From a virus: 48,862 nucleotides of DNA. Each line of letters begins with the position of its first letter. The stretch's first letter is position 1. The notes under the pieces were generated by a model. The model had not been told where the DNA came from. It did not search any database and worked only from the letters and a program-made list of their open reading frames with translations. Positions 1 through 48,862 of this stretch are shown in pieces. A program made the position numbers and the translations under genes. The stretch spans positions 1 through 48,862 of the IMG/VR virus record IMGVR_UViG_3300030202_004216. One strand, written 5' to 3'.

Positions 1-975
1 ATGGCCTACATCGAAAAACGGGGCGACTCATGGCGTGCACAGATACGCCGGAAGGGTTACCCGACTATCTCCGCGACATTCGACACCAAGGCGGAAGCCC
101 AGCGCTGGGCAACCGAGATCGAGGGTGATATGTCGCGCGCGCGTTTTGTTGATATCCGAGAGGCCGAGCAGACCTCGATTGCCGACGCGCTGCGCCGGTA
201 CCGCCGAGAGGTGACAGATTATAAGAAGGGGGCAAAGCAGGAGAGCACCCGGATTGATCGCTGGCTGGAGCATCCGCTGGCAGCGAAGTCACTCGCAACC
301 CTGCGTTCATCCGATCTGGCTGCATGGCGGGACGATGAGCTGCAGGCCGGCAAGTCGGGCTCAACCGTCCGGCTGAACCTCGCCATCATTAGCCACCTGT
401 ACACCATCGCGATAAAGGAATGGGGCATTCAGGGCATCACCAACCCGTGCGCCAGTCTGCGGATGCCGAAACCCGGCAAGGCTCGCGACCGTCGCCCGAC
501 CGTCCAGGAGCTGGCAGCGGTGAAAGAGGCTGCACTGAAATACCATCGTGAGTTGCCGATCATCATTGATCTGGCAGTAGAGACTGCGATGCGCCGTAGC
601 GAGTTGCTGACCCTGCGCCGCGATCAGATCCGGGGCAAGGTGGCACACCTGGAAGATACGAAGAACGGCGACCGCAGGTTGGTGCCGTTGTCAGTGCTGG
701 CGCGTGAGCTGCTGGCCAGCCTGCCGCCGCGGATCGATGGCAAGGTGTTCTCGATCGCGCCGAACTCCGTCAGCAGCTACTTCCCGAGAGCCTGCGCCGA
801 TGCAGGCGTTTCCGGTCTGACCCTTCACGACCTGCGCCATGAGGCGACAAGCCGTCTGTTTGAGCGCGGGCTGAACATGATGGAGGTGGCCGCTATCACC
901 GGCCACAAAACCCTCACCCAGCTCAAACGCTACACCCACCTCAGCCCGCATGACCTGGCCGACAAGCTAGGCTAA
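1..975 (+). CDS. int: tyrosine-family phage integrase
   Basis: A 324-residue site-specific recombinase that would insert and excise the prophage at tRNA-Ser. An N-terminal arm-binding and SAM-like core-binding region covers about residues 1-160. The catalytic domain shows the family residues: Arg198 (ETAMRRSEL), Lys221, His276 and Arg279 (HDLRH), His302 (GHK) and Tyr311 (KRYTHL). Length is normal. The gene starts at base 1, so its ribosome site and promoter are outside the window. It converges on the minus-strand gene at 941-1204 and overlaps its 3' end by 35 bp. An integrase at the prophage edge next to the target tRNA is the usual arrangement. Confidence 0.97.
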   Translation: MAYIEKRGDSWRAQIRRKGYPTISATFDTKAEAQRWATEIEGDMSRARFVDIREAEQTSIADALRRYRREVTDYKKGAKQESTRIDRWLEHPLAAKSLATLRSSDLAAWRDDELQAGKSGSTVRLNLAIISHLYTIAIKEWGIQGITNPCASLRMPKPGKARDRRPTVQELAAVKEAALKYHRELPIIIDLAVETAMRRSELLTLRRDQIRGKVAHLEDTKNGDRRLVPLSVLARELLASLPPRIDGKVFSIAPNSVSSYFPRACADAGVSGLTLHDLRHEATSRLFERGLNMMEVAAITGHKTLTQLKRYTHLSPHDLADKLG

Positions 976-1204
976 GCGTCGGCGGCTGGCGGCGCTTTCG
1001 CCCCGTCCGCACTGGCCGGTGCTCGCCTTCCTCATACTCCCTCAGAAAACGACGCACTGACTCGGTACGCCAGCACAGCCGCGAGCCCTGTTTGAACCCG
1101 GGCGGCAACCACTTGGCGCCGTCGCGGATGGCTGTTCTGATTGCGGACTCAGTGCGCCCGAGCATCTGAGCCAGCTCAGGTACATGGATAATTTCGCGCT
1201 CCAT
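941..1204 (-). CDS. small helix-turn-helix protein, probable excisionase
   Basis: An 87-residue basic protein with an N-terminal helix-turn-helix of the Xis/AlpA/MerR-like kind (about residues 7-35: HVPELAQMLGRTESAIRTAI) and an Arg/Lys-rich tail. It is the last gene of the leftward early operon, with GGGAGG just upstream of its ATG. Its 3' end overlaps the integrase 3' end by 35 bp on the opposite strand. Position next to int and small basic composition suggest a recombination directionality factor. That role is inferred from context and not from a diagnostic motif. It could instead be a small regulator. Confidence 0.65.
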   Translation of the reverse strand: MEREIIHVPELAQMLGRTESAIRTAIRDGAKWLPPGFKQGSRLCWRTESVRRFLREYEEGEHRPVRTGRKRRQPPTLSLACRPGHAG

Positions 1205-1221
1205 CGGTCATGCCTCCCGGC

Positions 1222-1668
1222 TCAGTTCAGCTGCTCGAGCAGCTTGGCGCGCTCGGCATTTTCTTTTGTCAGTGGTCGCCACTCGAAGTCGCCTTCGGTA
1301 ACTGCTGCCTCGCTGTCTTTGCAGTCGCATTCGATGCCGACGAGCGCCTGATTCACTGGCAGCCAGTAATTTCGGATTATGCTGCTGTGGTTGTCCTCGG
1401 TTGCGTGCTCTGCATCGAACTGCTTCAGCACCATCCGCGCCTCTTCTGCCGAGCACCGACGAGGAAGCCCAGACCCAGAGCAACGGCTAATCGAGAGGTG
1501 GTATTCCGGGCCGATATCCGCTTCCACCGCCTCAACAGCGCTTATCACATTCAGATTGAGGCGTTGATGGTGGTAACCGACTGCGCAGAACCCTATATTC
1601 AGGTCGACGGAAAACGCTTTCCACGCCGGGTTGTTCGGCTTTTTCGGCTGAATAATTGATTGCGTCAT
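1222..1668 (-). CDS. hypothetical phage protein
   Basis: A 148-residue protein that I do not recognise by name. It looks coding: a GGGAGG ribosome site lies ahead of ATG 1668, codon use is like its neighbours, and it lies head-to-tail with the HTH gene downstream. The middle contains EADIGPEYHLSISR and a short segment GLPRRCSAEEARMVLKQF typical of small conserved phage proteins. There is no signal peptide, membrane helix or metal-binding cluster. As part of the early leftward operon it is probably an accessory takeover or anti-defence factor, but this is only context. Confidence 0.75.
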   Translation of the reverse strand: MTQSIIQPKKPNNPAWKAFSVDLNIGFCAVGYHHQRLNLNVISAVEAVEADIGPEYHLSISRCSGSGLPRRCSAEEARMVLKQFDAEHATEDNHSSIIRNYWLPVNQALVGIECDCKDSEAAVTEGDFEWRPLTKENAERAKLLEQLN

Positions 1669-1727
1669 TTCATGCCTCCCGGCGTGTAGGGTGATGTAAA
1701 AGTGGAATAGGGATAGCCCGATAGGGG

Positions 1728-1750
1728 TAATCGGGCGGATATAGCGGGCG
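1728..1750. repeat. left copy of a 23-bp direct repeat shared with the right prophage end
   Basis: The 23 bp here, containing GGGCGGATATAGCGGGCG, recur exactly at 41655-41677, about 150 bp inside attR. In both places the repeat is preceded by a short sequence able to form a CCCGA/TCGGG stem. This copy lies between two early genes. Exact conservation at both ends of the element suggests a protein-binding site (integrase arm, excisionase or IHF type) or a remnant of recombination. No such motif is known to me. Confidence 0.6.
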
Positions 1751-1752
1751 GG

Positions 1753-1959
1753 TTATTGCTGCTCGACTTCGATCTTATGCCGGCAGTCCGGCACGCCCAT
1801 GTTCACGCGGATGCTGCGATAGTCGGGCACTACGCCGCGATCCCATTGCGTGAACGCCATGTAGCGCTGGCATGTGTCGCGCTCCGGGCACCACTGGCCG
1901 TCCGGTAGCAGGTCAAATCGTCCGGCGCACCGGGCTATGTCGAATGGCAGGGTCTTCAT
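1753..1959 (-). CDS. small cysteine-containing hypothetical protein
   Basis: A 68-residue protein starting MKTLPFDIARCAGRF, with four cysteines (about residues 11, 24, 30 and 59) that could bind a metal. Its ATG overlaps the stop of the gene upstream (1956-2153), which indicates translational coupling inside the early operon. Similar short cysteine-bearing proteins are common in Pseudomonas phage early regions. I cannot assign a function. Confidence 0.7.
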   Translation of the reverse strand: MKTLPFDIARCAGRFDLLPDGQWCPERDTCQRYMAFTQWDRGVVPDYRSIRVNMGVPDCRHKIEVEQQ

Positions 1960-2153
1960 GGCTTTTCGCCTTTAATCGCCCTATGGCAGGCGTTCGATCC
2001 GGCTATGTACGACTCGCCCATGATCGCCCGCATCTCATCTCGCATGACCTTGAGCGTTGAGGGCATCGTGTAGTTTGCGAGACTGCTGCCTGACGCCCTG
2101 AGAACCCTATCTAGCGCGTCGTCGATGCGCTGCTGTGCGGCTGATACGCTCAC
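1956..2153 (-). CDS. hypothetical early protein
   Basis: A 65-residue, mostly helical protein (MSVSAAQQRIDDALDRVLRA...). Both ends overlap neighbouring genes by 4 bp, the ATGA pattern typical of this operon. No membrane segment, cysteine cluster or catalytic motif is visible, and no function can be given. Confidence 0.7.
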   Translation of the reverse strand: MSVSAAQQRIDDALDRVLRASGSSLANYTMPSTLKVMRDEMRAIMGESYIAGSNACHRAIKGEKP

Positions 2154-2365
2154 GCCTCACTCTCCTTGCCCAGATACTCCAGGCACCAAGTTGGATGAAA
2201 GGGCATGGTGTGCTTGCAGCCATCCAACTGGATGTTTAGGCGGCATTCGCGCGCACTGCGGATCGTTCCGAGTTCGCGTTTGCCGCTGCCTGTGTAGGCC
2301 ACCCGGCCGCCACGCTTCGCTGGTACCCCATACCACTTCCGGGTTCGCTCCATGTTTCCAGCCAT
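2150..2365 (-). CDS. small conserved phage protein, SH3/KOW-like
   Basis: A 71-residue protein. The ATG at 2365 overlaps the upstream stop as TGATG and is preferred over the in-frame GTG three bases further upstream. The sequence YGVPAKRGGRVAYTGSG, followed by a beta-rich stretch and FHPTWCLEYL, matches a small phage protein family I have seen in many Pseudomonas phages, probably a short beta-barrel. No enzymatic residues are evident. Function unknown. Confidence 0.75.
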   Translation of the reverse strand: MAGNMERTRKWYGVPAKRGGRVAYTGSGKRELGTIRSARECRLNIQLDGCKHTMPFHPTWCLEYLGKESEA

Positions 2366-3150
2366 CACTCACCCTCCTTGCCCTGCTGGGCTAGGGCTGC
2401 TTCGTGTTCAGCCTTGATCGCCAGCACCTCGCTGTGGTCAATATCGCCGCGCAGGTACGCATCCAGCTCGACATAGGTTTCACTGTTCTCGCGTAGAGAC
2501 TGCTGGCACTGCTCAAGCAGCCATTGCTGGGCAGCAATCCGCGCCTTGTCTGCTTCAATAATTAGGGCCATTTCACGCATAGCAGGCGCTAGATCTTGTG
2601 GGCGATCTTCAAAACCTTCTACCGGCTCGCTGATGCCTACAGATCTGGGGATGCCAGTGCACTGTCTGACGGCCATGTTATGCATGGCGTAGTCATCTCT
2701 CTGACGGTAAAGCTGCTCAAGAATAGCCTTGTCTGCTGCGTGGGCGGCTTGCAACCTTTCCGCTTCAGCTTGCAACCTTTCGTGGTCGGTGAGGCGGATG
2801 AGCGCGGTTGCTGAAGCCGAAAGCCGCAAACGAACCTTTGCCATTTCTTTCGGCAGCAACAAAACATGAGATCCGCTTTCGCTTTCAAACACGTCGTACC
2901 CTGCAACTTCAGGCACGCCGGATCGCGCCTCTTGATAGGTGTAAGTCTCCCGGCGATTCCACATGGCTCTGACCGCCTCTTTCGCCTCGGCAATCATGCC
3001 TGCGCCGCACCCGCACTCGATAACGTGCGAGCCAGGGTGATCAGGGACGCCCAGCGCTTTCAGTGGGCCGCTATGGGTATGCGGCTCGATAGCGCGCTCA
3101 AGCGGATCGGCTCCGCAGAACGGGCATGGCAACACCTCCGGCTTACTCAT
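2365..3150 (-). CDS. Lar-like (restriction alleviation family) zinc-ribbon protein with coiled-coil extension
   Basis: The start is placed at ATG 3150, giving 261 residues, because GGGGG precedes it and it overlaps the upstream gene's stop. The open frame upstream of this ATG lacks a credible start. Residues 6-60 carry the Lar-type signature: LPCPFCG near the N-terminus, a second pair in IECGCGAGM, and the closing MWNRRE. Known Lar proteins relieve type I restriction in Rac prophage, but many phage proteins share only the fold, so the role is inferred. The C-terminal two thirds are charged and helical (coiled coil), unlike the roughly 60-residue classical Lar. Confidence 0.75.
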   Translation of the reverse strand: MSKPEVLPCPFCGADPLERAIEPHTHSGPLKALGVPDHPGSHVIECGCGAGMIAEAKEAVRAMWNRRETYTYQEARSGVPEVAGYDVFESESGSHVLLLPKEMAKVRLRLSASATALIRLTDHERLQAEAERLQAAHAADKAILEQLYRQRDDYAMHNMAVRQCTGIPRSVGISEPVEGFEDRPQDLAPAMREMALIIEADKARIAAQQWLLEQCQQSLRENSETYVELDAYLRGDIDHSEVLAIKAEHEAALAQQGKEGE

Positions 3151-3349
3151 GGGGCTGCCCCCTGTAATGTTTTGGCCTGCCGCTGTCGTCAATCCACGGC
3201 GCGCTAAGGTTTTCGTCCATGCACGGTGGCGTTCTTGCAATGCTGCAGCCGCACGCATGGCATGAGTGGCCGGTGCATCCAGAGTTTGTGGGAAAGCCGT
3301 CTCTGCAGATGCCGTGGGTGCCGGTGAATGATTTGCATGTGTCAGGCAT
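3143..3349 (-). CDS. small cysteine-rich hypothetical protein
   Basis: A 68-residue protein with eight cysteines or more, including CKSFTG, GICRDG, SGCTGHSCHACGCS and PPCMD, probably binding one or two zinc ions. An AGGAGG ribosome site lies 6 bases ahead of ATG 3349. The gene overlaps the stop of the methylase upstream by 8 bp and the start of the Lar-like gene downstream by 8 bp. This tight packing and the good ribosome site support a real gene. Function unknown. Confidence 0.75.
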   Translation of the reverse strand: MPDTCKSFTGTHGICRDGFPTNSGCTGHSCHACGCSIARTPPCMDENLSAPWIDDSGRPKHYRGQPHE

Positions 3350-3860
3350 TTACAACCTCCTGCAGTCCTATAAATCGCCCTGTGAGCGCGCAATCTTTCA
3401 GCGCTTCAGCGTTGTTCCGTCCGTAAGCCACAAGGCACGATGGGGCGCCCGCGTTTGCTGCAGCCCGTCGGCCATCTACATGGTGGAAATGCAATCGCCC
3501 CCGCAGAAACAGCACTGCATCGGCCCGCTCCCAAACCTGACTGAAAAACATTTCTGTTTCAGTTCGAGCAAAGATCAATGCGATGCCGTTGCCATGATCA
3601 GCCAGTCTGGATAACCAAATTCCAGTATCTCGACCGTAAGGCGGGTTAAGCCAAACACGTCCGGCCCACGACTTACTCAGGCCATCGTCAAAAATGCTGT
3701 AGTGGTCTTTGGCTGTGTCCCATGGCCTGCGAATGCCGGGGCTTGCGGGGTCAAGGTCAAACTCACCGAGCGCGGCAATGATTTCAGGCGGCGTCAGCCA
3801 TTCATCTTTGAGCATCGCTGCAGACTGATGGCCTCCCATTCCAGTTTTTCGAGCGCTCAC
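3342..3860 (-). CDS. phage Dam-family DNA N6-adenine methyltransferase
   Basis: A 172-residue protein of the phage Dam family, which methylates adenine in duplex DNA using S-adenosylmethionine. The catalytic NPPY is at residues 72-75 (VWLNPPYGRDTG), preceded by the family's DEWLTPPEII and FDLDPAS segments. The start is GTG 3860 (GGAGG 6 bases upstream), coupled to the upstream stop. A lone phage methylase with no cognate nuclease nearby fits protection of phage DNA from host restriction. Confidence 0.9.
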   Translation of the reverse strand: MSARKTGMGGHQSAAMLKDEWLTPPEIIAALGEFDLDPASPGIRRPWDTAKDHYSIFDDGLSKSWAGRVWLNPPYGRDTGIWLSRLADHGNGIALIFARTETEMFFSQVWERADAVLFLRGRLHFHHVDGRRAAANAGAPSCLVAYGRNNAEALKDCALTGRFIGLQEVVNA

Positions 3861-4522
3861 TTCGCACCTCCGCTCTGGTGGGCGGCGAGGGCGTCGTCTA
3901 CCCAGCGGAATACACGTCCGTCGAACCCGTCAGGGAACCGCTGGCCGTACCGCTTGAACTGCTCCTGAACTGCGGCAAGCACGCTGACCAGCCCCGCCAC
4001 ACCCTGCGCGGCAGTGGGTGCGGGCTGTGGGGTGGTGTAGAGGGGCAGCGCAGCGCCGCCGCTTCTCGCCAGCTTCTCAATCGCTGCGGGGATTGGCTCG
4101 ATGTCCCAGTCACCGGACTCGGCCGCAGTCGCGTCGTCGATCAGCAGCATCGCAACCGCATCCTGCTCCACCCGCTCAACAGGCGCAGCAGACGCAAGGC
4201 GAGCGTCACGCTGATCCGGCGTCTCGCCTTCAAATAGCCCCTCAAATCGCTGATTGCGCCCGCCGTCAGTAGCAAGCCGCTCAACAGGCGCAGGGGCGGC
4301 GGCGAGCATAGCGCGGTATACCTGCTCTGCTTTTCCAAACGTAATAAATTCGTACCAAGCCCTGCGGGCGGCAGCGGACATATCAATAGTCGGCTCAACC
4401 GGCACCACCACACACCCCTCCGGCACACATACCCGCTTGCGCAGCTCTGCCAACTCAGCCTCCAGCACAGCCACTCGTGCCAGCGCCTCGCCTCGGGTCA
4501 GTTCCTCTACTTGCTCGGTCAT
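3857..4522 (-). CDS. hypothetical protein with N-terminal coiled coil
   Basis: 221 residues from ATG 4522, chosen for its GGGGGAG ribosome site and overlap with the upstream gene. An N-terminal heptad-like helix (RVAVLEAELAELRKRV) is followed by VPEGCVVVPVEPT, a phrase common to a loose family of Pseudomonas phage proteins with Ala/Pro-rich low-complexity middles. The C-terminal FDGRVFRWVDDALAAHQ is another conserved-looking stretch. No enzyme motif is present. Function unknown. Confidence 0.75.
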   Translation of the reverse strand: MTEQVEELTRGEALARVAVLEAELAELRKRVCVPEGCVVVPVEPTIDMSAAARRAWYEFITFGKAEQVYRAMLAAAPAPVERLATDGGRNQRFEGLFEGETPDQRDARLASAAPVERVEQDAVAMLLIDDATAAESGDWDIEPIPAAIEKLARSGGAALPLYTTPQPAPTAAQGVAGLVSVLAAVQEQFKRYGQRFPDGFDGRVFRWVDDALAAHQSGGAK

Positions 4523-4704
4523 ATCTCCCCCTGGTACATCTTTGGTGTGAAGCGCGAAGGGCTCCAGTCGCATGACTCGTCTTCTGGAATGTGTCCGAAC
4601 ATGGCGGTGCAGCGATTACAGTGCGCGCAGTCGGCACAGGTCTTGCCGGGCGGCAGATCCATGTCGTCGCCAGTGCGGGGCAGCGGGGCTCTGTTCTCAG
4701 TCAT
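4519..4704 (-). CDS. small zinc-ribbon-like hypothetical protein
   Basis: 61 residues from ATG 4704. The central KTCADCAHCNRCTAMFG followed by DESCDW gives a CxxCxxCxxC-type metal-binding pattern. Both ends overlap neighbours (ATGA downstream, 8 bp upstream). This is a typical small phage early protein whose target is unknown. Confidence 0.7.
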   Translation of the reverse strand: MTENRAPLPRTGDDMDLPPGKTCADCAHCNRCTAMFGHIPEDESCDWSPSRFTPKMYQGEI

Positions 4705-4981
4705 GGCCGCCACCCTCGCTGTCGATTCCAATGGGCTCAAAGCCTTCAATCATCGGTGGGTTGTCGGTGCGAACGCGGCATTCTGCGCAGCCGTTACCGC
4801 AGGCGCCGCAGAACTGCAGGCCTGCGGCAATGGCCTCGCTTTCGGGCTGCATGGCGTGGCGGGCATCGTTGATGCGCTGCTGGCCTTCATGCCAGAGCTG
4901 GGCAAGTTGGGCTTCAGTCATCCATTGATCCACGCGAATATGTACGCGCGGCTCTGGTGGCGCCTTCGGTTTGGCGGTCAT
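4697..4981 (-). CDS. hypothetical early protein with CxxC motifs
   Basis: 94 residues from ATG 4981, preceded by AAGGAT at about 9 bases. A helical N-terminal half (MTEAQLAQLWHEGQQRINDA) leads to FCGACGNGCAEC, a cysteine cluster that may hold zinc. The C-terminus overlaps the next gene. I do not recognise the family. Confidence 0.7.
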   Translation of the reverse strand: MTAKPKAPPEPRVHIRVDQWMTEAQLAQLWHEGQQRINDARHAMQPESEAIAAGLQFCGACGNGCAECRVRTDNPPMIEGFEPIGIDSEGGGHD

Positions 4982-5074
4982 GTGGGTAGATCCTTTTCAG
5001 GCTTGTGCGCCCTTGGCCGGCGCAGTTGGAATTTCTGGAAGAAGTCACGGCGGCTACCTTCTGTCTGGCGTCCG
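4982..5074 (-). other. short stretch with no convincing gene
   Basis: All three minus frames are locally open but none has a good start. One frame without ATG, GTG or TTG ends in a TGA overlapping the ATG at 4981, which looks like the tail of a lost gene. Another has a GTG preceded by AAGGT but would overlap most of the next gene. I regard it as a decayed remnant continuous with the interrupted gene at 5075-5338. Confidence 0.3.
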
Positions 5075-5338
5075 CTAATGCGTGCTGGCGCTCCAGCCAG
5101 CGCTGGTCACTTGGTTTCCCGCGTCAGCAATCAGGCTATCTATGATCGCCCCGACGATGGGGACGAGGGTGTGTACTGTCTCGCCGCGAACGACAGCGCT
5201 GTGCGTTTGCTTGACTCCGGACGGCAGCACCAGCCAGGCTTTCACGCGCTACTTGGTTGGCTTGGTTGGCGGCGTGCCTTTTGCGAGCGTGTTGCGGCTG
5301 ACGCCATCAACGCAGGTGCAGGTAACGATGCAGGCCAT
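5075..5338 (-). pseudogene. small early gene split by an in-frame amber codon
   Basis: ATG 5338 overlaps the upstream stop as TGATG, so translation should be coupled. It reads 29 residues (MACIVTCTCVDGVSR...) to a TAG at 5249-5251. The same frame then continues through CGC and a GTG for another 56 residues (VKAWLVLPSGVKQTHSAVV...) to a TAG at 5075. Codon use on both sides of the first TAG matches the operon. The simplest view is one 87-codon gene with a nonsense mutation. Separate tiny genes or amber read-through are alternatives. Function unknown. Confidence 0.45.
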
Positions 5339-5658
5339 CAGCGCTTTCTCCCGACCGGAAGTCCGTTGAACTTGATACCGTTCTTCTGGGCTATCAGCTT
5401 CACCCTGTCCCGCGTCATCGGCTTCTTGCACAGCTTCTCGTCGTTGATGATCATGGCTGCGTACTGGGTGGACTTGCCTTCGCGGGCCAATTGGCGGACG
5501 CGCCGAATGATGGCAGTGCTGAATGTTTCTTTTCGCGGCGGGCGCGGAACCGGCTTGAACTCTGGCCCCTGGATGACTTTTCCGCCACCGGCGGTAAAGA
5601 TCGCCACCTTGGCGGCCAGGTCGGCCGCCTTGTCGTTGTTTATTGATGGTCGGTACAT
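5338..5658 (-). CDS. hypothetical basic protein, possible DNA-binding
   Basis: A 106-residue protein with a Pro-rich middle (FKPVPRPPRKET) and a basic C-terminal half. The segment IIRRVRQLAREGKSTQYAAMI followed by TRDRVKLIAQKNGIKF has the helix spacing of a recombinase or sigma-like helix-turn-helix. It lies immediately downstream of the RdgC-like gene. DNA binding is an inference from this pattern, and no family name can be assigned. Confidence 0.7.
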   Translation of the reverse strand: MYRPSINNDKAADLAAKVAIFTAGGGKVIQGPEFKPVPRPPRKETFSTAIIRRVRQLAREGKSTQYAAMIINDEKLCKKPMTRDRVKLIAQKNGIKFNGLPVGRKR

Positions 5659-5665
5659 GGCATCC

Positions 5666-6787
5666 TCACAACACGGTGCGCGTGCCGTCGTGGGCCATTG
5701 GGCTGACTACGCCGTCCTTTTCCATGCGCTCGACCATGCGGGCGGATCGGTTGTACCCGATCTTCAGTTGGCGCTGAATGGCGGAAATGGATGCGCGGCC
5801 AGACTGCCGAACGTAAGCGACTGCCTCGTGGTAGAGGTCGTCGCTCTGGTCGTCAGCAGCCTCGGCTTCGGTTGCCGGGGTATCAATCTCGATGTCCATT
5901 TGGCGACCGAACACCACGCACAACTCACTCAGCGCCGCAGCGAACTGACTAACCTCGATGTGGGCGGTGCGCGCCCAGATGTCGGCGAACTCTTCTTCTG
6001 CCTGCGCATCCTCTGCCGCCTCGCTGCCGAAGAAATGGACCTTGCTGAAGCGGAACTTGCCGTTGAGCACGAACGACATGGAGCCGTGCTCAAGCTCCAG
6101 CTTTTCGACATCCATGCCGGCACGGATCGCCTCAAGCAAGCCATCGCGGGCGTGATCCAGGCTAAGCACGTCGAATACGATCTTCTCGGCTTCACCCTTC
6201 ATCGTCACGCTGTCGCCGATATTGAACTTGCCAAAGTCCTTGGGCATTTCGTTCAAGTGGTTCTTCAGGTGCGCAGTCAGGCCGTAGCGCACGCCGTCGA
6301 CGTGAATGGTGGTCGTCTTGACCGACTCGCAGGCGTTGATCAGTAGATTCATCATCGTGCGGGCGTTGCGTTCGGCGCTGGTGGCGACGATCAGGTACTT
6401 CTCAGCAGGCCAATAGAAGGCGCGCACCATGGTCGTGCTGACAAGTGCGGTTGTGACCAGCCTGGCGAAGACCGCTTCTTTGATTTCGGCGATGCGGCCT
6501 TTATCTAAGTCGTGGCCGGCGTCTGCCGTGGCGCTGTCGATAGCCGCCTTCTGAGCCGCTTTTACCGGGCCGGTGGGCAGGATTTTTTCGTCCATGCGCA
6601 GCACGAACGAGTAGCCGCCCGGGAACTCGGCGACAAGGTTGGGGGAAACGTCGGTTTCAACGAACCCGTAGCTGTTGGCCTGGCACTCGCTGATTTCCTT
6701 GAAGCGCAGCGGCTCCATTGCTTCGCCAAGCTGCTTGGCGTCCGGCAGATCCGCAGAGTAAACGATGGCGTTCTTGATGATGTGCAT
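5666..6787 (-). CDS. RdgC-like recombination protein fused to an FtsK gamma domain
   Basis: 373 residues from ATG 6787 (GGAG 10 bases upstream). Residues 1 to about 300 resemble RdgC, the ring-shaped DNA-binding protein that modulates RecA: an [10 protein letters not shown] start, [19 protein letters not shown], and [17 protein letters not shown]. After an acidic linker ([13 protein letters not shown]), residues 316-373 are a classical FtsK gamma winged helix ([39 protein letters not shown]). In FtsK that domain reads KOPS sites and activates XerCD. Bacterial RdgC ends near 300 residues, so the tail is an added module. The gene sits downstream of SSB, exonuclease and ERF, which indicates a role in phage recombination. 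Confidence 0.88.
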
Positions 6788-6867
6788 TCTGTGAGAGCTC
6801 CGCACCCCGACGTTCTGCCGGGGTGTTTCTGGTGGGTTGGCAGACGATCGGGACGGCGACTTATGAC

Positions 6868-7350
6868 CTAGAAAGGAATGTCGTCATCGAAGCTGTCGTA
6901 ATCCGGTGCAGGCGCTTGCTGCTGCGGGGCAGGGCGCGACTGCTGGCGCTGCTGCTGTGGCGGTCGTTGCTGCTGCTGGCGGCTCTGCTGTTGGTTGCCC
7001 TGTTGCGGCGCGGGGTCGAGCAGGCGCAGCAGGCCGTTCTGATCCACGACAATCTCCGTGGTGTAGCGCTTGATGCCATCCTTCTCCCACTCACGGGTCT
7101 GCAAGCGACCTTCGATATAGGCTTTGGAACCGCGACGCACATATTCGCCTGCAACCTCTGCGATGCGACCGAAGAACACGATGCGGTGCCACTCGGTGCG
7201 CTCCTGCGTTTGCCCGGTCTGCTTGTCTTTCCAGCTGTCAGTGGTTGCCAAGGTGATGTTGGTAACGGCGGCCCCAGATGGCGTGTAGCGCGTCTCTGGA
7301 TCTGCTCCGACATTACCGATCAGAATTACTTTGTTTACACCCTTTGCCAT
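6868..7350 (-). CDS. ssb: single-stranded DNA-binding protein
   Basis: A 160-residue SSB. The OB fold occupies about residues 1-110 ([50 protein letters not shown]). A Gln-rich flexible linker follows, and the protein ends in the acidic tip DDDIPF that recruits partner proteins. AAGGGG precedes ATG 7350. Co-transcribed with the exonuclease and ERF genes, it should coat single strands during phage recombination and replication. Confidence 0.97.
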
Positions 7351-7360
7351 GGTTTTCCCC

Positions 7361-7993
7361 TTATGCGGTCAGGCCCAGATCAACGCCGAGAACCTTCTCC
7401 ATGCGCTTTTCCAGGTGCCAATAGAACTTTTCAGTGAGTTGCTTGTACTTGGCGAACAGTTGTTCGTCCCGGTGCAGGCGCTTGATGAACAGCGGCATGC
7501 CTGGGCTGTAGCTGATGAAGTCGATCCACTCACGTTCGCTCATCCATAGCCCGCCCATGCACTGGTGGTAGTGCTCGTCAGGAACCTTGTCCTCCAAGAT
7601 CACGCGCACCTGCAGGTGCGGCTTCTTGGTTTTGATTTCCACCGCACCATTCGCCCCAATAAGGCCGTCAGGGGAGTAGCCGCAATCATGGTTGAGGATG
7701 ATGCCGACCTCGGTGATGTCGCACTCGTTGCGCTCGGCGTACATGGCGCGTGCGACCGGCTCAAACTCGTGTCCCTGCTCGGTGTAGCGGTTGCCCTGCC
7801 AGTCGTCGGCAGGCTTCCCGGTGATGCGCTCCCCGATCAGCTTGTCCATGTAGGTGAGAGCGCCCGTACCAAAGCCGGTCACTTTGCACTTTCCTGCGAC
7901 GTTCAGCGGGTCGAGCTCGGACATGGTGATGATGCCGCAGCGGATCGCCAGCCATTCCGGGCTGCCTTGCTCCAGGTTGTCGATGATTTGCAT
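7361..7993 (-). CDS. YqaJ/lambda-type 5'-3' DNA exonuclease
   Basis: A 210-residue nuclease of the PD-(D/E)xK superfamily that processes double-stranded ends into 3' overhangs for annealing. Early [23 protein letters not shown], and the catalytic core Asp109 (GYSPDGLIG) with Glu119-Ile-Lys121 (AVEIKTKKP) are visible. It partners with the ERF annealing protein at 9020-9832, the same pairing as lambda Exo with Beta or P22 Erf. The 8-bp gap to the next gene upstream supports an operon. Confidence 0.92.
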
Positions 7994-8000
7994 GGTGCCC

Positions 8001-9023
8001 TCAGTAGTGAATGCTGACGTTGTTGATGAAACCCTTGGCGATAGCGGTGATCAGGAGCCTGGCTTGCGCCTCGGTGATGCCGGCTTCTGCCACAAAACCG
8101 GCCAGAATGGTGCGGTTGATTTCGGCGCAGTGCTCTCGGTTTGCCTCGCGCCGGGCCTTGGCTTCCGCCTCAGCTGCCTGCTCAGCAGCAATGCGCTGAC
8201 GTTCGCATTCAGCGGCCTGCTCGGCTTTCGCATGAGCGTCGCGTTCGGCCTGCTCGGCGCGCTGGATGGCGTCAAGCCGCTCGCGTTCGGCCCGTTCGAC
8301 TGCCGCTGCGGCGGCCGCTGCAGCTGCCTGCTCGGCTGCAATGCGCTGGGCTTTTGCCTCCTCCTTGCGCTGACGCTCGGCAGCCTCTTCGCGCAGGCGT
8401 GCCAGTTCGATCTGGTCGGCGTCGTACTGAATGCGAGCATCAAGCGCTGCGCTCAGGTGCTCCAAAGCGAGCTCGCGCAGGCGCTCACCCTCCATCTGGA
8501 AGTCACCCCATTCCTCGGTCGGCTCCAGTGCCTGCACCTCTTCGATCAGCGCCCGGTACTGGTCAGCCGTCAGCCCGGCAATGGAGCCAAGATTCCGCAG
8601 GCGCTGGAGAATGGCGCGGTGCCGTTCTTCGCGCGCCTTCTCGGCCGCCTCCCAGTCGGTCAGTGGCTTGCGCACCTGATCGCGCAGCGCGTCCATTTTT
8701 GTCTTGAACTCGCGCAACTCTTCCTCGACCGGCTTGATTTGGTCTTTCAGCTTGCGCAGGTAGTCGCGGCCTGGGTTTTCGACGGCGGTTTTTGACCGGC
8801 TCACCATCGCTGAAAGCGAGGCGATGCGCTGGCGACCCTTTGCCGTTGTCAGGTCTGGCACTTCGCTCAGCACGGCCGCCTTTGCCGCCTCGACGTAACG
8901 CCCCAAGAGGTTGTGGCCGTAGATCGCCGGCGCCTGCTCGGCACTGATACTGATGTCGTTGATGTCGATTTCGATAGCTTCCGGCTCGGTCTGCTGCACT
9001 TTCTTCTCTGCGGTTGCGGTCAT
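8001..9023 (-). CDS. coiled-coil phage recombination-region protein
   Basis: A 340-residue, strongly helical protein with a long Ala/Glu/Arg-rich coiled coil (about residues 200-290, with a run of nine alanines). GGAGGT lies ahead of ATG 9023, and the gene overlaps erf by 4 bp. The conserved-looking N-terminal part contains PGRDYLRKLKDQIKPVEEEL. Proteins of this shape commonly sit between the exonuclease and annealing protein in Pseudomonas and enterobacterial phages. It may be an accessory recombination factor, but no enzymatic motif is visible. Similarity to TolA is only compositional. Confidence 0.8.
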   Translation of the reverse strand: MTATAEKKVQQTEPEAIEIDINDISISAEQAPAIYGHNLLGRYVEAAKAAVLSEVPDLTTAKGRQRIASLSAMVSRSKTAVENPGRDYLRKLKDQIKPVEEELREFKTKMDALRDQVRKPLTDWEAAEKAREERHRAILQRLRNLGSIAGLTADQYRALIEEVQALEPTEEWGDFQMEGERLRELALEHLSAALDARIQYDADQIELARLREEAAERQRKEEAKAQRIAAEQAAAAAAAAAVERAERERLDAIQRAEQAERDAHAKAEQAAECERQRIAAEQAAEAEAKARREANREHCAEINRTILAGFVAEAGITEAQARLLITAIAKGFINNVSIHY

Positions 9024-9832
9024 TGCTGCACCTCCATTTGTTGCTGGCTTTCTGCGTGCTGGCGAGAAAGCGCGGCCTGATGCTTGATCGCTGCGCTTTC
9101 GAGTGAGTTGAGAATGGCGTCGTACTGCGAGACGGGAATGGTGTTCGGCTCAGGCCAGTCGGCAGCGAACTTGCCTTGCACGCCTGGACTGCAGCGATTA
9201 ACGACAGCCAGAATGCGATCACACTGAACCTTGGTGATGACGCGAACCTGTTGCCCGGTGCCACCTGCAGCCTGGCCGTCGTCGTCCTCGCCATGGCTGG
9301 TCAGGTTCAGCAGGGCGCCTGCGGTGTAGCGCTTGCCGTAGCTCACCGAGCTCGCGATTGCCTGAACGGTATTTTTGCTACCGCTATTATCGGCGGGCAG
9401 GGTCAGGTCGGTTGTTTCCCGATGTCCGCCCCTGTGCGACAGGATGCCGGTAACAGTGATTCCCCCGTTGCCGGTGGCGGTGCGGAAAGACAAGGCAAAG
9501 CCGAACCTGGTCAGGACGGGCTTCAAGGCTTCGTTGATGTCCTCCCACTTGGCATAGGTGCTTTGCTTGCCCCCTGCCTTGTTCTTGATGATGCCGCGCT
9601 CTTCGATGCAGGGCAGCTGATCCTGCATTTCCGACAGCGCCTGTGCGAATGCCACTTCGGACTGTTTCGACAGGATGCGCTCGTGCATTTGCATCAGGCG
9701 CTCCATCTTGTCGATATTGACCTCTGGGTCGCGTGCGGCGCGCTCGATGACGCTGATAAGGGCTACTGATTCCGATACCGGGGCAGCAAGCGCCCCGCCA
9801 GCGCTTTGCAGCGCAACGTCTGTATTGCTCAT
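9020..9832 (-). CDS. ERF-family single-strand annealing protein
   Basis: A 270-residue protein of the P22 Erf superfamily, which pairs complementary single strands during phage recombination. Family segments include SEVAFAQALSEMQDQLP, ...STYAKWEDINEALKPVLTRFGFALSF, and KNTVQAIASSVSYGKRYTAG (about residues 150-175), ending in TSHGEDDDGQ. The Gln-rich C-terminus is variable as usual. It works with the exonuclease at 7361-7993 and SSB. Confidence 0.95.
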   Translation of the reverse strand: MSNTDVALQSAGGALAAPVSESVALISVIERAARDPEVNIDKMERLMQMHERILSKQSEVAFAQALSEMQDQLPCIEERGIIKNKAGGKQSTYAKWEDINEALKPVLTRFGFALSFRTATGNGGITVTGILSHRGGHRETTDLTLPADNSGSKNTVQAIASSVSYGKRYTAGALLNLTSHGEDDDGQAAGGTGQQVRVITKVQCDRILAVVNRCSPGVQGKFAADWPEPNTIPVSQYDAILNSLESAAIKHQAALSRQHAESQQQMEVQQ

Positions 9833-9842
9833 GGTGGGTTAC

Positions 9843-9947
9843 CTACTTGAAGGAAATTTCGATTGCGTCAACCAGGGCGTACAGCAGAAACACGCAGCCC
9901 CAGAGTGTGAGATTGGCTGCCGTCATGCGGCAGATTTGGCGGATCAC
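9843..9947 (-). CDS. 34-residue single-span membrane protein
   Basis: A short gene starting at GTG 9947, with GGAGGG 7 bases upstream and a start overlapping the stop of the preceding gene (CAGTGATCC), so translational coupling is likely. The product VIRQICRMTAANLTLWGCVF... has one hydrophobic helix (about residues 11-28) and ends in Phe-Lys. Such tiny membrane proteins in early operons may alter the host envelope, but the role is unknown. Confidence 0.55.
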   Translation of the reverse strand: MIRQICRMTAANLTLWGCVFLLYALVDAIEISFK

Positions 9948-10162
9948 TGCGTATCCCTCCGTGCGCACTGGTGGGCGTTGAGCGCCAGATCGTTGAGGCG
10001 GCCAGCCTGATCTGCGTCGATGACCCCAGACACTCGCATGCCGTCAATCAGGCCGTGGGTGTAGGACAGGAATGCAAAGCCATCATTTTTCCGGGCCGAA
10101 CCCAGGGCGCTTTTCAGGTACGCCATGGCCAGCATGCGGTTGGTTTGTTCGCGCGGGGTCAT
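9944..10162 (-). CDS. hypothetical early protein
   Basis: A 72-residue helical protein (MTPREQTNRMLAMAYLKSAL..., FLSYTHGLIDGMRVSGVID). It overlaps genes on both sides by 4 bp. There are no catalytic, metal or membrane features. Conserved-looking but without assignable function. Confidence 0.72.
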   Translation of the reverse strand: MTPREQTNRMLAMAYLKSALGSARKNDGFAFLSYTHGLIDGMRVSGVIDADQAGRLNDLALNAHQCARRDTQ

Positions 10163-10467
10163 AGGTCTACCCTCGACTCAGCTATGGCGTTTTCAAGCTC
10201 ACGCACCTCTGCTCGTTGGGCGTCTACCAATTCCGCCAAGCATTTTTTTACGCCAAGCATGATCATTTCTCGGCCTCGGATAAGGCGCTGCGCGTAGTAT
10301 CGATCCATGCTGGTCAAGGCCACTGAGCCAATCCCGCCAACGCTTACCGATATGGTTTCCTGATGCCCTGATAGCTGGCACAACGAAAGCCGCTTTTCGT
10401 GCTCCGCAAGTAGTTTGCGAGCGGCCCCGAGCTGATCGCACAACGCTTTCAATTCGTCGATGCTCAC
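10159..10467 (-). CDS. hypothetical early protein with helical ends
   Basis: A 102-residue protein. Both ends are helical (KALCDQLGAARKLLAEHEKR and RAEVRELENAIAES), flanking a small beta-rich centre SVSVGGIGSVALTS. This suggests a dimeric coiled-coil protein. Starts and stops overlap neighbours by 4 bp. No function can be inferred. Confidence 0.7.
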   Translation of the reverse strand: MSIDELKALCDQLGAARKLLAEHEKRLSLCQLSGHQETISVSVGGIGSVALTSMDRYYAQRLIRGREMIMLGVKKCLAELVDAQRAEVRELENAIAESRVDL

Positions 10468-10682
10468 TGATCACCTCCTGAAACCGCGTCGTAATCGGCC
10501 TGCGTCAACTCAGGGCGCGGGTCGGTGTAGCGATGCATCTTGCAGCGATGCCCAGGCAGCAGGATTTTCGGGTGCGCCTTCGGCAGCAGGCGCTGACATT
10601 CAGGGCAGGGCATGCCGTATTTGGCGCGCAGCTTTTTGTTAAAGCTCTTCATGCCTGCGTACATTTCTGCGACTTCGCTCAC
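10464..10682 (-). CDS. conserved small phage zinc-finger-like protein
   Basis: A 72-residue protein containing KYGMPCPECQRLLPKAHPK, then LLPGHRCKMHRYTDPRPEL, giving a Cys2/Cys-His metal-binding pattern. I recognise this small protein type from several Pseudomonas phages, where it is always annotated as hypothetical. 4-bp overlaps on both sides show it belongs to the early operon. Confidence 0.75.
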   Translation of the reverse strand: MSEVAEMYAGMKSFNKKLRAKYGMPCPECQRLLPKAHPKILLPGHRCKMHRYTDPRPELTQADYDAVSGGDQ

Positions 10683-11137
10683 TGATCACCTCCCAGCACC
10701 AAGCACGCCACGGTCAGCAGCGCGCCCAGCCATTCTTCGATGTAGATGCCGGCCACCAAGCCAAGGGAAATGGAAGCGGCCACCAAGGCAACCGTCCGCC
10801 AATTGATGCGGCGACGCGGTGCAGGATCTGCTGCTACCGGCTCATTGGCCGCAGGCGCAGTCTTGATTGGCTGGTTAAGCGGGACGAACTGGAGAAGGCG
10901 GGCCGAGAACAACCGGCTGTATTCCATTTCCAGATCGTCATGCTCGCGGTGGCTGATGGCGCCGCAGTCGACCAGCTGGCGCAGCTCTTCGCGGCCGGCG
11001 ACGATCAAGTCGTTCAGATCGCGCTTCGCGCCGGCCTTGAGAAACGCTTTGCGCAGTTCAATGACACGCATGCCCTGCTCGCGGGTGAGCTTCACAGGGC
11101 GCCAGAACATAGGGTTAGAAGTCGTTGCTGCGGTCAC
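10679..11137 (-). CDS. hypothetical protein with C-terminal membrane segment
   Basis: 152 residues from GTG 11137, chosen because AAGGAG lies 7 bases upstream. It overlaps the preceding gene by 23 bp. The N-terminal two thirds are soluble and helical (VIELRKAFLKAGAKRDLNDL). After a Pro/Ala linker and RRRINWRT, the last 35 residues form one long or two short hydrophobic helices (VALVAASISLGLVAGIYI and WLGALLTVACLVL). The soluble part is probably cytoplasmic and tethered to the inner membrane. Role unknown. Confidence 0.65.
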   Translation of the reverse strand: MTAATTSNPMFWRPVKLTREQGMRVIELRKAFLKAGAKRDLNDLIVAGREELRQLVDCGAISHREHDDLEMEYSRLFSARLLQFVPLNQPIKTAPAANEPVAADPAPRRRINWRTVALVAASISLGLVAGIYIEEWLGALLTVACLVLGGDQ

Positions 11138-11465
11138 GGGATTGCTCCTTCTTCCATGCGGCATCCAGCATCGTGCCGGCGTGATTTTCGAGGGCCTTGC
11201 GGGCTGCCTTCGCCATGTTGCGAATGGTCAGGTCGCTTGACCGGCTGGCGGCAAGGATCAGGTCGACACAAAAGCCCTCCGGCACCAGGTCGTACAGCTC
11301 TTCATCAGCGCAGCGCTTGAACGCTTCGTAGCTGACCAGAACCGTATCAACGCCGGTCATCAGGTCGCCGATTGCGCTGTCCATGTTTGGTGGTTCGGGT
11401 TCGTCGGCCGGCGGCAACGCCAGCTCATACGCCGTTTGGTCGCGGTAAATCTGTCCATTGATCAT
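11115..11465 (-). CDS. hypothetical early protein
   Basis: 116 residues from ATG 11465 (MINGQIYRDQTAYELA...), selected because GGAGGT is 5 bases upstream. The open frame further upstream runs through a terminator hairpin. The C-terminal half is helical (NMAKAARKALENHAGTMLDAAWKKEQ). It is the first gene after the terminator at 11531-11556, so its expression depends on read-through from the leftward promoter or on a local promoter. Confidence 0.65.
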   Translation of the reverse strand: MINGQIYRDQTAYELALPPADEPEPPNMDSAIGDLMTGVDTVLVSYEAFKRCADEELYDLVPEGFCVDLILAASRSSDLTIRNMAKAARKALENHAGTMLDAAWKKEQSRDRSNDF

Positions 11466-11530
11466 GTTGACCTCCAGATGAACGCCCACAGGCATAGCGT
11501 GCATGCCTCTGGGCGCTGGGTAGGGAAGGG

Positions 11531-11556
11531 GAAAAAGAACCCCGCCGGAGCGGGGT
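11531..11556 (-). terminator. leftward intrinsic terminator within the early operon
   Basis: Read on the minus strand, a perfect ACCCCGC/GCGGGGT stem with a TCCG loop is followed by TTCTTTTT. It separates the promoter-proximal genes (12243-13162) from the distal early genes, like a lambda tL terminator. Either antitermination or an RNA-based switch would be needed to pass it. Confidence 0.75.
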
Positions 11557-12242
11557 AAAGAGTGTGGTGGGTGCCGGTTGCCGCCCGGCGACACCTTTCC
11601 CACAAACCAGTTATGGGCCTTGGTGCCGGCTTCCCGTTTCCGGGGCTCTCTCGCTGCACGGTGTTCGATATTGGTGCCGGTCTCTCCCGGCTGTCTCGCC
11701 AGTGAACTGCCCAGCGGCGCCAGGCAGCACAGTCAATCACCAGTCTCGCGGATAGCGTTACCGCCTCATTACAGGGGTGATTCCCGTCCTCTCGTTAGCC
11801 GACTCATAGAGGAAACGACGTGTTTACGGCAGTACGCTGCCAGCCCGGCGCCGAAATCGTTGATAGGTGCGCTGCCTTTTTATGACGCGAATATGTCGCA
11901 GCGCGAGCCCGTCGCACGGGCTGCTGGCCTCGCCCGGAGGCGGTGCCGTTACTGTGCCCACGCATGGTGGGTCAGCTCTGCCCTGTATCGCTGGGCAAGC
12001 GCCGCTCGCTGTCTTTTTTTAGATGAGTTGAAGGGCGGGCCGAACTTTCTCATCGAATAGCACCCTGCCCGGATGGCGTGGCGGCCGAGAGCTCTCAACC
12101 CTGCCCAGGGTGCTAATCGATGCCCAGCAGATATACCGCTGCTGGGGCCGGTACCAGGTCACGCGGGCGGATGCTCAAGCGTAGGACTCCGCGCCCTGAC
12201 TGCCGGTGATATATGCCCCTCCGCCGGCTGGGGTAGTCGTGC
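11557..12242 (-). other. hairpin-rich non-coding region, possible regulatory RNA
   Basis: About 690 bp without a convincing gene. Perfect hairpins include AGCCCGT/ACGGGCT (11906-11922) and CCCAGCAG/CTGCTGGG (12123-12146), besides the three GGTGCCGG hairpins. A minus frame crossing 11462-11740 encodes a Ash/Icd-like phrase (THHTLYPAPAGFFFPFPTQ) of the kind seen beside C4 antisense RNAs of P1, P4 and P22. This suggests a C4-type immunity or attenuation RNA acting with the downstream terminator. This is inference from pattern only. Confidence 0.4.
11570..11680. repeat. three GGTGCCGG direct repeats, each opening a hairpin, about 51 bp apart
   Basis: GGTGCCGG occurs at 11570-11577, 11622-11629 and 11673-11680. 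The first and third copies begin perfect GCCGG/CCGGC stems with 6-7 base loops, and the second forms a four-pair version. Regular spacing and hairpins in a region without a credible gene point to a structured RNA or repeated protein sites. They lie just upstream, in transcription order, of the minus-strand terminator. Confidence 0.6.
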
Positions 12243-12464
12243 TCAGTGCTTGGTGCAGACGTGGTGCTTGGCATTGCATCCGCACCGGACGCCGTGACCA
12301 GTCACCCGGTAGCGATGGGTGATCGCCGGAAGATGGCGACCGCCTCGGCATACCGTGTAAACCTCTTCAACCCATTCCAGCTGGGTGAAGTGCGCCGCGC
12401 CGTGAATCAGTGCAGGGCCGGGGGTGGTTTCTGGGAAGAAATCCCAATCAGTGTCAGTGTTCAT
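12243..12464 (-). CDS. small hypothetical protein
   Basis: 73 residues from ATG 12464, with AGGAGG 5 bases upstream. The sequence MNTDTDWDFFPETTPGPALIHG, then a cysteine/histidine-rich end (GVRCGCNAKHHVCTKH), could hold a metal. It is the third gene from the leftward promoter and the last before the non-coding segment. No family recognised. Confidence 0.65.
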   Translation of the reverse strand: MNTDTDWDFFPETTPGPALIHGAAHFTQLEWVEEVYTVCRGGRHLPAITHRYRVTGHGVRCGCNAKHHVCTKH

Positions 12465-12475
12465 GCAACCTCCTG

Positions 12476-12598
12476 TCAGGGTGTGCAGAGAATCAGGTGT
12501 CCGGCGATCGCAGACCAAAGGAATGCGCCACCAATGACTGCGAGCGTGACTACCGAGGCTGTCGCCACGCCTTCTGTGATTATTCGAATGATCTTCAT
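12476..12598 (-). CDS. 40-residue single-span membrane protein
   Basis: MKIIRIITEGVATASVVTLA... with one continuous hydrophobic helix (about residues 9-35), starting at ATG 12598 with AGGGG about 8 bases upstream. It fits exactly between two early genes with a short gap on each side. Codon use matches the operon. Tiny membrane proteins next to the leftward promoter may act on the host membrane or on superinfection, but nothing specific can be read from the sequence. Confidence 0.55.
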   Translation of the reverse strand: MKIIRIITEGVATASVVTLAVIGGAFLWSAIAGHLILCTP

Positions 12599-12652
12599 GT
12601 GATGCCCCTGTTTCGCTTCCCGATGCCGGCTCAATGAACCGGCATGAGGAGG

Positions 12653-13162
12653 TCAGTCCAAAATCATCCAGTCGTCAGCCAGCATGTCGGTCTGCGACGC
12701 AAGCCAGCCGATAACCAGAGAGCCGTCAGCAGCCTTCATATCGATGTGCGGACAGAGGTTGATTGGGTCGGTACGGCCAGCTGCCATGTGGTAGGCCGCG
12801 TGACCCGGTTTTGCATGCTCAGGAAGGAACTGGCTGCCGGGCGACATGGCGACCCACATTCCCTTACCGTTCCAGCCTGCGCGACAGACTTTCTTGCCCA
12901 GCTTCATCGCTTCGATTGCAAGGCCGAAACTGATGCCATCAGTGCTGCGATATGCGTTATCGAAAACAGTCGCAGGGCTCCAGCTGATGTAACCAGCGTG
13001 GCGAGAATCGTTTGCTTGGCCGCCGTCCAGATACTCGACCAGGTAGCCGGCGTCATTGCCGTTCTCGTCGCTTGGAAGCTCCCAGCCGCGGTAGTCGTTG
13101 TATTCCTGCCGACTCATCGGTAGTGCTTTGATGAGCTTGGTGCCGATGTAGGTGTTGCTCAT
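12653..13162 (-). CDS. Tad2-like (DUF2829) protein, candidate anti-Thoeris factor
   Basis: 169 residues from ATG 13162 (GGAG 9 bases upstream). Residues 77-169 carry the DUF2829/Tad2 signature: SFGLAIEAMKLGKKVCRAGW, NGKGMWVAM, IDMKAADGSLVIGWLAS and QTDMLADDW. Tad2 proteins sequester cyclic ADP-ribose-type signals and so block the Thoeris defence, and some homologues bind other cyclic nucleotides. Residues 1-75 (YIGTKLIKALPMSRQEYN, GYLVEYLDGG, GYISWSP) are a second phage module often found ahead of this domain. As first gene behind the leftward promoter it would be made immediately on infection. Activity in this protein is inferred from family membership. Confidence 0.85.
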   Translation of the reverse strand: MSNTYIGTKLIKALPMSRQEYNDYRGWELPSDENGNDAGYLVEYLDGGQANDSRHAGYISWSPATVFDNAYRSTDGISFGLAIEAMKLGKKVCRAGWNGKGMWVAMSPGSQFLPEHAKPGHAAYHMAAGRTDPINLCPHIDMKAADGSLVIGWLASQTDMLADDWMILD

Positions 13163-13460
13163 GTCGTTCTCCGGTTGGTGTTTCCCGGATGGCCCTGTTG
13201 CCAAGGCCATCGAGGAAATCTGTTCTCCATCACTCGCGTCGCCGGATTCATATCTCTGGCCGCGTCACCTGCTGGGTTCTTCGCGACTGGCTTGAGTGAC
13301 TTCGCTGCCTCGCATGTGGGAGACAGGCCAGTTCCAGAGCTGGCATGGAAGGTGAAGTTTGTAGTGCGCTCTGTACCCTTTCGGGGATCACCTTGCGCAG
13401 ATCCTGATTTGTGAAAGAACGTCGGGTCTGGCCCTGGCCGTTGGTGCTGGCTTGGGAGTG
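13163..13460 (-). other. long leader of the leftward early transcript
   Basis: About 300 bp between the leftward promoter and the Tad2-like gene. A GTG-started minus frame of 47 codons rich in Arg/Gln/Ser lies within it but has no clear ribosome site. I see no lambda-like N gene or obvious nut box. The length would allow an antitermination or RNA-control element, which I cannot identify. Confidence 0.35.
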
Positions 13461-13512
13461 AATTTAGAAAACTTAACGATAGGCGTCAAGCATTTTGTTG
13501 AGAAAACTTAAC
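13461..13512 (-). promoter_or_regulatory. leftward early promoter with two repressor operators
   Basis: On the minus strand, TTGACG (13484-13489) and TAAATT (13461-13466) are separated by exactly 17 bp, a good sigma-70 promoter. Two copies of an operator-like 16-mer lie at 13462-13477 (ATTTAGAAAACTTAAC) and 13497-13512 (GTTGAGAAAACTTAAC). One covers spacer and -10 and the other sits just upstream of -35. The same motif occurs at the cI/cro promoters. Repression by the CI-like protein in the lysogen is the expected logic. Confidence 0.8.
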
Positions 13513-13598
13513 TTTATTGGGTTGGGGCGCTGGGGCGAGCGTTTGATTGGCTTAACCATCGCACAAGAAAATCCGCCGAAGCGGGTTGGAGAAGGGCG

Positions 13599-13623
13599 CA
13601 AAAAAGCCCGCTCGGGGCGGGCT
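13599..13623 (-). terminator. terminator of the repressor operon
   Basis: Read leftward, AGCCCGC/GCGGGCT forms a perfect stem with a CCCGA loop followed by TTTTTT. It lies 25 bp after the stop of the membrane protein gene and ends the lysogenic cI transcript before it reaches the leftward promoter. Confidence 0.85.
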
Positions 13624-13648
13624 CTGCTTTAGCTTTATGGGTGTTCGC

Positions 13649-13948
13649 TTACGTTACCAACTCATGCAGCAGGATGAAGGCAGAGGAGGCCAGTAGTATG
13701 CATAACAGACCGCCAGCCCAGCTCAAAAATAAGCCGCCAGCCTCGAAGATAGATCGCTTAACGTCGGCAATCGACGAGATCCTGCCATCTTCGTAATCAC
13801 TGGATATTGATATCAGCACGAACGTGCCAGTGATGAAGGTGGCTGCGGCCATAATCGCAGAGTAAGGCGGGCTTAACGCCAACCCCCAAGACATGCTGGC
13901 GAATATGAGAACGGCATACCCGCCGATAAAAACGACAAAGCTGCGCAA
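13649..13948 (-). CDS. membrane protein co-transcribed with the repressor, candidate superinfection exclusion
   Basis: 99 residues from TTG 13948, fixed by AAGGAGGT 8 bases upstream. Two hydrophobic helices open the protein (VVFIGGYAVLIFASMSWGLA, then IMAAATFITGTFVLISI). A short charged loop (SDYEDGRISSIADVKRS) and a long C-terminal hydrophobic stretch with room for one or two helices follow. The gene lies 16 bp after cI and before a terminator, so it should be expressed in the lysogen. That setting is typical of exclusion or other lysogenic-conversion genes. No family name is known to me. Confidence 0.75.
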   Translation of the reverse strand: MRSFVVFIGGYAVLIFASMSWGLALSPPYSAIMAAATFITGTFVLISISSDYEDGRISSIADVKRSIFEAGGLFLSWAGGLLCILLASSAFILLHELVT

Positions 13949-13964
13949 GAAACCGACCTCCTTG

Positions 13965-14633
13965 TTACATCATCCCCCCGCCGCGCCAGATCACCCGGCC
14001 GATAATCGGCATTTCATGCACAGCGTCGGCAGAAAGTGCTTCGTCTGGGTAGTCAGATTTGTTTGGGTTGTCACTACGAATGATCCAGCTGCCAGTCAGG
14101 CCAAGTACCAGGCGCTTGATGCTGATGTCGCCATCAGGGCGCCGGATCGCGTAAACCTGCCGATCTCTGGGGGTTATGTCTGACTGATCGAACAGCACTA
14201 CATCGCCCTCCATCACATAGGGCTCCATGCTGGCGCCGGAAGCGTAGATGACACAGAGGTTCTCTGGCTTCACCTTCATCTTGGCCAGCCAGTCGCGCTT
14301 GAAGGCCAGCCCGCCTTTTATCTCTGCGTGATCGTTCAGGTATCCATTCCCACACTCGCCAAGGGCAGTGTACTGCGGAATCAAAGCGTAATCCTTATCG
14401 CTCGGGGCGTCTTCTGGCGCGTCATCGCGTCGTGACGATCTGCCTGTCTGCAGCCAGGTTGGCGAGCACTCCAGCACTGCCGCAGCCTTTGTCAGGTTCT
14501 CGCCCTTCAAGCCAGTGGTCCCGTTCAGCCAGTGCGAAACGGTCGCCTTGCTCACGCCAATACGCCTCGCCAATTCGGCGGGGGTCATTTTCAGCTCCTC
14601 CAGGCGGAGGGCAATTCTGTCTGCAATGGTCAT
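13965..14633 (-). CDS. cI: CI-type repressor with S24 (LexA-like) autoprotease
   Basis: 222 residues. The N-terminal helix-turn-helix (about residues 15-40: MTPAELARRIGVSKATVSHW) is followed by a linker and an S24 peptidase domain with Ser135 (GASMEP) and Lys173 (SIKRL), the pair used for RecA-stimulated self-cleavage. There is no Ala-Gly. A Cys94-Gly95 in LGECGNG is a candidate cut site, as in phi80 repressor. The start at 14633 is chosen because TAGAAT ends 7 bases before it and no ribosome site exists, so the mRNA is probably leaderless like lambda cI. An operator palindrome abuts the start, suggesting autoregulation. Confidence 0.93.
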   Translation of the reverse strand: MTIADRIALRLEELKMTPAELARRIGVSKATVSHWLNGTTGLKGENLTKAAAVLECSPTWLQTGRSSRRDDAPEDAPSDKDYALIPQYTALGECGNGYLNDHAEIKGGLAFKRDWLAKMKVKPENLCVIYASGASMEPYVMEGDVVLFDQSDITPRDRQVYAIRRPDGDISIKRLVLGLTGSWIIRSDNPNKSDYPDEALSADAVHEMPIIGRVIWRGGGMM

Positions 14634-14697
14634 GTTTAGGATTCTAAACGCCATGCGGTTAACATTGCTTGCAAGCATCGGTTAACTTTTCTAAACT
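14634..14697. promoter_or_regulatory. divergent cI/cro control region with operators
   Basis: Operator-like sites lie at 14634-14649 (GTTTAGGATTCTAAAC, perfect arms) and 14681-14696 (GTTAACTTTTCTAAAC), with a GTTAAC half-site at 14658-14663. Rightward promoter: TTGCAA 14669-14674, 17 bp, TAAACT 14692-14697, overlapped by the second operator. Leftward repressor promoter: -10 TAGAAT (14641-14646, minus) directly before the cI ATG, overlapped by the first operator. This is the expected lysis-lysogeny switch, and the motif matches the sites at 13462-13512. Confidence 0.8.
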
Positions 14698-14721
14698 CGC
14701 CAAAGATGAATGGAGGTGCTT

Positions 14722-14928
14722 ATGACCTTTGATGAAGCTCTGGCGCATTTCAAAACCGGCAAATCCATTGCCGATGCGCTTGGCGTGTCCAGCGGCCGCG
14801 TTTCTCAGTGCCGAGCTGCAGGTGGGTTTTCGTACCCGATGCAGTGCGTGCTTGAGAAAGAGTCCGAGGGCGCGCTTGTTGCTCGCCGCGAAGACGAGCC
14901 AGTAACCGCCACCGGCACAGCCGCCTGA
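14722..14928 (+). CDS. cro: Cro-like regulator
   Basis: 68 residues from ATG 14722, with GGAGG 6 bases upstream. The protein MTFDEALAHFKTGKSIADAL plus GVSSGRVSQCRAAGG is a compact helix-turn-helix of the YdaS/Cro type. It is the first gene right of the cI promoter region and divergent from cI, so it probably represses the repressor promoter during lytic growth. Confidence 0.85.
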   Translation: MTFDEALAHFKTGKSIADALGVSSGRVSQCRAAGGFSYPMQCVLEKESEGALVARREDEPVTATGTAA

Positions 14929-14994
14929 CCACGATTACATGGTGGCAGGGGCTTTGCCATGCCGCCACGACAAACCAACAGAGGTTTCCCGAGC

Positions 14995-15417
14995 ATGGAC
15001 GAAGTGCTGAGAGCGGTTCACGAAACGGTATTGGACGCAGGCCCGAAGGAACTGGCGCACCGAATGGGCACCAGCCACACCAGCCTGCTGAACCGCGTAA
15101 ACCCGAATGACGATACCCACAGGCTGAACCTTGAACAGTTCCTGCAGATTCTGGCGCTGAGCGGCGACATGCGCCCGCTTGCCGCGCTGGCTGATGCGTT
15201 CGGGTATGAGCTGGTGGCGAAGGAAAAGCCAGCGGCGCAGGAGCTGACCAGCGCGCTGCTGCACATGAGCGCCGAGGTGGCCGATGTGACCCGAGCGGTT
15301 ACCGATGCGCTGGATGACGGCCGGGTATCGCAGATCGAGCGACAGAAGATCCTGCGCGAAGCGGGCGAGGCCAAGCAGAGCATTGATGTTCTGGTTGATG
15401 CCGTGAAGGCGGGCTGA
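14995..15417 (+). CDS. CII-like phage regulatory protein (CP76 family)
   Basis: 140 residues from ATG 14995 (MDEVLRAVHETVLDAGPKEL). A second ATG at 14959 with AGGGG upstream is an alternative. The helix-turn-helix GPKELAHRMGTSHTSLLNRV and following LNLEQFLQILALSGDMRPL match the CP76/CII family of phage regulators. The C-terminal part is a helical oligomerisation region. Its place after cro suggests activation of lysogenic promoters. The target promoter was not identified. Confidence 0.85.
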   Translation: MDEVLRAVHETVLDAGPKELAHRMGTSHTSLLNRVNPNDDTHRLNLEQFLQILALSGDMRPLAALADAFGYELVAKEKPAAQELTSALLHMSAEVADVTRAVTDALDDGRVSQIERQKILREAGEAKQSIDVLVDAVKAG

Positions 15418-15420
15418 CCA

Positions 15421-15642
15421 ATGACTCGCCAACCCCACTACGAATACCCAGCAATGGCCAAAGCTGCACGGCAGCTGGCAGACCATTCAAACGGCATGCG
15501 CAAGCGTCTGCACCTTGATCTGGCGGAGTACTACGAGGGATTGGCGGAAAAGAAAAAGCCCGAGGGTGATGGGCACCTTCGGGCTTCCGAGCAGGCAGTT
15601 GGAGCTGTCTGCGGTATCAACACTAAGCGAGAGCCAGTATGA
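15421..15642 (+). CDS. hypothetical protein between CII-like and O-like genes
   Basis: 73 residues (MTRQPHYEYPAMAKAARQLA...). It starts 3 bp after the previous stop, and its stop overlaps the ATG of the replication gene. The central part is helical and charged. The gene contains a long hairpin (15556-15586) that reads as a terminator on the opposite strand, so part of its sequence is constrained by that element. Function unknown. Confidence 0.7.
   Translation: MTRQPHYEYPAMAKAARQLADHSNGMRKRLHLDLAEYYEGLAEKKKPEGDGHLRASEQAVGAVCGINTKREPV
15551..15586 (-). terminator. antisense-oriented terminator inside a coding gene
   Basis: AAGCCCGA pairs with TCGGGCTT and, after one wobble position, GGTG pairs with CACC around an ATGGG loop, a 13-pair stem. 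On the minus strand the stem is followed by TTTTTCTTTTCC. It would stop leftward transcripts coming from the replication genes before they run antisense to the CII-like and cro genes, or end a small minus-strand RNA. Confidence 0.65.
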
Positions 15643-16667
15643 CCAACATCGTCCAACTCAGCAAGTCCCAGGGGTTCACCCGGATGGACAACGATCTGTA
15701 CGAGGCCCTTATAGGCGCAGAGCTGTCAGGGAGAGAGCTGCGCGTTGCTCTGGCCATTCACCGGCTGACTGCAGGGTTCAACGTCAGCGAGGCCCGCATC
15801 TACGCCGCAGCCATCGCCAAGCTGTCAGGGATTGCCCGTGAGAACGTCTCACGAATCATCACATCGCTGCTACGTCAGAAGGTGATTTACCGTCACGGCG
15901 GGAGCAAAGACCCGATTGGTTTCAATGCACCAAATCAGTGGAAAATCGACCCAAAAAACGAGCAGAAAAAGGGCGATTCAAAAACGACACAGAGTGTTAA
16001 AACTGACACGTCCTTAGTGTCATTTCCGACACACTATAAAGACAGTAAATACAATACTGCTCCTGACGGAGTAGTGGGCACGCACGACACGCCCGCCACG
16101 AAACCTGCCAAACCGAAACCTGCCAAACCGAAACCCGCCAAGTTCGACCCGCTGACTGCCAAACCTGAGAACGTGTCGGCTGATGTCTGGGCTGGCTACT
16201 GCGAAATGCGCGAGGGCGGTAAAACCAAGTTCACCCTGAGAGCCTGTGAGCTGATCGCCAAGAAGCTCGCCAGTCTTGATCAGGTTGCTGCTGACGCGGT
16301 GGTTAACCTCTCCGTCGAGAGCGGCTGGGTCGGCATATTCCCCGAGCGTCTGGCTCAGAGACGAGCGCACGGTGCGGAACAGGCAGACGAAACCGGCGTC
16401 CCTGTCGACAAGATCATCGCCCTGTACCACCAGACCTGCCCGAACCTGCCGCAAGTGGCTGTCGAATCTGACCAGACGCTGCGCGCCATGATCGTCGAGC
16501 GCTGGCGGGAGAGCGAGTCGCACCAGAACTCGCCGCTCTGGAAATCTGTGTTCCTGCGCGCAAACCGCACTGACCATGTGTTCTACATGGGCGAGAACGT
16601 CACTCCACGTCTTGAGGCCATCGTGAGCCGCCGCGTCTTCCGGGCGCTGGAGGAGCGCCATGATTGA
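15639..16667 (+). CDS. lambda O-type replication initiator
   Basis: 342 residues. Residues 10-100 are a phage replication protein O N-terminal winged helix (GFTRMDNDLYEALIGAEL, SGRELRVALAIHRLTAGFN, IARENVSRIITSLLRQKVI), which binds origin iterons. A Pro/Lys repeat (PAKPKPAKPKPAK) follows, then a C-terminal region that probably recruits the helicase encoded immediately downstream (8-bp overlap). The DNA of the middle part holds repeated elements that look like the replication origin, as in lambda O. Confidence 0.92.
   Translation: MTNIVQLSKSQGFTRMDNDLYEALIGAELSGRELRVALAIHRLTAGFNVSEARIYAAAIAKLSGIARENVSRIITSLLRQKVIYRHGGSKDPIGFNAPNQWKIDPKNEQKKGDSKTTQSVKTDTSLVSFPTHYKDSKYNTAPDGVVGTHDTPATKPAKPKPAKPKPAKFDPLTAKPENVSADVWAGYCEMREGGKTKFTLRACELIAKKLASLDQVAADAVVNLSVESGWVGIFPERLAQRRAHGAEQADETGVPVDKIIALYHQTCPNLPQVAVESDQTLRAMIVERWRESESHQNSPLWKSVFLRANRTDHVFYMGENVTPRLEAIVSRRVFRALEERHD
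15986..16144. other. probable phage replication origin inside the O-like gene
   Basis: Five GACAC/GTGTC elements in alternating orientation lie at 15986-15990, 15994-15998 (GTGTT), 16005-16009, 16017-16021 and 16028-16032. They include the palindrome TGACAC-N7-GTGTCA. An A/T-rich stretch (16033-16057) follows, then nearly three tandem copies of the 15-mer GAAACCTGCCAAACC (16100-16144). Iterons beside an A/T-rich segment within the initiator gene match the lambda plan. Confidence 0.6.
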
Positions 16668-18000
16668 CCTGTACAGCGCGGAGGCCGAGCACGCCGTGCT
16701 GGGCGCGATGATCCAGCAGCCGCATCTGATCGACGTGCTATCCGACGACCTGTCATCCGGGGCGTTCTACTACGCCGAGAACCGCGATCTGTATCGCCTG
16801 ATCCTGTCAGTGCGCAATGCTGGCGGCGTGGTGGACATTCTCACCCTGGGCGAAGCCAAGCCGATGCTCGATGGCGGTCGGCCGACCATTGCCTACGCCG
16901 GCCAGTTGCAGATGAACACGCCCAGCGTGGCCAATGCCAAGGAATACGCCCGAATTGTTCGTGACCGTGCCGTGGCTCGCCAGATCGCGGATGTGGCCAG
17001 CAGCATTCACGACATCGCCTCCAGCAGCTCCAGCGTTGAGGACAAGGTGGCGCAGGTTCAGGCCTTGGTGATGGCCATCGACACCGCTGGCAGTGAAACC
17101 GAGTGCCAGATGATCGCCGACATCATGCGCGAGCACGTCGACGAGTTGGAGCGCCGACACCAGCGCACGCTGGAGGGTATCAAGGTCGACGGTCTGCTGA
17201 CCGGCATCCCGGATCTGGACACCTACACCCAGGGCCTGAAGCCCGGCCAGATGATCGTTCTGGGCGGTCGGCCGTCCATGGGCAAGACCACCATTGCCAT
17301 GAACGTCGCGTCTGACGTGGCGATCAACCAGAAGCGCAAGGTGCTGGTGATCAGCCTGGAAATGACCCGGCAGCAGCTGGTTGACCGGCTGATTGCATCG
17401 GTGGGCGGTATCTCGCTGAAGAGCGTCAAGGACGGGTCGTGCTGCCACGACAGTTCAGCCGAACTGAATATGGCCGCCCGCAAGATGCGTGATGCGTCCA
17501 TCGCGGTATCAGACGTGCCGTCAATGACCATGCCGCGCATTCGCTCGATTGCTCGCCGCCAGAGCCACCGCATGGGCGGCTTGGACCTACTGGTGATTGA
17601 CTACCTCGGGCTGATCGAGGGCGACGGCAATGGGCGGGTCGACGACGTGACCACGATGTCACGCCAGATCAAGCTGCTGGCCCGCGAGCTTGGGGTGCCG
17701 GTGATCGTCCTGTGTCAGCTCAACCGAGGCTGCGAGTCGCGCCCAGACAAGAGGCCAGTCCTGAGCGACTTGCGCGAGTCCGGGGCTATCGAGCAGGACG
17801 CCGACATGGTGCTGTTCGTGTACCGAGACGAGGTTTATTTCCCCAACACCATAGAGCGCGGCGTTGCCGAGATCCTGATTCGCAAGAACCGGGACGGCGA
17901 AATCGGCACCGTGCGCGCTGCATTCCAAGGCGATAAATCCAGATTTGTTCCGCTGGCGGCGACCTATCGCGTTCCGGATGCAGAGGAGGTTCGGTTTTGA
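16660..18000 (+). CDS. DnaB-family replicative helicase
   Basis: 446 residues. The N-terminal DnaB domain (AEAEHAVLGAMIQQPHLID) precedes a RecA-like ATPase with Walker A GGRPSMGKTT (about residues 202-211), Walker B LLVIDYLGLI, and the DnaB motif VIVLCQLNRGCE...LSDLRESGAIEQDADM. It would unwind phage DNA at the fork after loading by the O-like initiator. Length and motif order are those of bacterial DnaB, so it probably replaces the host helicase and does not need a lambda P-type loader. It overlaps the initiator gene by 8 bp. Confidence 0.96.
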   Translation: MIDLYSAEAEHAVLGAMIQQPHLIDVLSDDLSSGAFYYAENRDLYRLILSVRNAGGVVDILTLGEAKPMLDGGRPTIAYAGQLQMNTPSVANAKEYARIVRDRAVARQIADVASSIHDIASSSSSVEDKVAQVQALVMAIDTAGSETECQMIADIMREHVDELERRHQRTLEGIKVDGLLTGIPDLDTYTQGLKPGQMIVLGGRPSMGKTTIAMNVASDVAINQKRKVLVISLEMTRQQLVDRLIASVGGISLKSVKDGSCCHDSSAELNMAARKMRDASIAVSDVPSMTMPRIRSIARRQSHRMGGLDLLVIDYLGLIEGDGNGRVDDVTTMSRQIKLLARELGVPVIVLCQLNRGCESRPDKRPVLSDLRESGAIEQDADMVLFVYRDEVYFPNTIERGVAEILIRKNRDGEIGTVRAAFQGDKSRFVPLAATYRVPDAEEVRF

Positions 18001-18092
18001 CAAAGGAAAATCGTACAGACCGATACGCCGCCACCCGCTGGCTCCTGCTGTCACTGCTGATCCTGGTGATTATCGCGGGGCTGCCGGTATGA
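17997..18092 (+). CDS. 31-residue single-span membrane protein
   Basis: Starts at TTG 17997, which overlaps the helicase TGA (TTTTGA), with GAGGAGGT 8 bases upstream. A polar N-terminus (TKENRTDRYAATRW) leads to a hydrophobic helix LLLSLLILVIIAGLPV. The stop overlaps the next ATG (ATGA). Coupling on both sides and a strong ribosome site argue for a real gene. Role unknown. Confidence 0.6.
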   Translation: MTKENRTDRYAATRWLLLSLLILVIIAGLPV

Positions 18093-18232
18093 GCCGCCTG
18101 TTCCGATTCGAGCTGCACGACGGCAGTCGCGGCAGCGTGATCTATCCAGATCCGGTGACGCTGGAGACCGTCACGGCGGACTGTCACGCACGGTTCGGGA
18201 TTGAGCGAGTGAAGGGGGTGACTGTTGGCTAG
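18089..18232 (+). CDS. small hypothetical nin-region protein
   Basis: 47 residues, MSRLFRFELHDGSRGSVIYP and onward, ending KGVTVG. The ATG overlaps the upstream stop, and its end overlaps the ninB start by 8 bp. A short beta-rich protein of unknown function. Confidence 0.65.
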   Translation: MSRLFRFELHDGSRGSVIYPDPVTLETVTADCHARFGIERVKGVTVG

Positions 18233-18623
18233 TCGCACGTTCCGCATTCAGGGCGCAGCAGGCATCAAGCCGGCGTTCCGCACGGCCTATGACCTGGTAA
18301 CTGGCCTGATGCGTGACGCCGGAACCGGTTACGAACTGGTGCTGCGCCCGCTCAAGTCCAAGCGCTCGATTGACCAGAACAAGCGGTATTGGGCGTTGCT
18401 GCTGGAGCTGTCGGACATTGCCTGGATCGATGGCAAGCAGTTCAGCAAGGACGCATGGCACGAGCACTTCAAGCGCGAGTTCATCGGCATCGAGGAATTG
18501 CCAGGCGGCGGCCAGATCGGCATCAGCACCGCAAAGCTGAGCGTCGAGGAGTTCGGCAACTACATGACACGGATTGAGCAGTGGTCGGCAGAGCAGGGTT
18601 GGCCGCTGATGGTGGACGCATGA
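18225..18623 (+). CDS. ninB: NinB-like recombination protein
   Basis: 132 residues from TTG 18225 (AAGGGGG upstream). Family segments include LRPLKSKRSIDQNKRYWALL, KDAWHEHFKREFIG and STAKLSVEEFGNYMTRIEQW. In lambda NinB (Orf) helps RecBCD-independent recombination by acting on SSB-coated DNA. It stays next to ninG, as in lambdoid phages. Confidence 0.93.
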   Translation: MASRTFRIQGAAGIKPAFRTAYDLVTGLMRDAGTGYELVLRPLKSKRSIDQNKRYWALLLELSDIAWIDGKQFSKDAWHEHFKREFIGIEELPGGGQIGISTAKLSVEEFGNYMTRIEQWSAEQGWPLMVDA

Positions 18624-19252
18624 AAGCCCTTAGCGGAAAGCCGAAGACATGCGCCGTCCGAGGCTGCTCAAACAAGTTTGTCCCGCGTCGTCATTTCGAG
18701 GCGTGGTGCTCGCCGGAGTGCGGCGCAAAGCTCGCTCGGGCATTGCAGGAGAAGGATAGAGCGGAGAAGTCCAAGCGCGAGCGCCGTGAGAGCCGGGAGG
18801 CGAAGCAGCGCCTCAAGACCAAGGGCGACCACCTGCGCGAGGCTCAGGCGGCATTCAACGCCTACATACGCGAGCGTGACAAAGGGCTGCCGTGCATCAG
18901 CTGTGGATCTCTGCCGAATAACGGCGACCTGCTGACCGGGAGTCGTATTGATGCGGGCCATTACCGCTCAACCGGTTCCTGTCCGGAACTCCGGTTCGAG
19001 CCGCTCAACTGCCATGCCCAGTGCGTCAAGTGCAACCGCAACCTGTCGGGCAATGCCGTTGAGTACCGCATCAGGCTGATCAAGCGCATCGGCGCGGCCT
19101 CGGTTGAGTGGCTGGAAGGCCTGCATGAGGCCAAGCGCTACACCATCGAAGACCTGAAGGCTATCAAGGCCAAGTACCGGGAAAAGACGCGGGAACTCAA
19201 GCGGGCGAATGATAAAACTACAGCGGGGGAGCTGGCACATGGCGAGGCGTGA
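18620..19252 (+). CDS. ninG: NinG/Rap-like recombination nuclease
   Basis: 210 residues from ATG 18620, overlapping the ninB stop. Metal-binding cysteines lie near the N-terminus (TCAVRGCSNKF, WCSPECG) and again in LPCISCGS and CHAQCVKCNRNLSGNAVEY, with a central DAGHYRSTG. This is the NinG signature. Lambda Rap (NinG) is a structure-specific nuclease that cuts recombination intermediates. A charged coiled coil links the two zinc regions. Confidence 0.95.
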   Translation: MKALSGKPKTCAVRGCSNKFVPRRHFEAWCSPECGAKLARALQEKDRAEKSKRERRESREAKQRLKTKGDHLREAQAAFNAYIRERDKGLPCISCGSLPNNGDLLTGSRIDAGHYRSTGSCPELRFEPLNCHAQCVKCNRNLSGNAVEYRIRLIKRIGAASVEWLEGLHEAKRYTIEDLKAIKAKYREKTRELKRANDKTTAGELAHGEA

Positions 19253-19601
19253 CGCGGAAGAGCTGCTGACCAACTGGGGGCGCTGGGTATGGCATCAAGC
19301 CGGGGTGCCTCGGTACACCAGCCCGATGTTCGCCCTGATGCGGGATAACGTGGCGCAGGACTCGGTTCCGGCGCCTGTGATCACCGACGACGAGGCGCTG
19401 ATGATCGACGCTATCGTCGCCCGCATGTGGCGGCGCGATGAGCAGATGGCGGACTGCCTGCGGATTTACTACTGCACCAGCAGGACGATGCACGGCGTCG
19501 GGATTGTCCTGGGCATCCACCGCAAGAAAGTGGCAGAGCTGCTGCTGGCTGGCAGGGCATACGTTGAGGGGAGTATCGACCGATTAAGGGAAGCGGCGTA
19601 A
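19239..19601 (+). CDS. Q-type late antiterminator
   Basis: 120 residues from ATG 19239. It has the ARRDAEELLTNWGRW start and a C-terminal region-4-like helix-turn-helix (CLRIYYCTSRTMHGVGIVLG, HRKKVAELLLAGRAYVE), typical of phage antitermination protein Q families. It should load at the late promoter near 20512 and let RNA polymerase read through the terminators at 20577-20638 into lysis and virion genes. Its 3' end faces the aca1 gene across 10 bp. Confidence 0.88.
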   Translation: MARRDAEELLTNWGRWVWHQAGVPRYTSPMFALMRDNVAQDSVPAPVITDDEALMIDAIVARMWRRDEQMADCLRIYYCTSRTMHGVGIVLGIHRKKVAELLLAGRAYVEGSIDRLREAA

Positions 19602-19611
19602 ATCTGGCAGC

Positions 19612-19821
19612 TCACTCGGCCGCCAGTTGCTCCAGCGCGAACTGCACGGTGTACGGCGCCGGCCGGAAACTGGCGCTGCCCTCGTCGCTCAGGTAGTACC
19701 GCATCACGCGGTCGCTGATGCCGAGCAGCTGTGCAGCCTGTCGCTGGCTGACGGATGCGGCCTCAAGCAGCCCGCGCAGGTAGCGCGGGTCTGGGTTGTG
19801 GTTTGAGGCGTCAGGTTTCAC
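19612..19821 (-). CDS. aca1: Aca1-family anti-CRISPR-associated repressor
   Basis: 69 residues with very high similarity, from memory, to Aca1 of Pseudomonas phages such as JBD30: shared TPDASNH-like start, DPRYLRGLL, SQR.AA.LLG.SDRVMRYYLS, RPAPYTVQFALE. The helix-turn-helix is about residues 24-45. Aca1 binds inverted repeats in acr promoters and shuts them down after the initial burst of expression. Here it is the last gene of a three-gene minus operon and overlaps the upstream gene by 4 bp, the standard acr-aca arrangement. It diagnoses the locus as anti-CRISPR. Confidence 0.95.
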   Translation of the reverse strand: MKPDASNHNPDPRYLRGLLEAASVSQRQAAQLLGISDRVMRYYLSDEGSASFRPAPYTVQFALEQLAAE

Positions 19822-20183
19822 TCGGCGCGCATCTCGTCTGTAACGATCAGGCGGCTTTTCAGGCTGGATTCGAGCGCTCTATCGTAAACGTCGTCGCCGT
19901 TTTTGCCGATGATGCTGCTCTGCCCGCCGCTCTCAACGACAGCGTACTCCTCGCCATCTACTTCAAACCAGTAGCGGGTAGCCTCGTTCTGCCAGTCCTG
20001 CTCTTTCTCGATGTATTTAGCAGTGCCGATCAGGTCGTGGGCCAGCTCTACAGCCTGCTGATCTTCGTCGGTGATGCCGAGGGCCAGCAGGGCAGCGCCG
20101 TCTTCCAGTGTGGCGCGGATTGCCTGTGCATCTTCAGCGCCGGCTTCTTTGATCAGGTCGATGATGTCTTGTGCAGTTTTCAT
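19818..20183 (-). CDS. candidate anti-CRISPR protein, 121 residues
   Basis: Placed directly before aca1 with a 4-bp overlap. GAGGGTAAGG precedes ATG 20183. The product is acidic, as many Acr proteins are. An N-terminal helical half (MKTAQDIIDLIKEAGAEDAQ, AVELAHDLIGTAKYIEKEQD) is followed by a beta-rich part (TRYWFEVDGEEYAVVES) and a helical tail ending VTDEMRAE. It matches none of the AcrIF, AcrIE or AcrIC sequences I can recall. Assignment rests on aca1 linkage, size, charge and the nearby type I-F system. Confidence 0.8.
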   Translation of the reverse strand: MKTAQDIIDLIKEAGAEDAQAIRATLEDGAALLALGITDEDQQAVELAHDLIGTAKYIEKEQDWQNEATRYWFEVDGEEYAVVESGGQSSIIGKNGDDVYDRALESSLKSRLIVTDEMRAE

Positions 20184-20193
20184 GGCCTTACCC

Positions 20194-20382
20194 TCAGTTG
20201 TAGCTGCGAACTATGAAGCCGACATTTTCAGCACCAAGATCGGCAGTGATCATTGCGTTGAATGCGTCAACGCGAGCGTTGTGGCCTTCTTCGTGGCGCC
20301 GGGCTTCCAGTTCTGCCAGCGCGGCTTTATGGGCTTCGGTCATTGAGGCTTGCTGTGCTTTTTGCTTGCTTGGGCGGATCAT
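20194..20382 (-). CDS. candidate anti-CRISPR protein, 62 residues
   Basis: First gene of the aca1 operon. AAGGAG stands 6-7 bases ahead of ATG 20382. The protein is basic at its start (MIRPSKQKAQQ), then a charged helix (EAHKAALAELEARRHEEGHN) and a mixed end (MITADLGAENVGFIVRSYN). It is short for an Acr, but members of 50-80 residues are known. No similarity to a named Acr is apparent to me. It could be an Acr, an accessory protein, or unrelated cargo. Confidence 0.7.
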   Translation of the reverse strand: MIRPSKQKAQQASMTEAHKAALAELEARRHEEGHNARVDAFNAMITADLGAENVGFIVRSYN

Positions 20383-20429
20383 GGTGTATCTCCTTGGGTT
20401 CGCCTCGCCGTTGTGGCTGGCATGTGTTT

Positions 20430-20458
20430 ATATTAGGCACATTGTTCCTAATGCGCAA
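20430..20458 (-). promoter_or_regulatory. promoter and Aca1 operator of the acr-aca1 operon
   Basis: On the minus strand, TTGCGC (20453-20458) and TAATAT (20430-20435) are 17 bp apart. The spacer holds TTAGGCACATTGTTCCTAA (20433-20451, plus-strand reading), a palindrome with 9-base arms and a single mismatch. A protein bound here would block RNA polymerase, as described for Aca1 at acr promoters. The leader to the first gene is about 40 bases. Confidence 0.82.
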
Positions 20459-20511
20459 GCAGAGAACGAAAAGAATTTCACGATGCCGACGAACGGTATC
20501 TCATTCATTCG

Positions 20512-20540
20512 TTGACGTGGCGCCATGGAATCGTTACTTT
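20512..20540 (+). promoter_or_regulatory. probable late promoter (pR'-type)
   Basis: TTGACG (20512-20517) and TACTTT (20535-20540) with a 17-bp spacer lie upstream of two strong terminators and the holin gene. This is the arrangement used by Q-dependent late promoters: constitutive initiation, early termination, then read-through when Q is present. Confidence 0.65.
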
Positions 20541-20576
20541 GTGCCTACATTGCGGTTTTACCGCTCCGAACATAGA

Positions 20577-20600
20577 ACCCGGCCACGCGCCGGGTTTTTT
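20577..20600 (+). terminator. first late-leader terminator
   Basis: ACCCGG/CCGGGT stem with a short loop followed by six T residues, about 30 bp after the expected late transcription start. Probable tR'-type terminator that Q must override. Confidence 0.85.
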
Positions 20601-20613
20601 ATGCCCTTTTCAC

Positions 20614-20638
20614 AGCCCGCCACTGAGCGGGCTTTTTC
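20614..20638 (+). terminator. second late-leader terminator
   Basis: AGCCCGC/GCGGGCT with a CACTGA loop and a run of T residues. Together with the terminator just upstream it should stop late transcription tightly in the lysogen. Confidence 0.85.
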
Positions 20639-20673
20639 ATTTCCGCCCCGTGAGGGCCAGTGGAATGCGGACT

Positions 20674-20880
20674 ATGACTGATCGAGTGACGACAGGCGCG
20701 TCGTACAGTGGCGCAGCAGTAAGCGTGCTGGCGGGCCTGACCCTGACGGAGTGGGGCATCGTCGTCGGCATTATCACGGCGATTCTGACCTTTGGGGTCA
20801 ATGTCTGGTACCAGCATCGCCGGGATCAGCGCGAGCAGCGCCTGGTTGACGCGAACATCGATAGGCTGGGGCGGGAGTGA
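20674..20880 (+). CDS. holin
   Basis: 68 residues from ATG 20674. An N-terminal short hydrophobic stretch (YSGAAVSVLAGLTL) and one clear membrane helix (WGIVVGIITAILTFGVNVWY) are followed by the basic tail QHRRDQREQR, matching the HP1-type phage holin family. It would form the inner-membrane lesion that triggers lysis. It overlaps the endolysin gene by 4 bp. Confidence 0.85.
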   Translation: MTDRVTTGASYSGAAVSVLAGLTLTEWGIVVGIITAILTFGVNVWYQHRRDQREQRLVDANIDRLGRE

Positions 20881-21410
20881 TACAGGCTCGGCAGGCGGTA
20901 CTGGCTGGCAGCCTTGCTGCTGCGGTGTCGCTGGTTGCTTACTTCGAGGGGCGGGAACTGGTTGGCTACCTGGACCCGGTAGGTATTCCGACCATCTGCT
21001 ACGGCCACACCAAGACCGCTGTTGTTGGTCAGGCGCTGGGGCCGCAGGAGTGCGAGCGCCTGCTGAGGGAAGACCTCGGCGAAGCGCTGGCTGTTGTTGA
21101 TCAGCAGCTACCGAACGCCCCGGCAATGACCAGGGCGGCTCTGGGTTCATTCGTTTACAACGTCGGCGCAGGTGCGTTCAACGGTTCAACACTGCTGCGC
21201 AAAGCCAAGGCCGGCGACTGGGTTGGCGCCTGCAATGAGCTGCCACGCTGGGTCTATGCAAAGGGTCGCCAGCTGCCGGGCCTTGTTAATCGCCGCGCTG
21301 CTGAGCGCGCAGTCTGTCTTGAGGGGCTATCCAATGGTGCGAGTTCTGATCAGCGCAGTGATCGCGCTACTGATCGCCCTGGGCGCGCTCTGGTGGCAGT
21401 ACGACCGTAA
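20877..21410 (+). CDS. SAR endolysin, GH24 lysozyme
   Basis: 177 residues from GTG 20877. An N-terminal signal-anchor-release helix (VLAGSLAAAVSLVAYF) precedes the lysozyme catalytic triad Glu24-Asp33-Thr39 (FEGRELVGYLDPVGIPT), with exact E-8-D-5-T spacing. Body motifs MTRAALGSFVYNVG and RRAAERAVCLEG are also typical. The weakly hydrophobic SAR helix lets Sec export the enzyme without holin pores, and holin then releases it. It cleaves peptidoglycan glycan strands. Confidence 0.95.
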   Translation: MIQARQAVLAGSLAAAVSLVAYFEGRELVGYLDPVGIPTICYGHTKTAVVGQALGPQECERLLREDLGEALAVVDQQLPNAPAMTRAALGSFVYNVGAGAFNGSTLLRKAKAGDWVGACNELPRWVYAKGRQLPGLVNRRAAERAVCLEGLSNGASSDQRSDRATDRPGRALVAVRP

Positions 21411-21807
21411 GGCCGAAGCGCTCGGTAGCGTGACGGCTGAGCGTGACATAGCGAACAACGTAGTCAGCAGCCTGCGCACAACCATGCGGCTGCAGCGCGA
21501 GCTGATGTCCGATCTGGAAGAGCTAGACCGCAACAGCACAGAGGACTTGCAGGATGGGCTCCAAGACAATGACCAGCTTGCTGCTGATGTTGCTGCTGGC
21601 CGCAAGCGGCTGCACGTCGACGCAGTATGTCCCGGTGGAATGCCCGAAGCCGCCAGCCCCTCCAGCGAGACTGATGATCGAACAGCCGAGCTCAATCCCG
21701 CTGCTCGACCAACTTATCACGCCCTCCGAGACCAGCTCTTAACGACAGAGAACGCACTGGCTGGCCTGCAGGATTGGGTCAGAGAGGCATGTATCAGTGG
21801 CGAGTAA
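21334..21807 (+). CDS. Rz-type inner-membrane spanin
   Basis: 157 residues from ATG 21334 (GAGGGG upstream). An N-terminal membrane helix (VRVLISAVIALLIALGALWW) is followed by a long periplasmic coiled coil (RDIANNVVSSLRTTMRLQRE). It pairs with the lipoprotein encoded inside it to fuse inner and outer membranes at the last step of lysis. The gene overlaps the endolysin end by 77 bp. Confidence 0.88.
   Translation: MVRVLISAVIALLIALGALWWQYDRKAEALGSVTAERDIANNVVSSLRTTMRLQRELMSDLEELDRNSTEDLQDGLQDNDQLAADVAAGRKRLHVDAVCPGGMPEAASPSSETDDRTAELNPAARPTYHALRDQLLTTENALAGLQDWVREACISGE
21554..21742 (+). CDS. Rz1-type outer-membrane spanin lipoprotein
   Basis: 62 residues nested in a different frame within the Rz gene. 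A signal peptide with lipobox LAASGC (MTSLLLMLLLAASGCTS) and a Pro-rich mature part (VPVECPKPPAPPARL) are the standard Rz1 features. ATG 21554 or the in-frame ATG at 21569 could be the start. It would be lipidated at the Cys and anchored in the outer membrane. Confidence 0.9.
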   Translation: MGSKTMTSLLLMLLLAASGCTSTQYVPVECPKPPAPPARLMIEQPSSIPLLDQLITPSETSS

Positions 21808-22327
21808 GAAGCTAGACAGCAGGCAGCGCCGGTTCTGCGAAGAGTACCTGAAGGATCTCAACGGCACTGACGCGGCAATCAGGGCCGGCTACAGCAAGCG
21901 CTCGGCATCGTCCATCGCGTATCAGCTGATGCAGAAGTCGCAGGTGCTGGAGTTGATCCAGGCGCTGCAGGAGAAGCGCTCAGAGCGCACGGCGATTGAT
22001 GCCGACTATGTGCTACGGCGCTTGGCTGACATTGATCAGCTGGACATTGCCGACATTCTCGATAACGCGGGAAATGCGCTGCCAATTCATCAGTGGCCGA
22101 AGGTTTGGCGCCAGTCGATCAGCGGTGTCGATCTGCAAGAACTGATGACGGGAGACATTGAGACAGTCATCAGAAAGATCAAATGGCCAGACAAGGTTAA
22201 GAACCTTGAGCTGCTGGGCAAACACGTCAGCGTGAACGCCTTCCGCGAGCAGCTTGACGTGAATGTGAATGTCAGCCTAGCCGAAAGGATGAAAAAAGCC
22301 CGTGAGCGCGTCAGCACCAAGCCCTGA
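21797..22327 (+). CDS. terS: terminase small subunit
   Basis: 176 residues from GTG 21797. The LDSRQRRFCEEYLKDLNGTD and AAIRAGYSKRSASSIAYQLM segments match the terminase_2 (SPP1 gp1-like) small subunit, a DNA-recognition helix-turn-helix oligomer that selects phage DNA for packaging. The C-terminus (LAERMKKARERV) probably contacts the large subunit, whose gene overlaps by 26 bp. Confidence 0.94.
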   Translation: MASKKLDSRQRRFCEEYLKDLNGTDAAIRAGYSKRSASSIAYQLMQKSQVLELIQALQEKRSERTAIDADYVLRRLADIDQLDIADILDNAGNALPIHQWPKVWRQSISGVDLQELMTGDIETVIRKIKWPDKVKNLELLGKHVSVNAFREQLDVNVNVSLAERMKKARERVSTKP

Positions 22328-23798
22328 AGACCTTGAGCTTCAGCTGGTAGAGGATCTGGCGCAGTTCACCCATGACCCGCTCGGCTGCGCGCTGTATTCG
22401 TTCCCATGGGGCGAAGGCGAGTTAGCAGAGGCGCAAGGCCCGCGGGATTGGCAGCAGGGGGTGATGCAGGACATCGCCGGCCACCTGCAAAACCCGGAGA
22501 CACGCTTTCAACCGCTGATGATTGCGGTGGCATCCGGTCACGGTATCGGCAAGTCGGCAGAGATCGGGATGATCTTGCATTGGGCAATGTCGACCTGCGA
22601 GGACTGCAAGGTCGTATTCACGGCCAACACAGAGAACCAGCTGAGAACCAAGACCGGCCCAGAGCTGGCGAAGTGGTTCAGGCTGGCGATCAACTCGCAT
22701 TGGTTCAAACCAACGGCGACGGCGATCTACGCCAACGACCCTGGCCACGAAAAGAGCTGGCGGGCTGATGCGGTGCCGTGGTCTGAGAACAACACAGAGG
22801 CGTTCGCGGGCCTGCACAACAATGGCAAGCGCATCGTCCTGGTGTTCGATGAGGCGTCGAACATCGCTGACAAGGTGTGGGAAGTGGCCGAAGGGGCGCT
22901 GACCGACGAGAACACCGAGATTATCTGGATTGCATTCGGCAACCCGACCCGTAACACCGGCCGGTTCCGCGAGTGCTTCCGACGCTACAAGCACCGCTGG
23001 ATTACGCGCCAGATCGACAGCAGGAACGTCGAGGGTACCAACAAGGCGCAAATCCAGAAGTGGATCGATGACTACGGCGAGGACAGCGACTTTGTCCGCA
23101 TCCGGGTCAGCGGCAAGTTCCCGAAAGCGTCTGACCTGCAACTGATCCCGTCTGACTGGACGGCGGCAGCGCAGCGACGCGAAGCGGCATTCGGCCTTGA
23201 TGACGCTCTGATTTGCGGGATCGACATTGCCCGCGGCGGTAGCGACAACAACGTCATCAGATTCCGGCGCGGCATGGATGCCAAAAGCATCAAGCCGATC
23301 AAGATCCCGGGTGCTGAGACGCGCGACACCACGCTGTTCATCGCCAAGGTGTGCACGCTGGTGAAGGATCACAAGCCGGACGCGGTGTTCGTTGATGCGA
23401 CAGGCGTTGGTGGCCCGGTAGCCGACCAGTTGCGACGGCTGATGCCGGGCGTGCCGGTGATCGATGTCAACTTCGCCAGCGCCGCCCCTGATCGGCACTA
23501 CGCCAACATGCGCACTTACATCTGGTGGCAGATGCGCGAGGCGCTGCGTGCTGGCCTGGCTATCGACGACTCTGCAGAGCTGGAAGAAGAGCTGACAAGC
23601 CCGCTGTACAGCCACAACCAGCGCGATCAGGTGGCGCTGGAGAAGAAAGACGACATCAAGAAGCGTATCGGCGTCAGCCCTGACGATGCCGACGCGCTGG
23701 CACTGACATTCACGTTCCCTGTGCAGCGCAACCAGCAGGCACAGGGCGACAACGGGACCGGCATGCGGTCCGAATACGACCCCTACGGAGGCAACTGA
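22302..23798 (+). CDS. terL: terminase large subunit
   Basis: 498 residues from GTG 22302. The ATPase has Walker A GHGIGKS (about residues 79-85) and Walker B VLVFDEAS (about 179-186). The nuclease half shows GIDIARGGSDNN and VFVDATGVGGPVADQL, ending near SPDDADALALTF, giving the RNase H-like acidic residues. It drives DNA into the prohead and cuts it. Full length. Confidence 0.96.
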   Translation: MSASAPSPEDLELQLVEDLAQFTHDPLGCALYSFPWGEGELAEAQGPRDWQQGVMQDIAGHLQNPETRFQPLMIAVASGHGIGKSAEIGMILHWAMSTCEDCKVVFTANTENQLRTKTGPELAKWFRLAINSHWFKPTATAIYANDPGHEKSWRADAVPWSENNTEAFAGLHNNGKRIVLVFDEASNIADKVWEVAEGALTDENTEIIWIAFGNPTRNTGRFRECFRRYKHRWITRQIDSRNVEGTNKAQIQKWIDDYGEDSDFVRIRVSGKFPKASDLQLIPSDWTAAAQRREAAFGLDDALICGIDIARGGSDNNVIRFRRGMDAKSIKPIKIPGAETRDTTLFIAKVCTLVKDHKPDAVFVDATGVGGPVADQLRRLMPGVPVIDVNFASAAPDRHYANMRTYIWWQMREALRAGLAIDDSAELEEELTSPLYSHNQRDQVALEKKDDIKKRIGVSPDDADALALTFTFPVQRNQQAQGDNGTGMRSEYDPYGGN

Positions 23799-23800
23799 CC

Positions 23801-24055
23801 ATGTGCGGAAGCGCAATCAAGAAGGTCGTGAAAAGCGTGACCGGTGTGCTCGGGATGGATGCGCCAAAGGCCCCAAAACCGCCAAAGGCGCCGGACCCTG
23901 CACCGACCGCGGTTGATGCCGGTGTATCTGCTGCGCGTGAGGATGAGCGCCGCCGCCGTGCTGCCGCTGCAGGGCAGAGCAGTACCATCCTGACCGGCGC
24001 AGGCGGGCTGACCGAGTCGGCCAGCACTGGCCGCAAAACGCTGCTGGGCGCCTGA
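23801..24055 (+). CDS. small conserved virion-region protein
   Basis: 84 residues, MCGSAIKKVVKSVTGVLGMD, a Pro/Lys/Ala-rich middle and a C-terminal GQSSTILTGAGGLTES. Proteins of this shape lie between terminase and portal genes of many podoviruses. The role is unproven, possibly a minor virion or lipid-modified protein given the Cys at position 2. Confidence 0.8.
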   Translation: MCGSAIKKVVKSVTGVLGMDAPKAPKPPKAPDPAPTAVDAGVSAAREDERRRRAAAAGQSSTILTGAGGLTESASTGRKTLLGA

Positions 24056-24058
24056 TCA

Positions 24059-25747
24059 ATGGCTCAGTCGCTGCGGGACAAGCTGGACGGCCGGTTTCAA
24101 GCGCTCAAGGCTGAGCGTGCGCGCGGCTGGGAAAGCAACTGGCGAGACCTGGCCGACTACATCGAGCCACGCACCGGGCGCTGGTGTCTGAGCGATTCGA
24201 ACAACGGCGAGCGCCGCGATCAGAAGATCATCAATGCAAGCGCTACCTATGCGGCGCGGGCGCTGGAAGCGGGCATGATGAGCGGCATCACCAGCCCATC
24301 ACGCAAGTGGTTCAACCTGGCTACGCCCGATCCGGACTTGATGGAGTACGGCCCGGTTAAGGTCTGGCTGCATCAGGTCAGCATGGCGATGAATGAGTTG
24401 TTCGCACGGTCGAACCTCTACAACGTGCTGCCCACGATCTACGGCGAGAACGGAATCTTTGGCACGGCCTGCATGGCGGCGATGCCTGATCAGCAGGATC
24501 TGGTGCGGTTCTACCCGTTCACGGTTGGCAGCTACTACATCGCCAATTCGGCCCGCCTGCAGGTCGATACGGTTTACCGTGAGTTCCGGATGACGGCGCG
24601 CCAGATGGCCCAGCAGTTCGGCCAGGAGGCGCTGAGCCAGACCGTCCGAGGCATGCTCGACAGCAAGGGTGATTCCTGGATCGACGTGTGCCATGCCATC
24701 GAGCCGAACGATGATCGCGTGTCCGGCCGGATGGACAACAAGAACATGCCGTATCGCTCGGTCTACTTCGAGAAGAACGGCGACCGTGACAAGGTGCTGC
24801 GTCAATCCGGCTTCCGTGACTTCCCGGCCATGGCGCCGCGCTGGAAGCTGAACGGCGAAGACGTGTATGGCACCGGCCCAGGCTCGATTGCCATCGGTGA
24901 CACCAAGGCGCTGCAGCTGATGGAGCGCCGCAAGGCTGAAATGGTCGAGAAGGGTGTCCGCCCGCCGATGATCGCGCCGGAGTCGCTGCGCAACCAGAAG
25001 GCGAGCATTGTTCCCGGCGACATCACCTATGTGAACGTGCAGCAGGGTATGCAAGGCTTTGTTCCTGCGCTGACCGTTGACCCGGGTTGGTTGACTGGCA
25101 TTCGCGGCGAGATTCAGGCAGCAGAGGACAAGATCAATACGGCGTTCTTCGTTGATCTGTTCCTGATGGTGTCGCAGATGGACTCGGTACGCACTGCAAC
25201 CGAGATTGCCGTTCGCAAGGAAGAGAAAATGTTGATGCTCGGGCCTGTGCTTGAGCGCCTGAACGATGAGCTGCTTGATCCGCTGATCGATCGCACCTTC
25301 GGTCTGATGCTGGAGCAGAGTGCGCCGATCTGGGCTGGCCTGATGCCCGGCCGCCCAGCGTTGCCGCCGCCGCCAAAAGAGCTTGCCGGCATGGATTTGC
25401 GGGTCGAATACACCAGCATTCTCGCGCAGGCCCAGAAAGCGCTGGGCGTCAGCAGCATCGAGCGCACTGTCGGCTTTGCCGGGAACCTGGCAGGCATGAA
25501 TCCAGAGGTGCTGGACAAGCTCGATATGGATCAAACGCTTGATGAATACGCCGCAATGATCGGCGTACCCCCGACCATGCTGCGCAGCGATGACCAGATC
25601 GCCCAGATCCGCCAGCAGCGGGCAGAGGCGCAGGCCCAGCAGGCGCAAGCCGAGCAGCTGAGCCAGTCCATCCAGGGCGCCAAGCTGTTGTCTGAAACCG
25701 ACGTGAGCAGCCCGAACGCGCTAACCGCTATCGCCGGGGGTGTCTGA
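24059..25747 (+). CDS. portal (head-tail connector) protein
   Basis: 562 residues of the T7-like head-tail connector family. It has RARGWESNWRDLADYIEPRT at the start, GMMSGITSPSRKWFNL, YGENGIFGTACM, ...GTGPGSIAIGDTKALQLMER, and a C-terminal coiled, Gln/Ala-rich tail. Twelve copies form the vertex through which DNA is packaged and ejected. This family implies a short-tailed virion. Confidence 0.95.
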   Translation: MAQSLRDKLDGRFQALKAERARGWESNWRDLADYIEPRTGRWCLSDSNNGERRDQKIINASATYAARALEAGMMSGITSPSRKWFNLATPDPDLMEYGPVKVWLHQVSMAMNELFARSNLYNVLPTIYGENGIFGTACMAAMPDQQDLVRFYPFTVGSYYIANSARLQVDTVYREFRMTARQMAQQFGQEALSQTVRGMLDSKGDSWIDVCHAIEPNDDRVSGRMDNKNMPYRSVYFEKNGDRDKVLRQSGFRDFPAMAPRWKLNGEDVYGTGPGSIAIGDTKALQLMERRKAEMVEKGVRPPMIAPESLRNQKASIVPGDITYVNVQQGMQGFVPALTVDPGWLTGIRGEIQAAEDKINTAFFVDLFLMVSQMDSVRTATEIAVRKEEKMLMLGPVLERLNDELLDPLIDRTFGLMLEQSAPIWAGLMPGRPALPPPPKELAGMDLRVEYTSILAQAQKALGVSSIERTVGFAGNLAGMNPEVLDKLDMDQTLDEYAAMIGVPPTMLRSDDQIAQIRQQRAEAQAQQAQAEQLSQSIQGAKLLSETDVSSPNALTAIAGGV

Positions 25748-26067
25748 TGGCGAATGCCGCCAACAAGGAACAGCAGGAACGCAAACAGCTGGAGCAGAGC
25801 CTGCAGCAGCGCCAGGCCGACGCCGACTTTCGCTGGTTGATGGCCGACCCACGCGGTCGGCGCATCGTCTGGGCGTTGATGGGGCGATGTAACGTGTTTT
25901 CCCCAGTGTTCAACACGCATGGCGGGGTAATGAATTTCAACGAAGGCCGACGCGATGTCGGCCTTTTTCTTTTGAGCGAGATAAACCGTCTGTGTCCGCA
26001 TCAGTTCGCGGTCGCAGCGGACGAGAACGCTCCAAAACCCGAAAGCGAGGAAACGAACGATGACTGA
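25747..26067 (+). CDS. Bbp19-like virion-region protein
   Basis: 106 residues. QQRQADADFRWLMADPRGRR, IVWALMGRCNVF and FNEGRRDVGLFLLSEI match the family around BPP-1 Bbp19. The start overlaps the portal stop (TGATG), and the end overlaps the scaffold gene by 8 bp. Its exact role in the head is unknown. Confidence 0.85.
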   Translation: MANAANKEQQERKQLEQSLQQRQADADFRWLMADPRGRRIVWALMGRCNVFSPVFNTHGGVMNFNEGRRDVGLFLLSEINRLCPHQFAVAADENAPKPESEETNDD

Positions 26068-26719
26068 CTCGACTCAAGCCAGTGGCGCACAGGACACCAC
26101 CGCCGCGACCCAGGCAGAGGGCGGACAGTCGGAGGGCTCGGTACTGACTCCCGAAACCACCACGCAACCCGACCAGCAAGGCCAGCAGCAGGAGGCGGCC
26201 AAGCCAGAGGGTGAGCAGGGCGGCGACAAGGACAAGGCCGGGCAGGACGACCAGGGCAAGCCGGAATCGCCCGCCGAGTACGCTGATTTCTCCCTTCCCG
26301 AAGGGGTGGAGATGGATGCCGAAGTGCTGACCGAGTTCAAGGGTATCGCCAAGGAGCTTGGCATTTCCCAAGAGGCAGCACAGAAGCTCATCGACCTTCA
26401 GGGGCGACTTGAGACACAGCGGGCGGACGCCATCCAGCAGGCTCTGGCCGACCAATCGAAGCAATGGGCTGAACAGATCCGTAGCGATAAGGACTTTGGC
26501 GGCGAGAACTACGACAGCAATGTCGCCGTTGCCGTGAAGGCCATCGAGCAATTCGGTTCACCTGAGCTTCGGCAAGTGCTGAACGACTCTGGCCTGGGCA
26601 ACCACCCGGAGCTGGTGAAGTTCTGTCATCGCATTGGCAAGGCGATTTCTGACGACTCTTTGGTGCTTGGCGGCACCCAAGGGAAGGATGAAATGACCAT
26701 CGTCGACGCCTTCAAGTAA
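26060..26719 (+). CDS. capsid scaffolding protein
   Basis: 219 residues. A disordered Gln/Glu/Asp-rich N-terminus (about residues 1-75) is followed by helical segments LTEFKGIAKELGISQEAAQK and EQIRSDKDFGGENYDSNVAV, ending near DAFK. Position directly before the major capsid gene and acidic low-complexity composition are typical of podoviral scaffolds that shape the prohead and then leave. Confidence 0.88.
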   Translation: MTDSTQASGAQDTTAATQAEGGQSEGSVLTPETTTQPDQQGQQQEAAKPEGEQGGDKDKAGQDDQGKPESPAEYADFSLPEGVEMDAEVLTEFKGIAKELGISQEAAQKLIDLQGRLETQRADAIQQALADQSKQWAEQIRSDKDFGGENYDSNVAVAVKAIEQFGSPELRQVLNDSGLGNHPELVKFCHRIGKAISDDSLVLGGTQGKDEMTIVDAFK

Positions 26720-26741
26720 TCAGTGATCAAGGAGTAATCCC

Positions 26742-27737
26742 ATGGGCATTTTGACCTCAACCATGCCGACTCTGCTGGACAAATTCAGCCGGGAAGACAG
26801 CCAGAAAAAGATCATGAAGATCGTCGAGCTGATGGCAAAGCAGAACGACATCCTCAATGATGCCGAGTACCAGGAGTGCAACGACGGCTCCAAGCACAAA
26901 ACCACCATGCGTTCGGGCATTCCTGAGCCTGCGTGGCGTCAGTTCAATGCTGGTGTTCAGCCGAGCAAATCGACCACCGTACCGGTTATCGACACCACCG
27001 GCATGATGGAAGACTACGGCAAGGTCGATAAGGCGCTGGCAGACCTGTCCGGCAATGCGGATGCGTTCCGTGTTTCCGAGAACATGGCGAAGCTTCAGGG
27101 CTTTAACAACAAGGCCGCGCGCTACATGTTCTACGGCAACACCGAGAGCGAGCCTGAATCGTTCCTTGGCTTGGCGCCGCGTTACAACGACCTGTCTGCC
27201 GAATCTGGCGCCAACATCGTTGATGCTGGCGGCACTGGCTCAACAAACGCGTCGATCTGGTTCGTGACCTGGGGCGAGATGACCACGCACCTGCTGTACC
27301 CGAAAGGCAGCGTGGCCGGCTTCAAGCACCAGAATCTGGGCGAGGATACCGTCAGCGACGGTAACGGCGGTGAGTTCCAGGCATATCGCGACCACTTCAA
27401 GTGGGATATCGGCCTGTCCGTTCGTGACTGGCGCGCGAATGCTCGCATCGCGAACATCGACGTGACCGCGCTCACCAAAGATGGCGCGACCGGCGCGGAT
27501 CTGATCGAACTGATGGTCGATGCGTATTACCTGATCGACAACTCGATGCAGGCTGATGGCCGCACGGTCATCTACTGCAACCGCACCATCCAGACCTTCC
27601 TGCATAAACAGGCAATGAACGCGAAGAACGTGAATCTGACCATCGGTGAGTACGCCGGCAAGAAGATTCCCGAGTTTCTGGGCATGCCGATCAAGCGCTG
27701 TGATGCGCTTCTCAACACTGAGGCCCGCGTCGTTTAA
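26742..27737 (+). CDS. major capsid protein
   Basis: 331 residues starting MGILTSTMPTLLDKFSR, with LADLSGNADAFRVSE, QNLGEDTVSDGNGGEFQAYR and the end KIPEFLGMPIKRCDALLN. It is the BPP-1-like major capsid family, HK97 fold. GGAG precedes the ATG. It forms the icosahedral shell. Confidence 0.93.
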   Translation: MGILTSTMPTLLDKFSREDSQKKIMKIVELMAKQNDILNDAEYQECNDGSKHKTTMRSGIPEPAWRQFNAGVQPSKSTTVPVIDTTGMMEDYGKVDKALADLSGNADAFRVSENMAKLQGFNNKAARYMFYGNTESEPESFLGLAPRYNDLSAESGANIVDAGGTGSTNASIWFVTWGEMTTHLLYPKGSVAGFKHQNLGEDTVSDGNGGEFQAYRDHFKWDIGLSVRDWRANARIANIDVTALTKDGATGADLIELMVDAYYLIDNSMQADGRTVIYCNRTIQTFLHKQAMNAKNVNLTIGEYAGKKIPEFLGMPIKRCDALLNTEARVV

Positions 27738-27775
27738 CGGCGCGGTTTCTCTGTAACTCATCGAGGAGAACGACC

Positions 27776-28168
27776 ATGTTGCTTGATGCAAAACTTCTGC
27801 TGTCGAATCAGCAGGCAATCACCGCCACCGCCGCATCGACTGATGTTATTGACCGTGGCGACACCAAAGACGTTGGTAAGGCTGGCGACATTCCGTTGCT
27901 GGTCCAGGTCACCGAATCATTCAACAACCTGACCAGCCTGAGCATTGCGATTCAGACGGACAGTGCGTCGAACTTCGGCACTGCCAAGACGCTGGCGACC
28001 GTCACCGTTCCGCTGGCTGATCTGGTTGCCGGCTATCAGATCCCGGTCATCACTCTGCCGAAGGATGTGAAGCGCTACGTCCGCCTGAACTACACCGTCA
28101 CCGGTACCGCGCCGACCACTGGCAAGGTTACCGCCGGCATCGTCGCGGGAGTCCAGACCAATGGTTAA
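27776..28168 (+). CDS. Bbp16-like capsid cement protein
   Basis: 130 residues, beta-rich (MLLDAKLLLSNQQAITATAA, DIPLLVQVTESFNNLTSLSI, KRYVRLNYTVTGTAPTTGKV). It matches the jellyroll cement protein of Bordetella phage BPP-1 that staples capsomers. AGGAG lies ahead of the ATG. It follows the major capsid gene as in BPP-1. Confidence 0.88.
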   Translation: MLLDAKLLLSNQQAITATAASTDVIDRGDTKDVGKAGDIPLLVQVTESFNNLTSLSIAIQTDSASNFGTAKTLATVTVPLADLVAGYQIPVITLPKDVKRYVRLNYTVTGTAPTTGKVTAGIVAGVQTNG

Positions 28169-28490
28169 GGATTACCGCGTGTTGGAGCGGTCGTTTATCA
28201 ACGGCCGGCTCTACGAGCCCGGCGCGATCGTGGCGCTGCACATTGACAGCCCAGGCTCGAACCTCAAGCCGGTTAAAGCGCAGGAGCCGCAGAAAGCTCA
28301 GGACGAGCCGAGCACGGACGCTGGCGCCGTAAAGGCGTTTCACGTTGGCGGTGGCCGCTATGGCATCAAGGATGGTGCCGGGGAGCGAGTCGGTGAGTTC
28401 ACCGGTTCGCAAGCGGAGGCGGAGGCCGAAGCTGCACGGATGAATGGGGCTCAGGACGAGCCGACCCCGGGCGATCTGCCGGACGCTTGA
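28161..28490 (+). CDS. hypothetical virion-region protein
   Basis: 109 residues overlapping the cement protein gene by 8 bp. The first 30 residues (MVKDYRVLERSFINGRLYEP) resemble small head-completion proteins. A Pro/Gln/Glu linker and a short domain (FHVGGGRYGIKDGAGERVGE) follow, with an Ala/Glu repeat tail. Its role in the virion is unknown. Confidence 0.75.
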   Translation: MVKDYRVLERSFINGRLYEPGAIVALHIDSPGSNLKPVKAQEPQKAQDEPSTDAGAVKAFHVGGGRYGIKDGAGERVGEFTGSQAEAEAEAARMNGAQDEPTPGDLPDA

Positions 28491-28505
28491 TCACCCGCCC
28501 TGAAC

Positions 28506-28530
28506 CGGCCCCTTCGGGGGCCGTTCTTTT
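28506..28530 (+). terminator. intercistronic terminator-like hairpin
   Basis: CGGCCCC/GGGGCCG with a short TTC loop followed by TTCTTTT, between capsid and tail genes. It may lower expression of downstream tail genes relative to capsid, as such hairpins do in other podoviruses. Confidence 0.7.
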
Positions 28531-28541
28531 AAGGATTCCCC

Positions 28542-29138
28542 ATGGCCAGTGTCATTCAGATTTGTAACCTTGCGCTGTCGCGCATTGGTCAGAGCGAGCA
28601 GATCCAGTCGCTGACCGAGCAGACCAAGGGTGCACAGCTCTGTGCTCTGCATTACGCGGACTGCCGTGACGAACTGCTGCGCAATTTCGATTGGCCGTTC
28701 GCTGAGGCGCGCGTCAATCTGGCCGACATTGGTTCACCGCCCACCAATTGGGCATACCGCTATCAGCTGCCGACCGACTGCCTGAAAGCGCGTTACATCA
28801 CTATTCCTGGCGTTGCGAACCCGGTTGCAGATCAGCGCATCCCGTATCGCCTGATTCACACCAGCACCGGCCGCGGCATCATCACCAATCAGCCAGAGGC
28901 CGAATTGGTCTACACCGTGAAGGTGGAAGACACGACCCTTTTCGATCCGCTATTCGTGTCCGCGCTGGCTTGGCGACTTGGTGCTGAGCTGGCTATGGGC
29001 CTGACTGCACGCCCGGAAGGCTACCAGAACGCCTACCAGCAGCACCTGTTCGTGCTGGGTCAGGCGCAAGCTGTCGCCCTGTCTGAGCAACAGCAGCTGG
29101 TGCCGCAAGACTCCGAATTTGTGTCGGTGCGCTACTGA
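28542..29138 (+). CDS. tail tubular protein A-like adaptor
   Basis: 198 residues. MASVIQICNLALSRIGQSEQ, CALHYADCRDELLRNFDWPF and RYQLPTDCLKARYI are hallmarks of the T7 gp11-like adaptor that joins portal to nozzle. The next gene is the nozzle protein, in the expected order. Full length. Confidence 0.9.
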   Translation: MASVIQICNLALSRIGQSEQIQSLTEQTKGAQLCALHYADCRDELLRNFDWPFAEARVNLADIGSPPTNWAYRYQLPTDCLKARYITIPGVANPVADQRIPYRLIHTSTGRGIITNQPEAELVYTVKVEDTTLFDPLFVSALAWRLGAELAMGLTARPEGYQNAYQQHLFVLGQAQAVALSEQQQLVPQDSEFVSVRY

Positions 29139-31459
29139 TGCCTAGCATGATTCAGCCGTCATTCGCCTCTGGCGAACTGGCCCCGTCCCTTTATGCCCGC
29201 GTTGACCTGGCCCGTTATCAAACCGGCCTGCGCCTGTGCCGCAATTTCATCGTTATGCCGTATGGCGGCATCAAAAACCGCCCGGGTACTGTGTTCATCA
29301 GCAGCACCAAGGGCAACGGCGCGTCCCGACTGATCCCGTTTGAGTTCAACGACCAACAGACCTACGTGCTCGAGTTCAGCCATTTGTGCGTTCGGGTCTA
29401 CCAGGGCGGCGGCATTGTGCTGAATGAGTCCGGCCCAGATGTTGGTCAGCCGTTTGAGCTGGTCACGCCCTACACCGAGGCGGAGCTGTTCGAGCTCAAC
29501 TACACCCAGAGCGCAGACGTGATGACGCTGGTGCATCCAGCCCATCCGCCTGCCCAGCTGTCGCGCCTTGCTAACGATGACTGGACCCTGGCCGACATCA
29601 GCTTTGTTCCGTCAATCGTTGCTCCAACCAACCTGGCGGCTACCGTACTGACGGGCGGCAGCGGCGCCACTACCCCATACCGCTACGTCGTCACATCCGT
29701 ATCGGACGACGAGGTGCCAGAAGAAAGCCTTCCGACCGCATCGGTCTCGATCAACAGTTACGACAACAAGCCCGGGGCAAACCTGACCTGGGATGCAGAA
29801 GCTGGGGCCGATTACTACAACGTCTACAAGGACAACAACGGTTCCGGCATCTTCGGCTTTATCGGTCGCGCCGATGGGGTGACGTTCACCGATAACAACA
29901 TCGCGCCGACCAAGACCGATACGCCGCCCAATGCGAACAACCCGTTCGATGCTGTAGGCGATTACCCTGGCGCCGTGGGCTACTACCAGCAGCGCCTGTG
30001 CTTTGCTGGCAGTGACAACAGCCCGCAAACCATGTGGATGAGCAAGACCGGTAACTTCAACAACTTCGGGTACGCGACGCCGATCAAGGATGACGACTCG
30101 ATCACCCTGACCATTGCATCGCGTCAAGTTCACCGGTTCCGCCATCTGGTCCAGCTGCAGGAGCTGTTGGGCCTAACCACAGGCGGCGAATGGGTGTTCG
30201 CTGGCGCCGATACCGGACTGACCCCGAAGACCGTTCAGGCGAAGATTCAGAGCTATAACGGTTCCTCTCGCATTCCGCCGATCATCGTCAACAACTCTGC
30301 GATCTATGTTCAGGGGCGTAACAGCGTTGTTTCGTCGCTGGCCTACACCTTCGAGTCTGACGGCTTCTCTGGGGAAGACCTGACCAAGTTCAGCCCCCAC
30401 TTTTTCCGCGGTCACCAGCTGGTCGACTGGACGTTTCAGCAGGTGCCTGACCGCCTGGTATGGGCGGCCCGCGACGACGGCGTACTGCTGTGCATGACAT
30501 TCCTGCCAGAAGAGCAGCTGATTGCGTGGCATCAGCACGTTACCGACGGCGCGGTTGAATCGGTGTGCTCGATCGCTGAGGGCGATGAGGATGCGCTGTA
30601 TCTGGTCATCAAGCGCGAGGTGAACGGCAGCACCGTTCGCTACGTCGAGCGGATGGCGTCACGCCAGGTCAGCAACTCAATCGATGGCTACTTCGTTGAT
30701 TGCGGTCTGACCTATGACGGACGCAACACCGAGCCGACGCACCAGCTGAAGCTGACTGGCGGCGTTGAGTGGAAGTACCCAGAGCAGCTGACGCTTGAAG
30801 CTATCGGACACTCATCGTTCACGGGTGCCCTGGTTGATCGGACGATCAGCCTGTCAGCCGGAAGCGACATGGTGCGCGTCAAGGTGGTGACCGTCGAATC
30901 TGGCGCGTCCGCGACGGTCCAGCTGGTTGAGGTATGCCCGGAGTCCTTGCGCGACGTTGCGGTTGCTGACTGGGCGCTGATGGCGACAACGCTGTCAGGC
31001 CTTGCCCATCTGGAAGGCAAAACGCTGTCGATCCTTACTGACGGCGACGTTCATCCGCAGCAGGTCGTCAGCTCTGGAGCTATCGCCCTGCAATACCCTG
31101 CCGCCGTGGTGCATGCAGGCCTGCCGTACCTGGCCGAAGCTGAAACGCTGGAGATCGATTGGGCTGACCGTGAATCGACGACCAAGCTGGATGTCCGCAA
31201 GGTCGTGCCGAGCGTGTCGGTCATTCTCGAATCCAGTCGCAACTTCTGGGCGGGGCGCAATGCGCAGAACCTGTTCGAGCAGAAGCCGCCGTATCGTGAG
31301 TATTACAACCAGCCGCTGGCGCTGCAGACCGGTTCAAGTCAGATCAAGATTGATACCGCGTGGGACGAAGCGGGCCGCCTCTACATTCAGCAGCCTGATC
31401 CGCTGCCGCTGACCGTACTGGCCGTAATTCCAGAGGTGGTTACCGGTGGCAAGGGCTGA
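29138..31459 (+). CDS. tail nozzle / tail tubular protein B-like
   Basis: 773 residues. The start SMIQPSFASGELAPSLYARV followed by LRLCRNFIVMPYGGIKNRPG is the typical podoviral nozzle N-terminus. YYQQRLCFAGSDNSPQTMWM and further beta-rich repeats follow, including a fibronectin-like stretch at about residues 165-265. It forms the distal tail tube through which DNA exits. It overlaps the adaptor stop by 1 bp. Confidence 0.9.
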   Translation: MPSMIQPSFASGELAPSLYARVDLARYQTGLRLCRNFIVMPYGGIKNRPGTVFISSTKGNGASRLIPFEFNDQQTYVLEFSHLCVRVYQGGGIVLNESGPDVGQPFELVTPYTEAELFELNYTQSADVMTLVHPAHPPAQLSRLANDDWTLADISFVPSIVAPTNLAATVLTGGSGATTPYRYVVTSVSDDEVPEESLPTASVSINSYDNKPGANLTWDAEAGADYYNVYKDNNGSGIFGFIGRADGVTFTDNNIAPTKTDTPPNANNPFDAVGDYPGAVGYYQQRLCFAGSDNSPQTMWMSKTGNFNNFGYATPIKDDDSITLTIASRQVHRFRHLVQLQELLGLTTGGEWVFAGADTGLTPKTVQAKIQSYNGSSRIPPIIVNNSAIYVQGRNSVVSSLAYTFESDGFSGEDLTKFSPHFFRGHQLVDWTFQQVPDRLVWAARDDGVLLCMTFLPEEQLIAWHQHVTDGAVESVCSIAEGDEDALYLVIKREVNGSTVRYVERMASRQVSNSIDGYFVDCGLTYDGRNTEPTHQLKLTGGVEWKYPEQLTLEAIGHSSFTGALVDRTISLSAGSDMVRVKVVTVESGASATVQLVEVCPESLRDVAVADWALMATTLSGLAHLEGKTLSILTDGDVHPQQVVSSGAIALQYPAAVVHAGLPYLAEAETLEIDWADRESTTKLDVRKVVPSVSVILESSRNFWAGRNAQNLFEQKPPYREYYNQPLALQTGSSQIKIDTAWDEAGRLYIQQPDPLPLTVLAVIPEVVTGGKG

Positions 31460-31919
31460 AGTTCTGCCGCTGCGCGCGGAAGATATCGCCGCCATCGAAC
31501 CACTGGTTCGCCAGGCGGATCGCGACGAGATCACCGAAGCGCTTGGCATTCCGATGCTGCAGGCGTTGCACGACGGCCTGCGCAACAGCACCAAGGCCAG
31601 CCGCATCGTCGTTGGCGGCAAGGTAGTAGCGGTGTTTGGCGATGCCACATACAGCCTGCTGGGCGGCGTTGGTATCCCTTGGTTGATCAGCACGATCCAC
31701 GTTGAGCGGTACCCGCGGGCGTTTCTTGCTGTCTGCCGGCCAGAGGTCGCTGAAATGCTCGAGCGCCACGCCGAACTGGTCAATTTCGTTGATGTACGCA
31801 ACACCGTAGCCATTCGCTGGCTGCGCTGGCTTGGGTTCGAGTTTTGCGAGCCTGAGCCATACGGGCCCAAGGGCATGATGTTTCAAAGATTCTGGATGCG
31901 GAGAGCGCCATGTGCGTGA
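31446..31919 (+). CDS. T7 gp13-like internal/tail assembly protein (GNAT-like fold)
   Basis: 157 residues from GTG 31446, overlapping the nozzle gene by 14 bp. LGIPMLQALHDGLRNSTKAS, VFGDATYSLLGGVGIPWLIS and VDVRNTVAIRWLRWLGFEF match the T7 Gp13-like family, whose fold resembles acetyltransferases. It is needed for assembly of ejection proteins in relatives. Catalytic activity is not implied. Confidence 0.88.
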   Translation: MARAEVLPLRAEDIAAIEPLVRQADRDEITEALGIPMLQALHDGLRNSTKASRIVVGGKVVAVFGDATYSLLGGVGIPWLISTIHVERYPRAFLAVCRPEVAEMLERHAELVNFVDVRNTVAIRWLRWLGFEFCEPEPYGPKGMMFQRFWMRRAPCA

Positions 31920-32428
31920 GTGACGTTTTCAATGCCGTAAACAGCTACCAGCAGGGCAAGTACCTGGACGAGGTGGCCAAGGTAAACGCGGGCATTTCCA
32001 ATCAGGCCGCCAAGGATGCGGTCGCCCGCGGTTCGCAGGAAGCGGATCAGCAGCGCATCTACACGCAGCAGATCATTGGCTCGCAGCGCACCGGCTTCGC
32101 TGGCAACGGGATCGACGTAAACACCGGCTCGGCAGGCCAGATCCAGAACGACACCGCCGCACTTGGCGAGCTGGACGCGCTGACGATCATCAACAACGCC
32201 GCCCGCGAGGCCTACGGCTACAAGGTGCAGGCAATGGATCAGCGGCAACAGGGCAGGCTGGCGCGCTGGCAGGGCAATATGGCGGCTACCGGGTCGATTC
32301 TTGGGGGCGTTGAGAAGGCAGTCACATTCGGAATGTCTGGCGGCTTCGGCGGCGGATCCAGTGGCGTGAACATGCAGGGTCAGTCCAAGCCGCTTTATAA
32401 CAACCCTGCGTTCGTGAGGAACATGTAA
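31910..32428 (+). CDS. gp14-like ejection protein
   Basis: 172 residues (MCVSDVFNAVNSYQQGKYLD). A Gln/Ala-rich helical body with TQQIIGSQRTGFAGNGIDV and a Gly-rich end GGFGGGSSG matches the internal virion protein that forms the outer-membrane part of the ejection channel in T7-like phages. It overlaps neighbours by 10 bp and 1 bp. Confidence 0.85.
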   Translation: MCVSDVFNAVNSYQQGKYLDEVAKVNAGISNQAAKDAVARGSQEADQQRIYTQQIIGSQRTGFAGNGIDVNTGSAGQIQNDTAALGELDALTIINNAAREAYGYKVQAMDQRQQGRLARWQGNMAATGSILGGVEKAVTFGMSGGFGGGSSGVNMQGQSKPLYNNPAFVRNM

Positions 32429-34530
32429 TGGCCCGGGTTCCTGACTACACAAGCCCACAGGTCCGCCAGCAGCCAATCGGTGCCCCCGGCTTCAGCATGC
32501 GCGCACCTGATGCGTCAGGCTTGGTGCGCGGCATCGAGCAGGTTGAGCGCGGCTTTATGGAGCGCGTCGAGCAGGAGCGCGAGAAAGCAGACACCGCGGC
32601 ACTGATGAATGCCGACCGCCAGCTGACCGAGTGGCAGAACAGTGCGATGTTTGACCCTGAAAACGGGGTTTATGCCAAGAAAGGCGCCAACGCCCTAGGC
32701 ATTGCCGCGCCAACGCTGGAGGCGTTCGAGCAGGAGCAGCAGCGCATCGGCGCCGGGCTCGGCAACGACCAGCAACGCGCCAGGTTCGAGCAGATCGTCG
32801 CCAACCGTCGCAACTCATTCAATGCCGACTTGAACCGGTACGAATACCGCGAGCGTCAGTCGTTCTACGACGACACCGAGAAGGGCCAGCTGCAGACCCA
32901 GGTGGAAACGGCTGCGCTCTACTACAACGACCCCGAGAAGATCAGCTATCTGGTCGGCAAGACCAACGCCATCAACCAGGCGCGGGCTGCGCGGCTTGGG
33001 CTGCCGGAGGACGTTGCAGGCGTTGAATCGCTGAACAGCACCAGCGCCATCATGGCGGCAGCTGTCGGCCGCATGGTCAACGACAACCCCTATCAGGCCC
33101 GCGACTACTTCAACCAGAACCGAGGCCTGGCGAACGCCGATACCCAAGCCCGCATCGACAACTTGATCGATCGTGAGATTCGCTCCCGCGAGATCGAGGC
33201 GCGGCAGATGCAGGCCATTGCAAGGGCTGAACTGTCGTCGCGCATTCAGGATGCATCCGCGGCCTATACCAACGGTCTCGACTTTGCCAACCCGCCAACA
33301 CGGGAAGAGTTTATTGGCGCCTATGGCGAAGAGGGCGCGGAGCGCTATCAGCAGTTCGAACAGCTGCAATCAATGGCGCCTGACATTCGTGCGATTTTTA
33401 CGGCATCGCCTGAAGAGCAGCGGCAGATGGTCGAGCAATATGATCCGGCCGCCTCTGGCGTGGCTTCCGACGGCTACCAGTTCGATGCGCGCCTACAAGG
33501 CACCATCATTCAGGCCGTCACCGCGGCTCAGCGCGAGAGGCAGGACGATCCAGCGGCCTATGCTGCCAAGTATAGCCCGCTGTTGCAGCGCGCTGCCGAA
33601 GGTCTTGATTCTGGCGACCCTGCTGCCACCGAGGCCTACGCGGCCGCCATGCTTGGCGAACAGGCGCGGATGGGTGTTGAGCAGCCGCGTCTGCTGACCA
33701 AGGGGCAGGCAAGCGCCATTGTGCGCCAGTTCGCAGTCACGTCCGATGGCGGTAGCAATGCCGCCGAGCTGATCGAGCAGCTGCAGGCGCAGTGGGGCAA
33801 GCACTGGCCGTCGATTTACCAGCAGTTGCAGCCAGACCTTCCGGGCGCTGCCTTGGTAATTGGTACCGGTGTTGAAGGGTCTACGGCGGCAACGCTCGCG
33901 CGAATTGCGCCGCTGAGCACAACAGAGTTGAAGCAGGGGCTGGCATCCGCCGATGTGACCGATGCCAGGGCGTCACTGCAGGACGCGATGGTCGATTTCC
34001 GTAACACCATGGCGCAGCAGGTCGGCGGAGAGCGAACCTTTGCCACCATGTACGGCGAGGCAGAGCGCCTGACCTATGCCTATATGGCGCAAGGTAGCAG
34101 CGCCAAGGATGCCGCAGAAAAGGCCTATAGCGCACTGGTTGGTGACCGGTATACCGTCAAGGAAACATGGCGAGCGCCCATTCAGTACGACGCAGACTTG
34201 ATCGAGCGCGGGGCTGATGCTGCCTTGGCGGCCGTGACGCCGGATGACCTGGCGTTTACCGCTCCCGCTGGCGTTGACGCTGAGTTTGTCCGCGAACAGG
34301 TTGCGTCAGCTATCGAGGATGCGTATTGGGTGACCATGCCCGACGAGAGTGGTCTGGCCGTTTATCTCAACGGAGAGGCGCTGCTGGGCAGGGACGGCAA
34401 CCCGATCACCAAGTCGTGGGAAGAATTGCTTGGCATCGCAGCTGATTCGCCATCGGCGTTTGATCGGTTCGAGGAGGGGCGCCAACGGATGAACGACGCG
34501 AGCAGGGCAACCGGGAGCTCTGCGCGATGA
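32428..34530 (+). CDS. large internal virion (ejection) protein, gp15-like
   Basis: 700 residues, Gln/Ala/Glu-rich and almost entirely helical. Early QPIGAPGFSMRAPDASGLVR and NSAMFDPENGVYAKKGANAL are typical of podoviral internal proteins. Order between gp14-like and the larger ejection proteins supports a role in the periplasmic ejection tube. No enzymatic motif is evident. Confidence 0.82.
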   Translation: MARVPDYTSPQVRQQPIGAPGFSMRAPDASGLVRGIEQVERGFMERVEQEREKADTAALMNADRQLTEWQNSAMFDPENGVYAKKGANALGIAAPTLEAFEQEQQRIGAGLGNDQQRARFEQIVANRRNSFNADLNRYEYRERQSFYDDTEKGQLQTQVETAALYYNDPEKISYLVGKTNAINQARAARLGLPEDVAGVESLNSTSAIMAAAVGRMVNDNPYQARDYFNQNRGLANADTQARIDNLIDREIRSREIEARQMQAIARAELSSRIQDASAAYTNGLDFANPPTREEFIGAYGEEGAERYQQFEQLQSMAPDIRAIFTASPEEQRQMVEQYDPAASGVASDGYQFDARLQGTIIQAVTAAQRERQDDPAAYAAKYSPLLQRAAEGLDSGDPAATEAYAAAMLGEQARMGVEQPRLLTKGQASAIVRQFAVTSDGGSNAAELIEQLQAQWGKHWPSIYQQLQPDLPGAALVIGTGVEGSTAATLARIAPLSTTELKQGLASADVTDARASLQDAMVDFRNTMAQQVGGERTFATMYGEAERLTYAYMAQGSSAKDAAEKAYSALVGDRYTVKETWRAPIQYDADLIERGADAALAAVTPDDLAFTAPAGVDAEFVREQVASAIEDAYWVTMPDESGLAVYLNGEALLGRDGNPITKSWEELLGIAADSPSAFDRFEEGRQRMNDASRATGSSAR

Positions 34531-36266
34531 CGATCTACACCGATGGCCTGGTTGTTCGCCCTGATCGCAATGTCCTTGATGATGTGGTGACTGGGCAACT
34601 GGACGCGGCGCAGGCTGCCTTCGGGCAGTCGTGGTTCGAGAACCCGGCGTATGCACTTTATCGAATCAATGAGTTCAACCGCGCCGAGCTTGGTCCTGTC
34701 GTCTCTCCAGCATACCCGGCCTATGGAATCGAAGAGCGCAGGGCGGAGCCGGCAACACCTCTGCTCAGTGCTGACGATGCCCGCCGCCGCATTGCCGAGT
34801 CAGGCGTTGATCTGACTGTCGATGACGATGGCATCCGTGCGGGTGCGCTGGATCTGATGATCGAGCGCAAGCAAGAGGAAATGAAGCGTCAGATGGTGCT
34901 GGATAACGCGCCGTCGTCGACGGTTCCCATCCAGATTGCAGCATCGTTCGCGGCGTCAGCTGCGGATCCGGTAAACATCGCATCGGCATTCATTCCGATC
35001 TACGGCGAGGCGCGCTATGCCGCCTTGATGGCGAGGTCGACAACTCGCACTGCGCGCTTTGCTGCGCGGGCGCGTGTTGGTGCTATTCAGGGCGCAGGCG
35101 GTGCGGCAATCGTTGAACCGATCGTTCTGTATGCAAGCGCTCAGGATCAAGCCGATTACGACATGGCGGACAGCCTGTCCAACGTCGCATTCGGCGGCGT
35201 TCTGGGCGGCGGGCTGCATAGCGTTGGCGGCTTGGTGTCCGATCTTCGGCGCAAGTCCCTGTCTGATGCCGTTCGGCAGGCGGCAGACGTCGATGCGGTA
35301 GCGCCTGTTCAGCAAGCGGCAGAAGCGCCGGCTTCCGCCCGGCTCGATGCGGCATTGCGTGATGACGATCCGATGATTGTGCTGCGCGACCAGTTCGAGC
35401 GAGCCGTTGAGGCAGATCGCCCGCGGATCATTGAAGAGGCCCGAGGTCAGGCCGTCGACGAGATGGCGAATACGCTTGCCGATGAGCTGGAAGACCTCAA
35501 CGCCGGCCGCATTCCGAATGTTCGTGAGGTGCGCCGAGAGGCAGACAGCATCGCCGTGCAGCTTGAGCGCCTGGACGAGACGTTCAAGGTAAGGGCCAAA
35601 GCGTTCCAGCGCGAGGGTTTGAGTCGCAAGCAGGCAGAGCGCGCCGCCCGTGAAGCCATCGCCGCTGAGCGTCAGTCGTTGACCGCGCGCCGTGAAGAAC
35701 TGAACGCCGCCGTCGATGGTAACCGCCTGGCCGAGCAGACACGTCAGGACTTGATTGCCCTGCGCCGCGGTGAAGTGCCGGATCGCGTGGCGGCTCGCGT
35801 CGATGAGCGAGCAAAACAGATTGCCGACGGCTTCAACCTGCGCGGTACCGCGCGTGCTGTTGCTGAGTCCGCACCGTGGCAGGTACGCCAGAGCGCCATG
35901 CGCGCGGCTATTGCTCAGTCCGTTACCGGCAGGCCGGTTGATGTTGAGCCTGTATTTGCCATGGCGGACCCGCGGCGCCAGGCCGAAACCGTTCAGGCGC
36001 TGAAGCGCCCAGCCCAACGCCCGGTTGATCCGGATGCGCTCGAGTACAGCAAGCAGGCAGATCAACTGGTTAATAGCCCTGATGCGTCGGAGCTGGCCAG
36101 TGCGCAGAAGATGCTGGATGACGATATGGCGCTCACGCAGGAAATGGCCGAGCAAGCGGGGTTTGACCTGAACGCCTATATGCGCGAAGCCGATGAACTG
36201 GTGGCTGATGCCGATACCTATGCTGCAGCCTACCGGGCTGCAGCGCTTTGCCAGCTGAGGAACTGA
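34527..36266 (+). CDS. internal virion (ejection) protein
   Basis: 579 residues overlapping the previous gene by 4 bp. The N-terminal half contains SWFENPAYALYRINEFNRAE and a moderately hydrophobic region (PIQIAASFAASAADPVNIAS), then long charged helices (ADELEDLNAGRIPN, RKQAERAAREAIAAERQS). It is BPP-1-like and probably ejected into the host with the DNA. Function in detail is unknown. Confidence 0.8.
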   Translation: MTIYTDGLVVRPDRNVLDDVVTGQLDAAQAAFGQSWFENPAYALYRINEFNRAELGPVVSPAYPAYGIEERRAEPATPLLSADDARRRIAESGVDLTVDDDGIRAGALDLMIERKQEEMKRQMVLDNAPSSTVPIQIAASFAASAADPVNIASAFIPIYGEARYAALMARSTTRTARFAARARVGAIQGAGGAAIVEPIVLYASAQDQADYDMADSLSNVAFGGVLGGGLHSVGGLVSDLRRKSLSDAVRQAADVDAVAPVQQAAEAPASARLDAALRDDDPMIVLRDQFERAVEADRPRIIEEARGQAVDEMANTLADELEDLNAGRIPNVREVRREADSIAVQLERLDETFKVRAKAFQREGLSRKQAERAAREAIAAERQSLTARREELNAAVDGNRLAEQTRQDLIALRRGEVPDRVAARVDERAKQIADGFNLRGTARAVAESAPWQVRQSAMRAAIAQSVTGRPVDVEPVFAMADPRRQAETVQALKRPAQRPVDPDALEYSKQADQLVNSPDASELASAQKMLDDDMALTQEMAEQAGFDLNAYMREADELVADADTYAAAYRAAALCQLRN

Positions 36267-36267
36267 C

Positions 36268-38820
36268 ATGGCAGCCAATGACTGCATCGCCGCCATCGAG
36301 GCCGCCGCCAAGGCGTCCGGGCGAGGCCTGACCGTCGATGAAATGACTGAGATTGTGGAAGACCTGCAGGGCCGCATCAAGTTGCTGCAATCTACCAACG
36401 ATATGCTCAGCCTGGAAGATGCCGCGCTGCAGGCAGCCGACGAGCTGGGCAACCAGCTGAAGTTGGCGGCGGCCATCGAAAAACGCAATGCCGCGATGAA
36501 TGCGCGTCGCCGTGCCGAGGCCATTGGCTACGTGCGCAGCGTTTGGGCTGATCGGCCTGACCTTGGGCTTGAGTCATTCCTTGTTGGCACCAACGTCGCC
36601 CGGACTGGCGCCCGTCGCTCCGTTGCGGCCGAGCAGAAGCAACTGGCAGACAGCTATATCGCTGGCTTTCTGAACGACATTGAACAAGCAGATCTGTTGC
36701 CGTTCCTGACAAAGGGCGATCTTGATCAGGACATCACCGATGCGCTGTGGCGCCTGGGCACCGACCGCGAATTGGACGGGTTGAGCAAGCAAGCTGTTGG
36801 CATCGCCAAGATCATGCAGAAGTATCAAGAGGCGGCGCGGCTGGACGCCAACCGGGCGGGGGCGTTCATTCGCAAGCTGCCGGGCTACATCGTTCGCCAG
36901 TCGCATGACCCGTACAAATTGCAGCGTGCTGGTTTTCCGCAATGGCGTGACACCATTCGGCCGCTGCTGGCCGAAGGCACCTTCGGTTCCGGTGCAGATG
37001 CTGACGATGCGCTACTGCAGGCCTATAACGGCTTGGTGTCCGGCGTGCACCTGAAAACCTCAACGCCAGAGCCGACCGGCTTCAAGGGGCCGCGCAATCT
37101 CGCGAAGAAGCTGAGCCAAGAGCGAGTGCTGCACTTCAAGGACGGCATTGCCTGGCACCAGTACAACCAGGTGTTCGGCACTGGCTCGCTGCGTGAAGCC
37201 TTCCTTGGCGGCATGATGCAGATGGGGGAGAGCACCGGGCTATTGCGCCGGCTTGGCACCAATCCAGAGGCGAACTGGGCGGCTATCCTCGATGAGTTGC
37301 AGCGCGACCTGAAGGACGATGCTGCGGCAATGAGCCAATTCCAGAATGATCGCCGCGGGATGCTGGCAACGCGCTTTGCCGAGGTCGACGGTTCCAGCCG
37401 CATTGCAGTCAATCAGGTTGGCGCCCGGGTGTCGTCGAACATCCGGGCGTGGCAGTCGATGGCGAAGCTGGGCGGTGCTGTCGTCTCGGCGGTTACCGAC
37501 CTGCCGGTCGCGGCCAGCGAGTTGAAATATCAAGGCCGCGGCATGCTTGGGTCGATGGGCGAGCTGATCGGCGGATTGGTCAGCGGCCGCAAGTCCGATG
37601 AGCAGAAAGAGATACTGTCTTCGCTTGGCGTTTTCTTCGACAACGTGCGGGGCGAAGTGATCAGCCGGTTCAGTGCCGATGACACCCTTGGCGGCAAGAT
37701 GACCCGCATGCAGCGCCACTTCTTCAAGTGGAACGGCCTGACATGGTGGACAGACACCATGCGGTCAACTGCGGCGCTGATGATGAGTCACCACCTGGCA
37801 TACAATCGTTCGCTTGGTTGGGATCAGATGAACCCTGATCTGCGCAATACCCTGCAACTGTTCGGTGTCGATGCCGGCAAGTGGGATCTGCTGCGCGCGA
37901 CGGCCACCAAGCAGGCGGATGGTCGCGAGTACATGACCACCCAGGGAATCGACGACATCCCTGTCGAAAGCCTGAGCGCCTACCTTGAGGGGAAGGGCCG
38001 CACCGTAAACGACGCTGCAGTCAATGAGCTGCGTGAAGAGCTGCGCGGCAATCTGCGGTCGTACATCACAGACCGGGCAAGCTATGCCGTCATCGAGCCG
38101 GACGCCCGTACCCGGGCGATTATGCGCCGAGGCACCCGCCCTGGCACCATTGCCGGCGAGCTGCTGCGCTTTATCGGCCAGTTCAAGGCGTTTCCGGTTG
38201 CCATCCTGCAGAAGTCTGTAGGCCGGGAGCTGTACGGGCGCGGCTACACGCCGAGCAAATACGGCTCAGCACCGGGGCGCGAGCTGGGGCAGGCGCTTAC
38301 ATCTGGTCGAGGCGAAAAGCTAGGATTGGCACAGCTGATGCTTTGGACAACGCTCTTCGGCTACGGCGCCATGAGCGCAAAGGATATGCTCAAGGGGCGC
38401 AACCCGCGCCCGCCAGAGGATGCCAGCACATGGTTCGCCGCGATGATGCAGGGCGGCGCGCTTGGTATCTATGGTGATTTCCTGTTCGGCGAGTCAAACC
38501 GGCTTGGCGGCGGTATCGTCGGATCGCTTGCCGGCCCAACAGCCGGGGCTTTCGAGGGTGGTGTCGACCTTTGGTTCAGACTTCGCGACGGCGATGACGC
38601 TGCAGCCGCATCATTCCGCTACGTGATCAATAACACCCCGTATGCCAATTTGTTCTACACTCGGGCAGCGGCCGATTACCTATTCCTGTACAGCGTGCAG
38701 GAGGCATTGAACCCAGGCGCACTGCGCAGAATGGAGCGCCGCATTGAGAAAGAGAACGGCCAGACCTTCCTGCTGTCGCCGTCTCGTGACTATATGGATC
38801 CGCTTGGATTGACGAGGTAA
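36268..38820 (+). CDS. largest internal virion (ejection) protein, gp16-like position
   Basis: 850 residues. Helical N-terminus (MAANDCIAAIEAAAKASGRG), a region DANRAGAFIRKLPGYIVRQS, and hydrophobic patches such as LAQLMLWTTLFGYGAMSAKD and GGALGIYGDFLFGESNRL that could insert into the inner membrane. It occupies the place of T7 gp16. No lytic transglycosylase motif is apparent, unlike T7 gp16. Confidence 0.82.
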   Translation: MAANDCIAAIEAAAKASGRGLTVDEMTEIVEDLQGRIKLLQSTNDMLSLEDAALQAADELGNQLKLAAAIEKRNAAMNARRRAEAIGYVRSVWADRPDLGLESFLVGTNVARTGARRSVAAEQKQLADSYIAGFLNDIEQADLLPFLTKGDLDQDITDALWRLGTDRELDGLSKQAVGIAKIMQKYQEAARLDANRAGAFIRKLPGYIVRQSHDPYKLQRAGFPQWRDTIRPLLAEGTFGSGADADDALLQAYNGLVSGVHLKTSTPEPTGFKGPRNLAKKLSQERVLHFKDGIAWHQYNQVFGTGSLREAFLGGMMQMGESTGLLRRLGTNPEANWAAILDELQRDLKDDAAAMSQFQNDRRGMLATRFAEVDGSSRIAVNQVGARVSSNIRAWQSMAKLGGAVVSAVTDLPVAASELKYQGRGMLGSMGELIGGLVSGRKSDEQKEILSSLGVFFDNVRGEVISRFSADDTLGGKMTRMQRHFFKWNGLTWWTDTMRSTAALMMSHHLAYNRSLGWDQMNPDLRNTLQLFGVDAGKWDLLRATATKQADGREYMTTQGIDDIPVESLSAYLEGKGRTVNDAAVNELREELRGNLRSYITDRASYAVIEPDARTRAIMRRGTRPGTIAGELLRFIGQFKAFPVAILQKSVGRELYGRGYTPSKYGSAPGRELGQALTSGRGEKLGLAQLMLWTTLFGYGAMSAKDMLKGRNPRPPEDASTWFAAMMQGGALGIYGDFLFGESNRLGGGIVGSLAGPTAGAFEGGVDLWFRLRDGDDAAAASFRYVINNTPYANLFYTRAAADYLFLYSVQEALNPGALRRMERRIEKENGQTFLLSPSRDYMDPLGLTR

Positions 38821-38822
38821 GG

Positions 38823-39095
38823 ATGCTGACAGCTTTGGCCGCCTTCGCGGCGATGTTGCTTGACCCATTGGTATTGATCGCGTGCTGGCTGTTCGCGCCC
38901 ATGATTGGCGCTTATCGTGTTGCGATTCCGGTGTGCGCAGTGCTGAGCGCTTCGATATATGCTGGCACCGCCAATGCAATAAGCCTGTACGGCTTGGCCG
39001 GATGGCTTCTTGTTGGCGTGATTCACTCTTCGCTCGCCATTTACGCCTGGCGACTGATTCCGGACAGGCTTAAAAACCGACTGACCAGTAAGTAG
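38823..39095 (+). CDS. small multi-span membrane protein
   Basis: 90 residues with about three hydrophobic helices (AAFAAMLLDPLVLIACWLFA, YRVAIPVCAVLSASIYAGTA, GWLLVGVIHSSLAIYAW) and a basic end. It lies between ejection protein and tailspike genes and ahead of two terminators. It may act late or be cargo. No family recognised. Confidence 0.72.
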   Translation: MLTALAAFAAMLLDPLVLIACWLFAPMIGAYRVAIPVCAVLSASIYAGTANAISLYGLAGWLLVGVIHSSLAIYAWRLIPDRLKNRLTSK

Positions 39096-39101
39096 TAGGA
39101 G

Positions 39102-39125
39102 GCCCCGCCAAGAGCGGGGCTTTTT
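39102..39125 (+). terminator. late-operon terminator 1
   Basis: GCCCCGC/GCGGGGC with a CAAGA loop followed by TTTTT, 6 bp after the membrane protein gene. It separates the virion operon from the tailspike. Confidence 0.85.
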
Positions 39126-39139
39126 GTTTCAGCACACAG

Positions 39140-39160
39140 CCCGCCTTGAGCGGGTTTTTT
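39140..39160 (+). terminator. late-operon terminator 2
   Basis: CCCGC/GCGGG with a CTTGA loop and six T residues, immediately upstream of the tailspike ribosome site. Two terminators in a row suggest the tailspike is expressed at a lower level or only by Q-modified polymerase. Confidence 0.8.
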
Positions 39161-39180
39161 ATGCCCGAGGGAAAAATCAG

Positions 39181-41454
39181 ATGACCGTTCAAACAAGCTC
39201 AAACGTGGCCACCGGCATTGGCAATGGCGTTACCACCGTGTTCCCGGTCGGGTACAAGTTCAATGAGGAGTCTGATCTCGTTGTGCTTCGGATCGACGAC
39301 GCCACATCGGCGGCTGAGACGCTGACGCTTAACTCTGACTACACCGTGCAGGGCGCCGGCAACGAGGCAGGCGGCAGCGTCACCATGGCCGCGCCATTGG
39401 CAGTCGGAAAGACGCTGACCATCACCCGCATCGTCGACATCCTGCAGCTGACGGACCTGCGCAACCAGGGCAAGTTCTTCGCGGAAGTGCACGAAGACTC
39501 GTTCGACAAGTTCATCATGATCATGCAGCAGCTGTTCCAGGCGGTCGGCGACTCGCTGCAGCTCAACGCCGCCCGCAACCGCTGGGACGCAAAGGGGCGC
39601 CGAATCATTAATGTCGGCGACCCGGTCGACGCGCAGGATGCTGTTACAAAGTCTTGGCTAGAGGCGTACATCACTGCGCTGGTTCAGAGTGATATTGGTC
39701 CTGCCCAGGTGGCGGCAAGCGTGCTCTATGTTGCCCCGAGCGGTGATATTGTTCGCGTGCAAGATATGTCCAACGCCTCAGACCCGTCGCTGGGGGCAGC
39801 GCTTTTGGGGCGTGGTGTTGTTGCGGTTGCCAGCATTGCAGATTTGTTAGCGTTGCCTGCCGAGGTGCGACGTGAGGATTTGCGCTATCTGGTAAAGGGT
39901 TATTACGCAGGTACAGATATCGGTGGAGGGGAGTTCTATTGGGATGCAGCGAGCACAGCAGCGGCGAACAACGGTACGATTTTTGGCACTGGTACTGGGC
40001 GGTTTTTGCGCGTCATCTCCAGCGCGCGAACCATGCTGTCGGATTGGGGGGCAATACCCGACACAGCAGAGCTAGTTTCCGGAACGGATAACAGCCCGGC
40101 ATTGCAGGCGGCGTTAAATTGGGGTCTGCCTGTTATTATCGACAAGCCGCCCGCAGGTTTTGCTTATGGTGTTGATCAAGTTGTATTGCCGCGCAATGCC
40201 AATATCACTGGACCCGGCATGTATGTTCTGGCGATTCGCGGCCTTACTGCCAATGCAACCATTATAGCTGGCGCAACGTCAGGCGAGTTGCGCAGAGAAG
40301 TGAAGTTCCGCGAACTGTATGTTGAAAACAACCGTGGCGGCGATGCTGTTAATCTTGAGTGGTGCCCGGACTGGTCAATAGATACATGCAATTTCCGGTC
40401 ATTAACCAGCACTGTGTTGGACACTACAGCTAAACGCGGTCTGAATCTAAAAAACTGTGAACGGGGGCAGTTTTACGGTCAATGCCGGATTGGCGGAAAC
40501 CCTGCACTGCGTATGGTTAAGGACTGCAACGGCGTGCGCGGTGATAATGTCGTCCTCTCGGGCGGGTCTGCGGGCTTGGCCTTGGATATCAGCGGCTGTC
40601 AAAATGTACGACTTCCGGTCACCATCGAAACATCACTGAAAGGCGTGAGGATTGGCGATAACACGGGCGAAAACCTGACCGATGGAGGATGGTGTAGCGG
40701 CATCAATCTTAACGATAGTTATTTTGAGAGCGTAGGCACTCCAATTGTTGCCGGAGAAGGGTACGCTGTTAGCGGGCTATCACTTGACGAATGCTGGCTA
40801 AATAACACCGCCCTAGCTGACAGCGATCCATTCCCTGTATCTGCTGAAATCCTCCGCATTGGTCGCGTAAAAAGCCTGAGTCTAAAAGGCGGGCGATGGG
40901 TCGGATCAGGAACGGAAACGGCGCTTCGCGCACTTGATGCAGTAGCAACTTCGGGATCGGCAGCAGGACAAATCGAATTAGCCGACGTTGACCTAAACGT
41001 ATTTGAAAACGTAGCAGAGTTGCTTGATTTATCAGGAATATCAAATGTCTCCAACCGATCTATCGCAGCGGCAAATAATCGCATAAAGACCGACAAGTTT
41101 GGACGCGGACCGGGGAACGTTTGGCAGTGGACATCCGACGTACTCGCAGCAAACGTAACATACGGCACGGCAACACTTACCAAGGTTCTTAATGCAGGTG
41201 GCCGCGTATTGTCAGTTGAAGTTATTGAGGGAAATGCTGGTAGTCTAAACGGTATGCGTCTGAGAGTGGGTAACACAGCCGCTGTTGGTGAAATTTTAGA
41301 TAAAACCTTCGGCGCGGTGAGTCCGGTATATGAAGATCAGGGCGTGACTTACGGGATGATCAGACCAGGGACGCAACTCCAATTCAGGATTGATGCAGGC
41401 ACTGGAGGCGGTAAGTTTAGAGTTCGGATTACTGCCCTGCTGGACAACCGATAA
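39181..41454 (+). CDS. tailspike with T7-like fibre N-terminal domain
   Basis: 757 residues from ATG 39181. Residues 1-150 resemble the T7 gp17 N-terminal attachment domain (VATGIGNGVTTVFPVGYKFN, TRIVDILQLTDLRNQGKFFA, HEDSFDKFIMIMQQLFQ). The remainder (from about residue 230) has the short beta-strand repeats of a right-handed beta-helix spike, possibly a polysaccharide-binding or degrading receptor protein. DNA from about 39700 onward is richer in A/T and rarer codons than the head, so the receptor part was probably acquired by recombination. Confidence 0.88.
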   Translation: MTVQTSSNVATGIGNGVTTVFPVGYKFNEESDLVVLRIDDATSAAETLTLNSDYTVQGAGNEAGGSVTMAAPLAVGKTLTITRIVDILQLTDLRNQGKFFAEVHEDSFDKFIMIMQQLFQAVGDSLQLNAARNRWDAKGRRIINVGDPVDAQDAVTKSWLEAYITALVQSDIGPAQVAASVLYVAPSGDIVRVQDMSNASDPSLGAALLGRGVVAVASIADLLALPAEVRREDLRYLVKGYYAGTDIGGGEFYWDAASTAAANNGTIFGTGTGRFLRVISSARTMLSDWGAIPDTAELVSGTDNSPALQAALNWGLPVIIDKPPAGFAYGVDQVVLPRNANITGPGMYVLAIRGLTANATIIAGATSGELRREVKFRELYVENNRGGDAVNLEWCPDWSIDTCNFRSLTSTVLDTTAKRGLNLKNCERGQFYGQCRIGGNPALRMVKDCNGVRGDNVVLSGGSAGLALDISGCQNVRLPVTIETSLKGVRIGDNTGENLTDGGWCSGINLNDSYFESVGTPIVAGEGYAVSGLSLDECWLNNTALADSDPFPVSAEILRIGRVKSLSLKGGRWVGSGTETALRALDAVATSGSAAGQIELADVDLNVFENVAELLDLSGISNVSNRSIAAANNRIKTDKFGRGPGNVWQWTSDVLAANVTYGTATLTKVLNAGGRVLSVEVIEGNAGSLNGMRLRVGNTAAVGEILDKTFGAVSPVYEDQGVTYGMIRPGTQLQFRIDAGTGGGKFRVRITALLDNR

Positions 41455-41519
41455 CTCTGAATGCGTCAAAAATGCAAGCAGATTTGTCTTAAACCTACTC
41501 AATAAGAATGCCTAACAAA

Positions 41520-41671
41520 ATGGCTTCAGTAGCAATCACAATCACCGATGCCGGGATAGCCTACGGCTAGCGGAGCAACAAATGCCAACCAACGTCCCAG
41601 CGCTACAGATAACGCCAAGCGGCGTCATCGCCCGCTGGCATACCCCTCCCGAGCTAATCGGGCGGATATAG
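41520..41671 (+). pseudogene. remnant starts of two tail-protein genes
   Basis: A 16-residue frame (MASVAITITDAGIAYG) and then a 29-residue frame (MPTNVPALQITPSGVIA...) each begin like tail-collar or baseplate proteins of other Pseudomonas phages but stop almost at once. Both lie between the tailspike and attR. They look like leftover 5' ends from module exchange. The match is from memory and short. Confidence 0.3.
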
Positions 41672-41677
41672 CGGGCG
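41655..41677. repeat. right copy of the 23-bp direct repeat
   Basis: Identical to 1728-1750 and, like it, preceded by a CCCGA/TCGGG stem. This copy is about 150 bp inside the attachment core, a distance compatible with an accessory site used in integration or excision. Confidence 0.6.
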
Positions 41678-41715
41678 TGGTTGCCGGCACGCAGCCATTA
41701 TGGATGCGGTGCAAT

Positions 41716-41789
41716 TTTGGGGGAGTATTCCCCCAAATAATCCCCTCAGTATCCTATAGGGCGCTTTAGGATGGTCAGTAAAATCAGTA
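41716..41789. promoter_or_regulatory. attachment-site arm: inverted repeat and TCAGTA repeats
   Basis: TTTGGGGGA and TCCCCCAAA form a perfect 9-bp inverted repeat around GTAT (41716-41737). Three TCAGTA copies at 41746, 41775 and 41784 follow, the last two 9 bp apart. They lie 40-110 bp from the attR core. Short direct repeats at this distance are typical of integrase arm-binding sites. This is a pattern-based assignment. Confidence 0.5.
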
Positions 41790-41827
41790 AGTTGGCGGGC
41801 TGGCAGTCCGTTATTTCTGGCCTGAAA

Positions 41828-41890
41828 ACGGATTCGAAATCCGTTGTACGGGCAACCGTACCCAGGGTTCGAATCCCTGACTCTCCGCCA
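41828..41890 (+). other. attR: 3' 63 bp of tRNA-Ser(CGA)
   Basis: The anticodon arm (ACGGA TTCGAAA TCCGT, anticodon CGA), long variable arm (TACGGGCAACCGTA), T arm (CAGGGTTCGAATCCCTG) and CTCTCCG-CCA end of a serine tRNA are present. The acceptor 5' strand GGAGAG and D arm are missing: sequence to the left is phage DNA. This is the duplicated segment expected when a phage integrates into a tRNA 3' end. The working tRNA should lie left of the integrase. Confidence 0.9.
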
Positions 41891-41931
41891 ATAAACAAAA
41901 ACGCCCAGCCTAGCTGGGCGTTTTTGTTTAT
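41891..41931. terminator. tRNA-Ser terminator, bidirectional
   Basis: A perfect 19-bp inverted repeat around a CTA loop, with GC-rich core ACGCCCAGC/GCTGGGCGT and A/T-rich flanks ending TTTTTGTTTAT. It starts right after the CCA end and is the original host terminator of the tRNA-Ser gene, now cut off from the intact tRNA by the prophage. It also shields the cas operon from late phage transcription. Confidence 0.9.
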
Positions 41932-42281
41932 CCGGCGAGCTCTCGGTGAGAACCCTCGTTCGACCGAGCCCGCTTGCAGGCGAGGAACGCCGGAGCATCG
42001 CGACGGCGGCCCCTCGAAGAGGGGTGAGGCGCGCAGTGCCGAATAATCCCTGACGGAGTATCAGGCTGCTCGGCCCTGAGCCTACAGCCCCGGCATTCGT
42101 AGGGGCGCGACATGTCGCGTCCGCAACGCTCCCTGAGGTGTAAAGCACCCTGACTTGCCGCATTCCTCTTATCCTGCCGGCTCTCACATTGTCGCCATCA
42201 CTGCATGAAGTACTGATGCCCTGATTTTCGGGAGGACCGGTCGGTCGATGGCTACTCGCCGCCTTTTCTGTCCCACAGCGG
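41932..42281. other. host intergenic region with REP-like palindrome
   Basis: No gene is convincing here. Frames across it are shadows of the tRNA fragment and terminator. CGCGACATGTCGCG at 42106-42119, preceded by GTAGGGG, is a perfect palindrome like Pseudomonas REP elements. Another small hairpin, CCCTGA/TCAGG, lies around 42048-42065. I looked for type I-F repeats (GTTCACTGCC type) and saw none. Confidence 0.5.
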
Positions 42282-42309
42282 TTGCCATGTAGTGTCAAAT
42301 CGCTACACT
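42282..42309 (+). promoter_or_regulatory. probable cas operon promoter
   Basis: TTGCCA (42282-42287) and TACACT (42304-42309) are 16 bp apart, about 55 bp before cas1. TGTAG and CTACA flank the spacer as an inverted repeat (42288-42307), a possible regulator site overlapping the promoter. AAGGA lies about 9 bases ahead of the cas1 ATG. Confidence 0.6.
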
Positions 42310-42364
42310 CGAAACAGGGTCGGTTGCATGGAGCGCGGCCACGACAATGTGAAGGACTCACCGC

Positions 42365-43342
42365 ATGGATGATTTTTCCCCTTCAGACCTGAAGACCATT
42401 CTTCACTCCAAGCGCGCGAATATCTATTACCTGCAGCATTGCCGGGTGCTGGTTAATGGTGGACGTGTTGAGTACGTGACGGATGAAGGCAAGCAGTCCC
42501 TTTACTGGAATATTCCCATCGCCAACACCACCACGGTTCTTCTTGGGACGGGCACATCGATTACTCAGGCAGCCATGCGTGAGCTGGCTAAAGCCGGCGT
42601 GCTGGTCGGGTTCTGCGGTGGTGGCGGCACACCGTTGTTCAGTGCCAACGAGGTCGATGTAGAGGTCGCCTGGCTCTCGCCGCAAAGCGAGTATCGTCCC
42701 ACAGAGTATCTGCAGGCCTGGGTGCGCTTCTGGTTTGATGATGCCCAGCGACTGGCGGCCGCCAAGCTGTTTCAGCGCATGCGCTTGGAGCGTATTGAAA
42801 GGACTTGGCTTAACAGTCGTGTCTTTAATGATGCCGGCTTTTCAGTGCCTGCCGAGCGCCTCAAGCACCTGATTGCAGAGGCTGCTTCTCGGAATGAGGC
42901 GGCAGGTGACAACACCATGCTGTTGACCGAAGAGGCGCGCCTGACCAAAGCGCTGTTCAAACTAGCGGTTGATGCCACAGGGTACGGCGACTTTACCCGT
43001 GCCAAGCGCGGCTCGGGAGCGGACCCGGCCAACCGGTTTCTTGATCACGGCAATTACCTGGCCTACGGGTTGGCGGCGACTGCAACCTGGGTGCTGGGTC
43101 TGCCCCATGGCCTGTCTGTGCTGCATGGCAAAACGCGGCGAGGTGGCCTGGTCTTTGACGTTGCGGACCTAGTAAAGGACGCCACCATTCTGCCGCAGGC
43201 ATTTATCTCGGCCATGCGGGGGGATGAGGAGCAGGAATTCCGTCAGGCGTGTATTGAAAACCTGAGCCGCAGTGAGTCGCTGGACTTCATGATCGAATCG
43301 ATCAAGACGGTCGCTGATGCGCTGGGAGACGGTAGCCAGTGA
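42365..43342 (+). CDS. cas1: type I-F CRISPR integrase Cas1
   Basis: 325 residues, the normal size for Cas1 of subtype I-F. Active-site residues Glu190 (LLTEEARL), His254 (SVLHGKTRRGG), and Asp265/Asp268 (FDVADLVKD) coincide with those of Pseudomonas aeruginosa Cas1. With Cas2-3 it captures and inserts new spacers. The N-terminal beta domain (YYLQHCRVLVNGGRVEYVTD) and I-F-specific LGTGTSITQAAMRELAKAGV are present. First gene of the operon. Its stop overlaps the next start. Confidence 0.97.
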   Translation: MDDFSPSDLKTILHSKRANIYYLQHCRVLVNGGRVEYVTDEGKQSLYWNIPIANTTTVLLGTGTSITQAAMRELAKAGVLVGFCGGGGTPLFSANEVDVEVAWLSPQSEYRPTEYLQAWVRFWFDDAQRLAAAKLFQRMRLERIERTWLNSRVFNDAGFSVPAERLKHLIAEAASRNEAAGDNTMLLTEEARLTKALFKLAVDATGYGDFTRAKRGSGADPANRFLDHGNYLAYGLAATATWVLGLPHGLSVLHGKTRRGGLVFDVADLVKDATILPQAFISAMRGDEEQEFRQACIENLSRSESLDFMIESIKTVADALGDGSQ

Positions 43343-46300
43343 ATGTCTTGCTGGTCTCGCAATGCAGCAAGCGTGCGCTCATCGAAACCCGCCGCATCCT
43401 CGACCAGTTTGCCGAACGTCGAGGCGAACGGACCTGGCAGACACCGATCACGCTGGCCGGCTTGCAGACCCTGCACAAGCTGTTGCGCAAAACGGCGCGC
43501 AAGAACACGGCTGTCGCCTGCCACTGGATCCGTGGCAAGGACCATACCGAGCTGCTTTGGATTGTTGGTGATGCCCGGCAATTCAATGGTCAGGGTGCGA
43601 CGCCAACCAATATGACCCGGCGTGACGTGCTGCGCGCCGGTGATGAGGATGACTGGCACAGCGCCGAAGACATTCGTCTGCTCGCCTGCATTGCCGCGCT
43701 ATTTCATGATTTTGGCAAGGCAGTTCTGGCTTTTCAGAACAAGTTGCGCAACAACCGCGCGGTGGCAGACCCGTACCGGCACGAGTGGATATCCCTGCGC
43801 TTGTTCGAGGCCTTTGTTGATAACGAAAGCGACGAGCACTGGTTGCAGCGATTGGCAGCAGTGGATGCCAAGGCAACCAAGGCATGCGTAAAACTGCTGA
43901 AATGCGATGGGCTAGGTGAGCATCGTGGTCCTTTTGCGACGTTGCCGCCTTTGGCCAAAGCGGTCGGTTGGCTGATCGTCAGTCATCACCGCGTGCCTGG
44001 GTCGCCGGAACCGTTTCAGGAAAATCACATCAAGGTCTTGCCCGATGCTATTGGCAAGCGCTGGTGTGGTGAGCGTGCAGAGGCTACTCAGGCAGAGTTG
44101 AAACAGTGCTGGAACCTCAAGGCCGGGTTACCTTTTGACAGTCGGCATTGGTGCGAGCATGCCCGCAACCTGGCAGCTCAGATGTTGCGGCGGGCGGGGC
44201 TGCTTGGCGTGAACTGGTGCGCAAACGCCTATGCCATGCACACCGCACGCATGGCCCTGATGCTGGCTGATCATTATTACTCCGGCCAGCCCAGTCATGC
44301 GCGTTACGGGGATGCCGAGTTTGCCCTGTTTGCCAACACTGACAGGCAAACGCGAAACCTTAAGCAGCGCCTGGATGAGCATCTTATCGGTGTGGAGGTG
44401 AACGCCAACCGCATTATGCGCAGCCTGCCGCAGCTGACTGCCAGTTTGCCGAGCATTGCCCGGCACAAAGGCTTTCGTCAGCGCAGCGCCGACCGACGCT
44501 TTGCCTGGCAAGACAGGGCCTTCGATCTGGCCGAAGGGTTACAGCACAAAAGTGCTGAGCAAGGCTTCTTCGGTGTCAACATGGCGTCTACCGGCTGCGG
44601 CAAAACCCTGGCCAATGGCCGCATCATGTATGCGCTTGCCGATCCCGTGCGGGGTGCGCGCTTCAGTATCGCGCTTGGCCTGCGGACCCTGACCTTGCAG
44701 ACCGGTGAGGCATACCGCCAGCGTCTGGCGCTGGGCGAGCAGGACCTGGCAGTGATGGTGGGTGGTGCGGCGGTACGAGAGCTGTATGAGCACAAACTGC
44801 GCAACGGGTCGGAGTCGGCTGCTCCGCTGTTGCCTGAGTGGCAGCATGTGCACTTTGAAGGCAGCATGGTCGATGGGCCGCTCAGCCGCTGGCTGGCCGA
44901 AAGTCCGGCAACCCAGCGGCTGCTCCACGCGCCCCTGCTGGCCTGCACCATTGATCACCTGATGCCAGCCACCGAGGGGACACGTGGGGGGCAGCAGATT
45001 GCCCCGATGCTGCGTTTGATGAGCTCCGATCTGGTGCTGGATGAGCCGGATGACTTCGGCCTGGAAGACCTGCCGGCACTGGCACGTCTGGTGAACTGGG
45101 CCGGCATGCTCGGTAGCCGGGTATTGCTGTCGTCCGCGACCCTGCCGCCGGCGCTGATTCAGGGGCTGTTCGAGGCCTATCTGGCGGGGCGCCGCCAGTA
45201 TCAGGCTAACCGAGGGCAACCGGGGCGGCCACTAGCGGTGTGCTGCGCCTGGTTTGACGAGTTCGCCCCGTCAGCAGGTGAGCACGGCGACGCAGACAGT
45301 TTCCTCCTTCAGCATCAGGCGTTTGTGTCGCAGCGGCTGGGTAAGCTGGAAACCCGGCAGCTGGAGGATAATCGGCGCAAGGCGTTGATCAGGCCCCTGG
45401 ACATTCAGCAGGGATTGCCAGAGGTAGAGCTTTATGGTGCCTTTGCCGCGCACCTGCGCCAGCAGATTGCCGAACTGCATGCGGCGCACGGCATGGCCGA
45501 CCCTGATAGTGGCAAGCGCTTCAGTGTTGGACTGGTGCGCATGGCCAATATCCATCCGCTGGTGAATGTAGCTCAAGCGTTTTGCGCTATGCCGGCAGAT
45601 GCCGACACTCGGATCCATTTGTGTGTTTACCACTCGCAGCACCCATTGCTGGTGCGCTCGGCGATTGAGGGGCAGCTCGACAGTCTGCTGGCCCGGCACG
45701 CGCCTGATAGCTGGTGGGCCAGCGCGGCGGTTAGAGACATTCTGGATGCTCACCCGGAGAGCAATCACATTCTGGTCGTGCTGGCCACGCCGGTCGCTGA
45801 GGTTGGGCGCGACCATGACTACGACTGGGGCATTGTCGAGCCCTCTTCCATGCGCTCGATTATTCAATTGGCGGGACGGGTGCGTCGGCATCGTCCGGGT
45901 ACTGTCGCAGCGCCTAACCTTTATCTGCTGGACACCAATCTGAAGCATCTGCGTAGCGGTCTGGCGTCCGAGGCGTACTGCCGCCCCGGCTTTGAAAGCC
46001 GCGAGTTTCGTCTGCGCAGCCACCTGTTGCACGAGCTGCTCAGCGACGAGCAATGGCAGCATATTGATGCACGAAGCCGCATCCGGCAGCGGGACAATGC
46101 CGACCCGGCAGACAACCTGGTGGACCTGGAACATGAAGTTACCCGGCAATGGGTTCAGGGAGCTGCCGAAGGCTCACCGCTCAAAGTGGTGCCTGCCAGC
46201 CTTTGGTGGCGTACTTGCGCCGCGCTGAGCTCTGTACTTCAGCGACAGCAGCCCTTCCGTTACGACCCGCAAGGGCGTCAGCGCTATGTGCTGATGCCTG

Positions 46301-46572
46301 ATGACGGCAAAACGGTATTGCATCTGCTGGATAGGGAAGGGCAACTGGTACCGGCAGACAATCTGAAAACCTTCATCAACCTTGAGCTGGCGCAAGGGAT
46401 CAGTCTCTGGGGGGTGACGGATTATCTGACGGAGCTGGAGCAACTGGCCGAGCAGTTGGACATGGAGCCGGAGCAGGCGGCACGCCGTTATGGCTGGTTG
46501 GATTTACCGGCAACAGGGTGTGACAACGGATGGTGTTATCAGCCGCTCTTGGGCTTTAACCGGAACACGTAG
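43339..46572 (+). CDS. cas2-3: type I-F Cas2-Cas3 fusion nuclease-helicase
   Basis: 1077 residues from GTG 43339. Residues 1-95 form the Cas2 domain (MNVLLVSQCSKRALIETRRI). The HD nuclease follows with His123-Asp124 (FHDFGKA) and VSHHRVP. The superfamily 2 helicase has Walker A STGCGKT (about 417-423), an acidic DEPD near 568, SSATLP near 597, and QLAGRVRRHR near 845. It acts in spacer acquisition with Cas1 and shreds target DNA recruited by the Csy complex. All key motifs are intact. Confidence 0.97.
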   Translation: MNVLLVSQCSKRALIETRRILDQFAERRGERTWQTPITLAGLQTLHKLLRKTARKNTAVACHWIRGKDHTELLWIVGDARQFNGQGATPTNMTRRDVLRAGDEDDWHSAEDIRLLACIAALFHDFGKAVLAFQNKLRNNRAVADPYRHEWISLRLFEAFVDNESDEHWLQRLAAVDAKATKACVKLLKCDGLGEHRGPFATLPPLAKAVGWLIVSHHRVPGSPEPFQENHIKVLPDAIGKRWCGERAEATQAELKQCWNLKAGLPFDSRHWCEHARNLAAQMLRRAGLLGVNWCANAYAMHTARMALMLADHYYSGQPSHARYGDAEFALFANTDRQTRNLKQRLDEHLIGVEVNANRIMRSLPQLTASLPSIARHKGFRQRSADRRFAWQDRAFDLAEGLQHKSAEQGFFGVNMASTGCGKTLANGRIMYALADPVRGARFSIALGLRTLTLQTGEAYRQRLALGEQDLAVMVGGAAVRELYEHKLRNGSESAAPLLPEWQHVHFEGSMVDGPLSRWLAESPATQRLLHAPLLACTIDHLMPATEGTRGGQQIAPMLRLMSSDLVLDEPDDFGLEDLPALARLVNWAGMLGSRVLLSSATLPPALIQGLFEAYLAGRRQYQANRGQPGRPLAVCCAWFDEFAPSAGEHGDADSFLLQHQAFVSQRLGKLETRQLEDNRRKALIRPLDIQQGLPEVELYGAFAAHLRQQIAELHAAHGMADPDSGKRFSVGLVRMANIHPLVNVAQAFCAMPADADTRIHLCVYHSQHPLLVRSAIEGQLDSLLARHAPDSWWASAAVRDILDAHPESNHILVVLATPVAEVGRDHDYDWGIVEPSSMRSIIQLAGRVRRHRPGTVAAPNLYLLDTNLKHLRSGLASEAYCRPGFESREFRLRSHLLHELLSDEQWQHIDARSRIRQRDNADPADNLVDLEHEVTRQWVQGAAEGSPLKVVPASLWWRTCAALSSVLQRQQPFRYDPQGRQRYVLMPDDGKTVLHLLDREGQLVPADNLKTFINLELAQGISLWGVTDYLTELEQLAEQLDMEPEQAARRYGWLDLPATGCDNGWCYQPLLGFNRNT

Positions 46573-46590
46573 CAACGCAGGGGGGCAAAC

Positions 46591-47898
46591 ATGGAAGAAA
46601 CGGGTACTACCATCACAGTGAGCAAGATCAGGCAGGTCATAGGCGAATTCATCCAAATTCGCCTGCAAGCCAAGCTCGACAAGCTCAAGGAGGGGCAGCA
46701 TGAGGAGCGTGAGAAGCTGCTGGCAGCCCATGAACCTGAGGCCTGGTTGGCGGATGCGGCTCGCCGGGTAAACCAGATTCAGCAGGTCACGCATGCAATC
46801 AAGTACATCCATCCTGATGCCAGGGGTACCAACTTGTTCAGCGCTGGTAACTCTCTAGCGGGCCATCTTTGCGTTGGGACCCATATTCTGGGTGAAGGCA
46901 TGGCACCGGATGTTGTTGGCAATGCCGCCGCCCTGGATATCTACAAGTTTCTTCGTCTTGAAGTGGCAGGCCGCAGTTTGCTTGCCTTGGCACTGGAACG
47001 GCATCCGGCTCTGCGCGAAGCGCTGTCGGCGGATGCCAACAAGGCAGATGAGTCGATGGGTGCCTTTGCCGGGCTGGTCGAGGCCAAGGGCAAGCCGGCC
47101 TCGCATACGCTGGCCAAGCAACTTTACTGGCCGCTGGGAGGTGGCCAATACCATCTGCTGGCGCCGTTGTTTCCCAGTTCACTGGTCAGCACTGTCTGGA
47201 GTACGCTGCGCGAGCATCGGTTTTCCGATGATGCCAGGGCCGCACGCGAGGCTGCGCGCAACAAGACCGCTCACGCTCACGGTTATCATGAATACCCCAA
47301 TGTGGTTGTGCAGAAGTTTGGCGGTACCAAGCCGCAGAACATCAGTCAGCTCAATAGTGAGCGCTACGGCGAGAATCATCTGCTGCCGTCAGTGCCGCCG
47401 TCATGGCAATCCCCGGAGGTACGCCCGCCCCTCAATAGCGACAGTATTTTTGTCCGTGGCTTTGCCAGCCAGCGCGTAGTGCGCGAGGGCATTGAGGATC
47501 TGCGCCGCTATCTGCAGCGAGTCAAGGACGTTAACAACAAACCGGTGCGTGAGGGCCGGGCGCGACGGGTGCAGGCACTGTTTGACGCCTTGCTGCACTA
47601 CGCTGCCCAACTGTGGGACCTGCCTGCCGGCTGGACAGCCAACCTGGAATGCAAACTGAACGCCGCAGAACAATGCTGGCTCGACCCGCAGCGCTGCGCT
47701 CTGGATCAGGGGTTCGCCGAGCGTTACCAGCAGTCCGACTGGCAGGAGCAGATTTGCAGCCGCTTTGCCAACTGGTTGAACGCCAGGCTGTTTGAGGCGG
47801 GCAAAGGGTTGTCGGTGGGTGAGAACGAAGCGCAGGAATGGCGTCGTCTGCTGGACCGTGAACTGACCATGCTGCACAGGGAGTTGCGCCATGACTGA
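46591..47898 (+). CDS. csy1: type I-F Csy1 (Cas8f), large Cascade subunit
   Basis: 435 residues, the usual Csy1 length. KAHTHGYHEYPNVVVQKFGG-like sequence (TAHAHGYHEYPNVVVQKFG), GGTKPQNISQLNSERYGEN and FLPSVPP-like LLPSVPPSW are typical of Csy1, as is the C-terminal helical bundle end. It recognises the PAM with Csy2 and holds the 5' end of the crRNA. GGGGGG lies ahead of the ATG. It overlaps csy2 by 8 bp. Confidence 0.95.
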   Translation: MEETGTTITVSKIRQVIGEFIQIRLQAKLDKLKEGQHEEREKLLAAHEPEAWLADAARRVNQIQQVTHAIKYIHPDARGTNLFSAGNSLAGHLCVGTHILGEGMAPDVVGNAAALDIYKFLRLEVAGRSLLALALERHPALREALSADANKADESMGAFAGLVEAKGKPASHTLAKQLYWPLGGGQYHLLAPLFPSSLVSTVWSTLREHRFSDDARAAREAARNKTAHAHGYHEYPNVVVQKFGGTKPQNISQLNSERYGENHLLPSVPPSWQSPEVRPPLNSDSIFVRGFASQRVVREGIEDLRRYLQRVKDVNNKPVREGRARRVQALFDALLHYAAQLWDLPAGWTANLECKLNAAEQCWLDPQRCALDQGFAERYQQSDWQEQICSRFANWLNARLFEAGKGLSVGENEAQEWRRLLDRELTMLHRELRHD

Positions 47899-48862
47899 GA
47901 TCAATAGCCTGCTCATCCTGCCGCGCTTGCGCGTTCAAGCCGCTAATGCGGTATCAGGGCCACTGACTTGGGGGTTTCCATCACCTACCGCGTTTACCGG
48001 TTTTGCCCATGCGCTGGAGCGGCGGTTGGCGGCTGACCTGCCAGCTGGCATTGCCGGAGTGGGAATAATTTGTCACCGGTTTGAGCCGCAGGTGTATCAC
48101 CCGGCGGGCAATTACACCCGTGTTTTCTGCCTGACGCGTAACCCGGTGAACAAGGATGGTGCTACCGCTTCGTTGGTAGAAGAGGGTAAGGCCCACATGG
48201 AAGTGACGCTGGTCATTGCCCTGGCCGATTGGGTGCTGGAAGACGATCGCACCGCGCTTTTGGCCTCTATCAGCCGCACGGCATTGTCCATGCGGCTGGC
48301 GGGCGGCAGCCTGCTGCCACAGCGACATGGCCCCCGCTTTGCGCCTCGGCTGGAGGAATGGCCGTCGGCCCAGGCGGACCGGCATGAGCTGTTCAGAAAG
48401 TTGCGTCGACACTGGCTGCCCGGCTTTGCCCTTACATTGCGTGAAGACCGGTTGGCACAGGGGCTGCAGCGTCTGCAGGAAACACAACCCCAGGCCACCG
48501 CACTGGATGCGCTGCTCGACCTTTCGCGGCTGAATGTTGAACCTGCTGCCGAGCCAGAGCCTGACGGCAGCATCAAGTGGCATATTCGCCGCCGTGATGG
48601 CTGGCTGGTGCCCTTGGCGATTGGCTATGCTGGCCTGTCAACGCTGTATGAACCGGGCCAGGTGCTCAACAGCCGGGACGCCGAAACGCCGTTCCGTTTT
48701 GTAGAAAGCCTTTACAGCATCGGCGAGTGGGTCAGCCCGCACCGCCTCAGCTGCCTGGAGCAACTGCTGTGGCATCACGATGCCGATCCTCAAGGCGGAA
48801 TTTACCGCTGTATCAATCGTTACACCGACTATCTGACCGATGCCGCTGAAGGCATAGCATAA
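47891..48862 (+). CDS. csy2: type I-F Csy2 (Cas5f)
   Basis: 323 residues, ending exactly at the last base of the window with TAA. INSLLILPRLRVQAANAVSG, LTWGFPSPTAFTGFAHALER and the Csy2 hallmark FEPQVY...FCLTRNPVNKDGATASL are present. It pairs with Csy1 at the crRNA 5' handle. csy3, cas6f and the CRISPR array should follow beyond the window. Confidence 0.96.
   Translation: MTEINSLLILPRLRVQAANAVSGPLTWGFPSPTAFTGFAHALERRLAADLPAGIAGVGIICHRFEPQVYHPAGNYTRVFCLTRNPVNKDGATASLVEEGKAHMEVTLVIALADWVLEDDRTALLASISRTALSMRLAGGSLLPQRHGPRFAPRLEEWPSAQADRHELFRKLRRHWLPGFALTLREDRLAQGLQRLQETQPQATALDALLDLSRLNVEPAAEPEPDGSIKWHIRRRDGWLVPLAIGYAGLSTLYEPGQVLNSRDAETPFRFVESLYSIGEWVSPHRLSCLEQLLWHHDADPQGGIYRCINRYTDYLTDAAEGIA

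Follow-up and report, generated by a model that had tools for sequence, protein, structure and literature searches.

An Aca1-regulated operon with a conserved leader hairpin and a two-module candidate anti-CRISPR in a prophage beside a type I-F CRISPR-Cas system

The window, by which we mean the whole stretch of DNA analyzed here (48,862 bases), holds a prophage and part of the adjoining host DNA. A short minus-strand operon lies in the prophage between the antiterminator Q gene and the lysis genes, and its features, together with those of the surroundings that bear on its interpretation, are as follows.

19209..19601, plus strand: antiterminator Q (PF06530, E 4e-12; phrog_79, E 1e-23), convergent with the operon
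19612..19821, minus strand: aca1 (P0001), 69 aa, helix-turn-helix (HTH) autorepressor, its GTG start overlapping the stop of the preceding gene
19818..20183, minus strand: P0002, candidate acr, 121 aa, ATG start, two-module
19821..20021, minus strand: C-module of P0002, about residues 55-121, with homologues as stand-alone genes
20022..20183, minus strand: N-module of P0002, about residues 1-54, with homologues as stand-alone genes
20194..20382, minus strand: P0003, first gene of the operon and second candidate acr, 62 aa
20380..20424, minus strand: whole leader, 45 nt, including the Shine-Dalgarno sequence AAGGAG and the start codon
20402..20421, minus strand: 5'-leader RNA hairpin, GCC-A-GCC-ACAAC-GGC-GA-GGC
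20430..20458, minus strand: promoter, -35 TTGCGC, 17-nt spacer, -10 TAATAT, laid out as in DMS3/MP29
20432..20452, minus strand: Aca1-type operator, palindrome ATTAGGaACAATGTGCCTAAT (spacer reading ATTAGGAACAATGTGCCTAAT), between -35 and -10
20575..20880, plus strand: holin (PF16080, E 8e-12; phrog_20), first lysis gene on the operon's other side
41828..41890, plus strand: 3' part of tRNA-Ser (CGA), putative attR and right end of the prophage, from reading of the sequence
42365..48862, plus strand: host type I-F cas1, cas2-3, csy1 and csy2 (TIGR03637, TIGR02562, TIGR02564, TIGR02565, above cut-offs)

The initial annotation had described a three-gene minus-strand operon ending in Aca1, and both its coordinates and the identity of the 69-aa product are confirmed. 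The aca1 gene is the last of three consecutive minus-strand genes, with small phage genes upstream; it overlaps P0002 by 4 nt, and a 10-nt gap lies ahead of P0002. In the protein search that had been proposed as a check, P0001 matched the Aca1 structures 7vjn, 7c0g and 7fa3 over residues 2-67 (phmmer E 8e-30, the next unrelated chain scoring 0.064), phrog_3865 (E 1.5e-35) and the Aca1 proteins in 126 Pseudomonas phage records (about 76% identity; 76% for those of DMS3 and MP29). Judged by this similarity, which is far beyond chance, P0001 is a true Aca1. The locus was first given as ending at 20458, which is where the -35 box starts.

Upstream of the genes, the operator agrees with the DMS3/MP29 inverted repeat at 20 of 21 bases, and a single mismatch separates the 45-nt leader from those of MP29, which carries an annotated acrIF2, and D3112. 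Operator and leader are thus near-identical to those of operons bearing annotated acrIF2 and type I-E acr genes, and the same leader also precedes annotated acrIF1, acrIF2 and acrIF3. Nucleotide identity to DMS3/MP29 is 83-90% in the promoter and leader, absent in the middle genes and 79% in aca1; IMG/VR contig 3300029266_001422 (L002) is 84% identical from the leader through the N-module and then has a gap at the position of the C-module. Shared flanks around an unrelated middle are what an operon that exchanges its acr genes would be expected to show, and by this layout the locus is an Aca1-regulated acr-type operon of the acr-aca1 kind. The description "complete acr-aca1 operon" stands as regards the true Aca1 and the Aca1-type operator, whereas the upstream genes match no known Acr or family. 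Near the promoter, at 20486-20496, lies the motif CCGACGAACGG (partial dyad CCG-N5-CGG), which recurs 5' of acr promoters in about one third of aca1 loci, including those of Ab31 and a Xanthomonas plasmid.

Neither P0002 nor P0003 matched a validated Acr or Acr family in PDB, Pfam, NCBIfam or PHROGs, and among annotated phage records nothing beyond one Aeromonas phage protein was found; the silence of Pfam and NCBIfam weighs little, because the type I-E acr annotated in DMS3 also escaped both. The only relative found for P0003 is in L002 (94% identical). P0002 is strongly acidic (pI 4.2), and its AlphaFold2 model (pLDDT 88, pTM 0.61) predicts a helical part at residues 4-52 followed by a beta part at residues 56-93 plus helices. 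Foldseek returned no significant PDB relative for the model and, in BFVD, a single 67-aa viral protein for the C-module; profile searches of PDB with either module gave weak matches only, and one such match of the N-module, to FtsZ (0.04), disappeared with a better profile and was discarded.

A scan of genome contigs with the whole of P0002 gave no match. The N-module, taken as residues 1-53, shares 79% identity with a 56-aa gene lying ahead of a divergent Aca1 in L002 and 45% with a 72-73-aa gene (2854-3069), the only one that separates leader and aca1 in L004; it has further homologues upstream of aca1 in L082, in L084, and upstream of other HTH genes in the Aeromonas plasmid CP071152 and the Aeromonas phage phiA005. 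The C-module, here residues 54-121, is a stand-alone gene in L003, L077 and the Shewanella plasmid NZ_AP026071, where the 66-aa ORF that follows it matches no Pfam or NCBIfam family and is possibly HTH-like. In a distant L080 protein the modules are fused in the same N-to-C order. The neighbourhood search suggested for the upstream genes thus bore out an association of the N-module with aca1 or Aca1-like genes (L004, L082, L002), though not an exclusive one, since the modules also occur beside other HTH genes. Small genes lie directly 3' of stand-alone C- or N-modules in L075 (5206-5403), L076 (3132-3347) and L072 (3189-3362), those of L076 and L072 encoding HTH proteins; it is possible that these genes, from Shewanella and Aeromonas plasmids and a phage, are new Aca-type regulators. 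By association, P0002 is a candidate for a new, two-module Acr family.

The setting of the operon was assigned to a BPP-1-type podoviral prophage, and this assignment is supported: the head genes include a PF12236 head-to-tail connector (E 4e-169) and a PF20911 GP7 capsid, the terL and portal products are 43-47% identical to those of L032/L035, and the neighbours comprise NinG, lysozyme, TerS and the PF12236 portal. The location within the lysis interval had been called unexpected, a view that we do not share in light of precedents: the podovirus vB_PaeP_Tr60_Ab31, in which leader, acrIF7 and aca1 lie antisense in the corresponding interval, and L032 and L035, in which aca1 is antisense beside BPP-1-type terL and portal genes. 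Elsewhere, aca1 lies near lysozyme or NinG genes in L010, L022, L036, L062, L024 and L070. The L002 operon is co-directional with Q and that of the window is reversed, and the cassette therefore inserts as an independent unit. Plasmids and conjugative elements as well as phages are already known to carry acr genes linked to aca1 (PMC7913775). We also observed a leader, a 102-aa candidate and aca1 on the conjugative plasmid pXAC64 of Xanthomonas citri (L131, 2004-2556), and aca1 matches in 68 Xanthomonas plasmid records.

The intact type I-F Cas1, Cas2-3, Csy1 and Csy2 annotated on the same contig are indeed all full length; csy3 and cas6f fall beyond the window, as does any CRISPR array. Searches of the window found no CRISPR repeats or spacers, and no type I-F repeat with up to three mismatches allowed. 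The prophage ends on the right about 0.5 kb before cas1, at the tRNA-Ser part, which is followed by a terminator-like palindrome (41828-41931 together); no whole tRNA was found. The IMG/VR record was not trimmed to the provirus and retains the host cas genes.

The leader is predicted to fold into a hairpin of the form GCC-A-GCC-N(4-5)-GGC-NN-GGC (-9.6 kcal/mol), which starts about 10 bases after the -10 box and hence lies near the predicted 5' end of the mRNA. A covariance model finds the hairpin of the window at E 9.6e-12, the next best hit in the window scoring 0.03, and no Rfam family matched the locus above gathering scores. Of 90 distinct regions upstream of aca1, whose operators differ widely, 83 contain the hairpin. 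Its loop varies in sequence and length while the stems persist, with 93% of alignment cells paired compared with 20-37% when the stems are slid, and at two loci (L002, L065) the inner C-G is changed to G-C. The covariation score of 0.046, as against 0.013, was reached by 2 of 500 shuffles; covariation is thin because the stems hardly vary, being almost invariant with one pair showing double changes. Conservation of the hairpin could also in part reflect recombination or a role at the DNA level.

When a strict 24-base leader pattern, ATGCCAGCC-N5-GGCGAGGCGA, was scanned over all IMG/VR, it retrieved 41 sites, and Aca1 lay downstream at all 38 that had enough sequence, the other three being cut by contig ends. 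These association counts use the strict pattern because some of the sites added by a relaxed pattern are chance matches in coding genes. In the phage collection, counted separately, the leader occurs in 127 records and Aca1 in 128. At one locus (L138) leader (2466) and aca1 (4832-5044) are 2.3 kb apart, and the several small genes between them are further acr candidates. The main Aca survey (PMC9410906) makes no mention of a leader, UTR or hairpin, and we found no earlier description of an Aca1 leader hairpin in the literature searched, although one may exist elsewhere.

Copies of the hairpin also occur inside operons, where no Aca1 operator is recognizable: in L101, in L104/L082 (L082 5257-5282), in L117 and in JBD88a. 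The JBD88a copy (L129, 2504) lies directly before acrIF3, its ATG lost and its promoter decayed with the stem intact. On a P. aeruginosa plasmid (L132, about 2335-2362), an internal hairpin with an expanded loop and conserved stems precedes acrF3. A further copy, found outside the alignment in a Gammaproteobacteria MAG (L084 4889-4916; model E 2e-6), precedes an N-module gene. This locus keeps the promoter, its palindromic operator GCGTCACTAGTGACGC differs from the Aca1 type, and no Aca1 was found in the 10 kb examined; the next small ORF may encode the regulator. A hairpin without an identifiable Aca1 weakens the idea that the element is exclusive to Aca1 operons. Module operons with other HTH neighbours have 5' hairpins of their own (z -3.3 in L076, -3.1 in L072).

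These observations suggest a prophage anti-CRISPR operon with an Aca1-shut promoter, candidate Acrs as its first genes and a cis-acting leader hairpin, an explanation to which, taken whole, we assign a probability of roughly 0.8. Upon infection or induction, the strong sigma-70 promoter would be open, and the mRNA would start within a few bases of the short hairpin, which is followed by a strong ribosome-binding site, so that the candidate anti-CRISPRs P0003 and P0002 would be translated at once. Aca1, encoded by the last gene, would then accumulate, bind the palindrome between -35 and -10 and shut the promoter. We infer this early burst of transcription and the subsequent autorepression from published work on Aca1. 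By association, P0002 and/or P0003 would inhibit CRISPR-Cas, and the adjacent I-F system is the obvious candidate target. The hairpin suggests a further, post-transcriptional layer of control; most probably it acts in cis on the mRNA, shielding or insulating its 5' end so that whichever acr gene is swapped into the operon is well expressed.

The nature of the cargo admits other readings. Genes linked to aca1 are not always Acrs: an acrIC7 homologue next to aca1 showed no activity against type I-C (PMC7913775). The operon could instead be an Aca1-regulated cassette for other counter-defence or accessory proteins, such as ones that inhibit a different defence or control when lysis occurs. The lack of homology of the upstream genes to known Acrs, the occurrence of both modules beside HTH-type neighbours other than Aca1 and the position in the lysis interval would all fit such a cassette; we nevertheless regard it as distinctly unlikely, considering that its promoter, operator and leader match those found in front of annotated acr genes and that a type I-F system adjoins the prophage. 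Somewhat less doubtful than the non-Acr cassette, but still improbable, is that P0002 is a chance fusion in which one module works and the other is a relic of cassette swapping. L002, with a 56-aa N-module at the same place and no C-module, would agree with such a relic, but the recurrence of the N-to-C order in the distant L080 protein and a predicted fold that is confident throughout (pLDDT 88) argue against one.

As regards the hairpin, the main alternative is that it serves as an RNA operator for Aca1, which would then repress at both levels, DNA and mRNA, much as Aca2 reportedly does. That Aca1 follows each of the 38 assessable strict-pattern leaders, and that internal hairpins (L101, L104/L082, L117, JBD88a) lack a recognizable Aca1 operator, is what such an RNA operator would predict. 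L084, however, combines promoter, hairpin and N-module with a different palindrome and no Aca1 in 10 kb, operons that pair the modules with another HTH gene carry 5' hairpins of their own, and the leader hairpin neither resembles the DNA operator nor covers the Shine-Dalgarno sequence, upstream of which it lies. We therefore consider an Aca1 RNA operator unlikely and prefer a cis-acting 5' mRNA element, because the hairpin persists without Aca1 and before internal cistrons. The leader could also be read as an ORF for a short peptide (MPATTARR...) whose translation is coupled to that of the first acr gene, seeing that in the window and in MP29 an ATG is followed by 14 codons and a stop that overlaps the acr start. 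That ATG is lost in L010, L028, L070, L061 and the internal copies of L104 and JBD88a, and changes in loop length shift the frame in L015, L021, L038, L044 and L067 while the stems stay; on these lost ATGs and frame-breaking changes we rejected the peptide, which has very little probability left.

More broadly, and at odds that we would place slightly below even, a conserved 5' mRNA hairpin may be common to acr-aca1 operons from phages, plasmids and various bacterial genera, one that adds a post-transcriptional layer, whether as stabilizer or insulator or as Aca1 RNA operator, that is copied before internal cistrons and that persists in one operon or more where no Aca1 can be identified; such a hairpin would then be a DNA signature for new acr genes, and P0002 would represent a new two-module Acr family. 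In practical terms, the locus adds a two-module candidate Acr beside a type I-F system, and its leader hairpin provides a sequence handle, a single 24-base pattern retrieving acr-type operons from all of IMG/VR. Whether Acr output in Aca1 systems is set also at the mRNA level, as is reported of Aca2, becomes a question that is testable in a standard phage such as DMS3 or JBD30. Should its action not depend on Aca1, the hairpin would be an expression insulator that helps acr genes to be freely swapped.

Among known systems, the Mu-like Pseudomonas phages of the DMS3, MP29 and JBD30 group share with the window the Aca1 (76%), the operator palindrome, the promoter spacing, the leader and the terminal position of aca1, but they carry other acr genes in the head-gene region, whereas the operon described here runs antisense to the late genes in the lysis interval of a DnaB/Q/BPP-1-type podovirus. 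Ab31 has the same leader, a NinG/Q/lysis neighbourhood and the same antisense orientation to the late genes; it differs in its 67-aa gene between leader and aca1, which we take to be AcrIF7, in a different type of operator, in the placement of the operon between endolysin and Rz, and in an Aca1 that is 65% identical. L002 shares P0003 (94%), the N-module (79%) and a position beside Q-like and Rz genes, but there the operon runs in the direction of the late genes, has no C-module and carries a divergent Aca1-like HTH protein (61%) and a GCG-CGC variant of the hairpin. The acrIF8-aca2 operon, reportedly under dual DNA and RNA repression by Aca2, is likewise an autorepressor operon with a structured 5' leader; Aca2 belongs to a different HTH family, and the Aca1 hairpin leaves the Shine-Dalgarno sequence uncovered. 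The operon is thus of the known acr-aca1 kind and its location has precedent, and its most notable features are a candidate Acr of two modules and a leader hairpin kept across such operons, with no earlier description in the papers searched.
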